Origin: a virus
Strand: one strand, 5' to 3'
Length of the DNA: 42,979 nt
Virus record (IMG/VR): IMGVR_UViG_3300027704_000051
Location: 1 to 42,979 of that record
The translations under genes were made by a program, and so were the position numbers. The notes under the pieces are model-generated. The model was not told the origin of the DNA, ran no database searches, and was given only the letters and a program-made list of their open reading frames with translations. Below, one piece after another: positions 1-42,979 of this stretch. The first letter of the stretch is position 1. Each line of letters opens with the position of its first letter.

Positions 1-12
1 CTTATTTTCTTT

Positions 13-3000
13 TTATTCTCCACGGAGGCTGTCATATTTTTTGTTAAACAGCATTACAAGCTTGCGTTCCCTTTCCATAAGTTCTTGAGTTTTAGAAATT
101 CTTTCAGCATACCCTGAGATGGTTTTTGCTTTTCGCTTTTCTGCTCTGACGACCTTTAGCGCTTTGTTAATCTTCTTTAGATCCTCATTGAGAGTACCGA
201 TCGCCTTGTATCTATCTCCTGCGTCTTCTTTCTTTTCGGTCTTGTACTCTTCAACGAGTTGCTTTATTTCAACTTCTCGATCTTTATACTTCTGGAAATC
301 ATAATACTTAGAAGGCTCCCCATAGATGATACGCATCATAGGAACATCGTTGAAGTCAAGGTCAACAGGAGATTCTTCGGTATCGCTTGCTATCTTTCTA
401 GTGGTTTCAATGGATCGCTCCACAAACTTGCCCATGCCGCCCAGGTAGTACTCAAGAATGTACCAAGCTCCGTCAGGATTAAGGTCCAACACGCCTGGGA
501 CAGACTCACTACCTCCAGTAGCTTCATTTATCCAGCTAAAGAACTGCTTTAGTTCTTCTGGAGATCTAAAAGACATAGATGAGTTTGGCTTAGGCGTTCC
601 GAATGGATACTGCTCAGCTTTTACTGGGCCTCCAAAATATGTTTCATTAAAAGCAAAGGCGTCGAAGAAAGGCTTTAAAGCTGTCGGTATCGCTGACTTA
701 GCCGCTTTTCTAGCTAGGTCGCTAGACTCTCCAAAACTAATAGGGGAAAAAGCGTTTACAACCGCAGAAGCTAGGAAAGCCAAACCCTCCAGAGGATCTC
801 TATCCCCTGCTGCTGTTTCCACGGCAACCGTTCCGATATTTGCAAAGACGTTGTACCCGTAAGGCATGGGGATCTTCCAGTAGTTCTCTCCGTCAGGCCG
901 CATGATAATCATGTTTCTTTCTTTGATATAGTCTGGGATTTTGTTGTAATACAACACCCCATCCTCATCCTCTTCTGAGCCAGCCTGAGCCAGTAAGGTA
1001 AGCATTCCGTTAAGCAATACCAGACCTGTGGCTGCTTTCTGAGCGCCCGTTGCTCGCTCATACCACTCTCTTCTTGACCCGTCTGGACGTTCAGCTGGTT
1101 TAATCTTTCCAAGAGACCTTCCTAGCCTCGCTGTACCTTGAACGGAAGCGTTAAAGAACAAGAACGTAGCGTTCATGGCTGTCCCCCACTCTCCTTGCTT
1201 GTTAAAGTTTACGGTGATGTTCTTCGCAAACTGAGCTGCCTTCGCCCTCGAAACCCCTCCCTCTCTAGCCGCGATGTAAGAGGACAGCCTGATGCTATTC
1301 TCAAAAGCGTCGTTTATACCTTCGACAAACTCAAGCATTCTTTTGGGGGTGCCTAAGATCTTTTGTGCAGAGGTCTTTCCACTATCATCAATTTCTAAAT
1401 CAGAAGCGATATCCTCCAAGCTCTTTTGGTACGCCCACCCAGTCTTGCCTCCGTCTTCTTTAAATTCACTATAATACTTCATGATCATAGGATCGGCATT
1501 AGCCCCCACTTGATCTTTAGTTAAAGCCTTAATAGACGGGCCAACCATCTTGAAGATGCGTTTCATGGCTCCCGTTCCGTTTAAGAAGCCACCCTCGATA
1601 TCTGATTCAGCTGAAGCGTTGAACACCGCAGCTTGAATATCACGGGAGAAGTTACTTATAACGAACTCTGGGTTTCTTGAAGTAAACGCAGCCCTTAACC
1701 ATGAATTAAGAGACCCTAAAAACTTGACAAACTTATTGGTGTTTGGTAAATTCATAGCTCTCAAGGATTGAGCATAGCTAGCGTCTTTAAATCGGATAGC
1801 TTTTTGAATCCCATTAATTCTTACGGACACAATGTTTGGGTCGTCATCACGATAGCTGTTCTCTTCTTTGTCAAGGATCTGCCATACATTCTCGTTAGGG
1901 TTTTCTTTTACTAGGTTAAACAAAGAGCTTAAAGCTTCGTTTGTCCTTCCTTTAATCCTAACCGCTGCGTTTTGAGATATTACCTGCGCGACAATATTTG
2001 AAGCTTCATTAAATCGACCTTTCGCTTTCTTAGTTGCTCTTCCAGAAACGCTGAATCCAGTTCTTCCGTTAGGATATGGAGAGAATTCAATGTTGTCTTC
2101 GTCTTTAGCGACCCCCTGAAGAGGGACGTAGTCCTTAAACATCTCCTCAAAGGCATCTATCGTTTCTTGTGTTTCTAAACCAAGACCAACCATAGAGTCC
2201 CTTGTATCTTGCTGAATCTCTCTGACCAAACCCGCAATTTCTTCGAGTTTAGCTCTCTGAGGCTCAGAAAGGCTGTTTAAGACCCCGTCAGCCCATTCAT
2301 TGGACTTTCCTGAACCCTCTTCGTTCTCACCTCCTGATCGCTCTAGGATCACTGCGTTACGCTCTTTAGCATGCAAAGCGTACAGGTACTCGTCAAGCTC
2401 TTCAACCCGTATGCCGTTGTCTGAAAGCGTTCGGCCAAGATTCTCGACAGCTCCGTCTAGCTTATCTAAGTCCTCGGCGGCCTTCCCGTACATAGTCTCT
2501 TCCGCCAATCTAAAATCCTCTCGCTCTCTGACCTGACCTTTAGTTTCTTTAGCTACATCTTCCTGTAGTTTAAAGACCCTCCTGTACTTGTCTTGCAAAC
2601 GAACCATCCATAAATCCTTAAGGTCTTCCGATCTAGATTGTTCTCGTTGTTCCCAAACCGCGCCCCTTATATCTCCTAAGTTGTTTTTCGGTTGCTTTAA
2701 CCATGATCTGTAAGTATTACCTGACATATCTACTGGCTTCTTCGAATCTCGGCCAGAGGATCTGGAAAACTGTACTTCCCCTTGAATATTAGCGGGTCTA
2801 GCAGAGTCCCTTTTAGCATCTGATATATTTTTAATTCCTTCAAATATTTCATGTATAGGATGAAGGTTAGGCATAAACTTCATACTGGTTTCGAACTCAA
2901 TGGTCTTAGAAACAATAGCTCCTTTAAATCCAATGTCACCAGGTATTTTTGATACAGTCAAGTTTAGTTCTGGTACATAACCCTCTTCAGACACTGTGTA

Positions 3001-6000
3001 TGGTATCATCCTGTACGATATAAGATGCCCAGAAACTTCTGATGTAAGGAAGGGGTCTATCAGGTTGTTTTTAGCCGCAAAGTCATAACCGTTTTGATAG
3101 TCAATTAATGAAGCTATTCTATTTATAAAAATCTTTTTAGCTTCAGAGAATGGGTTTTCAATTTCTCCTTTAATCATATAATCAAGAAACTCATTGACAT
3201 CGGAAATGGTTTTTAAATTCCATTCATAGCTAAAGGATGGTCTTCCTGGCCCTTCTATCTGTTCCGATCCTTCTTTTTCTTCCTTAAGATCAACCTTCTG
3301 CCTTACTAAAGTTCTCCCGTTTGGTATATTGGTAAATCCTATTTTGTTAGACGACTGATTTAAGTACCCGTTTATTAATTGAACCGCAGTCTCTTCTTTC
3401 GTCTTCCCAGACTCAACCTCAGCGGCTAAACGCTCTTTAACAGCAATAGATATCTTAGAAGCTATATATGGATTTCCAGCTATAGCGTTGTTGCCTAAAG
3501 TGTTAAAGGTTATAGCAACTTGCCCTCTCTCTCCAGGTTTTAAGCCTTTTTCTTTAGCATCCATAGCCGCTTGACGTTCTAAAGCACCAAGAATAGTTCC
3601 AGCGTCTTCTGGTGTTAAATGAGAGGTGACTATTCTGTTGTTTTTTAATTTCGGGTCAACACCTTTTCCAGTAAGCTTTAGCTCGTTTTGTTTTTTAATA
3701 CCGCTTGGATTTTTTTTCTCTTTTTCAAACCATGTACTATCATAACCTAGATCAACCGCTCTTACCCCATTCAACTCTTCCGAAGACCCTACTTTTTTAG
3801 CACTCCCTTTTGTAAAGTGTTTCATGTGAGCTTTCGAAGCTTGAGTTCCTGTCGATCTAGCAAACATAACCGATCCGTCAGCTACAGCGTTGCCGCTGCC
3901 CGCTTCATCGAGCCTTACTAGTCCGCTCATATTGAACAGCTCAGGGTGATCCTTTTTAGATACCGTGGAGAACCCACGCGCCATCTCTTTAAGCTGTTCT
4001 TGAGTAATCCCTGAGTCGATTGCCGCTTGAATATTCTTCTTTGCTATGACTTGCCCTTCAAAGTCAAGTCTTTCAGTAGCCCCTTCAGGAGTAAAGTCAG
4101 ACATGTTGGTATACATGTTCAAAGGTGAATTGTACCAGAGACTACTGACTTCTTTAGCCAGCTCTGAGTATTGCACCCTAAGTTCAAGGTCCTGATCCTC
4201 GTTGATTTTTTGCCTGTTTCTTCTTATCTGACCAAAACTAGAGATGCGCTCCATTTTAACCTTGTTACCTTCTGAATCCAGCTTAGGCTTAGGTGGATTA
4301 ACTATATGCTTCTTGCCATCTTTAAGGAAGTACATATTGGTAACAACGCCAGGAAACTCTTGGTTAGCCGTTGTCTTGTTGTACCAATTTCTGAAGTGGT
4401 AAAAGTCGTTTACCTTAACTTTTTTAGATTCCCCCGTGTATCCGCTTGGCCTCCCGACCGTCCAGTCAGCCATCTCAACTCCAGATTGCCTATTGAAATC
4501 ATAGTAGATTTCTGTGTCATTTAGATACGTAAACCCCTGGCTTCTTGACATAACCGTGCCTCCAGGTTTTGCTTCTGAGGCTGTCTTTTTACCCGTGTCG
4601 ATTTTAACGGAAGTTCCTGAGATAATATTTGAAACGTTATTAGCTACTGAGATTAGATCTGACTCATTCTCAATAACCCTCTTTCCAGCGAATTGATTAT
4701 TAAACCAGTTCTTTACCTTCTGCCATATGTTCGTATACTTATTAGATCCTTTCACGTAATCGACAAAGAAAGCAGCAATGATTTCCTCCTGAATCTGCTC
4801 GTTAGAGAAACGGCTAGACGGGTAATCAAGTTTTACACCTTCGATTAGGTTAGCCAGCGCCTTATTGGTTTTTGCTAGCTTAACGAGTTGGTTGTAAAAG
4901 TCTTTTCTTTTCGTTCCGTTTTTCCCGAAAAAGTCTTGCAATAAGTAGTGAGTCACAAGTTCCTCCGAAACAAGATCTACAGCGGATGGAATCTTATACG
5001 ATGAAGACAGCTTAGTCGCCGCTTCCTTGACTTTGTCTGTAAACTCAGCGGAGTTTGTGTCTAGCAAATGAATTTCGCCAGTTTTCCTGTTAACCATACC
5101 GTAAACAAACTCACCAAAAGCTAAAGGAGTGCCTTCTACACCTTCCACAGCCTTAGACATGGATGTTAGGCTTTTATGATTTACAAACTTGTCTCCTTCG
5201 TTTCTAGACAAGTTACCGCCAAGGGACTCTTGAACTCTTGATATAAGGGAGATAAACTCAGTAGAGAACCCAGCGGCTCCCATAGATTCTGGGGTAGCGC
5301 TAGCGATGTCAATACTCGATGGCTCAGGAACAGACTCTTGTTGATCTAAAGCTTCAGGGTCTTCCTGAGTTTCTTCGGCTGGCTGTGACTCTGTCGATTC
5401 GTCAAACAAAGAAAGCTGAACGCCTTCTTGAGATTCTTCCGCTATTGGAGCGACATCCGCCTGCTGTGTTTCTTCTGGGGTTGCGTCCTCAGGCGTAATC
5501 TCTACCACTTCCCCGTCAGCGGTTTCTACTGTAACTCCGCCGCTAGTGGGGTCCTCTATAGGCTTGGTGATTTCTTTTAACTCAGCTTCTTTTTGTTCTG
5601 GAGTCAGCTGATCGTAAGTCTCGCCGATTTCTTTAATCTCTTGTTGGACTTTTTCGAGTTCCGCTTGTTCCTTCGCAGCCATTCTAGAGCCCTTCTTAGA
5701 GATGGAATCCTTTAATCCTTTCTCCCTCTGTAGCTTTCTAAAAATTTGCTTCTGAGTAGAAACGCTTGCGTCAGAAGGGACTTGACCCATAATCTCAAGA
5801 AGGTCTTTGTCTGTCTGGCTCTCTTTTCTAGCTTCTTCTTTAGTCATCTCACCCAAAGAAACCTTATGAGATCTGTTCATCTCTCTTAGACCCGCAAAGT
5901 TTTTATCTCTAAAAAAGTCCAAATCAAGCATTTCTTTATCCGAGAAAGAATACTTTGCTGATTTGTATGCAGCTCTACTTCCAAGAAGTATACCTCCTAA

Positions 6001-7641
6001 GCCCTCATGAAGAGCAGAAGTTAAAGCTTGATTTATGTACTCCCCTGTAGTTTCCGCAACCTCAAACTCTGCTTTTTCATCGAACAGGTTCCAGACTCTT
6101 TTTAGAGCGTCGGAAGAAACCTCTTGAAGAAGCCCTGTCTCCGCTTCCGACACGAAAGCGTTTGCTGTGACCGCTCCCGCTCTTGCTATAGAGCTGCTTA
6201 TATCTTGCTCTACAACTTCAGCAAAAGACTTGGCTCCAATTTTTCCCACTGTTTTGCCGAAAATGCGGGTTAGCAGGCGGGCGCTGAAAGAGTTTATACC
6301 CTTGACGTTTCTAAATCCATATCTCTCAAGGGCTACCTGAGCAAAAATAAACGGAGCAGCAAAGGCTGTTTTTTTTGTTTCCGAAACGTCGTCCCATTCA
6401 GGACCAGATGTCATATCCCTAAAAGAAGACAAGGTTTGACCTGTAAGAGCAAAAGTATTAAAAACCTTTGAAGGGCTCATAAAAGAAGGAAGCGAACGAG
6501 CTACACCAGAAAAAACCTGAGTGGCTAGATTCCTGCCCTCAAACTCATTTCGTTTTTCGTCGGAAACACCTGCCATTTCTTGAACGAAAGAACCAAAGTC
6601 TGAAAAGTCAGCTGCATCCTTAGAGTCCTTAATGGCTTTTTCTCTGTACGCACTATTCGTAAGCATCATCCCTCCTAGAGGGCCAGTCATAGCACCGCCA
6701 AGCATAGCCAGTTCGGTAACGCCCTCTACAAGCTCTTCCACACCGTAGCCAGCAAACAAAGAAGCCAGCGCACCTAAATCTGTGCCTTGCTCTTCTTTTA
6801 TAGCATAATATCTACCCACGTTAGAAGTAAACGCTTCTGACCTGCCTCTTAAATTAGAGGTCTCTATTTCAAGGTCTTTTTTCTGATCTCGGATTTCGCC
6901 AACTAGCCCGTCAGCTACTTTTTGTTCTCCGTTTAGTATCGCTACCTCGTGAGCTTTTACAAACTCATCGTATTGATTTAATCTTTCTTGAAGACTATTT
7001 GATGCTTCGTTTATCTCTTTAGATTCGGTTTGAATGTTTTCGACTCCTAAAAAAGGAGGGGTTTCAAGGAAGTTCGCCTTGGCTAAATCATTTACCTTCT
7101 TTGCGTCTTCGACTATGTTCTCGTTCATAAACGAAACTAAGTCTCCGCCTGAAAACCTCCACTCGTTCCTGTCAACGGCTTTGTCTGTGTAGAATTGCTT
7201 GTCGGAGTCTGACATCAAGTGTCTTGACGTATCGAACTTACGTTTCTCCCCATTAGGTGCTGTTACGTTTACAAAGTCAAAACCAGGAGTAGCTTCCTCA
7301 AATTTAAAACCGTACCTGCTATATTTATTTCTGAGTTCACCAACAGCTTCTTCTTCTGGCTTCTGCATAAGGTTGCTGTCGATAAAGTCAACATCAACAT
7401 CAAACTGACCCTTAATCTCGTCTTCTTTGATAGGAACAAACCCTGCGTATGGATCTGTTTGTTTCTCTGGCTGTTCTTGTATGTAAGGCTCTTGAGATAC
7501 CTCCATAGGCATCTGAGACATAGCGGCTTTAAAGTCGTTACCCGCTAAGCCCGAAAGCTCAAAATACCTAGCCGCAGCGCTGTTAGACAGGTTGCCTCTT
7601 TTGGCCCAGTCAATGTAGTCCTGAAGATCTTTCTCATCCAT
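13..7641 (-). CDS. Giant polyvalent internal virion (ejection) protein, 2542 aa
   Basis: Last gene of the late module, with its own promoter box 4 nt before the ATG. It is probably packaged in the capsid and injected with the DNA, as large internal proteins of podoviruses and crAss-like phages are. The first 250 residues are acidic and helical. Residues about 290-580 hold several Gly/Ala-rich hydrophobic stretches that could insert in membranes. Residues 640-790 are charged and Glu/Gln-rich. Around residue 893, EELVTHY followed by LLQDFFG looks like the polyvalent-protein zincin motif with its first His lost. Residues about 1985-2420 (NPEFVISNFSRDIQAAVFN onward) look like the LPD38 domain of large polyvalent proteins. 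The C-terminus is a Lys/Glu coiled coil. No RNA-polymerase or transglycosylase active site was seen. The role is inferred from size, position and the LPD38-like region. Confidence 0.8.
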   Translation of the reverse strand: MDEKDLQDYIDWAKRGNLSNSAAARYFELSGLAGNDFKAAMSQMPMEVSQEPYIQEQPEKQTDPYAGFVPIKEDEIKGQFDVDVDFIDSNLMQKPEEEAVGELRNKYSRYGFKFEEATPGFDFVNVTAPNGEKRKFDTSRHLMSDSDKQFYTDKAVDRNEWRFSGGDLVSFMNENIVEDAKKVNDLAKANFLETPPFLGVENIQTESKEINEASNSLQERLNQYDEFVKAHEVAILNGEQKVADGLVGEIRDQKKDLEIETSNLRGRSEAFTSNVGRYYAIKEEQGTDLGALASLFAGYGVEELVEGVTELAMLGGAMTGPLGGMMLTNSAYREKAIKDSKDAADFSDFGSFVQEMAGVSDEKRNEFEGRNLATQVFSGVARSLPSFMSPSKVFNTFALTGQTLSSFRDMTSGPEWDDVSETKKTAFAAPFIFAQVALERYGFRNVKGINSFSARLLTRIFGKTVGKIGAKSFAEVVEQDISSSIARAGAVTANAFVSEAETGLLQEVSSDALKRVWNLFDEKAEFEVAETTGEYINQALTSALHEGLGGILLGSRAAYKSAKYSFSDKEMLDLDFFRDKNFAGLREMNRSHKVSLGEMTKEEARKESQTDKDLLEIMGQVPSDASVSTQKQIFRKLQREKGLKDSISKKGSRMAAKEQAELEKVQQEIKEIGETYDQLTPEQKEAELKEITKPIEDPTSGGVTVETADGEVVEITPEDATPEETQQADVAPIAEESQEGVQLSLFDESTESQPAEETQEDPEALDQQESVPEPSSIDIASATPESMGAAGFSTEFISLISRVQESLGGNLSRNEGDKFVNHKSLTSMSKAVEGVEGTPLAFGEFVYGMVNRKTGEIHLLDTNSAEFTDKVKEAATKLSSSYKIPSAVDLVSEELVTHYLLQDFFGKNGTKRKDFYNQLVKLAKTNKALANLIEGVKLDYPSSRFSNEQIQEEIIAAFFVDYVKGSNKYTNIWQKVKNWFNNQFAGKRVIENESDLISVANNVSNIISGTSVKIDTGKKTASEAKPGGTVMSRSQGFTYLNDTEIYYDFNRQSGVEMADWTVGRPSGYTGESKKVKVNDFYHFRNWYNKTTANQEFPGVVTNMYFLKDGKKHIVNPPKPKLDSEGNKVKMERISSFGQIRRNRQKINEDQDLELRVQYSELAKEVSSLWYNSPLNMYTNMSDFTPEGATERLDFEGQVIAKKNIQAAIDSGITQEQLKEMARGFSTVSKKDHPELFNMSGLVRLDEAGSGNAVADGSVMFARSTGTQASKAHMKHFTKGSAKKVGSSEELNGVRAVDLGYDSTWFEKEKKNPSGIKKQNELKLTGKGVDPKLKNNRIVTSHLTPEDAGTILGALERQAAMDAKEKGLKPGERGQVAITFNTLGNNAIAGNPYIASKISIAVKERLAAEVESGKTKEETAVQLINGYLNQSSNKIGFTNIPNGRTLVRQKVDLKEEKEGSEQIEGPGRPSFSYEWNLKTISDVNEFLDYMIKGEIENPFSEAKKIFINRIASLIDYQNGYDFAAKNNLIDPFLTSEVSGHLISYRMIPYTVSEEGYVPELNLTVSKIPGDIGFKGAIVSKTIEFETSMKFMPNLHPIHEIFEGIKNISDAKRDSARPANIQGEVQFSRSSGRDSKKPVDMSGNTYRSWLKQPKNNLGDIRGAVWEQREQSRSEDLKDLWMVRLQDKYRRVFKLQEDVAKETKGQVREREDFRLAEETMYGKAAEDLDKLDGAVENLGRTLSDNGIRVEELDEYLYALHAKERNAVILERSGGENEEGSGKSNEWADGVLNSLSEPQRAKLEEIAGLVREIQQDTRDSMVGLGLETQETIDAFEEMFKDYVPLQGVAKDEDNIEFSPYPNGRTGFSVSGRATKKAKGRFNEASNIVAQVISQNAAVRIKGRTNEALSSLFNLVKENPNENVWQILDKEENSYRDDDPNIVSVRINGIQKAIRFKDASYAQSLRAMNLPNTNKFVKFLGSLNSWLRAAFTSRNPEFVISNFSRDIQAAVFNASAESDIEGGFLNGTGAMKRIFKMVGPSIKALTKDQVGANADPMIMKYYSEFKEDGGKTGWAYQKSLEDIASDLEIDDSGKTSAQKILGTPKRMLEFVEGINDAFENSIRLSSYIAAREGGVSRAKAAQFAKNITVNFNKQGEWGTAMNATFLFFNASVQGTARLGRSLGKIKPAERPDGSRREWYERATGAQKAATGLVLLNGMLTLLAQAGSEEDEDGVLYYNKIPDYIKERNMIIMRPDGENYWKIPMPYGYNVFANIGTVAVETAAGDRDPLEGLAFLASAVVNAFSPISFGESSDLARKAAKSAIPTALKPFFDAFAFNETYFGGPVKAEQYPFGTPKPNSSMSFRSPEELKQFFSWINEATGGSESVPGVLDLNPDGAWYILEYYLGGMGKFVERSIETTRKIASDTEESPVDLDFNDVPMMRIIYGEPSKYYDFQKYKDREVEIKQLVEEYKTEKKEDAGDRYKAIGTLNEDLKKINKALKVVRAEKRKAKTISGYAERISKTQELMERERKLVMLFNKKYDSLRGE

Positions 7642-7645
7642 ACTA

Positions 7646-7653
7646 CAAATATA
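7646..7653 (-). promoter_or_regulatory. Late promoter box TATATTTG, 4 nt before the ATG
   Basis: On the minus strand the box TATATTTG lies exactly 4 nt upstream of the ATG at 7641. It matches the Bacteroidota -7 consensus TAnnTTTG. No TTTG is present 20 nt further upstream. The predicted transcript begins at or next to the A of the start codon. Confidence 0.7.
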
Positions 7654-7671
7654 CGGAATAGACCTTATCCT

Positions 7672-9138
7672 TTACTCTCGACGAAAACGCCCGCTAGAAA
7701 ACCTGTCAAGGACTGAACCGATAAAACTTCTTTTAGGGGATTCCGCTTCTGACACCATGCCCCCGTCTGCAAATTCTTCTTGACTGGCTTCTTGCAATTT
7801 ACTGGCTTTTTCCGATTTAGCCAGCAATTTCGCGAGTATTTCATCGTCAATTCCCTCACTCCTTAGGGCTGAAAGTACATTCTCGCTTGCTATAATCGTT
7901 TCGTATTGAAATTTAGGAGTATCTGGATTACCCGTTAATAGATCCTCCTCTGAAGTAACGCCAGACTCAACGGTCGGCTTCTTGACGGTTACGTGAACCT
8001 GTCCGTAAGGATCAACGTTAAAGCCTACAATACTTGCGTTTTCCCCTACCCCAAGGCTTAACGTTTTAATAGGTTTCTTTAATTCGTACATAGAGTCAAA
8101 TCCTACTTTCACTTCTGGAACGGATGGCGTTGCGGCGGTCAAGCCAAATGTTAAGGGAGGTCCCGCTTCGTTTCCAGACCCGCTAACGCCTGAAGGCAGG
8201 TCAGCAGGAGCGTATTCCCCTACAACTACCTCTCCAAACCTCTCTGCAAGGTTTTTAGTTTCGTCCTTAGGTACGGAAGAGTGTGAGTTAAACGATTGCT
8301 CAACACCAGATAAAAACTCTTTTTTAGCGTTTTGAAGAAACTTCTCATCCGTAAGAAGCTCATCTATGTCGGTTTGATCTCCACTTTTAACCTTCCAGTC
8401 TCTAACGATCCTTCGCTTAAGGTTCTCATCGTTTTCCATCTTAGCCGTAGCCCAGTCCCTAGCGTCTGATTTACCGTCAGGGAAAGCGCGGCCTTTTGCG
8501 TTCTTCTCAAACCAGTTAAAGCCTCCTTCAAATTCAGACCGTCTTAGTTTTGGCATAAAAGGAGCCTGTGGGACCGACTGATTATAAACGTCAAGACCGA
8601 CAGGCATACCGTTTTCAAACTCACCGATATCGACTGGCTGGTTCAGTTGCATGTATTGAGTCTCGTAGTACTGTGTGTCTCGCTCATCCTCAAATCCATC
8701 TTTCTCCCAAGGGTTTACGCCAGCTATAGTAGATTGCGTCTGGCTTAGAAAGGTTCCTTTGCCAGCCCCGTCTTTTGCACTTCCGAAGTTCTCAGTTTTG
8801 TAGGCTTCTCTCCCTGTGATAAAGTTTTGCAACTGCTGTGTAGCTTGAGCAAATTGAATCATACCTTCTGTCGATCCAGAGAAGTCGTCTATACTCTCGG
8901 TAAGGTTTTGCGCCCATTGCTTGGCATAGTCGTAGTCGCGCCCAAACATAGTAGAACTGTCAGCCGCTTCGATCATAGAAGCCATTTTAAGCGACTTGTC
9001 TTGAGCTTGCTTCTTCCTAGTGTCTATGTTGGACACCTCCTCTCTAAAGCCCTTAAACGGATCGAACTGGGGCATAGGCTGTCCTGCCGCTGGCGCGGCT
9101 TGAAACAACTGTCCTGGATTGTAATTAGTCTCGCTCAT
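7672..9138 (-). CDS. Internal virion / ejection protein, 488 aa
   Basis: The function is not recognised by motif. It is a soluble, acidic, helix-rich protein with a Gln/Pro-rich N-terminus and no signal peptide or membrane segment. Near the C-terminus it carries FADGGMV followed by a basic tail (GRFRRE), a Gly-Gly-Met-Val signature also present in the 318-aa protein immediately upstream. Its ATG overlaps the stop of that gene (ATGA), so the two are translationally coupled. The position between the muzzle protein and the giant polyvalent protein is where podoviruses encode their DNA-ejection proteins, and that is the inferred role. It could also be a minor tail component. Confidence 0.65.
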   Translation of the reverse strand: MSETNYNPGQLFQAAPAAGQPMPQFDPFKGFREEVSNIDTRKKQAQDKSLKMASMIEAADSSTMFGRDYDYAKQWAQNLTESIDDFSGSTEGMIQFAQATQQLQNFITGREAYKTENFGSAKDGAGKGTFLSQTQSTIAGVNPWEKDGFEDERDTQYYETQYMQLNQPVDIGEFENGMPVGLDVYNQSVPQAPFMPKLRRSEFEGGFNWFEKNAKGRAFPDGKSDARDWATAKMENDENLKRRIVRDWKVKSGDQTDIDELLTDEKFLQNAKKEFLSGVEQSFNSHSSVPKDETKNLAERFGEVVVGEYAPADLPSGVSGSGNEAGPPLTFGLTAATPSVPEVKVGFDSMYELKKPIKTLSLGVGENASIVGFNVDPYGQVHVTVKKPTVESGVTSEEDLLTGNPDTPKFQYETIIASENVLSALRSEGIDDEILAKLLAKSEKASKLQEASQEEFADGGMVSEAESPKRSFIGSVLDRFSSGRFRRE

Positions 9139-10091
9139 TTTCTTGCTTTCATTGCAAACTCTCTCATCAACTTACGAAAGATAGGGGACTGCTTCGCTAC
9201 TTCCTCTTGTTGCTCTGGATTTAAAATAACCTCGCCCCCCGTCATCTCTCCGATCTTAGCCCCGTCTTTCAGCATATCGATAGGGTTTGTTTCGTGAGAG
9301 AACTCGCCAGGAGTAACCATGCCGCCGTCTTTGCCGTAAAAACCTGGTATCTCGCGCCCAAGACCCTGAATTTGCTGATCAGTAATAGTCTTCCCAAAAG
9401 CTCTGTCGCTGGCCTGGCTTGCTTTAGCTCTTTTGTTTCCGCCAAACAATCCTCTGAGTCCAGACAAATCCATTCCCTTAAAATCCACACCTTCTAAGTC
9501 CCCCTGCCCAAAAGCTCCAAGAACGCCTCCGATCGCATCGCCTGTGGCTTGAGTCTTCATCATGCCAGCCATATTCTGGTTGTAAGAAGACTGATCAGCT
9601 ATTTGCTGTTGCCTTTGCATCTCACGAGCATCAATTTGCTGAGCCGTACCAGTATTCATGTCCTGCACCCGTTGTTGCTGACCAGCGAACTCACCTAAAG
9701 CGGATTGCTGCCTCGCCGCAGACTCGACCTCAATACCCATACGTGACTGAGCTGCCTGCCTTTGAGATGCCCCAAGCCCTCCTAAAAGCGCCTTAGCCCC
9801 TCCAGATTTTAAAGCCCCAATAGATGTAGCTTCCTGCTCCGCCGCTACCTGTCTCTGCATATCAGCTGCTGGATCCTGCTTAGATTTAGCGAGATATTCA
9901 TTCCAAGCGCTACCTACCCCGTATTGAGGCATGTTTGCTTTAAGATCGTTATATTTTTGCTCAGCCGCAGCCTGAGCGGCAGCTGAATCGTCTTCGAGAT
10001 TATTGGCCGCTTTACGGCCACCGATAAACTGAGCTAAGGCGGGGCCATATTGACCAATTAATTTCCCTGCTGCTAGAAGTGCTGCTGACAT
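9135..10091 (-). CDS. Internal virion / ejection protein, Ala/Gln-rich, 318 aa
   Basis: An Ala/Gly-rich hydrophobic N-terminus (residues 1-25) leads into a long Gln/Ala-rich helical region (residues about 35-180), then a Gly-rich linker. The C-terminal segment reads DGGMVTPGEFSHETNPIDM and then GEMTGGEVILNPEQ. Similar C-termini occur in ejection-type proteins of marine phages, recalled from family knowledge. The composition resembles small internal proteins such as T7 gp14 or P22 gp7, which help form the ejection conduit. The gene has its own promoter box 4 nt before the ATG and is coupled to the following 488-aa gene. Assignment as an ejection protein is inferred from composition and order. 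Confidence 0.65.
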   Translation of the reverse strand: MSAALLAAGKLIGQYGPALAQFIGGRKAANNLEDDSAAAQAAAEQKYNDLKANMPQYGVGSAWNEYLAKSKQDPAADMQRQVAAEQEATSIGALKSGGAKALLGGLGASQRQAAQSRMGIEVESAARQQSALGEFAGQQQRVQDMNTGTAQQIDAREMQRQQQIADQSSYNQNMAGMMKTQATGDAIGGVLGAFGQGDLEGVDFKGMDLSGLRGLFGGNKRAKASQASDRAFGKTITDQQIQGLGREIPGFYGKDGGMVTPGEFSHETNPIDMLKDGAKIGEMTGGEVILNPEQQEEVAKQSPIFRKLMREFAMKARK

Positions 10092-10095
10092 AATG

Positions 10096-10103
10096 CAAAT
10101 ATA
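10096..10103 (-). promoter_or_regulatory. Late promoter box TATATTTG, 4 nt before the ATG
   Basis: TATATTTG plus CATT precedes the ATG at 10091. The box starts directly after the stop codon of the 1478-aa gene, so the promoter occupies the whole 13-nt gap between the two genes. No TTTG lies at the -33 position. Confidence 0.7.
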
Positions 10104-10104
10104 G

Positions 10105-13100
10105 TTATTGTTGCCCTAACGGGTGATGAGACTTAGAGTCGGTTACGTGTGTGTTTATACAGTACAACTCGTGTTTTGTGTTTGATGAGTTCGTTAGCTT
10201 GATTTTCGCCCAGTGACCGCGCATTGGATCTCCATTTGAATCGTTTAAGATTATATGGTCCTGACCATTAGCCTGAGGGACTATGCCAGATACAGTCATT
10301 GTATTCCCGCTTACCGAAATAACATTAATCAAGGTGGCATTTGGAAGACTTAATTCAACTCCAATAGGTATGTTCAATCTGTTAAGCCTGATAGTAGAGG
10401 TTAAAATCGTGTTTGATTCCGCTGTAGAGGCATAGCTTAAAGTTCCTACATACATCTTTTGACTAGTGCTATTGCTAGAGGTGTCTCTAGGCATAGCAGC
10501 GTAGTAACTACCCTCTTTCTTAGACCAAGAGGTTATAGCTCCAGATGTCTGACCTAGATCTGTTTCAACTCCAGTGTTCATATCCCAATCAGCGGAATCA
10601 CCCTCGTAAGACAAAGCGTTGTAAACCTTAACCCTAGAAGGAGACACTTTAGATACAACTTCAACCATAGAGTCCGCGACTGAAGCCTCGTAGAACATGT
10701 TTCTGTTAGTAGGTGTTGCGGAGTTATCATCGTGACGGTAAAACGCATTGCCGTTCGTGTTATACAACGCGCTATAAAGCATATTGTCTTGGCTAGCGTA
10801 GATATCTGGCAGGAAGCTGTACTTACTCTGCCACACCCCTCTATTGACGTCATACCCAATGGTTTCCCCCGTAGAGCCGTTTTTACCTGTGATAAAGTAC
10901 GTGTTGATCCTTGGGTCATACCCGCTAACGTATTTTGTATACCCAGCCTTAAAGAAATCCTCAAAAGCGGAAGACATACCTTTGTCAGATATCGGAGTAA
11001 GCTGATCGCCTCCAAGCCTTATTACTCCCTGTCTAGACTCATCAACGAAGAAGATATCATTATCCTGAATGAGAACAGCCTCTGGATGTCCTCCGCAGCC
11101 GTAGTCTCCAGAAGCATATCTAGGCTGTCCTATTACACTTGTTGAAATGGCTACATTTCCACTGCCTTCTGCGTACTGAATAATGTTTTTACCCACAGGA
11201 ACTAGAGACAGCTTATTCTCTTGAATAGCCGCTAGGTTGTCGCTATAATTACCTATATAGTTAACTGATCCAAACTTAGATTCAAGGCTGTCAAAGTTAC
11301 CTAATGAAGGGTTAAACGAAGTCAAAGAGAGGTTAGCGACGTCTTCAGCATATGCGTCACCGTAGGTTAATCCGTTTGATCTTCTTATTTCAGCTGCACT
11401 CTTGTACGGCACATGAGGCCGACCTTTATGCCATTCTTTTGTGTACTCAAAATCATCAACCTGAAGGTTTTCAATTGATAAGTCCAAGTAATCCCAATTA
11501 TCTAAATCATGCACAGCTCCATCCCCCGTCGCGCTAACAGTAATGGGTTGCCAGTTATTAGATGCAGGAGCTGTAAGGCGAGGAGTTTTACAAGATACGA
11601 GCCTCAGCCATGTATCCCCATTTCTAGTTGTAACCGCAGGTCCGTGAGCGTTACTCCATAACGTATCTCTTATTCCCGTGTCACCCACAGTGTATATACT
11701 TCTCGGTTTGCCTGTCTCGTAATAAACTTTTGTTTCAGACGCCTTTGAAGGTGACAATACTTCAACTACGGTTCTTTGCCCCCAGTAGTTAGCGCCGCTA
11801 ACTTGAACGCCATCTGGGTAAGGCGAAGTTATTTGATTTCCGCCGTAAGCTTCGGCAACGGAGTGCCAATCAAACCCTGCATATTTAAGTCCAGCCTGAG
11901 TACCTGACGAGTCAGTTATCGTTACTCCAGAGTGAACCTCTGGGGCATCTAAAATTAAAAAAGTTCCCGTTTCCATTTCGACAACATTTGTAGCCATGTT
12001 TATCGGGTTATCTGTGGCATCGGTACCCAAGATGACGGAGTCAACTACTTTAAACTCTATAGGTTTATTAGGATCGTTTGAAGTAGGGTAGATCGTTGCT
12101 CCTGAATCGTCTACATAAGAGATAACCCTTAATATATCACCAGGAGTAAACGAATAATTTCTTAAAGAAGATTTTTCTTTTGTGTAAATATCTAAAGTCT
12201 TTAAAGAGAGGTACAGCCTTTTACTACTTGTATCGATACTGTGATCGGTATTCCTTGTTACAAAAGCAGGCCCCGTTGTGTATTGAAAGTAATCAGAGAA
12301 AGAAGACATTCCCCCGTAAACAACCTGCCATTTAGCGGCCCATGCAGGTGGCTCGGAATCCATAGCGATCTTTATTTCACATCTACCTTCTTTTCCTGTA
12401 GCTCTTTGACTTGGAGCTTTTACATAAACGCTTCCTATTTCGTTTACAAAACCAGATCTATTCCACTTGTCATAATAAACGATACCGAAGTCATGAGTAC
12501 ACCCCGCTTTAAAAGTAGAAAACGAAGATGTTGTAGACACAAAAAGATCTAAGTTTTGAATATACGCAGTAGTGTTCGTTATAGAAAAGGTTTGATCATT
12601 CTGAGATAGAGGGTCTGAACCCACATTCATTACCTGATGCTCATCTACAATAGGTCCGATTTCTGGGATATCTGGATAATACGGGATGGCGGAACCATAA
12701 AGAAGAAGATTAGTAAACGATATCTTTTTTATGTAAGGCTTTATAATAAAAGAAGCGTCTGTGGTCGAACCAGTCGCAACGTCATCAAACCCGTAAGTTA
12801 TCTTTATTTTTGCATGTGTAAAAGCAACTATATCTCCGTTAGTCGTCAAAGAACTCATAGCGTTTGTAACGTAAAACAACCCAATAGAGCTTGGGGTAAT
12901 TACGTAATCGTACTCTACGGTCCTTTCTATACCTTGAAATACTCCTTGTAACGCATTTGCAACATCCGCCAAAGTTTGATCTTCAGGAACGGTGTAAGTT
13001 AGGTTTATCGGAATTTGAAGGTCTGTTTGACCACTGTTTCCACTATCCCCTATAGCAAAGAAAGCATCCTCATCAGAAGGACATAAACCAACTATAAAGG

Positions 13101-14541
13101 GATCGTCGTTAGCGTCCCAAAGACGGACGCTTGAAATGCCTGATGTAGTAGTCCCTTTTACGCTACCTACTGGAGAGTAGTTAAAGTCAATATTAATTTT
13201 TGTGCCTCCGTCTACAACGTTAGTAGCTGCGCTTCCGTTATCCCAACTAACCTGATTTGCCAAATTGACAATAATGTCTCCGTTGGATGTAATACCTCCT
13301 TCATCAACAATCTTTCCTTGCGCTCCAAGCCCTGTGTCGCTTCCAGCGGGATAAAAATTTTGAGAAAATTTAGCCTTTACTTGTTCTCCATTCAACCCCC
13401 CATTTGGATAACCTTCGGTATAGTTGGAGTAAAATAATCTATTTCCAGCAACGGCCTGACCTAATGCTTTTTTAGGAACATTGTCGTACATCTTGTCCAC
13501 TAGATTAGAGCTAGTGAATACTTTTACTATATCATTGTAGAACCTGTAATCTCCAGTAGCGTGATTCCATACGAGCGTAGGCTCACCCAGCACATCTCTT
13601 GTCTTACTAGAGCCTACGGGAAGATCATCGATTATGAAAAATGACCCGTTATTGCCTCTTTTAGCTAAAAGCCTAATTGATTCTACGTCAGGGATACCAT
13701 TGTATGGCTGGATTCTTAAGTTATCAAGATTAAACCCATTTGAATTTGAAGACCCTAAAGCATACGAGTATTGAGGGTTTATCACGCAAACGTTTTCAAA
13801 AATCCTGTCTCTTGCGCCTGACTCTGCCGTGTTCTGAAAAACAGCAGAAGGTACAGCTAATTCCGAATAAGGAGATATAGCTGACTCTTCGCCGTCTTTG
13901 TATATAAGCTGCGTTGCGAATTGGAAGTAATCATTAAGAAGTTCGTTCGCAGGTATTGAGGAGTCCGTTTCAAACCGAACGGTGGGACAAGAATTAAGCG
14001 CAGCCCTAACTGCGGTCAGCGAGTAATTAAAAGTGCGTGAGTCCGAAAAATACTCCCCAGCTATTGCTCTTTCTACATTTATCTTCCTAGGAGGATTCAC
14101 GTTGTCTGTAAAATAGATAATAGTCTGAATATTACCGTTTTGCTGAAAATCACCATTTACAACATCTGCCTTGACAAAGCCAGAATAGTCAAAATTAAAC
14201 TGCGAAGATTTAAATACTATTTTGTACGTGTCGCTAGACACATCGTACTGATAGATAGCGTCCTCCGAAGAGCCATCGTTGTCTGCTACAAAGAAGTATG
14301 TCTTACCTCTCTGTGGGTCAGATACCTGCCCTATGATTGTAACGTTATTAGTCGCTGTTAGAGCGCTACCAGACACTGCCGTACCCGCGATAGTCCCTTT
14401 AACATTCTTGATAACGCCCTCACTACCTTCTCCGTCTTCGGATATAGTTACGTTTAAAGCGTCGGTCATAGCGCCAGCCTGTAGCAATCGCTCATCCTCA
14501 TCACTGACAAGGAAGCGTGGTGTCATTTTATCAATCGCCAT
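10105..14541 (-). CDS. Tail muzzle/nozzle (stabilization) protein, 1478 aa
   Basis: This long beta-rich structural protein begins with MTPRFLVSDEDERLL, then MTDALNV and VKNVKGT. This is the usual opening of the nozzle or 'stabilization' proteins of crAss-like phages and Cellulophaga podoviruses, distantly related to T7 gp12. The C-terminal third has the typical pattern of a bound-state propeller: GETIGYDVNRGVWQ, then PDIYASQDNMLYS, then VVSKVSPSRVKVYNALSYEG. In that family the protein closes the tail tube below the connector rings. Its start overlaps the stop of the 275-aa connector gene, and two ejection-protein genes follow. The family call comes from these motifs, length and order. Individual domain borders cannot be set by eye. 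Confidence 0.75.
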   Translation of the reverse strand: MAIDKMTPRFLVSDEDERLLQAGAMTDALNVTISEDGEGSEGVIKNVKGTIAGTAVSGSALTATNNVTIIGQVSDPQRGKTYFFVADNDGSSEDAIYQYDVSSDTYKIVFKSSQFNFDYSGFVKADVVNGDFQQNGNIQTIIYFTDNVNPPRKINVERAIAGEYFSDSRTFNYSLTAVRAALNSCPTVRFETDSSIPANELLNDYFQFATQLIYKDGEESAISPYSELAVPSAVFQNTAESGARDRIFENVCVINPQYSYALGSSNSNGFNLDNLRIQPYNGIPDVESIRLLAKRGNNGSFFIIDDLPVGSSKTRDVLGEPTLVWNHATGDYRFYNDIVKVFTSSNLVDKMYDNVPKKALGQAVAGNRLFYSNYTEGYPNGGLNGEQVKAKFSQNFYPAGSDTGLGAQGKIVDEGGITSNGDIIVNLANQVSWDNGSAATNVVDGGTKINIDFNYSPVGSVKGTTTSGISSVRLWDANDDPFIVGLCPSDEDAFFAIGDSGNSGQTDLQIPINLTYTVPEDQTLADVANALQGVFQGIERTVEYDYVITPSSIGLFYVTNAMSSLTTNGDIVAFTHAKIKITYGFDDVATGSTTDASFIIKPYIKKISFTNLLLYGSAIPYYPDIPEIGPIVDEHQVMNVGSDPLSQNDQTFSITNTTAYIQNLDLFVSTTSSFSTFKAGCTHDFGIVYYDKWNRSGFVNEIGSVYVKAPSQRATGKEGRCEIKIAMDSEPPAWAAKWQVVYGGMSSFSDYFQYTTGPAFVTRNTDHSIDTSSKRLYLSLKTLDIYTKEKSSLRNYSFTPGDILRVISYVDDSGATIYPTSNDPNKPIEFKVVDSVILGTDATDNPINMATNVVEMETGTFLILDAPEVHSGVTITDSSGTQAGLKYAGFDWHSVAEAYGGNQITSPYPDGVQVSGANYWGQRTVVEVLSPSKASETKVYYETGKPRSIYTVGDTGIRDTLWSNAHGPAVTTRNGDTWLRLVSCKTPRLTAPASNNWQPITVSATGDGAVHDLDNWDYLDLSIENLQVDDFEYTKEWHKGRPHVPYKSAAEIRRSNGLTYGDAYAEDVANLSLTSFNPSLGNFDSLESKFGSVNYIGNYSDNLAAIQENKLSLVPVGKNIIQYAEGSGNVAISTSVIGQPRYASGDYGCGGHPEAVLIQDNDIFFVDESRQGVIRLGGDQLTPISDKGMSSAFEDFFKAGYTKYVSGYDPRINTYFITGKNGSTGETIGYDVNRGVWQSKYSFLPDIYASQDNMLYSALYNTNGNAFYRHDDNSATPTNRNMFYEASVADSMVEVVSKVSPSRVKVYNALSYEGDSADWDMNTGVETDLGQTSGAITSWSKKEGSYYAAMPRDTSSNSTSQKMYVGTLSYASTAESNTILTSTIRLNRLNIPIGVELSLPNATLINVISVSGNTMTVSGIVPQANGQDHIILNDSNGDPMRGHWAKIKLTNSSNTKHELYCINTHVTDSKSHHPLGQQ

Positions 14542-15368
14542 TAGAACTTAGGTGACTGTTTGAAATTCTTTCTAATTGTCTTCAGGGCCTCCTCTTTTGT
14601 GAACGACTTCATACGCGAATTCGCTTTACGTCTCTCGTTGTAATACTCCTGCCGCGCTCTAGCCTTTTCGTTCGCTGGTACAGAAGATCGTCTCTCGATG
14701 ATTTTGTAGTACATATAAGACATTAACGCCTCCTCTAGGTACACATGTACCGTTGGGTTCTTAGAACGCGCCTCATCAGCTACGTATTCGATTACAATCT
14801 CACTCACACCGCTCATAGGGCTGATCTCAATCCTGTTCTGATCAAGGTTAACCCTGAACTCTCCTCTGTATCTACCCCCTCCAGCTCCATAGACGGCGTT
14901 CTGAGCCCCGTAATAGTAATCCCTGAAGACAGTAGAGTTAAAGCCTGATTGTATCCCTACGTCGCCCGTAGAGGTCTTGTCGTCAATCCTGTCGTAAACG
15001 CCATCGCTGTCACTATCATTAGCTGTTGCCGAAGTAGGCGCTTTTACGCCAGCCCCATCGTCATACGCTTGAGAGTAGTTTATGTTCTTATTCTCCCCAA
15101 GGACGTAAACCAGGTTGTCGCTCCCAACCACTCCGATCTTACTCCATCCTACATAGTCGTCTGGAAGCTCTACGGTGTTATTAGCAGAGTTGATGGTTAG
15201 TTTTAAAGACCGAATCTTATTGGATACATCAAAGCCCAGCTCGCGGATGCCGCGAAGAGCGTGAGTCCTTACCTGATTATCGCTAGCGGTGCCTGCGAAA
15301 TCATCCTCCGCCATCGTAATGATGAAGTCGTTTATAATCTGATTGAGAGGTACTGTATTCCTAGCCAT
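14541..15368 (-). CDS. Head-tail connector / ring protein, 275 aa
   Basis: The N-terminus (VPLNQIINDFIITMAEDDF) and the phrase HALRGIRELGFDVSNKIRS are typical of an adaptor family found next to the muzzle protein in crAss-like and related podoviruses, known from memory. The middle is a beta-rich domain with a Gly/Ser/Asp-rich insertion (residues about 105-165). The C-terminal 70 residues are basic and helical (YNERRKANSRMKSF). It probably forms one of the rings between portal and tail. It is coupled to its neighbours by one-base TAATG overlaps on both sides, so it is co-expressed with the 247-aa adaptor and the muzzle protein. Confidence 0.65.
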   Translation of the reverse strand: MARNTVPLNQIINDFIITMAEDDFAGTASDNQVRTHALRGIRELGFDVSNKIRSLKLTINSANNTVELPDDYVGWSKIGVVGSDNLVYVLGENKNINYSQAYDDGAGVKAPTSATANDSDSDGVYDRIDDKTSTGDVGIQSGFNSTVFRDYYYGAQNAVYGAGGGRYRGEFRVNLDQNRIEISPMSGVSEIVIEYVADEARSKNPTVHVYLEEALMSYMYYKIIERRSSVPANEKARARQEYYNERRKANSRMKSFTKEEALKTIRKNFKQSPKF

Positions 15369-16111
15369 TAGTAAGTTTCTGCTTGTTTCCTAGCCGTCAT
15401 TTCCGTACCAGTATAATTAACGATATCCGTATCCCTTAAGTTGACCCCGATCATCTTGCCGATCTCGTAAACCAAATCAGAGACGTAGTGCTCTGGAAGC
15501 TCGAAATCGATCATGCCTCCAGCGGTCGTCGCATACGTAGGAGGAGAGCTGCTTCTAACCCCAGTAGATGTCCTCCCTTCTGGATACTTATAGTATCTAA
15601 CCTCGATCTTATTTATACTGGTAGGGAACACATGTATGTCTTCAGATACCAAAGCGATAGGGAACTCCTCTGTAGGGGAGCTAAGGTTGCTAATGAGGAT
15701 ACGTTCAATCTTCTCCTCGTCGTAGCAAATCTCGATAGGCTTCTTAGTGGATTGGTCTAAAAGCATGCTTCCTGCGGTAGCCATGCTGATGATTCGGGCC
15801 ATCGGACTGGTCGCGCTAGAAACGTTAAACACGCCGCTAACCTTACTTAGCGTAGCCTTAGTAGAGAAAGCAGCCAGATCCTCTTGGATGCGCTTAAATC
15901 TAGACTTATCTCTAGACGGGTCAAAACCAGAACGAGACAGCTTCTTGACGTCTTTTAGCTCGTCGAATAAACCATTGAATATATTGAGCTGAGCGACCTG
16001 GGCAAATCTGTTGAACTCGACAGGCGAAACAAAGCCCTGTTGGTCTTTATTAGCCAGGTCCTGCAACGTATTGTACACAGTTTGTATGCTAGCTCCGAAT
16101 GTCTTTGCCAT
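15368..16111 (-). CDS. Portal-proximal adaptor / ring protein, 247 aa
   Basis: The sequence FVSPVEFNRFAQVAQLNIFNGLFDEL near residues 29-54 is the hallmark of the first adaptor/ring protein of crAss-like and allied podoviruses, as recalled from family knowledge. The rest is mixed alpha/beta with a conserved-looking PTSINKIEVRYYKYPEG. A TTG further upstream is in frame, but the ATG at 16111 is chosen because it sits 4 nt after a TATATTTG box, like five other late genes. The gene opens a three-gene unit (adaptor, connector, muzzle) and follows a terminator. Confidence 0.65.
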   Translation of the reverse strand: MAKTFGASIQTVYNTLQDLANKDQQGFVSPVEFNRFAQVAQLNIFNGLFDELKDVKKLSRSGFDPSRDKSRFKRIQEDLAAFSTKATLSKVSGVFNVSSATSPMARIISMATAGSMLLDQSTKKPIEICYDEEKIERILISNLSSPTEEFPIALVSEDIHVFPTSINKIEVRYYKYPEGRTSTGVRSSSPPTYATTAGGMIDFELPEHYVSDLVYEIGKMIGVNLRDTDIVNYTGTEMTARKQAETY

Positions 16112-16115
16112 GAAG

Positions 16116-16123
16116 CAAATATA
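16116..16123 (-). promoter_or_regulatory. Late promoter box TATATTTG, 4 nt before the ATG
   Basis: TATATTTG plus CTTC precedes the ATG at 16111. The box begins one base after the U-tract of the upstream terminator, so termination of the capsid unit and initiation of the connector unit are packed into about 40 bp. Confidence 0.7.
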
Positions 16124-16124
16124 C

Positions 16125-16155
16125 AAAAAAGAAAAGCCCCCTAAATAGGAGGCTT
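16125..16155 (-). terminator. Rho-independent terminator after the 264-aa gene
   Basis: On the minus strand, AAGCCTCCTA pairs with TAGGGGGCTT around a 2-nt TT loop (one A/G mismatch), followed by a T-rich tail (TTCTTTTTT). It ends the scaffold-capsid-264-aa unit directly before the next late promoter. Confidence 0.7.
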
Positions 16156-16178
16156 CTCATAGTGGGTGTAAGGCTGTC

Positions 16179-16973
16179 TTAGTCTAGCTGACGTTCGATC
16201 TCTCCAACTACTGGGGCTGCTGCCTCGGTCATGCAGTAACGAACAAAAACGTCTACTGGGTCCTGACCTATTGGCACAGATACAATAAATTTGTTTGTGT
16301 CGAACCACTTAATCGCATCGCTGTCAGCTTTAATAATTTGATAGGATACAGCCCGCTTAATCTTAGACTTCATGGATATCATCGGGTTATCGAATGACTC
16401 GATAAACGTTTTGGGAGATGCTTTAGCCTTTTGAAGCAAGTCATACTTTATTTCGTCTACTGGTCTGTCAACATCAATACCGAATGCAAGCGCCACAGAC
16501 AAAAGCTCATCTAAAGGCTTTGCTCTTAGTGTAGATATAGCATCATTCAGCAGGAACTCGTCGTCAAGACTATTTGTAGCTATTTTTTCTGTATTAACTA
16601 ACCTAAAAAGAGACCCTCCATTAGATTCATTAGATGTATGATTGTCTAGAAACTCTTTCAAGTTTGGCTTTTCTTTAGGCACAAAAAGCTTTCCGTAAGT
16701 GAAGATCAATGGAGTCAGTACTGAGTTTTCTGACTGCTCTTCGGTAAAGATTGATTTTTCTTTCTCGCAATACCTGCAAGATCTCACCGAGTTTGATTCT
16801 TCGTCGTAAAAAGTATACGATGCGTTGCGCATCATAAATACCGCACCGTTAGATTTTAGTAATTCGTATTCAGCGGATTTTGAATCTGGCCTTTTAGCTG
16901 TTCTCGTAGAGCTAATAACCATAGGGGATTCGGCTTTTTTAGGACGGCCAGGTCCCTTATTCGTCTTAGTCAT
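16179..16973 (-). CDS. Virion-associated protein of unknown function, 264 aa
   Basis: Not recognised. The start chosen is the ATG at 16973; a TTG two codons earlier is less likely. The N-terminus is basic and Pro-rich (GPGRPKK), like an AT-hook core. Residues about 60-72 hold CRYCEKE, a CxxC pair that has no clear partner and so need not bind zinc. The remainder is alpha-helical. Homologous-looking proteins sit beside the major capsid gene in Bacteroidota podoviruses, so a head role is inferred from position. A terminator separates the gene from the capsid gene, and a second one follows it. Its expression is therefore probably lower than capsid, fed by read-through. Confidence 0.55.
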   Translation of the reverse strand: MTKTNKGPGRPKKAESPMVISSTRTAKRPDSKSAEYELLKSNGAVFMMRNASYTFYDEESNSVRSCRYCEKEKSIFTEEQSENSVLTPLIFTYGKLFVPKEKPNLKEFLDNHTSNESNGGSLFRLVNTEKIATNSLDDEFLLNDAISTLRAKPLDELLSVALAFGIDVDRPVDEIKYDLLQKAKASPKTFIESFDNPMISMKSKIKRAVSYQIIKADSDAIKWFDTNKFIVSVPIGQDPVDVFVRYCMTEAAAPVVGEIERQLD

Positions 16974-17009
16974 GATCAATTGAATTTAATAAATTAAGTA
17001 AAGAGTAGT

Positions 17010-17037
17010 AAAAGAGCGGAGGCGAATTCCCCCGCTC
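17010..17037 (-). terminator. Terminator downstream of the major capsid gene
   Basis: Minus-strand hairpin with GAGCGG pairing CCGCTC plus two further G-C pairs, followed by TTTTACT. It lies 17 nt after the capsid stop codon. The short T-run suggests partial termination, which fits high capsid expression with reduced read-through into the 264-aa gene. Confidence 0.65.
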
Positions 17038-17053
17038 AGTTACCATTACACTA

Positions 17054-18415
17054 TTAGTGCTTTTTCAAGAGAACGTGCTGGTTAGCAGCTCTCACACAAA
17101 GGTTACACTCAGAGCGATAGTTGAATTTAGCTCTGTCTTTTCCGTCAGTGTTGTATCCGAGGACACCACCACCTTCAATCCAGTGCTCCATGTCTCTGCT
17201 GTAGTTTCCAGCTGACTTGTAGTTCATCTCCAAAGAAGGTGCTTTAGCACCTGTCTTAGCATCAGCAACAGAAGTCATAGGAATCATAGCTCCGAGCAAG
17301 CTTCCAGCAGCTCCAATACCACCCATAGTAGGGTCGTTCAAGAGTTTCCAGTCATGCTTGTGGAAGTTGTAACCACCGCGAGTAAACGACTTAAAACCAA
17401 GGTTTACTGCCATGTCCTTGTCGTTGTTAAACGCTCCGAACTGAGTTGCAAGGCCAGAAGTCAAAGAACTAGCAGCGCCTGCGGCGAGCATGTCATCAAT
17501 ATTCAAAGACATCTGTCTGTTGAGGTACATAGCGTACTCAGCAGGAGCACCTTCTTTATCGAGTTGAAGAATGATTGCGTCGATATCAGCCAAAGAAGCA
17601 AAGTCTGTGTCTGTGTTTGCGCCAGAGACAATGCCTCTATTCTCAACGGCAGCCATGTAACCTTCAGATCCTGTAACGGCTCCGTCAGCTAAGGTATTAG
17701 CACCTTTTTCGGCGTAAATCAACATAGCCTCTCTTTCGTTCATGAATCGCTTTCGCGTGTCCATTTCGTTCTTGTGATACCATCGGTAGTCACCGCCTAC
17801 GTTAATCCATCCAATGTTAGTGGCTTGAGATCCGCTTACCTCAAAGCTCTCTTTAACAATAATGAAAGGATTCTCGTAACGAGTTAAGCTAGTCTCGTAT
17901 CCCTTAGTTGGCTGATCCGAACCTTGAGCATACATATTACCGATAATATTCATTACACCACCTGTTACAGTGCCTGGGGCGGTGCCGTCAAGCTCAAGAG
18001 CAGTGAAAGTTGCGTTGGACGCGTGAATAGCCGTAACGACCAATCGCTCACCGCTTGCAGCAAGTAAAACGTCGTTCAAACGAATACACTTGTTTGCAAT
18101 CAAATCAGCAGAAGTAGTAGAACCGTCGCGCTCTGTGATGGTGCAAGCTCCAGATCCCCCTACAGTCACCTTCAGGGTTCTGTGAAGTCTACCTTCTTCG
18201 TACCAGTGAGTCTCGTCAGCTGTTCCAGCGCTCTTCTTTGCGCCAGTCAGCTCCAAGAGGCCAGTGATACCTTGATCGCCAAAAGTAGAGACATAAAGAT
18301 CTCTTACGTCTGGTTTTGTTGGGTCCAATAGAGAACCCAATGTTGTATAATTAGCAGGCGTGGCGTCTAGACCTCTTGGTCCTACGTCCGCTGCCGTTCC
18401 ATTTGATAAAGCCAT
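17054..18415 (-). CDS. Major capsid protein, HK97-type, 453 aa
   Basis: This is the shell protein. The central pattern SFEVSGSQATNIGW, WYHKNEMDTRKRFMNEREAML, then VENRGIVSG and SLADIDAIILQLDKEGAPAEYAMYL follows the layout of crAss-like and Cellulophaga-podovirus capsid proteins (E-loop, spine helix, P-domain), recalled from family knowledge. The length of about 450 residues is normal for the fold. The gene follows the scaffold gene by 21 nt, with an A-rich leader (AAAAAATAAAAAATT) before the ATG, a strong translation signal in Bacteroidota. A terminator follows. No protease is visible nearby, so maturation may not need cleavage or may use a gene outside the window. Confidence 0.85.
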   Translation of the reverse strand: MALSNGTAADVGPRGLDATPANYTTLGSLLDPTKPDVRDLYVSTFGDQGITGLLELTGAKKSAGTADETHWYEEGRLHRTLKVTVGGSGACTITERDGSTTSADLIANKCIRLNDVLLAASGERLVVTAIHASNATFTALELDGTAPGTVTGGVMNIIGNMYAQGSDQPTKGYETSLTRYENPFIIVKESFEVSGSQATNIGWINVGGDYRWYHKNEMDTRKRFMNEREAMLIYAEKGANTLADGAVTGSEGYMAAVENRGIVSGANTDTDFASLADIDAIILQLDKEGAPAEYAMYLNRQMSLNIDDMLAAGAASSLTSGLATQFGAFNNDKDMAVNLGFKSFTRGGYNFHKHDWKLLNDPTMGGIGAAGSLLGAMIPMTSVADAKTGAKAPSLEMNYKSAGNYSRDMEHWIEGGGVLGYNTDGKDRAKFNYRSECNLCVRAANQHVLLKKH

Positions 18416-18436
18416 AATTTTTTATTTTTTAATAGT

Positions 18437-19528
18437 TTAGATAAATCCGAACCCTCCGCCACCTTGCCCAAGCGCTTGTTTTAATTGTTGGGTAAGAGCG
18501 TCAGGCCCTTGTGGTGTACTGCCTTGATTCGGAGACTGAGCGGTTACGTTAGCTGCACGATCGACTAAACCTCTTTGACCATCGGACATACCCTGCTTAT
18601 AAACAGATTTTACGATACTTTCCATATTGTCAATGACGGCTCGGTGAACATTCAACGATTCGTAATCCCAGCTTCCATCCTCACGTACATAAGGATCAAA
18701 GAACTCGTCAAGGCGAGCGTTTTTGTCCGCAAGCTGATTCTTGTAATTGTCATCCATTCCGAAAGTAAAGTTCTTTCCATTTCCAAGGTCAAATTCAACC
18801 CCTTCCATATCCTTCACTTCGCTTCTCATAGACGCAATCCAGTTATCATCAATTAGAGATGTCGATGTTTCTGCTTGGCGTTCAGGGGCCTGGTACTGCG
18901 AACGCAGACCTTCTATCCCACTTCGAGCGCTAGCTGAGTCCATCTTCATTTGCAGTTGCGAGAGCTTCACCTCATCTTCTGAGTGTAGATCGGGATCAAG
19001 CTTATACTTGCTAGAGATCAATAAGCCAACTTCTTCTTGAGATAGGTTCGGGTAATCAGATGCCATCTGTACCTGAATAGCAGTCATGTCGTCCATTTCG
19101 GAAGGGTTCATGGACTGGTAAACAAACCAATCTCTAGGGTCACGGCCAGTCTTTTCGACAAAATCCGCGATCACAGAAATTCTTTCATCGAGCTCTCTCT
19201 GCTCCTGCTGTTGCGACTGTAGGTCATCTAAAGAACGGACATCTCTCCCAAGCCTTTCGCTAAGGAAGTTGAATACCGCGCCTTCAATTTCTTCAGGTGC
19301 ATATTGTTGTTGGGCTTCGGGCTGATCGCCAACCTGCTCAACAGGTGTTTCTTGTGTTTGTTCAACCTGCGAAGGAGCTTCCTGAGTAGGCTGTTCCGTT
19401 TGCTGGGGTTGGTTAATCTGAGCTACCTCTTCATCGCTTACAAAGCTAAATGATGACGTAGACTCTTCTGGTGCAGAAACGGGAGCCTGCTGCTCCATCG
19501 CCTCTACGGGTTGTGTGTTCTCTTCCAT
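18437..19528 (-). CDS. Scaffolding protein, 363 aa
   Basis: An acidic, Gln/Glu-rich protein with low complexity in residues 1-75 (many Q, E, P and T) and helical segments after that. It sits directly upstream of the capsid gene, where scaffolds of tailed phages are encoded. The Gly-rich C-terminus (GQGGGGFGFI) may be the flexible capsid-binding tail. There is no signal peptide and no enzymatic motif. Scaffolds are poorly conserved, so the call rests on composition, length and position. It opens a transcription unit through the promoter box at 19547 with an 18-nt A/T-rich leader. Confidence 0.7.
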   Translation of the reverse strand: MEENTQPVEAMEQQAPVSAPEESTSSFSFVSDEEVAQINQPQQTEQPTQEAPSQVEQTQETPVEQVGDQPEAQQQYAPEEIEGAVFNFLSERLGRDVRSLDDLQSQQQEQRELDERISVIADFVEKTGRDPRDWFVYQSMNPSEMDDMTAIQVQMASDYPNLSQEEVGLLISSKYKLDPDLHSEDEVKLSQLQMKMDSASARSGIEGLRSQYQAPERQAETSTSLIDDNWIASMRSEVKDMEGVEFDLGNGKNFTFGMDDNYKNQLADKNARLDEFFDPYVREDGSWDYESLNVHRAVIDNMESIVKSVYKQGMSDGQRGLVDRAANVTAQSPNQGSTPQGPDALTQQLKQALGQGGGGFGFI

Positions 19529-19546
19529 TAGAATTTAATTTAAGTG

Positions 19547-19554
19547 CAAATATA
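19547..19554 (-). promoter_or_regulatory. Late promoter box TATATTTG for scaffold and capsid
   Basis: TATATTTG lies 18 nt before the scaffold ATG at 19528, with an A/T-rich leader (CACTTAAATTAAATTCTA). Unlike the leaderless group, this unit has room for a short untranslated region. Confidence 0.65.
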
Positions 19555-19565
19555 TAACTTATTTG

Positions 19566-19751
19566 TTACCCGTGATTTACGAGCTTGAACTTAGCTTCCT
19601 TGATAGCGTTAGGATGCGGGGCATAATCACCCTTCATCAAGAAGTACCTTCCGCCTTCCTCCATCCAGTGAAACCCAGACGGCGCAGGGACAGCTTTAGT
19701 AGCTGAGCTTACTTTAAGCTTACCTCCTTTATTGTTCTTGACAGCTTTCAT
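19566..19751 (-). CDS. Small conserved phage protein, 61 aa
   Basis: A basic protein with PAPSGFHWMEEGGRYFLMKG and a His/Pro segment near the C-terminus (GDYAPHPNA). Similar short proteins with a GFHWM core accompany holin-like genes in marine phages, recalled from memory, and their function is unknown. The start overlaps the stop of the 69-aa holin-like gene by four bases, so it is translationally coupled. A lysis or virion role is only suggested by the neighbours. Confidence 0.6.
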   Translation of the reverse strand: MKAVKNNKGGKLKVSSATKAVPAPSGFHWMEEGGRYFLMKGDYAPHPNAIKEAKFKLVNHG

Positions 19752-19957
19752 TGTACTTGATTTTTAGCGAGCAGTATCTTGATCTCTTGGATGTCTTTCA
19801 TCATCTGACGTACATCCTCTTTGAATTCTGTGTTGTCCGTTTCAAGGACAGCTACACGAGCAGATAGCTTGTTGTAATCTGCCTGGAACTTAATCCAGCC
19901 TCCGATAAGCGATCCCGCTACGATTAGAAATTCGAAATGACTAATATGCTCTACCAT
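19748..19957 (-). CDS. Putative holin-like membrane protein, 69 aa
   Basis: Residues about 8-24 (FEFLIVAGSLIGGWIKF) form a single membrane segment. It is followed by a coiled coil with heptad spacing (YNKLSARVAVLETD onward) and the end EIKILLAKNQ. One transmembrane helix plus a coiled coil fits small phage holin or XhlA-like proteins, and proteins with this layout are commonly annotated as holins in Bacteroidota phages. The endolysin is 14 kb away, so lysis genes are not clustered. It could instead be a membrane anchor for virion assembly. Coupled at its 3' end to the 61-aa gene. Confidence 0.55.
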   Translation of the reverse strand: MVEHISHFEFLIVAGSLIGGWIKFQADYNKLSARVAVLETDNTEFKEDVRQMMKDIQEIKILLAKNQVQ

Positions 19958-19958
19958 T

Positions 19959-20252
19959 TTACCACTTTACTTTGTCGGCCCAATAAGCTGCGCTCATCTT
20001 GCCCTTTGCAATATTTTTAGCGTGTCTAGCTTTAAAACTAGCACGTTTCTTCTTCATCTTGTCGCTTTCGCCTTCTTTAGCGGCGCCCGCTGTGCTAGCT
20101 CCTTGCTCGCCAAAACGGATTAAACGAATCTTATCCCCTACTTTAGCCAAGACTACATGAGACTTTTTAGCATGAGACGGAGTACGCTTAGGCTTATTAA
20201 CCCCGCTTAAACCGTTCTTCTTTAGAAGTCTCTTTACCCTAGGGTTTGCCAT
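19959..20252 (-). CDS. Conserved basic phage protein, 97 aa
   Basis: A highly basic protein with the core VGDKIRLIRFGEQGA, then KKKRASFKARHAKNIAKGKM, ending SAAYWADKVKW. This family is widespread in marine phages next to head genes. It has no known function and no catalytic motif seen here. The charge suggests nucleic-acid or capsid-interior binding, which is inference. The gene starts 4 nt after a TATATTTG box and leads a small unit with the holin-like and 61-aa genes. Confidence 0.65.
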   Translation of the reverse strand: MANPRVKRLLKKNGLSGVNKPKRTPSHAKKSHVVLAKVGDKIRLIRFGEQGASTAGAAKEGESDKMKKKRASFKARHAKNIAKGKMSAAYWADKVKW

Positions 20253-20256
20253 AATG

Positions 20257-20264
20257 CAAATATA
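20257..20264 (-). promoter_or_regulatory. Late promoter box TATATTTG, 4 nt before the ATG
   Basis: TATATTTG plus CATT precedes the ATG at 20252, the same 4-nt spacer sequence as at 10092. It directly follows the U-tract of the upstream terminator. Confidence 0.7.
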
Positions 20265-20269
20265 GGAAA

Positions 20270-20295
20270 TAAAAAAGCCCCCATTTCTAATGGCT
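20270..20295 (-). terminator. Terminator ending the portal-fibre unit
   Basis: On the minus strand, AGCC and ATT pair with AAT and GGCT, with a bulged G-run in the 3' arm, followed by TTTTTT. It starts about 4 nt after the stop of the 85-aa gene and runs into the next late promoter. Confidence 0.6.
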
Positions 20296-20298
20296 CGC

Positions 20299-20556
20299 TC
20301 ACGGCCTTAGTCCATACTCCCCTACGGGAATTGTGATAAATTCGACTCCGCTTGGTGTAGCCATTTCAATAACTTTTTCGGTTTCTACAATCCAAGTGCT
20401 GTAAGTCGCATAAAAAATACCGTCAATTTCTTCGCATTCTTCCAATGATTCTTGATCATACATAAAGTCCATATTAGGAACTGCATCGTCTTTCCATCCT
20501 GCTAAAAAATCTGTGTTAATTGATACCTCCACCCGATATGTGTTGTAGTCGTTCAT
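20299..20556 (-). CDS. Small acidic protein downstream of the fibre genes, 85 aa
   Basis: Not recognised. It is acidic, rich in Glu, Tyr and Thr, with alternating hydrophobic stretches that suggest a compact alpha/beta fold (YRVEVSINTDFLAGW, WIVETEKVIEM). There is no signal peptide and no membrane segment. It is the last gene of the host-recognition block, overlaps the RCC1-like gene by one base and is followed by a terminator. Small genes at this place often encode fibre chaperones or accessory tail proteins, which is inference only. Confidence 0.55.
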   Translation of the reverse strand: MNDYNTYRVEVSINTDFLAGWKDDAVPNMDFMYDQESLEECEEIDGIFYATYSTWIVETEKVIEMATPSGVEFITIPVGEYGLRP

Positions 20557-21758
20557 TACTTTGATAGAATTACAGAGGTAAAGTTGTTTATGCCTGTTAC
20601 TGCGGTTGTGTTTCCGAAATCAACCCATGTTGTTGTGGTTGGAGGATAACCTAACGCCTCTTTGATTACATAAGATTGAGCGCCTCCACCAATTTTCATT
20701 TGACCGTTTTTTATACAAATAGCTGGATACGTACTGTATGAACTCTTTGCTCTTTGTTTGTATAAAGTGTATCCTGTTGACCCTCCGTCAATTAAATCCA
20801 TAGCATTTGAGGTCGTGCTTTGACTTGAGGTGCTGTTGTCGGGTCTTTGTCTCTGACCTCCATAACCTGCAAATCTCAATTGACCTGTGTTTGTAATAGC
20901 AAAAGCACACCAATAAGTCAAGCCCGATACCGACACAACATCACCACCATTATAACTTAACGTTGGACCATCGACATCGGCTGTGCTTGATATTAAAGGG
21001 CCACCCTGATGGTAGTTGTTTCTCCCTGTATGATAAATATTCCCATCCTTGACCACTAAGGAAGTTCTATAGCAGCCTCCTTCAGCTTCTGTCACTCCTG
21101 TTAAATTGTTTTTATCCCTTGTTCTTGTAGCCGTACTACCTGATTGCGTTCCTTGACCCGTCATATAGTCGTAATTGTAGCCGTTAAAATAAACGTGTCC
21201 GCTTGTTGTAATAGCGATGCATTTTCGATAGCCTAGCCTAACCTTTGACCACGTTAATGAATCTTGAATTTCGATCCAAGTATACGAGGATGCTGTGTTA
21301 CCGTCACCTCGCTGACGACTGCTGCCATAACCTGCAAACCACAAGTTCCCATCCCGTACAGCCATGACGCAATTCTGGTCACCGTCCATACTTATATCAT
21401 CCCAATTCGTATCTGTGCCATATCTGCGCCATGTGCCATCCTTAATCGCCCAATTTGTATAAGTTGCACCTTCTGCATAATTGTACCACAATTCGCCATT
21501 TGCTGTAATAGCTATAAAATTCTCACTTGTAGCACCTCCTTCAATTTTTGTAAATCGTTCGGTAGTAAGTACGCTAATGTTGAAGTCAAGGGTGACATCG
21601 GGATTTGCCGAAATGACACCGCTTCCAACTCTTTGCGTTCCTGTTGCGCCTGCTGCAGCTATTGAATTAGGCGTTATACCACTTCCACCTCCTTGCGTGG
21701 TAAAGAACCCGTCTACGTTGTCTATGTCCGCTGTTGGAACTCCTGAAATTTCTCCCAT
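20556..21758 (-). CDS. Tail protein with RCC1-type beta-propeller repeats, 400 aa
   Basis: After a short N-terminal linker (ISGVPTADIDNVDGFF and a Gly-rich stretch), residues about 75-400 carry repeats of the RCC1 type. Each combines a hydrophobic strand (AITANGELWY, AVRDGNLWFAGYG, AITTSGHVYFNGYN, VVKDGNIYHTGRN, AITNTGQLRFAGYG, CIKNGQMKIGG) with a Gly-rich turn. The spacing fits about six blades. RCC1-like propellers in phages are probable receptor-binding tips, and the location among fibre genes supports that. The start lies three bases after the 845-aa fibre gene stop. It could be a fibre-associated tip or an independent adhesin. Confidence 0.7.
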   Translation of the reverse strand: MGEISGVPTADIDNVDGFFTTQGGGSGITPNSIAAAGATGTQRVGSGVISANPDVTLDFNISVLTTERFTKIEGGATSENFIAITANGELWYNYAEGATYTNWAIKDGTWRRYGTDTNWDDISMDGDQNCVMAVRDGNLWFAGYGSSRQRGDGNTASSYTWIEIQDSLTWSKVRLGYRKCIAITTSGHVYFNGYNYDYMTGQGTQSGSTATRTRDKNNLTGVTEAEGGCYRTSLVVKDGNIYHTGRNNYHQGGPLISSTADVDGPTLSYNGGDVVSVSGLTYWCAFAITNTGQLRFAGYGGQRQRPDNSTSSQSTTSNAMDLIDGGSTGYTLYKQRAKSSYSTYPAICIKNGQMKIGGGAQSYVIKEALGYPPTTTTWVDFGNTTAVTGINNFTSVILSK

Positions 21759-21761
21759 AAT

Positions 21762-24299
21762 TTAATCTATTTGAACCCAGTCTTTCGACGGGTCGAAGTA
21801 ACATATAACCTCACCCCCTTGTCCCGTACCTACAAAATAGCCGACAACCCTCGAATAATAGTTTGCTGTCGTTGGTGCGGCCGAACTAAAAACACCACTT
21901 GCACCGATCCATAAAGGGCCGCCTGAAGTTGCTCCGTTAATTGCCGACACCGCGTCAACCATTCCTTGTAAAACGCAGATTCCGCTTCCCGTGTGATAGC
22001 CAATCAATTTCTTGCTGTTCGCGTTGCTTGTGTCGGCCAATGCATCACCCATAATGTCTACGATCTTATTTGAGGCCACACCAATGGAAGTATTCATTAG
22101 GATGTTCTGTCCCGTGTTTAGTTCGTCCTCCTCGTAGTTGGTTGTGATGTTGTCTAGCTTCGTTTTGTCCGCTGCTGACATAGAACCTGCCGCGCTCGCT
22201 GTCGCTGCTGTAATGCTAATGTCTGGAGTATTGCCACCGCTTGACGCAATTGGAGCTGTACCCGTTACCGCTGTCAATCCACCTCCACCGCCTCCCGTGC
22301 TTGCGATTGTGACTGTATCGCTGCCGTTGTCTGTGATCGTGACGTTAGCCCCCGCTGTAAGCGTCAGGCCGCCCGTTAAGCTGTTCACCGATGTAACGCC
22401 CCCGCTTGCTCCGTTTGCTGCCGCTGTAATGCGTCCCTGCGCGTCAACGGTTATATTTGCGTTAGTATATGCTGCCGCTGTAACTGCTGTGTTTGCAAGC
22501 GCAATTGTGCCGCTTTCTGTAATTGTTCCGCCGCTTAAGCCTGTGCCAGCTGCTACGCTTGTAACTGTGCCCGCGTTGTTGCTTACATCTGCAAACGAAA
22601 GAACTCCTGAACCGTTAGTTGTTAACGCTTGGCCGTTTGAACCCGCACTTGTTGGCAGAGTCAAAGTATATGTTGCGCCCGCCGAATGCGCTGGCGACTG
22701 TATAGTCACGCCGTGCGTGTTAGCCTCACAATTTAAAATAATGGCTGCGCTATTGGTATCACCTTTTACTTCTAATATGCCTGTACCCTTTGGCGCTAAA
22801 ATTATATTGCCGTTGGCTGTCGTGGTCTTTATCTCGTTGGCTTGCGTGTCTAGGTCACCTGTAAGTTGTGCGCTAGCCGCCATCAAAGCTCCAGCAGCTG
22901 TAACGTTTGTCGCATCTGTTACATCTGCGCTTGTTTCAATGCCTGCTAGCTTTGTTGCATCGACTGACGGATAGGTGTTTTTTGCTGTATTAGCGGCGAC
23001 ATCAACACCTACATCAATCCCGTCTACAGTCCCCGACAGATTAATATTTCCGCTGACAGTTAATTCGCCATCAAAACGTGCCTTCCCGTCAACTTCAAAA
23101 ACGGTATCCGTCCTTGTAGCAGCCGCTCTACCTATAAGTACTATAGGCGCGTCTGCTGAATAACCTGTAGCGCCTGCCGTTCTATGAGTAGCTCTCAGCG
23201 CAACAACAGATGCAGAGGTAACACCTCCGTCCACTCCGTCATTATACACTTCTAAGTCAACGATACCTGGAGAGGCTTGTTGTAAGCTTACGGAAGTTTG
23301 ATTCGAGGATGTTGCTGACCATTGCAGACCAGTCGAAGTTTTTGTTGAATTATCCTTTAAAGCCTGTAAAAAAGGATCTCTTCTGAATTCCCCTCCTTGG
23401 TATGATATCACGTCCCCTGTCGCTGGACTCCCGACTATATTTACATCAGATAAATCATCGATGCTTGCCGCCGCAATCCTAGCGTCTACCGCAGAATCCG
23501 TGTAAGACACCTTAGCTGTATTAGCGTGAATCTCAGAAGCTTGAGACCCTGAAATAGTTGTAGTATCCCCTGCTAAAGCTGTAGTAGCCGTAGTGCCTAG
23601 CTGTAGTGTCGGCTGGAAAGTTACCAATCCAGCTCCGTTTGTAGTAAGAACCTCATTTGCAGAACCATCCGCCGTAGGGAAAGTATAAGCGTTATTGACT
23701 TTAATCAATCCCCCTTCGGAAGCTTTAAAGAGCTCTGCTCCCGCCCCGTCTTTTACAATAAAAGATTGGCTCGTTTCGTTGTCGTCATAATCGAGGGCTA
23801 AGGTTATGTTGCCGTTAGATCGTATTTCAAGATCATCTGGAACATCTGGTCCTTCGGAAGAAAGAATAGGGCGTATAATAGACGTCCCGTTTTGCAGGAA
23901 TTTTATTTCACCAACGAGTATACTGTCGCTGAAAGCTGCGCTAGTAAAAGTCGAATGCGCTGATGCGGTTATGTTCCTTACGCTCGTGCCGCTAGATTGC
24001 ACCGTTAATCCCCCCTGCACAAGAGCTGCCCCCGACGCATAAACCAAATCAGTAAAAGCTTTAACCCCAGCTATCGTCTGAGTGCCTGTAGTCATAACGG
24101 CACCCGAAGCCAATACGTTTGCCGCGTCAGTTACGTCAGCCCCTGCTTCAATCCCTACTAGCTTAGCTCTCTCGTCAGATGTAATGTCATTGTGAGATAT
24201 AACGATCTGATTCTTTACTACTGGGCTAGTAAGCACTAAAGTATTACTACTCGAAGGTGCTGATATCGTAATCTGTATTGTATCTTCTGTAACTGACAT
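21762..24299 (-). CDS. Tail fibre protein, 845 aa
   Basis: A long, low-complexity fibre shaft rich in Thr, Ala, Ser, Gly and Asn. It has repeated phrases such as DVTDAANVLASGAVM (near residue 55) and DVTDATNVTAAGALM, and LTTNGAGLVTF and LTTNGSGVLSF, typical of trimeric beta-helical fibres. The C-terminal 90 residues form a separate domain (KKLIGYHTGSG, then VVGYFVGTGQGGEVICYFDPS) that may be the tip. No intramolecular-chaperone Ser-Asn catalytic pattern was seen. It is followed by the RCC1-like gene and preceded by a 132-aa small gene, all in one unit. The G/C-rich, repetitive DNA gives long meaningless reading frames on the other strand. Confidence 0.75.
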   Translation of the reverse strand: MSVTEDTIQITISAPSSSNTLVLTSPVVKNQIVISHNDITSDERAKLVGIEAGADVTDAANVLASGAVMTTGTQTIAGVKAFTDLVYASGAALVQGGLTVQSSGTSVRNITASAHSTFTSAAFSDSILVGEIKFLQNGTSIIRPILSSEGPDVPDDLEIRSNGNITLALDYDDNETSQSFIVKDGAGAELFKASEGGLIKVNNAYTFPTADGSANEVLTTNGAGLVTFQPTLQLGTTATTALAGDTTTISGSQASEIHANTAKVSYTDSAVDARIAAASIDDLSDVNIVGSPATGDVISYQGGEFRRDPFLQALKDNSTKTSTGLQWSATSSNQTSVSLQQASPGIVDLEVYNDGVDGGVTSASVVALRATHRTAGATGYSADAPIVLIGRAAATRTDTVFEVDGKARFDGELTVSGNINLSGTVDGIDVGVDVAANTAKNTYPSVDATKLAGIETSADVTDATNVTAAGALMAASAQLTGDLDTQANEIKTTTANGNIILAPKGTGILEVKGDTNSAAIILNCEANTHGVTIQSPAHSAGATYTLTLPTSAGSNGQALTTNGSGVLSFADVSNNAGTVTSVAAGTGLSGGTITESGTIALANTAVTAAAYTNANITVDAQGRITAAANGASGGVTSVNSLTGGLTLTAGANVTITDNGSDTVTIASTGGGGGGLTAVTGTAPIASSGGNTPDISITAATASAAGSMSAADKTKLDNITTNYEEDELNTGQNILMNTSIGVASNKIVDIMGDALADTSNANSKKLIGYHTGSGICVLQGMVDAVSAINGATSGGPLWIGASGVFSSAAPTTANYYSRVVGYFVGTGQGGEVICYFDPSKDWVQID

Positions 24300-24300
24300 A

Positions 24301-24699
24301 TTAATCTATATTTTCAGGAAACCAACCCAGCTCCACCATTTCTTCATGTGTCCTTACCGTCGTCGTACTCGGAACGATTGCCCCAAACGGGAAAGAATGC
24401 GAGTTCAGAACGTAGGAGGATAACTGCCGCACTTCGATTTCCGTGAGTTCCGTCATAAGCGATATAAGCCGTTCTAACGTCGCCAATGGGCTCACGGGTA
24501 TGTTGTATTCGGTATCCACTTGCAAAGCGAACTGCACCCCGTCAGGATGCTCCACCATGCCGAATACCTTCCCGTCGTGTTGATAGGGTTCTTGTGTGGC
24601 AAGTGGTGCGGTGACGCAGTAAAGTTCGCGGCTGATTCGTTCCGCGCGTTGCTCGCTTAACAAAACGCCTTCAGGTAGTACGATTATAAAGCCGTTCAT
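24301..24699 (-). CDS. Fibre-associated small protein, 132 aa
   Basis: Not recognised by motif. It is acidic, with a strand-rich N-terminal half (GFIIVLPEGVLLSE, HDGKVFGMVEHPDGVQFALQV) and a helical middle (TLERLISLMTELTEIEVRQL). It sits between the lectin-like 766-aa protein and the 845-aa fibre, with a one-base overlap to the former. Small genes in this place are often fibre-assembly chaperones or attachment collars, and no residue decides between these. The local GC content appears higher than in the flanking connector genes, which suggests module exchange. Confidence 0.55.
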   Translation of the reverse strand: MNGFIIVLPEGVLLSEQRAERISRELYCVTAPLATQEPYQHDGKVFGMVEHPDGVQFALQVDTEYNIPVSPLATLERLISLMTELTEIEVRQLSSYVLNSHSFPFGAIVPSTTTVRTHEEMVELGWFPENID

Positions 24700-26999
24700 T
24701 AGTAAATGTTGTAGAAGGTGTTGATGTTAGTTTCGATTCCAGTGCGGTTGGCGGATTCGTTAGAGTTATATATAATCATTTCCTGAATTACACCATTACA
24801 AAAACTTCCAATTTCTCCATTGGCAGGGGTAAATGATGCGCCAGAGCTAAATGATTTTTCGACTCCATTTGTGCGCATATACCAATTTTCTGAAGTGCTG
24901 TAATTCATCCATACAGCCGTTTGGTTTGATGGCAAAATAGGGGCGGGTGAATCGTTAGCGGTCCATTGATAAAGCGCAGCACCAAAATAAAGTCTGTAGT
25001 TCTTTGGCCCTCCTGGATTATAGTAACAATCCACTTTTGTATTTAACGGAATTTGATTATTTGCCTCGTTGTAAGTTTTCCATACCCAACTTACACTAAA
25101 GTCAACGCCAACTGCTAGGGGCAGATTAAGCTTTTGAGAAACAAACTCAACAGCAGGCTTCCCGTTGTCCACTATAACCGCACCGCTTGAAACGATTTTA
25201 GGTTGATTCGATGTGGTCGTCTGCGTCGCGTCGTAGCTGTTTCCGCTTTGATCGTACCAAGTCTTTACGAAGGCATCACCCGTACCTGCGAAGGCAGTCA
25301 AAGAAACCGTGTCGAGTTCACTAAATACGTTGAAGTTTATATCTTGCTCGGTGTTGTCTGACGACCTACGGACTCGTATTGCTGAACCCGTATACGTCGA
25401 ATCCAAAAGCCTCAAAGAGTACGCCGCCGCCGCACCTGAATACGTGTCGAGGAGTGGCGTGTTTTGGGTGAAGTAGTCGCCTATGTTGGATTCGATGGCG
25501 GTGCGGTCTGTGGATTTGTCTGACGAGTACGTTATAAATTCCTGAAAATTACCGTTGAACTGTTCCGTTCCTCCTGTGTTCGCCCCAATGATAAGAGGCA
25601 CGCTTGTGGGATATGTAACCAACGCGCCTGTTGTGTTCAGCGCTTGCGTTCCGCTTAAATAGGAAGTGCCTGCAAAGGTGTTAAAACTAAACGCGCTTTG
25701 AATTGTTGGATAAGCGAAGCCGCTAGCTTTGACCGAGCCGTTAATGTAATAATCAATGTCTCCTGCTGGGTTATTATCGATTGCTTGACTTACCCTAAAA
25801 TAAGGTGATGAATGTGTTGTGGCGTTAGCAGGAAGGCAAAATGTAACGTTGTACCCGTTCGTTCTGTCTTGTTTATGTACTCCAAAAAACGTCAGTTTTT
25901 CGTCATTCGCTACTCCATTAGACGTTCTCAAAAAATCACTTCCATCAAAATCAAGAGTAAATCTTCCGCCCTGCTTTACCAACGCTCCACCCGTGTATAT
26001 AGTCGGCTGCTTCCATGAAATTGCTTGCGTCGCATTGTTCCCGTTTCCGCTTTGGTCAATCCAAGAACTGACCGTGCAAGTCGTACCCGTGCAGAAAGTC
26101 GTGATTGCGCTCTCGTTTATGTTGCCTGAAGCGTCAAAGCCTATCGTGGTCGTCGTGCTGTCGCTTGCCCGTCGGATGGTCATGCAGTCGGTCTGTGCCA
26201 AACGTAGCTGACGCGTGGAATATGCAGCAGCCGCAACGCTGCCATACGCTTGGTCAAGCAAGAACGTCGAAGGTTCTGTTTCCTCCCATGTCTGCTTCAA
26301 GCTAATCGGTACAGTTCCGCCCGTCCTCGCTTTAAGGTATTCAAGTAGTGCCGCCTTCACCGTAGCGAAAGACGCATCGTCTGCAGGACGAGGTGTGAAC
26401 TCTACCCAAGTACCCGTGTCGGGATCGGCGAACGCTGCCTCGGAGTAGTAAATCTTTCTGTTGATAGTATTTCCCGCTGTTGGGGTGTCGCTGCTTGCGC
26501 TTTGCGCTAGTCCGTCTCCGTCCGCTTTGGCTGTATAGTAAAGTTCCACCGTAGCCGTTGCACCGCTTCGGAACGTCTCCGCGTCGGTTGCAAAGCGATC
26601 GTGGTACTGTGCGTCTACTGAAATATCCGCCCACTGAGTATTGTAATCGGTGCCGTCTATTTTTACTAAAGCTTGACCTGCCGAGCCTCCAGAAGCTACA
26701 CCTGGCCCAACGCTACCTTGAGGGCCTTGAGATCCAGTAACCCCTTGAGGCACTGTAAAGTTTAATAAAAGACCTGTCCCCGCGTCCCCGTCAACTACAG
26801 TAGCGTTACTTCCTGCCGCACCAGTCGTCGTCGTACCTACCGATACGGTAGGCGCTGGAGCTGGAGATGAGGCTGGACCTTGAACGCCTTGTTCTCCTTG
26901 TTCACCCTGTGGGCCTTGAGGTCCTGTAGCCCCTTGAGCACCCGTATCCCCCTGATTCCCTTTAGGGCCTTTAGATAAAGTAACTTTTACTCTAGCCAT
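24699..26999 (-). CDS. Collagen-like adhesin with two lectin/arabinofuranosidase-like modules, 766 aa
   Basis: Residues 10-42 are collagen-like Gly-X-Y triplets (GPKGNQGDTG onward), with a second short run near residue 90 (GSQGPQGSVG). Two related beta-sandwich modules follow, at about residues 245-505 and 512-766. Each opens with an Ala/Tyr-rich strand and RRASDS or RRSSDN. Each then has WIDQSGNGNNATQ or WYDQSGNSYDATQ and ends in a FQEFITYSSD or IQEMIIYNSN strand followed by an IESNI or IETNI helix. This matches the arabinofuranosidase-B-like/LamG family common in phage adhesins. Catalysis is not evident, so glycan binding is more likely. Collagen stalks in phages trimerise. The gene overlaps the 126-aa BppU-like gene by one base. 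Confidence 0.7.
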   Translation of the reverse strand: MARVKVTLSKGPKGNQGDTGAQGATGPQGPQGEQGEQGVQGPASSPAPAPTVSVGTTTTGAAGSNATVVDGDAGTGLLLNFTVPQGVTGSQGPQGSVGPGVASGGSAGQALVKIDGTDYNTQWADISVDAQYHDRFATDAETFRSGATATVELYYTAKADGDGLAQSASSDTPTAGNTINRKIYYSEAAFADPDTGTWVEFTPRPADDASFATVKAALLEYLKARTGGTVPISLKQTWEETEPSTFLLDQAYGSVAAAAYSTRQLRLAQTDCMTIRRASDSTTTTIGFDASGNINESAITTFCTGTTCTVSSWIDQSGNGNNATQAISWKQPTIYTGGALVKQGGRFTLDFDGSDFLRTSNGVANDEKLTFFGVHKQDRTNGYNVTFCLPANATTHSSPYFRVSQAIDNNPAGDIDYYINGSVKASGFAYPTIQSAFSFNTFAGTSYLSGTQALNTTGALVTYPTSVPLIIGANTGGTEQFNGNFQEFITYSSDKSTDRTAIESNIGDYFTQNTPLLDTYSGAAAAYSLRLLDSTYTGSAIRVRRSSDNTEQDINFNVFSELDTVSLTAFAGTGDAFVKTWYDQSGNSYDATQTTTSNQPKIVSSGAVIVDNGKPAVEFVSQKLNLPLAVGVDFSVSWVWKTYNEANNQIPLNTKVDCYYNPGGPKNYRLYFGAALYQWTANDSPAPILPSNQTAVWMNYSTSENWYMRTNGVEKSFSSGASFTPANGEIGSFCNGVIQEMIIYNSNESANRTGIETNINTFYNIY

Positions 27000-27379
27000 T
27001 ATGTGATGCTTATATCCTCGTTTACTTTGAACGTGCCGTAGAGAATAGTCTCTTCTGTGCTAGTGTTGTTTTGAGAGATGTCGTAGACATAGAGGCCAGA
27101 CGAGACATCCTTCATATTAGCGGCGGTTTTCGAAAACTTAACGAGGCCATCCGAAGCGTCGGTTAAATCAACGGTCATCAATAATGGAACGTCGGCAGAT
27201 GCGTCTGTTAGCGTTTCGTCTTCGTCAGAAACTCTCACTTGCATTAAAAAAGTGTGGCCTGTGACATCAATAGCAACCCCAAGGTCATCTTTTAACTCTA
27301 AGTTCAGCGTAAACGTATCGCCCTTCCTACAGACAATATCTACTCGCTGAGACCTGTCTAAGTTTAATTGTTGTGCCAT
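26999..27379 (-). CDS. BppU N-terminal-like baseplate/fibre attachment protein, 126 aa
   Basis: A single beta-sandwich protein with the pattern RKGDTFTLNLELKDDLG, then ITGHTF-like DVTGHTFLMQVRVS, DGLVKFSKTA and SGLYVYDISQ. This is the layout of BppU N-terminal-type domains that attach receptor-binding proteins to a phage tail. Length is about that of one domain. It lies 1 nt after the portal gene and overlaps the collagen-like adhesin, consistent with a collar that holds the adhesin. No other function is suggested by the sequence. Confidence 0.6.
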   Translation of the reverse strand: MAQQLNLDRSQRVDIVCRKGDTFTLNLELKDDLGVAIDVTGHTFLMQVRVSDEDETLTDASADVPLLMTVDLTDASDGLVKFSKTAANMKDVSSGLYVYDISQNNTSTEETILYGTFKVNEDISIT

Positions 27380-27380
27380 A

Positions 27381-29828
27381 TTATAGTCCTCCTAATAGTT
27401 GTGAATCCATACCTGTAGGGGCAGAGTCATCTCGTAACTCCCCTCTCTTCTCTTGCCTCTGAGAAAGCAACTTGCTCTGTTCTACCGCCTGCTTCTTTAC
27501 TCGATCGTCTTTACGGTCTTCCTTTAACACCTCAAGCTTCTGCTTAAAGTTCTCGTCATCCTCTTTAAAGCCAAGGGTAGCTTGAGCCTTAATCATCTCA
27601 ATCTCTTTTCTGAATTCATGCTTAACGCTCTCAAGCTGCGCCTCTAGCTGAGCTTTAAGTTGCATTTCCTGGGTAGCAATTTGGGCTTCCATTTGCATCT
27701 CCTGCATCTTACCTTGAGACGCTGCCTGAGCAGACGCTTGCTGAATCTGAGCCTGCTGCTGAGAGTTCTGCATAGCAATTTGCTGATTCATAGCGATACG
27801 CTTCTTTCGGCGAACAACTAACAGTCTCTCCGCTTGGTTAACGTCTTTAAGCTGTCTCACAGCCATAGCGTCTTCTAAATCAAGCTCTTTCTGAGATAGA
27901 GAAATCTGGATGTTTTGCTCCAAATATTGCTTTTCAGTCTCCTCCATTTCCTTCACTACGTTAACCCCAAAGTTGTACATAGACAGATTTCGGAAAGAAG
28001 AAAGGACTCGCATGTTCTCTTTACCGATAGCGTTCTCATAAACGCGATAAAGGATTGACTCTGGGTGAATTACCTGCAAACACTTAACTACATCCTGGCA
28101 CACCTTCTTGTATAGAACCATAGAAGAGTTAGTGATGTCGTATATAGCGTTGTTACCAGCAGCCAAAGCTTGCTGACGAACCCCTACAAGAGCATCCCCT
28201 TTAGGAGAAGAGGCGTCCATAACTTCGTTAATCCCCGTAGCATCGCGGATCATACGTAAGTAATGATTGTACAAGCCTATAAGCTCGTTTACATTTCTAA
28301 TGCTATTGCCTATCTCGCGGATAGGTGGGTTCTGGAAACCTCCCTCTGGGTTTTTACTTCTGTAGTAAAAGACACCCGTCTGCTCGTAGATATCGTGAAG
28401 CTCCAAAGGCTGGAGCTCGCCTCCTTTACCCAACTGGACATTCTCCAATCCTTCGATATCAATAATAATCCCGTCAGGCTTAGCCTTAGCAACCGATTGC
28501 TGCAACTTCAAGTGAGCTAACTGAATCTGATCTGCAAATCCGATGCAGCTGTCTACCATAGACTTAGGCATCATATTAAGCATATTCGTTGCGCAAGCAG
28601 AATAAGAAAGGGTAGCTTTAGAAATATCGTGGACGTTCTTAGGTATATTAACCTCTTTGCCGTAGTTGAACAGGAAATCAGTACCAAGAACATAGCAACC
28701 GCCATAGATGACAGCGTTCTCAAGCTTCTCTACAGACCGTTCATATACAGAATTCAAAGGAGCTTTGTAGTTATCTCCTTTCATATAAAAACCTTGGTTG
28801 CCGTACCTGCTTTCTTTCTCTTCAAAATATATACAGTCTACAGCGGTAAACTCAAAATCAAGAACCTCGATCATATATTCGTCAAACCCGTAATTCGATG
28901 TATTGCTAGAAGAGTTATAAGAAGATTGACTCAGTTTCGAGGCGTCGTATCCGTATTTCTTCTGAGCACGTTGAGCGATCTCTTTATACTCTTCTTCTGT
29001 GAACTGGTCAGAAGCAATCCGTCGAAGCTCCTGTATGGGCATGCTTCTTACGTGTCCCGCGTAAACCAGGTCAGAAAAACTAGGGTCGTTAGTGTGGCTG
29101 TGAATAAAATTAGACGGATCGACATAGTCCGTTTTAATTCCGTAAGAAGGGTCATTTGACCGCTTAACAACCGCCATGCCTATCGTAGCCATGTCATTAA
29201 CGCATCTACGATAAATCGTGTCGTTAAAATCATTCCAAGACAACGTCATGTTTGTAGCTATCTGCGCTGCAATCTCAGAAGAAGACTTAATGTTATTCTC
29301 AAGAAAAATTTCGGCTTCCTCTAGTGTTTCTGGGATAGCATCAAGATCACCAGCAATATCAACGCCTGTCTTTTCTTTAATTTGGCTAAGCGCTGCCTTC
29401 TGTTGAATCAACATCTCTGTTTTTCGTCTCTCGGCGTCTTTTTCAGAAGAAGAGAGCGGATCAATAGCCTCTAAGTTAGGGTACGGAGATAGAGATAAAA
29501 TCTTGTTTACTACAATGCGAACAAATTTTGGCAGGATTGGAACAGGAGTAAAATCAAGGTTAAGCATACTTCCGTCCCCGTTATTAGGGTCTAGCGTATT
29601 AAGTAGCTGCTTGTAAATCTTAGTGTCTTGAGTTCCGTTTGCGTAGTCTCTATTTCGCGCAAAAACCTTAGATCTTTTGTTATATAATCCTCCCTCTTGG
29701 TCTACGTTGCCCCACTGCTTATATATAGCTTTCGCATAGCTAAGGCCATACTCCTTTCCTTCTTTTGCCTGTGCTGATGCGAGCGGGTCAGGGAATCCAG
29801 AAGCACTTTTACCTTTATCGTTATACAT
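27381..29828 (-). CDS. Portal protein, 815 aa
   Basis: This is the dodecameric gate for DNA packaging and ejection. The N-terminal 100 residues (YAKAIYKQWGN, ARNRDYANGTQ, FTPVPILPKFVRIVVNKI) match the clip/wing region of crAss-like portals. The middle contains RMIRDATGINEVMDASSP, the portal stem-loop region (GDALVGVRQQALAAGNN). Residues about 690-760 form a long Gln/Met/Ala-rich helix (QQQAQIQQASAQAAS and on), the barrel that reaches into the capsid. The length is near that of crAss-like portals, which are longer than those of T7 or P22. It opens its own unit with the host-recognition genes downstream. Confidence 0.85.
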   Translation of the reverse strand: MYNDKGKSASGFPDPLASAQAKEGKEYGLSYAKAIYKQWGNVDQEGGLYNKRSKVFARNRDYANGTQDTKIYKQLLNTLDPNNGDGSMLNLDFTPVPILPKFVRIVVNKILSLSPYPNLEAIDPLSSSEKDAERRKTEMLIQQKAALSQIKEKTGVDIAGDLDAIPETLEEAEIFLENNIKSSSEIAAQIATNMTLSWNDFNDTIYRRCVNDMATIGMAVVKRSNDPSYGIKTDYVDPSNFIHSHTNDPSFSDLVYAGHVRSMPIQELRRIASDQFTEEEYKEIAQRAQKKYGYDASKLSQSSYNSSSNTSNYGFDEYMIEVLDFEFTAVDCIYFEEKESRYGNQGFYMKGDNYKAPLNSVYERSVEKLENAVIYGGCYVLGTDFLFNYGKEVNIPKNVHDISKATLSYSACATNMLNMMPKSMVDSCIGFADQIQLAHLKLQQSVAKAKPDGIIIDIEGLENVQLGKGGELQPLELHDIYEQTGVFYYRSKNPEGGFQNPPIREIGNSIRNVNELIGLYNHYLRMIRDATGINEVMDASSPKGDALVGVRQQALAAGNNAIYDITNSSMVLYKKVCQDVVKCLQVIHPESILYRVYENAIGKENMRVLSSFRNLSMYNFGVNVVKEMEETEKQYLEQNIQISLSQKELDLEDAMAVRQLKDVNQAERLLVVRRKKRIAMNQQIAMQNSQQQAQIQQASAQAASQGKMQEMQMEAQIATQEMQLKAQLEAQLESVKHEFRKEIEMIKAQATLGFKEDDENFKQKLEVLKEDRKDDRVKKQAVEQSKLLSQRQEKRGELRDDSAPTGMDSQLLGGL

Positions 29829-29858
29829 TTACCGTTAGTGTTGCGAGATTAGCTCTTG

Positions 29859-29866
29859 CAAATATA
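29859..29866 (-). promoter_or_regulatory. Late promoter box TATATTTG for portal and fibres
   Basis: TATATTTG lies 30 nt before the portal ATG, leaving a leader that can fold a weak GAG/CTC hairpin. The box sits in the gap between the TerL stop (29873) and the portal start. No TTTG at -33. Confidence 0.65.
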
Positions 29867-29872
29867 GTAAAA

Positions 29873-31999
29873 CTACAAGTGCCAGGTTTTCGGCTTAAAA
29901 GTCCTAAAGAACTGCTTCTCATTAAAGTCGGCCTTAGGCTTTTCTTTCTTTGTTTTCTGAGCGCCAAGTAGTGCCAGCCCAGAGCTAATAGTCAAGTCAA
30001 ACTTAGTCCTCTTGTCTATTTTGTAGCCAATCCAATCCTCTAGGGTTTTATTAAAGTACATATTACCAAACTCAGCAGACTCTGGCTTTATACCTACGTG
30101 ATCGTGTATATAAGCCTCGATAGCCTGAGCGTGAGACTGAATAACGTCCTGAGAGTTAGAAGGGATTCCTTTAGTTCTAACGTTTACAGAAGAGTTACCC
30201 GTCTTAAGGTGGTCTGGCCTATCCATTAGGTAGCCGTCATATCCCCTGGCTTCAAAGTATCTGACGATACCATACTTGTTATTCTCTACCAGAAGCGGGT
30301 AGCCATAGAAGAAAGAGCACATAAGGACGTCTTCGTAGAATATGCTAGCTAAGTCTGGTCGAGAAGCATACTCCACCACAAACATATTAGCGGGGACGTC
30401 CATATTGAACTTGTTGTACATATGAAGGGCGCCTTTAGACCCTCTGCCGTCTACCGTAGCGTCTAAATCATACGAGTCAACTCCGCCTACACCGATGTGC
30501 TTGTTAGGGGCAATCTTCTTGCCTCTTTCCTCAGCCTTGTTATTCCTAAGATGATCAGGCGGCATCCAGGCAACGCGGAACCGACCATTGGGATCAGGAG
30601 AGAACGCAACTTCTTCGTCTTTCTTTCGCCACACAAAGTTCCCCTTAACGACTGGATTGGGGTATAGGTCATCGTTAAACTCTATCTGCTGATAGATCTT
30701 ACCTATGTTAAATAAACTTCCCTCTATGCTGTCCCTAAATGCCTCGTCTGTAGTAAAAGGGAACTGCCTGATAACCTCATTAAGTTCCGAGGGGTCATCC
30801 TTAAATGATTTCCTGTCATTTTTCAAGTAAGTCTTACTGCCCTGGTCGATCATTTCCCCGTCAATACCCTCTATATCCTTTTCTGGATCTTCTATAACGG
30901 GGTTGCCGTGCTTGTCGAAAAACCCTTCGAGAGCTTCGTAAGCTGGTATAAAAATCCTATACATGCCAGAGCGTGTCCTTCCGTTATCATTTCTTTGTGA
31001 CGGGTCAGAGTCATCCCACAAATCTTTATATTCATCTCCTCCCTTACTCATTGGGTTTACGGTACTCCCTACAAGAGCCTTCCCTACAATACGTTTACCT
31101 ACAATTAAGCAAGTCCTCTCTACACGCCACGCCTCACGGATATCGGTAGGTTTCTCCCACTTACCCGCCTCATCGAGGTACAACATATGTAGCTTCTCCC
31201 CGTCATAAGCGTTATTCGTTGTGTTCTTCCAGTTAATAGTACTGTTTAGAGCGTCTCCTTTATAGGATGTCTTATTGTTTTTGGTGATGCGCTTAGAAGG
31301 TTCTCTAAACGCAAGCTCCATACGCGGATTCGTCGTACCGTCCTGGATAGGCTTAAAGAAAAATGGATAGCCTCTAAAGATAGAGACCACCTTCTTCATG
31401 AAAATGTTTTCCTGAGCGTCCTTACCAGTCTTCGATTGAATACCAAGAAGTTTCTCTTTAACTTGACTAGCCTCGTCAACAAGTACAGCACTACAGACAT
31501 TAGTATACCCAGAACGGCGACACTTAGTATAAAGCTGACCGAAACAACGAGTATCAGCTTCACACGCAGCCATGTGGATATAGATTTCTCTTTGGAATTG
31601 TAAGAATTGAGGATATCCGACATCGATTTTAGACCATTGTAGAAACATATAGTGCCGCCCTGTAATATACGTAGGGATGCCATTATTGTAAAACCAAACA
31701 CCGTCACGGCGACGCTGAAACTCTTGTTCGATATAAGCAGAAAACTTCTTGCGGAACTCACTCGGTTTTTCGTGCCACTCATCCATACTTCGAACCCTTT
31801 GCATTTCCTCAGGCATTGGTATCCTTGTCCACAGCTGCATGTGCTTTGGCCGATCATGGAAGAGAATCTTCGATCGGGGTGGTTTTTTTGGAAGGACAAC
31901 GAGAAGCCCATGTAGTTCGATAAATTCTCCCTCTGTACCGTTAGAGTCGATCTTAATCCCTTGATCTTCATAACCTTCTATGTCTATTAAATTAACCAT
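29873..31999 (-). CDS. terL: Terminase large subunit (ATPase-nuclease), 708 aa
   Basis: This is the packaging motor. The N-terminal ATPase has an adenine-motif-like region (FLQWSKIDVGYPQFLQFQRE), then a Walker-A position at residues 159-166 reading KCRRSGYT. Walker B is LYLDE at 273-277, and a coupling motif GSTVN lies at 311-315. IQSKTGKDA (about 187-195) and YPFFFKP (211-217) are typical of crAss-like TerLs. The C-terminal RNase-H-like nuclease has D508 in GVDSYDLD, E543 or E572 (LLVENN) and a later Asp. The Walker-A Lys is replaced by Tyr. Length is normal. The ATG overlaps the stop of the zinc-ribbon gene by one base. Confidence 0.88.
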   Translation of the reverse strand: MVNLIDIEGYEDQGIKIDSNGTEGEFIELHGLLVVLPKKPPRSKILFHDRPKHMQLWTRIPMPEEMQRVRSMDEWHEKPSEFRKKFSAYIEQEFQRRRDGVWFYNNGIPTYITGRHYMFLQWSKIDVGYPQFLQFQREIYIHMAACEADTRCFGQLYTKCRRSGYTNVCSAVLVDEASQVKEKLLGIQSKTGKDAQENIFMKKVVSIFRGYPFFFKPIQDGTTNPRMELAFREPSKRITKNNKTSYKGDALNSTINWKNTTNNAYDGEKLHMLYLDEAGKWEKPTDIREAWRVERTCLIVGKRIVGKALVGSTVNPMSKGGDEYKDLWDDSDPSQRNDNGRTRSGMYRIFIPAYEALEGFFDKHGNPVIEDPEKDIEGIDGEMIDQGSKTYLKNDRKSFKDDPSELNEVIRQFPFTTDEAFRDSIEGSLFNIGKIYQQIEFNDDLYPNPVVKGNFVWRKKDEEVAFSPDPNGRFRVAWMPPDHLRNNKAEERGKKIAPNKHIGVGGVDSYDLDATVDGRGSKGALHMYNKFNMDVPANMFVVEYASRPDLASIFYEDVLMCSFFYGYPLLVENNKYGIVRYFEARGYDGYLMDRPDHLKTGNSSVNVRTKGIPSNSQDVIQSHAQAIEAYIHDHVGIKPESAEFGNMYFNKTLEDWIGYKIDKRTKFDLTISSGLALLGAQKTKKEKPKADFNEKQFFRTFKPKTWHL

Positions 32000-32187
32000 T
32001 AAAAGCTCTGCCCATGTGAATTCATGCGGCCTAAATTAGGTACTCCTTTTTTAGGGTTGGTAAGCTTCATCTGAGAGCCGCACTCACAGACTCCTTCAAC
32101 ATAATACGCCTCGCCGTCTTTGACGCGCATAGTAAGGCTCTTCTCGTACTTTTCTTTTCCGCAATCGGGACAGTGTAAGTCTGGCAT
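31999..32187 (-). CDS. Zinc-ribbon protein next to TerL, 62 aa
   Basis: Residues 5-36 hold CPDCGKEK and, after a beta hairpin (EAYYVEGV), CECGSQ, making a CxxC plus CxC zinc-ribbon. The tail reads GVPNLGRMNSHGQSF. Proteins of this form directly before terL occur in marine Bacteroidota-type and cyanobacterial podoviruses, recalled from memory. The role is unknown, but DNA or terminase binding during packaging is a reasonable inference. It overlaps TerL by one base. The leader is A/T-rich (AAATTAAATTTAGAATT). Confidence 0.65.
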   Translation of the reverse strand: MPDLHCPDCGKEKYEKSLTMRVKDGEAYYVEGVCECGSQMKLTNPKKGVPNLGRMNSHGQSF

Positions 32188-32205
32188 AATTCTAAATTTA
32201 ATTTG

Positions 32206-32279
<74 letters not shown>

Positions 32280-32351
32280 ATGTAAACTACCTTAAAGTTT
32301 TGGTTTAAGTAATCGTCGCTAATCGTTTGATTATCAAAGTAATAACTAAGG

Positions 32352-32642
32352 TTACTTAGAGAACCTTTCCGCAAAGCCACCTGAATAATCTTTTTGTTCT
32401 TCGATTTCCCCATTTTCTTTTAGTTCTTTTACCATCTGTTCTAGTTTCTGGCGCTCCACCAAAAGTTCCTTACAGTCAATGGCCGTTTGCTTTATGGATT
32501 GGAGCTCGGCCTTACGAGCGCTTCCTCCCGCGTCGGGATCAACAGGCTTCTTAACTTCCTCAATCATATTATTGATTGCGATCTCCATGCTTGCCATAAG
32601 GCGCTGAGAGGCATCTATTGTAGTGAATTTAGATTTCGACAT
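32352..32642 (-). CDS. Coiled-coil protein upstream of TerL, 96 aa
   Basis: Not firmly recognised. It is highly helical with a coiled coil at about residues 45-80 (heptads in LQSIKQTAIDCKELLV and ERQKLEQMVKELKEN). An N-terminal helix follows MSKSKFTTIDASQRLM. Short helical proteins in this position are candidates for the small terminase subunit, but no helix-turn-helix is clear, so the function stays open. Its 5' end overlaps the GroES-like gene by 14 bases. The tRNA-Arg follows. Confidence 0.55.
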   Translation of the reverse strand: MSKSKFTTIDASQRLMASMEIAINNMIEEVKKPVDPDAGGSARKAELQSIKQTAIDCKELLVERQKLEQMVKELKENGEIEEQKDYSGGFAERFSK

Positions 32643-33213
32643 ACATCAGATCTTCTGCACGGGTTCTATAATACTCTTTACCGTCGATGTTAACGCGATA
32701 ATCCATGTTCTTTCGAAAGCCTACTACATCTCCTACTTTAGCTCCTACATCCTCAATCCAAGGAGCCGCAAACGCGACGCGACCTTTTGTAACAGGGACC
32801 TCTGAGAATTTAACCAGCTCGATAGTATCCGACTCTTGAACCTTCTCCTTTTCGATTGGCTCAAGAAGGCTCCAACCCGCAAGAGGGTGTATATCCCCAG
32901 TATGCTGATCTTTATAAGCAATAGCCTGATTATTAATAGTATGATTTGGGTCAAAGCGGACAGTATAGTGATTATGCTCTCCAGTAAGTACCTGGCCTTC
33001 GTTAAGCACCACGAGATGATGGAAATAAAGAGTGTCCCCAACCTCGACCCCTGTATCGTGTTTAAAAGGCGCCGCAACAACGGGACCTTCTTGGATTCTG
33101 TTTTCAAATTCATTAAATTTAGTATCTATAAAAAGCTCTAACCCTCCAGGGGTCGTCATCGTATCATCAAGCTGTTTGTCTAGCTTGACAATAAATAAAT
33201 CAAATGTTCTCAT
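32629..33213 (-). CDS. Tandem GroES-like (Cpn10) co-chaperonin, 194 aa
   Basis: Two co-chaperonin-like beta-barrels in one chain. Repeat 1 (about residues 7-110) has FIVKLDKQLDD, TTPGGLELFID in the place of the mobile loop, GPVVAAPF and VEVGDTLYFHH. Repeat 2 (about 128-194) has GRVAFAAPW, AKVGDVVGFRKN and a C-terminal strand DLMYVEI, but lacks an obvious mobile loop. Phage co-chaperonins such as T4 gp31 replace GroES to fold the capsid protein, so the role is probably capsid folding with host GroEL. The ATG at 33213 is preferred to an in-frame TTG one codon earlier. Confidence 0.7.
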   Translation of the reverse strand: MRTFDLFIVKLDKQLDDTMTTPGGLELFIDTKFNEFENRIQEGPVVAAPFKHDTGVEVGDTLYFHHLVVLNEGQVLTGEHNHYTVRFDPNHTINNQAIAYKDQHTGDIHPLAGWSLLEPIEKEKVQESDTIELVKFSEVPVTKGRVAFAAPWIEDVGAKVGDVVGFRKNMDYRVNIDGKEYYRTRAEDLMYVEI

Positions 33214-33216
33214 CAA

Positions 33217-33453
33217 TTAAAAATTCAGATCAAACTCTAACATACAAGGCATCTCATCGATTGCTTTCCAAAGGACTGTCCCTTCTTCGTTCTCAATGTA
33301 CACCAAGTATCGCTTCTTTCCAAATTTAACGAGTGTTCTTTCGTCTTCTAAAATAGCAGAAACTTTTCCGTCTCCCGCTCGCATGCCTGTATAGTAAGCC
33401 ATGCCGTTTTTAGGGTCCTTCCCCACGATTATCTTCCTAATAAGTCCTTCCAT
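33217..33453 (-). CDS. Small beta-rich protein, 78 aa
   Basis: Not recognised. It is a compact, strand-rich protein (GLIRKIIVGKDPKNGMAYYTG, ILEDERTLVKFGKKRYLVYI) with no signal peptide or membrane segment. It has Gly turns and basic patches like small SH3/OB barrels, which is a shape impression only. The gene lies between an acidic 99-aa gene and the tandem GroES-like gene in a tightly packed unit of five genes leading to TerL, so co-expression with packaging genes is expected. Confidence 0.55.
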   Translation of the reverse strand: MEGLIRKIIVGKDPKNGMAYYTGMRAGDGKVSAILEDERTLVKFGKKRYLVYIENEEGTVLWKAIDEMPCMLEFDLNF

Positions 33454-33458
33454 TGTAT

Positions 33459-33758
33459 TTAGTTTAGTGAAATACCTAAATCTCCGAGAAGCCCATCTAG
33501 GGGATCTTCTTCGGGCTGGTACATTTCGTCCATTAAGTCTTTAATTACTTCTAGCTCGTCCCTATTGTCTAGGTGAAAACTGTACATTGTTTTTACTTGC
33601 GCCGTATCCTCTTCTGAATCCATGTCTTCTTCATTAAAAAGACCTATAACTACAGAAGCAAGAAGGCGATCTTTAACTTCGAACTCCTCAATTAGATCTT
33701 CCATCTTTTTTACCAGGTGGTACATCTCCGCTAGGAACTGTGTGTCTTTGCCTTCCAT
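33459..33758 (-). CDS. Acidic helical protein, 99 aa
   Basis: A very acidic protein (many Glu and Asp) with a helical N-terminal half (FLAEMYHLVKKMEDLIEEF) and a C-terminal acidic tail (DPLDGLLGDLGISLN). No known motif. It is the first gene of the packaging unit and starts 20 nt after a TATATTTG box. The box lies in the small divergent promoter region shared with the plus-strand winged-helix candidate. The charge suggests a protein-binding or DNA-mimicking role, which is speculative. Confidence 0.6.
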   Translation of the reverse strand: MEGKDTQFLAEMYHLVKKMEDLIEEFEVKDRLLASVVIGLFNEEDMDSEEDTAQVKTMYSFHLDNRDELEVIKDLMDEMYQPEEDPLDGLLGDLGISLN

Positions 33759-33762
33759 GATA

Positions 33763-33786
33763 TAACTTTGTTGTATTCCAAATATA
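33763..33786. promoter_or_regulatory. Overlapping divergent promoter pair
   Basis: On the plus strand, TAACTTTG (33763-33770) serves the winged-helix candidate with a 27-nt leader. On the minus strand, TATATTTG (33779-33786) serves the 99-aa gene with a 20-nt leader. The boxes face each other, so each lies inside the other gene's leader and the two promoters should interfere. Confidence 0.6.
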
Positions 33787-33797
33787 CAACTTTAATT

Positions 33798-34214
33798 ATG
33801 CCAAAGTCTGAAGTAAAGAAGTCGAAGTTATTTAGAGAGTCATCAAAACTACCAGCTAGGTATGTAAAAAATAACTACCTAAAAAATATTAGGAACGTAA
33901 AAGCTGAGTTTATTTTACAGAACGACATAGTCGGGAGCTGGATAGACTTTATGCTGTGGGTATATGATCTAGAGTTCTTTACTATAAAGTATGCAGCCGA
34001 AGAATACGGTATGTATAAAGACAACCTAGCGGACAGACTTATATACCCTATGTTAAAGCAGGGGTATCTCTATAAGCATTTCGATAAACTTACGCCGTCG
34101 CAGACAATGGAAGACCATTTGTTCCGCGAGGAGACTAAATTTAACTACCGTGTAAGATATGCGCTATCGCAGAAAGGCAGAATGGCGGTACAGCGTTTCT
34201 ACAACTCACTTTAA
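33798..34214 (+). CDS. Winged-helix-like protein, possible regulator, 138 aa
   Basis: A basic protein whose middle (IDFMLWVYDLEFFTIKYAAEEYG, split by a turn, then NLADRLIYPMLKQGYLYKHF) fits a helix-turn-helix with a wing. The C-terminal half (DHLFREETKFNYRVRYALSQKG) is a strongly conserved segment of a family common in marine phages, recalled from memory. No ligand or catalytic motif. The ATG at 33798 is preferred over an in-frame TTG at 33768, which overlaps the promoter. It is one of only two plus-strand genes in the late module, and its stop overlaps the endolysin stop tail to tail. A switch or modulator of late transcription is plausible but unproved. Confidence 0.65.
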   Translation: MPKSEVKKSKLFRESSKLPARYVKNNYLKNIRNVKAEFILQNDIVGSWIDFMLWVYDLEFFTIKYAAEEYGMYKDNLADRLIYPMLKQGYLYKHFDKLTPSQTMEDHLFREETKFNYRVRYALSQKGRMAVQRFYNSL

Positions 34215-34693
34215 ATAACCTTATAGTGAATCCCTTTAGAGTCTCTGTAGGCTCTCTTCACTTGTTTCCTGTTAGCTGGCTGATTAGGAGCATACGATCC
34301 TTCGTTTTTGTACGATACATGAACCCAGTCTGGGGAATCATCATCTCCGAACTCCCATATCAGCTGATCGAATATAAGGTTTTCTTTAATAAAACGAAAC
34401 AACTCTCTATTGGTTACTTTTCCGTATACATCAGCGTCGATGTCCAGAGCTTGACCTGATTTATGTTGAGAGTACTTACTCCCTCCTACGGCTTTGTTTA
34501 ATTCTTTAGATCTAAAGCCAGACGATATATATAAAGGAACCCCGAAATGATCGCGTAGTGGCTGAAACACTTCCTCGGCAATAGCTTTAAGGTTATTAAT
34601 ATCAAACTCTTCAGGGTTGTTATCTATCCCCAGTCGGTTTGCCGTATTTGATTTCGTTACTTCCTTTAGGGTGAGGTTTTTGCTTAGCTTCAT
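34211..34693 (-). CDS. Endolysin, M15-family D-Ala-D-Ala peptidase, 160 aa
   Basis: It cuts peptide stems of host peptidoglycan. The zinc site of the M15 family is visible: ISSGFRSKELNKAVGGS (residues 57-72), SQHKSGQALDID (H77 and D84) and WVHVSY (H125), with E114 in WEF as a possible catalytic acid. Length is typical for a single-domain phage M15 enzyme with no binding domain. No signal peptide is present, so it needs a holin or other release. The ATG at 34693 follows an A-rich leader (AAAAAAATAAATTTA) and lies inside the preceding 67-aa gene in another frame. Confidence 0.85.
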   Translation of the reverse strand: MKLSKNLTLKEVTKSNTANRLGIDNNPEEFDINNLKAIAEEVFQPLRDHFGVPLYISSGFRSKELNKAVGGSKYSQHKSGQALDIDADVYGKVTNRELFRFIKENLIFDQLIWEFGDDDSPDWVHVSYKNEGSYAPNQPANRKQVKRAYRDSKGIHYKVI

Positions 34694-34823
34694 TAAATTT
34701 ATTTTTTTCTGCTACCCAAGCTGGGTTGATTCTCTTGATCGACGGGTTGAAATAATACTTTTTCAATCTACGATTGGTTAACTGATCTGGATCTCGGATT
34801 AGGAAAAACGAAAACTTTGCCAT
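34620..34823 (-). CDS. Small basic protein overlapping the endolysin start, 67 aa
   Basis: Not recognised. A basic, Lys/Asn/Pro-rich protein (RRLKKYYFNPSIKRINPAW) without membrane segment. Support for coding is moderate: a TATTTTTG promoter box lies 19 nt upstream, the ATG is well placed and the composition is protein-like. Against it, the last 74 bases overlap the endolysin gene in a different frame. It may be a leader that couples endolysin translation to its own. Confidence 0.5.
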   Translation of the reverse strand: MAKFSFFLIRDPDQLTNRRLKKYYFNPSIKRINPAWVAEKNKFNEAKQKPHPKGSNEIKYGKPTGDR

Positions 34824-34842
34824 ACCTTGAGATCAGCGAAAC

Positions 34843-34850
34843 CAAAAATA
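34843..34850 (-). promoter_or_regulatory. Late promoter box TATTTTTG
   Basis: A variant of the late box, 19 nt before the ATG of the 67-aa gene and upstream of the endolysin. It lies within the gap to the divergent plus-strand secreted-protein gene. Confidence 0.5.
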
Positions 34851-34875
34851 CAACAAATCAATTAATTCAATCGCC

Positions 34876-35220
34876 ATGAAAAACTTTCTCTTAACCCTTG
34901 CCCTTGCAGTATCCGTTACTGCTGTCTCTCAAAACGACAACTTCTTTCAAGAGAAGGAGTCTGTAAAGCTTTTCTTTAAAGCAGACTTGAACGTCGATTA
35001 CATCGTTGTAATGCCTGAAGATCTGAACAACGTATACAACGGGGTCCGAAACGTAGATTATGAAAACGCAATTACGTTCCTTTCTCCTGGAAATTTTGTA
35101 GCAGTAGGAGTTTCTTACAACGAAGACGGATCTTACAACCCTCTCACATGCTTAAAGCCCTTTACGGTGTCAGACGAGACAGTAAGTTTTAATACAATTA
35201 CCCTAGTGAGCAATCAGTGA
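34876..35220 (+). CDS. Secreted or periplasmic small protein, 114 aa
   Basis: A clear Sec signal peptide: Lys at position 2, then a hydrophobic core (FLLTLALAVSVTAV) and a probable cut after VSQ-like residues near 19. The mature part of about 95 residues is beta-rich with Asn and Tyr (DYIVVMPEDLNNVYNG, AITFLSPGNFVAVGVSY), resembling a small immunoglobulin-like domain. The function is not recognised. It is on the plus strand inside the late module, between endolysin and structural genes. Candidate roles are superinfection exclusion or modification of the host envelope. No plus-strand promoter box of the standard form was found. Confidence 0.65.
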   Translation: MKNFLLTLALAVSVTAVSQNDNFFQEKESVKLFFKADLNVDYIVVMPEDLNNVYNGVRNVDYENAITFLSPGNFVAVGVSYNEDGSYNPLTCLKPFTVSDETVSFNTITLVSNQ

Positions 35221-35733
35221 TTAAAGCTGTCCGCTCTCCATCATTCTAGCAATGATCTCGGCAAACTCTCCTTCTCGCAACATTGGCGGAAGGGAAGTTT
35301 TGTCTTGAGATTCTTTTGTTGCCCAAGCCTGATTTCCTAACCTGTTAATCTTGTCGTCATAATAAGCTCCAGCTTTGCGTTGAGCAGAGCTTCCTTTTTC
35401 TGCGGCAAACCCAGCGTTAGTTCCCTGGTAATCAGAATTAGATCTGTTGAACTTTAAACGGGGGTCTCTAAAGTCTCCTAGATCTGCCGTTGTTCTTCTT
35501 TCTGACTTAAGATCAGACATGCGCTCCTTTACTTCTCTCCCTGTAAGAGGACTTCCTCCCCTAGAACTTAAAGACTTTAGAGCATCCATAAGCTCTCTTA
35601 CATCTCCTGGCTCTACAGCGCTATCCTCAATAGGGCCACCTCCATTCTCATACACCTTGCCTCCGTTCATGTATGACTCAATCATCTTATAGAGGTCTGC
35701 TTGACCGCCCTGATTGTACTTAGTTGCTTTCAT
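35221..35733 (-). CDS. Gly-rich structural-type protein, 170 aa
   Basis: A soluble, hydrophilic protein. The N-terminus reads KYNQGGQADLYKMIESYMNGGK, followed by VYENGGG. This Gly-Gly pattern is related to the DGGMV segments of the two ejection proteins. The C-terminus has PPMLREGEFAEIIARMMESG. The ATG at 35733, 4 nt after TATATTTG, is chosen over an in-frame ATG 16 codons upstream that lies beyond the promoter. Its stop abuts the secreted-protein stop. The role is unknown, and a virion component is inferred from the shared motif. Confidence 0.6.
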   Translation of the reverse strand: MKATKYNQGGQADLYKMIESYMNGGKVYENGGGPIEDSAVEPGDVRELMDALKSLSSRGGSPLTGREVKERMSDLKSERRTTADLGDFRDPRLKFNRSNSDYQGTNAGFAAEKGSSAQRKAGAYYDDKINRLGNQAWATKESQDKTSLPPMLREGEFAEIIARMMESGQL

Positions 35734-35737
35734 AGTG

Positions 35738-35745
35738 CAAATATA
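35738..35745 (-). promoter_or_regulatory. Late promoter box TATATTTG, 4 nt before the ATG
   Basis: TATATTTG plus CACT precedes the ATG at 35733 and decides that start. It lies about 7 nt after the stop of the 79-aa gene. Confidence 0.7.
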
Positions 35746-35752
35746 ATCAATT

Positions 35753-35992
35753 TTATTTACCGCCTCTAGCGCGGAGATCACCAGCAGAGTCTGTCTTACT
35801 TCCCCTGTTAAGGGACTCAGGTTTAAACCCTACGACCTTACCTCTTTTATGGTATGCATCTAGACCATCGCCATTCCCATAAGTCCCTGCGTCTCTATTG
35901 TGCTTATTGAGAGCCGCACGGTACCTCTTCATCTTACCGCCAGACTGGAACTTCTTGTACTCGTCTTTATAGTCTCTTTTCTTGGCTCTCAT
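35753..35992 (-). CDS. Small basic HNH-like protein, 79 aa
   Basis: The layout RDYKDEYKKFQ, KMKRYRAALNKHNRDAG, GNGDGLDAYHK and PESLNRGSKTDS follows a small protein common in marine phages, in which GDGKDVDH and a later NLR-V/I-SRSTNRS segment form an HNH-like core (recalled from memory). Here the core Asp-His is AYH, so nuclease activity is doubtful. Strongly basic. Its start overlaps the stop of the transglycosylase-like gene (ATGA), so it is coupled to it. It could be a minor head component or a remnant of a homing or packaging nuclease. Confidence 0.55.
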   Translation of the reverse strand: MRAKKRDYKDEYKKFQSGGKMKRYRAALNKHNRDAGTYGNGDGLDAYHKRGKVVGFKPESLNRGSKTDSAGDLRARGGK

Positions 35993-36477
35993 CGGTTTAT
36001 GCCTTCGTTGTAAATACGCAGATACTCTTCTGGGGTTTTGTTTACTCCTGGGGCTTGAAAAGCTTTACCGTCTCTGATAGACCCAAAGTATTTTCTAGCA
36101 CCCTGCCTTCCCAAGAAATGACTTAAAGCGGCCACCTCATCAGGACGGAAGTCCCATTCCTCTCCTAGCTGACCTTTATATTCCTCTTCTAGGTCCTCTG
36201 CATTACGCGACAGGCTAGGCCCCCCGATACCTTCGTTGATCCTCATGTCCATAAACATCTCCTGAAGTTTTGGGTTATTAATAAGGCTGTCCCTACTCAC
36301 CCCCTGCATAGGTTCTAGATCTTTGATCTGATTGTACAGCTGACCGTACTTCCCCGTAGCAGAGCTAGTAGGGTTCTTCATGAACATAGGATTGCCTCCT
36401 CGGCTCTCAGCCCATCCAACCCCTTTCTTTAACTTCTTGGGATCTATAGGGTCGCCATTTGATCGAACAGCCCTCAT
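35989..36477 (-). CDS. Lytic transglycosylase-like protein, 162 aa
   Basis: The N-terminal segment GVGWAESRGGNPMFMKNP followed by TSSATGKYGQL fits the SLT fold, with E24 as the catalytic Glu and the usual S-A-T-G-x-x-Q-like signature. Later helices (DEVAALSHFLGRQGARKYFG) complete a lysozyme-like core. Such small enzymes open peptidoglycan locally during entry or help exit. No signal peptide and no wall-binding domain. The gene follows a 22-codon Cys-rich gene by one base and is coupled to the 79-aa gene. An entry role is suggested by its place with virion genes. Confidence 0.65.
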   Translation of the reverse strand: MRAVRSNGDPIDPKKLKKGVGWAESRGGNPMFMKNPTSSATGKYGQLYNQIKDLEPMQGVSRDSLINNPKLQEMFMDMRINEGIGGPSLSRNAEDLEEEYKGQLGEEWDFRPDEVAALSHFLGRQGARKYFGSIRDGKAFQAPGVNKTPEEYLRIYNEGINR

Positions 36478-36478
36478 A

Positions 36479-36547
36479 TCACTTACAGCCGCAAAGGTTG
36501 ACGTTAGCTAAAGAGCAAATAGCACAGATCGATTCTTCTTTTCTCAT
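36479..36547 (-). CDS. Cys-rich micropeptide, 22 aa
   Basis: A 22-codon frame, MRKEESICAICSLANVNLCG plus CK, with a CxxC and a CxC pair separated by seven residues, like a minimal zinc knuckle. Its ATG lies exactly 4 nt after a TATCTTTG box, as for five longer late genes, and its stop is one base before the transglycosylase ATG. The first supports its being expressed; the second suggests coupling. No homologue is known to me. It might be only a leader for the next gene. Confidence 0.5.
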   Translation of the reverse strand: MRKEESICAICSLANVNLCGCK

Positions 36548-36551
36548 ACCC

Positions 36552-36559
36552 CAAAGATA
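36552..36559 (-). promoter_or_regulatory. Promoter box TATCTTTG, 4 nt before the micropeptide ATG
   Basis: Matches TAnnTTTG and has the same 4-nt spacing to the ATG as the other leaderless late starts. It is the outermost late promoter and borders the divergent region. Confidence 0.6.
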
Positions 36560-36892
36560 AACAAAGAAGCCTATATGCTTTCTTGTGTTTAAACCCTAAA
36601 AACTAAGAGGACAGTCTTTGCCCTACCACAACATTAAGCTACTTTGTCTCTGCGTTTACGCCATAATGCCCATCGGGAATCTATGTGCTCAGGAGTGTCG
36701 TTCCTAATTTGCTTTAGCGAAGGTACAACAAAAAAACTACAAAGTCAAGCCCCAAATGCATATGTGGGAAATTATTTTTTCGACTACTATAAGCCTTAAG
36801 GACAGCTTATGATCAGATATCTATACGCAAACCCCGTGGCCCAACGCAAAAAAGCCCAGTAATACAGAGTTTGGGGATAATGTATAGTTACA

Positions 36893-36952
36893 CACGATGC
36901 GCATGCGTACCCGAAACGTATCCGCCCGACCCCGTACCACGCATGTATCGTG
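36893..36952. repeat. Imperfect inverted repeat
   Basis: The left arm CACGAT-GCG-CATGCGT and the reverse complement of the right arm CACGAT-A-CATGCGT share 13 bases around a variable centre, with about 24 bp between arms. It could be extruded as a cruciform or bound by a dimeric protein. Confidence 0.55.
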
Positions 36953-37023
36953 CGTTGCCGCATACATTTCAGCTTTAAGTAACAGCAGTCAAGCCATTGG
37001 TATTGAGAGAGTTAGGTGTATTT

Positions 37024-37044
37024 ACTTCAATTAGCACTTCAATT
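37024..37044. repeat. Direct repeat ACTTCAATT, 12-bp period
   Basis: Two copies of ACTTCAATT begin 12 bp apart, and the second extends to a short inverted repeat CTTC/GAAG. Possible operator upstream of the first early promoter. Confidence 0.45.
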
Positions 37045-37185
37045 GGAAGGAGTTAAGTGACTCGGAAAGAGCGGACAACCCCCTACCCCTTGAACCTACA
37101 CTACACCTCACCCTCACTCGCACATGCACACATACACACCCCTCATGACATACACATGACACGCACATGCCCGATCACGCTTGCG

Positions 37186-37203
37186 GATTTCGCGTGATTT
37201 CGC
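37186..37203. repeat. Direct repeat GATTTCGC, 10-bp period
   Basis: Two copies of GATTTCGC begin 10 bp apart, one helical turn, about 75 bp upstream of the first early -7 box. This geometry suits cooperative binding by a regulator on one face of the DNA. Confidence 0.45.
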
Positions 37204-37277
37204 ACTTGCATAATGCGCAGGAAAATGGCAGGTGAAATCAGTTCCATCAAAACCACCGATTATCCAAATGTTCGCCT

Positions 37278-37318
37278 TAACTTTGTGGCTCAGCAATTCC
37301 GCTGTATTCTAAATCTCT
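37278..37318 (+). promoter_or_regulatory. First early promoter with 5' hairpin and AAATCTCT leader
   Basis: TAACTTTG (37278-37285) is the -7 box. No TTTG lies 20 nt upstream. The leader can form CAGC/GCTG around AATTCC (37291-37304), then carries TTCTAAATCTCT (37307-37318), 6 nt before the ATG. The plan is the same as in the three cassette promoters downstream, but the DNA is not a copy. Confidence 0.65.
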
Positions 37319-37324
37319 AGTGCC

Positions 37325-37882
37325 ATGTCTAAGACATCACAACCCATCCGTATCGAGCTGCTTAAGCAGTTGAAGTCCAACGTCAATAGCTTTGCTTTTA
37401 CTCCTACGGAGTCTAAGCGAGAGGCGGTGCAGAAATCCATCGAAGCCCTTCAGGGCTTCCTTGAAGCAGTCAAGGTCGTTGCCGCGAAGCCTAAGGCTTC
37501 TAAGCCAAAGTCAGCTAAGAAGCCGAAGGCTACTAAGCGAAAGCCGACCAAAGCGGTCAAACGTCCGAAGCGTACATCTGAAGCGGGTCTTGAGCTTGCT
37601 CAAGCTAAGGGCGGCATCGGAATTGGCGAAGCCAAAAAGGTGAAAGTCGTTAGTGCCATCGACGGTGGTTCGCCCCGTGTTCACGAAGCAAGAGTAGGCA
37701 TCCCTGCTCCAGAGCCGAAGGCTAAGAAGAAAATGATATTGGAAGTGTTTACACTTCTCGACGGTGAAACACCACAAGCCGCCGTTCGACGTCGCCGCCT
37801 AGAGCAAGAGCAGGAGCGTACTGCCCTTGAGGCTGAGGCGTTGATGAGCGATGCCCCTGAGTTCGACGAGTCACCTTTCTGA
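37325..37882 (+). CDS. Histone-H1-like basic protein with SSB-like acidic tail, 185 aa
   Basis: The N-terminal 50 residues form a helical domain (RIELLKQLKSNV, AVQKSIEALQGFLEAV). Residues 54-83 are a Lys/Pro/Ala tract (KPKASKPKSAKKPKATK and on), as in bacterial histone-H1-like proteins. The C-terminus is helical and Glu-rich, and ends SDAPEFDESPF. An acidic run closed by Pro-Phe is the interaction tip of single-strand binding proteins (typically DDDIPF). The protein probably binds DNA and may recruit host repair or replication proteins through that tip. It is the first early gene of the rightward region. Its function is inferred from composition and tail. Confidence 0.65.
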   Translation: MSKTSQPIRIELLKQLKSNVNSFAFTPTESKREAVQKSIEALQGFLEAVKVVAAKPKASKPKSAKKPKATKRKPTKAVKRPKRTSEAGLELAQAKGGIGIGEAKKVKVVSAIDGGSPRVHEARVGIPAPEPKAKKKMILEVFTLLDGETPQAAVRRRRLEQEQERTALEAEALMSDAPEFDESPF

Positions 37883-37886
37883 AAAC

Positions 37887-37900
37887 TACCCTTTAGGGTA
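37887..37900 (+). other. Short perfect hairpin between early units
   Basis: TACCC pairs with GGGTA around TTTA, 5 nt after the 185-aa stop and 10 nt before the next -33 box. There is no U-tract, so it is a weak terminator or a binding site at most. Confidence 0.4.
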
Positions 37901-37910
37901 CTAAATTAAA

Positions 37911-37984
37911 TTTGGAATAACGAAAAGTTTGTTATACCTTTGTAACCGACGGCAACGATGCTGTCACTCAAAATTCTCTCAGCT
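37911..37984 (+). promoter_or_regulatory. Early promoter cassette, copy 1
   Basis: A -33 TTTG (37911-37914), 20-nt spacer beginning GAATAACGAAAAG, and -7 TACCTTTG (37935-37942). The leader folds CGGCA/TGCTG (one G-U pair) around ACGA at 37950-37963, then carries CTCAAAATTCTCTC, ending 4 nt before the ATG at 37985. It shares architecture and much sequence with copies at 39676 and 41392. Confidence 0.8.
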
Positions 37985-38134
37985 ATGCAAAACACAAGCA
38001 AGCACACGGCGATGAACGCCTTATTCAACGATGTTCAATTCTTCGGTATGGACGTAGTCCGTAACACATCCCAATGGGATACACTCACTTGCGATGAGCA
38101 GATGAGGATGGAAGACCTTGTTGACACTCTGTAA
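37985..38134 (+). CDS. Early protein, 49 aa
   Basis: Not recognised. A soluble 49-residue protein (MQNTSKHTAMNALFNDVQFF at the start, ending DEQMRMEDLVDTL). It is the first gene after promoter cassette copy 1. The ATG at 37985 follows the AAATTCTCT leader at the same distance as the other five such genes. An in-frame ATG 27 nt upstream lies in the leader hairpin loop. The stop codon is in the loop of a perfect 7-bp hairpin (ACACTCT/AGAGTGT). Small, early and first in its unit: a host-takeover peptide is possible. Confidence 0.6.
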   Translation: MQNTSKHTAMNALFNDVQFFGMDVVRNTSQWDTLTCDEQMRMEDLVDTL

Positions 38135-38148
38135 GAGTGTAACACACC

Positions 38149-38204
38149 GACCTATGCAGGAACACCCTGCTTAATGGGGCTTTAGAAAAGACCGCCCCAA
38201 GGTC
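38149..38204 (+). ncRNA. Three-way-junction RNA upstream of tRNA-like element 1
   Basis: GACC pairs with GGTC and encloses two hairpins: GCAGG/CCTGC around AACAC (38156-38170) and GGGGC/GCCCC around 13 nt (38176-38198). All 14 pairs are Watson-Crick. It lies in the 155-nt gap between two 49-codon genes and ends 6 nt before the tRNA-like element. Structure by eye only; the function is unknown. Confidence 0.45.
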
Positions 38205-38210
38205 ATCACA

Positions 38211-38267
38211 TAGCAGAACGGGACTACTAACGTAGTGTGACATCAGGGTTCGACTCCCTGACTGCTA
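38211..38267 (+). ncRNA. tRNA-like element 1 (T-arm plus acceptor stem)
   Basis: The 5' strand TAGCAG pairs with 3' CTGCTA, and just before the latter is a perfect T-arm, CAGGG/CCCTG around TTCGACT. Between lies a small hairpin ACTAC/GTAGT (loop TAAC) in place of the D and anticodon arms, so this is not a canonical tRNA. Total 57 nt, no CCA. The flanks CACATAGC and GCTACTAATTC recur in element 2 (40125-40255), whereas the paired stems differ in sequence, which is covariation. The AAATCTCT leader of the next gene follows directly. Confidence 0.6.
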
Positions 38268-38289
38268 CTAATTCTAAATCTCTAATCCT

Positions 38290-38439
38290 ATGGATTACAA
38301 TCACTTTCTTGAGTTCTCACTTAGTGAGATGGTAGAGGCGTATACGTACTTTACCGATATACATGACTATGAGGGATGCCGCTTAGTAGGCGAAGCCTTT
38401 CACAAAACAACTTCAGTTGAATTTAAAAACCTAATATGA
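38290..38439 (+). CDS. Early acidic protein, 49 aa
   Basis: Not recognised. A small acidic protein with aromatic residues (MDYNHFLEFSLSEMVEAYTY at the start), predicted helical. The ATG follows TTCTAAATCTCT by 6 nt, directly downstream of tRNA-like element 1. The stop overlaps the start of the 151-aa gene by four bases, so the two are coupled. Too short for a domain assignment. Confidence 0.6.
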   Translation: MDYNHFLEFSLSEMVEAYTYFTDIHDYEGCRLVGEAFHKTTSVEFKNLI

Positions 38440-38891
38440 TGAACAAATTACTATTTGACGACGCATGTCGTTTAGCCTATGGCAAAACCATGATGGACGG
38501 GGGATCGACCCTGACCACGAAAGATGCTTTTTACTTCGAAGTACCCAACAAAGGCTACGTAGTTGGCGGTCTGTGGGAGGAAGCCAAGCTTCCAAAGGAA
38601 CTTTGCACTCCGAATCTGTTCCGCTCTATGTGGATGAGATACATGGAGCAGGCAATGCTTATTTGCAAGCAGGGCGGTTCTGATTCTGATGTCAGCATAG
38701 GAACTTGGATTGACTCCGACAACGCTGTTGTCTTCGACATTGCTGAAGTATACACCGATAGCGAATATGACGATGGCACTCTGGCAAGTGTAATGGCGAT
38801 GGACAGATGTGTACAGCGTAATGAGGATGCTATCTTCGACCTTTCCAACAGCAAGGAAATTTTCAACCCTGCAAAGACAAAAAAAGTATGA
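38436..38891 (+). CDS. Early protein of unknown function, 151 aa
   Basis: Not recognised. A mixed alpha/beta soluble protein, acidic, with three Cys and phrases such as FYFEVPNKGYVVGGLWEEAK, SMWMRYMEQAMLICKQGG and DNAVVFDIAEVYTDSEYDD. No signal peptide and no clear active site. Coupled on both sides by four-base overlaps within the unit begun by promoter cassette copy 1. A longer frame on the opposite strand is not credited, because every gene in this region is rightward and tightly overlapped. Confidence 0.65.
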   Translation: MMNKLLFDDACRLAYGKTMMDGGSTLTTKDAFYFEVPNKGYVVGGLWEEAKLPKELCTPNLFRSMWMRYMEQAMLICKQGGSDSDVSIGTWIDSDNAVVFDIAEVYTDSEYDDGTLASVMAMDRCVQRNEDAIFDLSNSKEIFNPAKTKKV

Positions 38892-39052
38892 ATTTATACC
38901 ACGAAAACGAACTTTACCTTTATGGTAAATCAATTGACTCAGGTGAATGGTCAAAGCTAACGCTTTGCAGGACACCTTATGAGAGAGACTCTCGCTACGA
39001 ATACTTCAGAAGCCAAGGGGCTTATAACGATTTTAAATGGGATTTAACATGA
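38888..39052 (+). CDS. Small early protein, 54 aa
   Basis: Not recognised. It is Tyr- and Glu-rich (MNLYHENELYLYGKSIDSGE at the start) and ends DFKWDLT. It fills the gap between the 151-aa gene and the next, with ATGA overlaps at both ends, the signature of coupled translation that runs through this region. Composition is protein-like and soluble. No function can be assigned. Confidence 0.6.
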   Translation: MNLYHENELYLYGKSIDSGEWSKLTLCRTPYERDSRYEYFRSQGAYNDFKWDLT

Positions 39053-39231
39053 ACAAGTACGAAGTACCTGACTATCGAGCAGACATGACGTCAGAGGAAT
39101 ACAGTCTGTTCCTTCGGGCTATATGCAATCGCTTAGAGGCTCAATGCAAGGGTGTCATACCACATGATCCCGTGAATGAGCGACCTAAACCAAATAAGTT
39201 TTTAAATCCATTTTTAATAATGTCAACATGA
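39049..39231 (+). CDS. Small early protein, 60 aa
   Basis: Not recognised. The ATG at 39049, overlapping the previous stop, is preferred to one four codons earlier. The helical N-terminal half (MTSEEYSLFLRAICNRLEAQ) is followed by a Pro/Asn-rich tail. It has two Cys but no metal-binding spacing. The stop overlaps the next ATG. Its place in a run of coupled genes is the main support. Confidence 0.55.
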   Translation: MNKYEVPDYRADMTSEEYSLFLRAICNRLEAQCKGVIPHDPVNERPKPNKFLNPFLIMST

Positions 39232-39410
39232 AAAAAGAAAGTATATGGGATACAATGTATAAGAACCACGGGGCTGAAATGAACATGACGAAGAGGCAAT
39301 TCTACGAGTTGACTATCGACGAGTTAGAGCAAATCTTGTATGTAGATGATGAGTGGGTAGAGGGTGTTGGATGGATAAACTCAAAAACAGGTAAAAAAAT
39401 AGAACAATGA
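39228..39410 (+). CDS. Small early protein, 60 aa
   Basis: Not recognised. An acidic helical protein (MTKRQFYELTIDELEQILYV) with a C-terminal strand pair (VEGVGWINSKTGKKIEQ). Overlaps both neighbours by four bases. Soluble, no membrane segment. The balanced composition and coupling argue for coding. Confidence 0.55.
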   Translation: MKKESIWDTMYKNHGAEMNMTKRQFYELTIDELEQILYVDDEWVEGVGWINSKTGKKIEQ

Positions 39411-39667
39411 ATACGAAATTTACAAACACACGCCTCATAAAGCGAGGCTCACAAGTGCTATACCGAGGCGGATTCGGTCGTGATGCACAGACAGTTGCAT
39501 CCGTAACGGGAATAGAGGTAACCGAAAACGCACGGCAGAAATACGGGGATGAGGTGAATGAGGTGACACTCGATGCACACTATGTACTCACACTTAATAA
39601 TGGACACTGGTGCTACTCAGACCAGGTTGACGGATTGGTTATAACCCCTTCAGAATCAGCAGTTTAG
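39407..39667 (+). CDS. Small beta-barrel-like early protein, 86 aa
   Basis: A strand-rich protein (LIKRGSQVLYRGGFGRDAQT, VASVTGIEVTENA, HYVLTLNNGHWCYSDQVDGL) that reads like a single small SH3 or KOW-type barrel found among unassigned early genes of phages, recalled from memory. No catalytic residues. It is the last gene of the unit begun by cassette copy 1; the next cassette starts 9 nt after its stop. Confidence 0.55.
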   Translation: MNTKFTNTRLIKRGSQVLYRGGFGRDAQTVASVTGIEVTENARQKYGDEVNEVTLDAHYVLTLNNGHWCYSDQVDGLVITPSESAV

Positions 39668-39675
39668 AAATTAAA

Positions 39676-39742
39676 TTTGGAATAACGGAAAGTTTACTGT
39701 ATCTTTGTAGCGGCAATGTTGCCAACTCAAAATCTCTCTCTC
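39676..39742 (+). promoter_or_regulatory. Early promoter cassette, copy 2
   Basis: A -33 TTTG (39676-39679), 20-nt spacer beginning GAATAACGGAAAG, and -7 TATCTTTG (39700-39707). The leader hairpin GGCA/TGCC around ATGT lies at 39712-39723, and ACTCAAAATCTCT ends 5 nt before the ATG at 39743. The predicted start of transcription places the hairpin at the very 5' end. Confidence 0.8.
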
Positions 39743-40117
39743 ATGAAAAGTACACACAATACACTAACCTCCCTGCTATCTGCATGGGACAAGTTGGAAG
39801 TAATCGGAACTAATCCCGACAAACACAAGTCTATACTCACCGAAACCAACATACACGAAGTGAGCCGAAGGATAGCTATCGAGTATCGACACGAACTCAA
39901 CAACGGCGGCGGTTACCCGTACATCGTTTGCTACTTAGTGATGTTCGACGAAAACGGACACCGCAGAGGCGTAACCAACAACGGCTCATGGGGTTGTCAT
40001 GGTGAGGAGATATTGGAATTCAAGAAATGGTTTCAGTTGAAGACTCGTGAGGCAGCAACCCTCGAAGAGGAGCGCATTGACATTACACAAGACAGCATCG
40101 CTGACTTCCTTGCATAA
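39743..40117 (+). CDS. Early protein of unknown function, 124 aa
   Basis: Not recognised. Helical N-terminus (NTLTSLLSAWDKLEVIGTN), then a His/Arg/Gly-rich middle (RRIAIEYRHELNNGGGYPYI) and a Gly-rich turn (RGVTNNGSWGCHGEEI). The ATG at 39743 is preferred because it stands at the usual distance from the leader motif. An in-frame ATG 27 nt earlier in the hairpin loop would add nine residues. First gene of unit 2 and followed by tRNA-like element 2, parallel to the arrangement in unit 1. Confidence 0.65.
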   Translation: MKSTHNTLTSLLSAWDKLEVIGTNPDKHKSILTETNIHEVSRRIAIEYRHELNNGGGYPYIVCYLVMFDENGHRRGVTNNGSWGCHGEEILEFKKWFQLKTREAATLEEERIDITQDSIADFLA

Positions 40118-40124
40118 ACACACA

Positions 40125-40255
40125 TAGCGATGACACGTCCCCTATGAGGATAGGGTAAGGATGTGTCAACCCAACAGCTGTTCCTTCTACCCGTAACCAC
40201 GGACTTATGGCAATGAACATGAAGGTTGATGGTGGTTCGATTCCACCCATCGCTA
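40125..40255 (+). ncRNA. tRNA-like element 2 (T-arm, 8-bp acceptor, expanded arms)
   Basis: TAGCGATG pairs with CATCGCTA (8 bp). The T-arm is GGTGG/CCACC around TTCGATT. The D-arm place holds a long hairpin, GACACGTCC with GGATGTGTC (one G-U) capped by CCTAT/ATAGG. CCTTC may pair with GAAGG, which lies 5 nt before the T-arm exactly as an anticodon stem would, but encloses 33 nt. 131 nt in all, no CCA. Its complement reads like the well-known false protein from tRNA antisense (GGIEPPS). Starts 7 nt after the 124-aa stop. Confidence 0.6.
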
Positions 40256-40276
40256 CTAATTCAAAATCTTTAACAC

Positions 40277-40498
40277 ATGAAAATCCATGCAGTCCATACA
40301 CTCAGTTGGTTACTCGACGAGTGCGAAACAGAACTCTTCGCTAACAAAAGCGATGCCTTAGAAACATTCAATGCTTTACTCGCCTCGTATCACGACGGGA
40401 TCCGCGAGATACACAGCCAGAGTGACGAACACATCTACTTCGAAGGTAAGTACGATGAGCAAATCAAAATATCAATCGAAGAAATTACATTACAATGA
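40277..40498 (+). CDS. Early acidic protein, 73 aa
   Basis: Not recognised. Acidic and helical (HTLSWLLDECETELFANKSD, ALETFNALLASYHDG), with a C-terminal strand and helix (YDEQIKISIEEITLQ). The ATG is 5 nt after AAATCTTT, directly downstream of tRNA-like element 2, as the 49-aa gene is downstream of element 1. The stop overlaps the next start. Confidence 0.6.
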   Translation: MKIHAVHTLSWLLDECETELFANKSDALETFNALLASYHDGIREIHSQSDEHIYFEGKYDEQIKISIEEITLQ

Positions 40499-40830
40499 TG
40501 ACAAACAAACAAGCCTTAGCCTTCATGCAGAAGGTAGATTCCTCCGCTCCTTTTTGGAAGGAGTTACATGACGAGAACCGACCTACGCTAAACGTCGAAG
40601 GTACACCGACACCTCGGTGCCTATACAACCTCATGCTTACTCGTCGAGATGTGAATCTGTATGCCAAGATAGACATGAAGCCACACCGAGGGTGGAAGAT
40701 TGGCGATGTTAAAGCATACTTCGGACTCAAAGGTGGCAAGCAAAAGATTGCTGATGCTATCAATGCGATACACGATGAATTAATTGGACGATTAGAAAAC
40801 CAAAACGATGATACAAATGAAAATGACTGA
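40495..40830 (+). CDS. Early protein of unknown function, 111 aa
   Basis: Not recognised. A soluble protein with a helical N-terminus (KQALAFMQKVDSSAPFWKEL), a basic middle (NLMLTRRDVNLYAKIDMKPH), a segment resembling a small DNA-binding turn (WKIGDVKAYFGLKGGKQKIA) and an acidic tail (NQNDDTNEND). The middle could contact nucleic acid, but no family is recognised. Overlaps both neighbours, so part of the coupled run in unit 2. Confidence 0.6.
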   Translation: MMTNKQALAFMQKVDSSAPFWKELHDENRPTLNVEGTPTPRCLYNLMLTRRDVNLYAKIDMKPHRGWKIGDVKAYFGLKGGKQKIADAINAIHDELIGRLENQNDDTNEND

Positions 40831-40972
40831 ACAAACCTTTACTGCCGTAGCTGATTGGGCAGAGCGCATCCAAACGATGACGCAAGAGAACAGCCTTATT
40901 AATGCTCAGGATATCGTACACGATGTGTTCGGTATGCTACGAGATGACGAACACTTTTTACCACGACTATGA
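40817..40972 (+). CDS. Small early protein, 51 aa
   Basis: Not recognised. A helical protein (MKMTEQTFTAVADWAERIQT at the start, ending DDEHFLPRL). Two in-frame ATGs, at 40817 and 40823, both overlap the end of the 111-aa gene; either may be used. Its stop overlaps the next ATG. It fills what would otherwise be a 140-nt gap and has the same overlap pattern as its neighbours. Confidence 0.55.
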   Translation: MKMTEQTFTAVADWAERIQTMTQENSLINAQDIVHDVFGMLRDDEHFLPRL

Positions 40973-41169
40973 ATCACAGAGAACACGGAGAATACCACAC
41001 GGTAATCATGGGGGCAGTTGCCTGCCTTGATGATGCAGACGGGGAAACGATAGAGACTGTCATTCGATTGCTAGGCATGACTGAGCAGTTGACCAGGCAG
41101 TTAGTACTAACCGCAGACGAAGAGCAAATCGAGATGATTCTCGAAGAAAAAAGAACAACAATACAATGA
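40969..41169 (+). CDS. Small early protein, 66 aa
   Basis: Not recognised. Helical and acidic (IMGAVACLDDADGETIETVI, LTRQLVLTADEEQIEMILEE). Overlaps both neighbours by four bases. A frame on the other strand of similar size is not credited because it has no start context and opposes every neighbour. Confidence 0.55.
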   Translation: MNHREHGEYHTVIMGAVACLDDADGETIETVIRLLGMTEQLTRQLVLTADEEQIEMILEEKRTTIQ

Positions 41170-41390
41170 CAAACTTTGAACAACACATCGGGCAGGAATT
41201 GCCTCAGGCGATCATCGCCCACCTCAACAACTCATCCATAGAGATGCTCACCAAGCAAGCGGAAAAACTTAAGTTCGACTCATGGTGTCCCGTGTCTATG
41301 GAAGGTGACTCACCTGAACTGCGAAAGCAATTAAAGGAATCGAGTGACCTACTGTTTCAATGGATTGGTTTTCAGTCGGTTACAAAATAA
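41166..41390 (+). CDS. Small early protein, 74 aa
   Basis: Not recognised. A helical protein (NFEQHIGQELPQAIIAHLNN, SIEMLTKQAEKLKFDSW) with a Pro/Ser-rich turn and a helical C-terminus (LKESSDLLFQWIGFQ). Last gene of unit 2; cassette copy 3 begins 1 nt after its stop codon. Confidence 0.55.
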   Translation: MTNFEQHIGQELPQAIIAHLNNSSIEMLTKQAEKLKFDSWCPVSMEGDSPELRKQLKESSDLLFQWIGFQSVTK

Positions 41391-41391
41391 A

Positions 41392-41458
41392 TTTGGAATA
41401 ACGAAAACTAAGTCTTACCTTTGTATCGGCAATGTTGCCAACTCAAAATCTCAATCTA
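41392..41458 (+). promoter_or_regulatory. Early promoter cassette, copy 3
   Basis: A -33 TTTG (41392-41395), 20-nt spacer beginning GAATAACGAAAAC, and -7 TACCTTTG (41416-41423). The hairpin GGCA/TGCC around ATGT (41428-41439) is identical to copy 2, and ACTCAAAATCTC ends 6 nt before the ATG at 41459. Confidence 0.8.
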
Positions 41459-42112
41459 ATGAAATTATATGCATCCATACATGGAGTATGTGGACTAGCC
41501 GAGGGCTACTCCGATACCACAGCAGCCTTCTTCAAGACACTTGACGAAGCCAAGGCGCACAAAGCTAAAATCCTTGAACTCTTAATGAAGGAAGAGGTCG
41601 AGGCAATCGAATCGAATAGAGGATTTAGCGGGGGTCTTGTGGTAGAAAGCCTGTCAGACGGCACACAGGACATCATCACAATGAATGAAGACGAGTGTGA
41701 ACAGCAGATACTCAAGATAGTCGAACTATCCCCCATATGGGACACAGGCCGAGACGCAGACAACGTCACTACCGAATGGTTCTGTTGGAATCAAATGGAC
41801 AACGAAGCTGTGTATGGTGGTGAGTCTTTTAAAGACTGGTATCTACCTACCGATATGGGATTGATTATGGAGTCAATGGAATGGTTGGGTAAAGACTCAA
41901 CGATTGACCTCGAAATGTACCAAGAGTTTGTGTCAGGCGTTTACTTTCGATCACAGACGTTCATAGATGCAGACGATGTAGTAATACACTGCTTTCGCTT
42001 ACCGAAATTCAATGGTGGAATGACCACCAACACAAAACAACGAGAGGTTACTATCTCTCAAGACAATGACTTCAATGAAATACACGAACAACATAAACAA
42101 TTTGCAAAATGA
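41459..42112 (+). CDS. Early protein of unknown function, 217 aa
   Basis: Not recognised. The largest early protein here: acidic, mixed alpha/beta, with KLYASIHGVCGLAEGYSDTT, FFKTLDEAKAHKAKILELLM, TTEWFCWNQMDNEAVYGGE and a Gln/Asn-rich end. The first 50 residues could be a small nucleotide- or peptide-binding domain, but nothing is diagnostic. The ATG at 41459 is at the usual distance from the leader motif; an in-frame ATG 27 nt earlier would add nine residues. First gene of unit 3. No tRNA-like element follows; the next gene overlaps its stop. Confidence 0.65.
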   Translation: MKLYASIHGVCGLAEGYSDTTAAFFKTLDEAKAHKAKILELLMKEEVEAIESNRGFSGGLVVESLSDGTQDIITMNEDECEQQILKIVELSPIWDTGRDADNVTTEWFCWNQMDNEAVYGGESFKDWYLPTDMGLIMESMEWLGKDSTIDLEMYQEFVSGVYFRSQTFIDADDVVIHCFRLPKFNGGMTTNTKQREVTISQDNDFNEIHEQHKQFAK

Positions 42113-42306
42113 CACACGAACGTAAAGAACAACACATCAAGCAGCTTGCCTTCAGCATCGAACAAGGTGCGGCAGCTTATGTAACCGATGACTTCACCAT
42201 CGACTGTCCCACCCCACAGCGGACTGGCACAAACACACAGCAAATGGCATATGCTGACATGAAGGCTCGTGAACTGATGAACGACTACGTAAAATCTCAA
42301 TCATAA
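42109..42306 (+). CDS. Small early protein, 65 aa
   Basis: Not recognised. Helical ends (EQHIKQLAFSIEQGAAAYVT, AYADMKARELMNDYVKSQ) flank a polar turn. Starts in the ATGA overlap with the 217-aa gene and ends in a one-base overlap (TAATG) with the next gene. Soluble; no motif. Confidence 0.55.
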   Translation: MTHERKEQHIKQLAFSIEQGAAAYVTDDFTIDCPTPQRTGTNTQQMAYADMKARELMNDYVKSQS

Positions 42307-42521
42307 TGGATATAGTAAACAAAATAATCGACTACGAGAATGGGGAGCTACAAGGGCTTGATGTCCTTGAGTTGTATGCTGACCTCATCAAGACGGGGAC
42401 AATCCTCGGACTACAAGGGAGTTACCAACGACAAGCGCGTTCCTTCATAGAGGACGGCATCATTAATCAGAGCGGTGAGATAATCAACACCGACATATTA
42501 AACATCATTCAAAATGACTAA
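42306..42521 (+). CDS. Conserved phage protein of the YENGEL type, 71 aa
   Basis: The pattern IIDYENGELQGLDVLELYAD, then LIKTGTILGLQGSYQRQARS and FIEDGII, is characteristic of a small protein very common in phages of marine and other bacteria, in which a segment like LQGHYGRTA is conserved (here LQGSYQRQA). The family is uncharacterised. A helical fold is likely. Overlaps the next gene by eight bases. Recognition is from memory of the pattern, so the family link is strong but the function is blank. Confidence 0.7.
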   Translation: MDIVNKIIDYENGELQGLDVLELYADLIKTGTILGLQGSYQRQARSFIEDGIINQSGEIINTDILNIIQND

Positions 42522-42753
42522 CATAAACGGAGAGGGCTACTACACTGGACCTGAATTACAATGGAACGTCGAAGACGTTGAGATATTTGCTCAAGCCAAT
42601 GACATGGAGTTTTCACAAGAGGACTACAAACGAATTCTCAATGCGACATTCGAAGACAATGAAGTGCTGATGGGCTTGATTCAAGAAAGCATAGGTACGA
42701 CAATCGATTTCATGCTCGAAGTGGGCGAACTTAAACTAAATAACAATGAGTAA
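42514..42753 (+). CDS. Small acidic early protein, 79 aa
   Basis: Not recognised. It is acidic and helical (VEDVEIFAQANDMEFSQEDY, RILNATFEDNEVLMGLIQES). It overlaps the 71-aa gene by eight bases and the 57-aa gene by eight, with protein-like composition. No known domain. Confidence 0.55.
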   Translation: MTNINGEGYYTGPELQWNVEDVEIFAQANDMEFSQEDYKRILNATFEDNEVLMGLIQESIGTTIDFMLEVGELKLNNNE

Positions 42754-42919
42754 CTACGCAGTATACAGAGTGTTCCGCTCAAGTAAACGTCCTAAAGTCC
42801 TTATGGACGGACTCACACGAGAACAAGCACAGACTATCGTGAAGAATTCACCAAGGGAGGAGAACAGCATGGTGGTCTTCGATGAGGAACCAAGAGGTAA
42901 ACAATGGGGCAAACGATAG
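42746..42919 (+). CDS. Small early protein, 57 aa
   Basis: A short basic protein (MSNYAVYRVFRSSKRPKVLM, GLTREQAQTIVKNSPREENS) followed by VVFDEEP. The layout of an opening aromatic strand, L-x-x-G-L-T-x-E-x-A helix and V/M-V-F strand recurs in small phage proteins of unknown function. The ATG is inside the previous gene. Not a partial gene: the TAG is at 42917. Confidence 0.6.
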   Translation: MSNYAVYRVFRSSKRPKVLMDGLTREQAQTIVKNSPREENSMVVFDEEPRGKQWGKR

Positions 42920-42979
42920 TGTGTGTCCGATCAAGTGTACATCCTAACCCAACACAAGACTTCAATGAGTGGGCGAATC
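42904..42979 (+). CDS. Partial early gene, running off the window
   Basis: An ATG at 42904, inside the previous gene, opens a frame (MGQTIVCVRSSVHPNPTQDF onward) that has no stop before the window ends. The overlap matches the style of this region. Only 25 codons are visible, so product and even coding status are uncertain. Confidence 0.4.
   Translation, partial: MGQTIVCVRSSVHPNPTQDFNEWAN

Follow-up and report, generated by a model that had tools for sequence, protein, structure and literature searches.

Why should two tRNA-like RNAs that lack the arms of a normal tRNA be encoded between protein genes in the early region of a bacterial virus? The window (the whole stretch of DNA analyzed here) is a 42,979-base virus record (IMG/VR record IMGVR_UViG_3300027704_000051). 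Below we set out the evidence that its two elements are likely cis-acting processing signals at which polycistronic phage mRNA is cut; in the absence of RNA data, the cutting itself is inferred.

Genomic setting of the two elements

A structural protein of the window (17054-18415, minus strand) shares approximately 30% identity with proteins of Flavobacterium phages elemoA/E, as well as with those of Cellulophaga phages phi38:1, phi18:3 and Calle and Maribacter phage Panino. Identity rises to 48-89% with proteins from 59 environmental contigs. The window derives from a marine bacterial virus whose relatives are flavophages. Small early genes lie on the plus strand at the right-hand end of the window, where three Bacteroidota-type promoters (TTTG ... 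TANNTTTG) were located (Table 1). Both tRNA-like elements are on the coding strand, between the first and second genes of a promoter-headed unit. This placement had been proposed in a first-pass annotation of the sequence and held. The further claim that such elements punctuate the early units applies to two of the three, as the unit that begins at 41392 contains no tRNA-like element and its second gene (42109) overlaps the first.

Table 1. Features of the early transcription units at the right-hand end of the window.
Feature	Position	Strand	Evidence
Unit 1 promoter, TTTG ... TACCTTTG	37911-37942	+	sequence
Unit 1 5' hairpin GACGGCA/TGCTGTC, then standard leader	37948-37965	+	sequence
Unit 1 first gene, 49 aa, no Pfam match	37985-38134	+	
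tRNA-like element 1	38211-38267	+	sequence, fold, descriptor
Standard leader after element 1, CTAATTCTAAATCTCTAATCCT	38268-38289	+	sequence
Unit 1 second gene, 49 aa	38290-38439	+	
Unit 2 promoter, TTTG ... TATCTTTG	39676-39707	+	
Unit 2 5' hairpin GGCA/TGCC, then leader	39712-39723	+	
Unit 2 first gene, 124 aa, no Pfam match	39743-40117	+	
tRNA-like element 2	40125-40255	+	sequence, fold, covariation, covariance model
Standard leader after element 2, CTAATTCAAAATCTTTAACAC	40256-40276	+	sequence
Unit 2 second gene, 73 aa	40277-40498	+	
Unit 3 promoter, TTTG ... TACCTTTG; 5' hairpin and leader as in the other units	41392-41423	+	

Structure of the elements

Element 1 (T38211AGCAG ... TCAGGG-TTCGACT-CCCTGA-CTGCTA38267) consists of a 6-bp acceptor-like stem (TAGCAG/CTGCTA), a perfectly paired T-arm (TCAGGG-TTCGACT-CCCTGA) and a single hairpin (ACTAC/GTAGT) between the 5' acceptor strand and the T-arm. 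Its two stems add up to 12 bp (6+6), the combined length of the acceptor and T-stem of a tRNA. Element 2 (T40125AGCGATG ... GGTGG-TTCGATT-CCACC-CATCGCTA40255) has an 8-bp acceptor-like stem (AGCGATG/CATCGCT plus the pair T-1:A73) and a T-arm, GGTGG-TTCGATT-CCACC, that is likewise perfectly paired. It forms a four-way, cloverleaf-like junction with two additional arms: a long hairpin with an invariant GAGG loop in the place of the D-arm, and a long, conserved, bulged arm (CAACC/GGTTG, TGTTC/GAACA, CCG/CGG) in the place of the anticodon arm. Common to both elements are the TTCGAYT T-loop, the stacking of the T-arm on the acceptor-like stem, an initial CACATAGC and a terminal GCTACTAATTC. The folds are shown by computation, the minimum-energy structure of each element being the one described (z -2.1 for element 1 and -2.9 for element 2). 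A descriptor of the T-arm and acceptor was also run on 200 Markov-shuffled windows, where it found 0.07 sites per window and never two, compared to two in the real window.

Tested against a canonical tRNA, the elements satisfy the requirement for a 7-bp acceptor, 5-bp T-stem and TTCRANN loop, element 2 with 7+5 bp plus one and element 1 by an approximation of the same helix with 6+6 bp. The requirement for a D-arm and a 7-nt anticodon loop at standard positions is not met, as the folds show other arms there, and ARAGORN called no tRNA at either element. The 12-bp coaxial acceptor/T helix with T-loop, which is the geometry of a tRNA-like substrate of RNase P and RNase Z, is present in both elements and in other members of the family described below. 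Element 1 has no D-like GG hairpin. A search of the early region against Rfam gave nothing above threshold, its only sub-threshold match being to tmRNA_permuted at the T-arm (E 0.26; 21.4 bits against a gathering score of 47); cyano_tmRNA scored 13.6 against 70. Identification as tmRNA or permuted tmRNA was rejected, the match being below threshold and confined to the T-arm.

Most of the structural description in the first-pass annotation was confirmed. It had reported two elements made of a T-arm and acceptor at 38211-38267 and 40125-40255 (supported by sequence, folds and shuffles), with perfect T-arms, TTCGAYT loops, stems of 6 and 8 bp and shared start and end sequences, and had noted that a normal D or anticodon arm is missing from both and judged canonical tRNA function unlikely (supported by ARAGORN and the folds). 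Its view of element 2 as a T-arm and acceptor alone was incomplete in missing the two extra arms. It also used the term covariation loosely for the differences between elements 1 and 2, whose interiors are not homologous; the real covariation comes from the relatives of element 2.

Homologues and covariation

In an exact-pattern scan of the IMG/VR collection, most matches were to ordinary tRNAs or due to chance, and the only true relatives were in contigs L011, L032 and L040. Element 1 is identical in L032 (57/57 nt), where the upstream spacer is shorter through an indel; this is the one homologue found for element 1. Element 2 is present in L011, there following different genes, and L040 carries a third kind of element, 165 nt in length.

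Retrieval by an interior motif, rather than by pairing, demonstrated that element 2 belongs to a 136-nt RNA family in approximately 14 contigs (E 1e-43 to 1e-48). Across 13 aligned members, 92.5% of cells are paired, and both partners differ in 16 of 33 pairs. Covariation scored 0.413, compared to 0.181 in shuffled alignments (reached in 0 of 500 shuffles) and at most 0.117 after sliding. Two-sided changes occur in the acceptor (8:131, 9:130), in the central arm (45:109, 48-50 with 104-106, 58:98, 59:97, 72:79) and also in the hairpin that stands where a D-arm would be. Eight of the 13 members have lost acceptor pair 10:129. The T-stem is invariant within the family, so its covariation is untested there; changes in T-stem sequence that keep the pairing were seen only between families. 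These homologues and compensatory changes are shown by computation. Homologues that retain T-arm and acceptor pairing exist in related phages, and the first-pass annotation thus survived the refuting condition that it had set itself, namely their absence.

A covariance model of element 2 matched 14 of 20 records (E 1e-10 to 1e-49), with a single copy in each. Gene neighbors of that copy vary from genome to genome, and in L208 the left half of the element is replaced. The interior is strongly conserved (GTTCCTTCYACCC..ACC..GGRCTTATGGCAAYGA) and has covarying helices of its own, which suggests that element 2 may have a function beyond cutting. No Rfam family was found above threshold for the element 2 relatives or for the pseudoknot module. 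The motif had three matches in bacterial genomes; the one in Bacteroidales (L218) is in an apparent coding sequence and likely arose by chance.

A wider family of tRNA-like elements

A descriptor requiring a T-arm with a TTCRANN loop and a closing acceptor identified 104 sites in 1.79 Mb of related phage records, of which 68 are canonical tRNAs and 36 are not. With eight control loops in place of TTCRANN, the same descriptor found 1-6 sites each (mean 2.5), compared to the 36. The non-tRNA elements are 43-192 nt long and mostly have unrelated interiors; element 2 aside, these interiors range from 16 to more than 150 nt. A small D-like hairpin with a GG loop adjoins the acceptor in 18 of 42 elements, compared to 3.6 with shuffled interiors. 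Several phages contain several such elements per genome. Among cultured phages, phi38:1 (20817-20679, minus strand, between gp031 and gp030) and Panino (4941-5031) carry elements that satisfy the descriptor, and none was found with it in phi18:3 or the elemo phage. One site outside the window, L143:718-843, resembles an altered tRNA, with a large insert and a D-arm like that of a tRNA.

Two rival identities can be weighed on these data. The first is that the elements are functionless tRNA genes, either in decay or mis-annotated. These phages are rich in tRNAs, and some sites outside the window (L143:718-843) do look like altered tRNAs. Against this, the acceptor is maintained by compensatory changes, element 1 has stayed the same in contigs that differ in the adjacent spacer, and the anticodon arm is absent from both window elements while the top half is perfect. 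We consider decay very unlikely. The second is that they are attachment-site cores for integration, copied from the 3' halves of host tRNAs. Phage attachment sites are often a copy of the tRNA 3' half that comprises the T-arm and acceptor. In the present elements, however, the acceptor has its 5' strand as well, and this strand covaries; the two copies are not the same, and the elements are situated within operons on the coding strand, with several per genome in several phages. This identity is all but excluded.

Position, leader and predicted cut sites

Element 2 begins 7 nt past the upstream stop codon and ends 21 nt ahead of the next ATG; the corresponding distances for element 1 are 76 and 22 nt. 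Both thus pass the positional test for tRNA punctuation, which is location between an upstream stop and a downstream start on the coding strand. In the wider family, elements followed directly by a gene end 14-30 nt from its ATG. An ATG lies 10-40 nt downstream of 14 of the 31 distinct non-tRNA elements (14% of random sites), and for seven of the 31 a stop codon also lies within 15 nt on the upstream side (0.75% at random sites). Among canonical tRNAs of these phages, 21 of 82 are within 40 nt of an ATG. Phage genomes are compact, and tight packing is partly expected for that reason. For some elements the next start is 90-330 nt away, and the intervening stretch contains other structured modules. 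We conclude that not every tRNA-like element directly makes a leader.

The first-pass annotation had stated that the same leader directly follows both elements, which was upheld in part: element 2 is followed by AAATCTTT in the window and by AAATCTCT in the relative L011. Leaders of the AAATCTCT type precede six early genes of the window, and these are exactly the four that follow promoters and the two that follow elements. Other tightly packed genes of the window lack it, save for one match at 42292 inside coding sequence. The position between stop codon and leader is shown; where the RNA would be cut is predicted. A fixed acceptor/T-stem ruler has been described for RNase P (PMC4919913), and its application with a length of 12 bp predicts a 21-nt leader for both elements. 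The RNase Z cuts that would leave these 21 nt are predicted after the discriminator, C38268 in element 1, and after 40255 in element 2; those of RNase P are expected ahead of 38211 and of 40125 or 40126. A CCA end is encoded by only 7 of the 82 tRNAs of these phages.

Hammerheads at equivalent junctions

Rfam searches of the relatives gave weak hammerhead matches below the gathering score. A core-and-stem descriptor found type-I hammerheads positioned after a stop codon and ahead of the same leader; these meet the hammerhead test, with a CUGANGA ... GAAA core, three stems and an NUH cut site. Including a further IMG/VR scan, 45 distinct hammerheads were found in relatives, at gene junctions equivalent to those of the tRNA-like elements, and in 39 of these the predicted cut is 24-28 nt ahead of the next ATG. 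Eight controls with broken cores gave zero matches. One hammerhead is in cultured phage phi18:3 (21957-21905, minus strand, between gp050 and gp049), and no hammerhead core was found in the window. A single genome may share one leader type among its devices: in G003 the leader is CACTAATCAAAATCTCAATTACATG after the promoter, CAATCAAAATCTCAATCACATG after the hammerhead and CTAATTCAAAATTTCAAACACATG after the tRNA-like element. At other genes of some relatives, the leader is preceded by long, perfect stem-loops of RNase III type, which resemble RNase III sites and would represent a third cutting device.

The presence of hammerheads at equivalent sites is shown by computation and provides the strongest, and an independent, argument. 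It is difficult to account for a near-constant distance from a self-cutting ribozyme to the ATG other than by cutting, and because the tRNA-like elements occupy equivalent places, processing is the best explanation for them as well. The proposal in the first-pass annotation that processing at the 3' end gives the downstream gene a short leader is supported by the homologues, the ATG spacing and the hammerheads, with the enzymes remaining inferred.

The same evidence bears on two other rivals. The elements could be uncut structural spacers whose fold insulates the ribosome-binding region or blocks exonucleases. In favor of this, the same leader is also preceded by a small hairpin at the start of promoter-born transcripts, and by long perfect stem-loops in relatives. 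Any hairpin would suffice for such a role, yet the TTCRANN T-loop, the 12-bp geometry and often the GG D-like hairpin are kept; hammerhead catalytic cores, and not stems alone, are kept at equivalent places; and the long stem-loops resemble RNase III sites, which are again cutting signals. We regard spacers as unlikely. Alternatively, the elements could be precursors of stable small RNAs that act in trans, as a decoy for tRNA-cutting defenses or a mimic of the translation machinery, with the leader a by-product. The long, conserved and covarying interior of element 2, its single copy per genome and its changing neighbors are consistent with this, and such a precursor would be matured by RNase P and RNase Z in the same manner. 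A single trans function does not explain the unrelated interiors of the other elements (16 to more than 150 nt) or the hammerheads at equivalent sites, and this explanation also appears unlikely.

Proposed mechanism

In our preferred reading, that of cis-acting processing signals, a tRNA-like top half (the T-arm on its acceptor-like stem) would form inside the polycistronic early transcript. Host RNase P would cut at the 5' edge of the element and RNase Z just past its 3' edge, where RNase Z is expected because no CCA is encoded. These cuts would separate the first gene from the rest of the message, and the second gene would gain a free 5' end and a short, unstructured leader (TCAAAATCTC...ATG) of the type found downstream of the 5' hairpin in transcripts that start at a promoter. 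The enzymes are probably RNase P and RNase Z of the host, although this is inferred and not shown. The purpose is also only inferred; it may be to supply a standard leader and to allow separate mRNA stability or translation of the downstream gene. Minihelices of an acceptor and T-arm are known RNase P substrates (PMC11143913), and in mascRNA conserved guanosines build an elbow recognized by RNase P and RNase Z (PMC11693755). By analogy, the GG D-like hairpin of many elements may be the same sort of feature. Several points weigh against this reading. Besides the absence of RNA data, element 1 has a 6+6 helix, no D-like GG hairpin and a single homologue; acceptor pair 10:129 is lost in most element 2 relatives; some elements are far from the next start; the conserved interior of element 2 hints at a further function; and in compact genomes tight packing is partly expected.

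A bolder reading, toward which the evidence leans only slightly, is that this flavophage lineage punctuates its polycistronic messages with cutting cassettes of three interchangeable kinds, namely tRNA mimics cleaved by the tRNA enzymes of the host, hammerheads that cut themselves and long stem-loops of RNase III type. Whichever device acts, the cut would leave the same leader of approximately 20-28 nt, such that a few promoters could give rise to a large number of mRNAs whose 5' ends are alike, in hosts not dependent on Shine-Dalgarno sequences.

Comparison with known systems

Mitochondria provide the textbook case of tRNA punctuation. As there, a tRNA-shaped RNA lies between open reading frames, and cuts at its edges would free mRNAs with short leaders. 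The phage elements differ in that they are not tRNAs, belong to a bacteriophage operon and have equivalent places that hammerheads can take. The closest structural parallel is with MALAT1 mascRNA and MEN-beta menRNA, both of them substrates of RNase P and RNase Z (PMC11693755). The acceptor and T-arm are kept without linker nucleotides, the other arm is replaced, and a small D-like hairpin with conserved guanosines is found in many of the phage relatives. The former are at the 3' ends of eukaryotic nuclear lncRNAs, whereas the latter are in intergenic phage mRNA just upstream of a start codon; the plan alone is alike, without homology. tmRNA and permuted tmRNA (RF04321) also combine an acceptor and T-arm with a non-tRNA insert, but the match is below the gathering score and neither a tag reading frame nor a set of pseudoknots was seen inside the element.

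Among phage RNAs, phi80 M3 RNA and the P1/P7 C4 antisense RNA are RNase P substrates with non-tRNA folds (PMC11143913). These are individual antisense or other RNAs for which no repeated use at gene junctions has been described, and the C4 Rfam family had no match in the early region of the window. The early polycistronic mRNA of phage T7 is cut by RNase III at structures between genes, with folds and enzymes that differ from those of the tRNA-like elements. Theta (HDV-like) ribozymes adjoin phage tRNAs and trim their 3' trailers in phages of Bacteroidota (PMC10879173). They too are RNA-cutting elements that process tRNA-shaped RNA in such phages, and no match to an HDV-like ribozyme was found here.

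Intergenic self-cutting hammerheads have been described in phages and polycistronic settings (Perreault et al. 2011, PMC3088659), including a halovirus in which the 5' end of a major transcript is within three nucleotides of the cut site of a hammerhead variant (PMC3088659). Phage hammerheads have so far had no clear role. In contrast to the published examples, those of the flavophage relatives repeatedly stand at a set distance from the ATG, 24-28 nt. In the open-access literature that was searched, no report of tRNA-like or hammerhead punctuation in flavophages was found, which does not prove its absence. The parts are individually known; their proposed use here, with tRNA mimics and hammerheads as interchangeable cutters at gene junctions in phages, had no precedent in the open-access literature searched. 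Unrelated cutting devices at equivalent junctions suggest a testable function for phage hammerheads. tRNA mimics are described here in phage operons, and a role of leader length and of the 5' ends of mRNAs in Bacteroidota translation is suggested, which can be tested in the cultured phages that carry such elements, phi18:3, phi38:1 and Panino.

RNA elements at gene junctions

Gene junctions of related flavophages hold 45 different hammerhead ribozymes of type I, with the predicted cut mostly 24–28 nt upstream of the ATG. The end of the window's tRNA Arg (TCT) lies 17 nt upstream of the ATG of the next gene; this is a true tRNA at a punctuation position. Among the window's structural genes, one encodes a protein with RCC1-like (regulator of chromosome condensation) repeats.

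A second tRNA-like kind is widespread (AAGGGAG CGCA-GUCGG-UGCG ... GTTGTG-TTCGAAT-CCCAAC CTCCCTT); in it, the pair next below the one that closes the T-loop is repeatedly mismatched. Cellulophaga phage phi38:1 has an unannotated 139-nt tRNA-like element with a D-arm and a very long variable arm; the ATG of a hedgehog/intein protein gene follows 28 nt further on. ARAGORN made no call for the tRNA-Leu-like gene.

Features of the window and of related flavophage records or contigs (L numbers)
Feature	Location	Strand	Remark
Type-I hammerheads	L040, L118, L133, L153, L155, L160, L173, L192, L196, L200, L201, L206, L221-L242
Hammerhead, isolate phi18:3	L192:21905-21957	minus	1 of the 45
RCC1-like protein	20556-21758	minus
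tRNA Arg (TCT)	32205-32279	minus	sole canonical tRNA of window
Gene after tRNA Arg	31999-32187	minus
Second tRNA-like kind	L126:5669-5731, L133:4135-4254, L134:1191-1285, L173:14522-14651
phi38:1 tRNA-like	L186:20679-20817	minus	between gp031 and gp030
tRNA-Leu-like gene	L143:718-843	minus	normal D-arm, large insert
Recombinant half copy of element 2	L208:118-265	minus
Pseudoknot module	L118:2255-2440, L198, L205, L208
Long stem-loops	L133:1150-1300, L154, L173, others

Modules near element 2 and the leader

Element 2 is the window's tRNA-like fold at 40125-40255. In its recombinant copy the left half is replaced and the right half kept, which suggests modular exchange. Downstream of element 2 homologues lies a conserved, covarying H-type pseudoknot (CTCACC..CTGGTA..GGTGAG..TACCAG), with further structure before the standard leader. 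This module has no Rfam match, and may be a ribozyme or processing module not yet described. Elsewhere, long near-perfect stem-loops (e.g., CTATACACTCTCTTC..GAAGAGTGTATAG) precede the standard leader and resemble RNase III processing sites.
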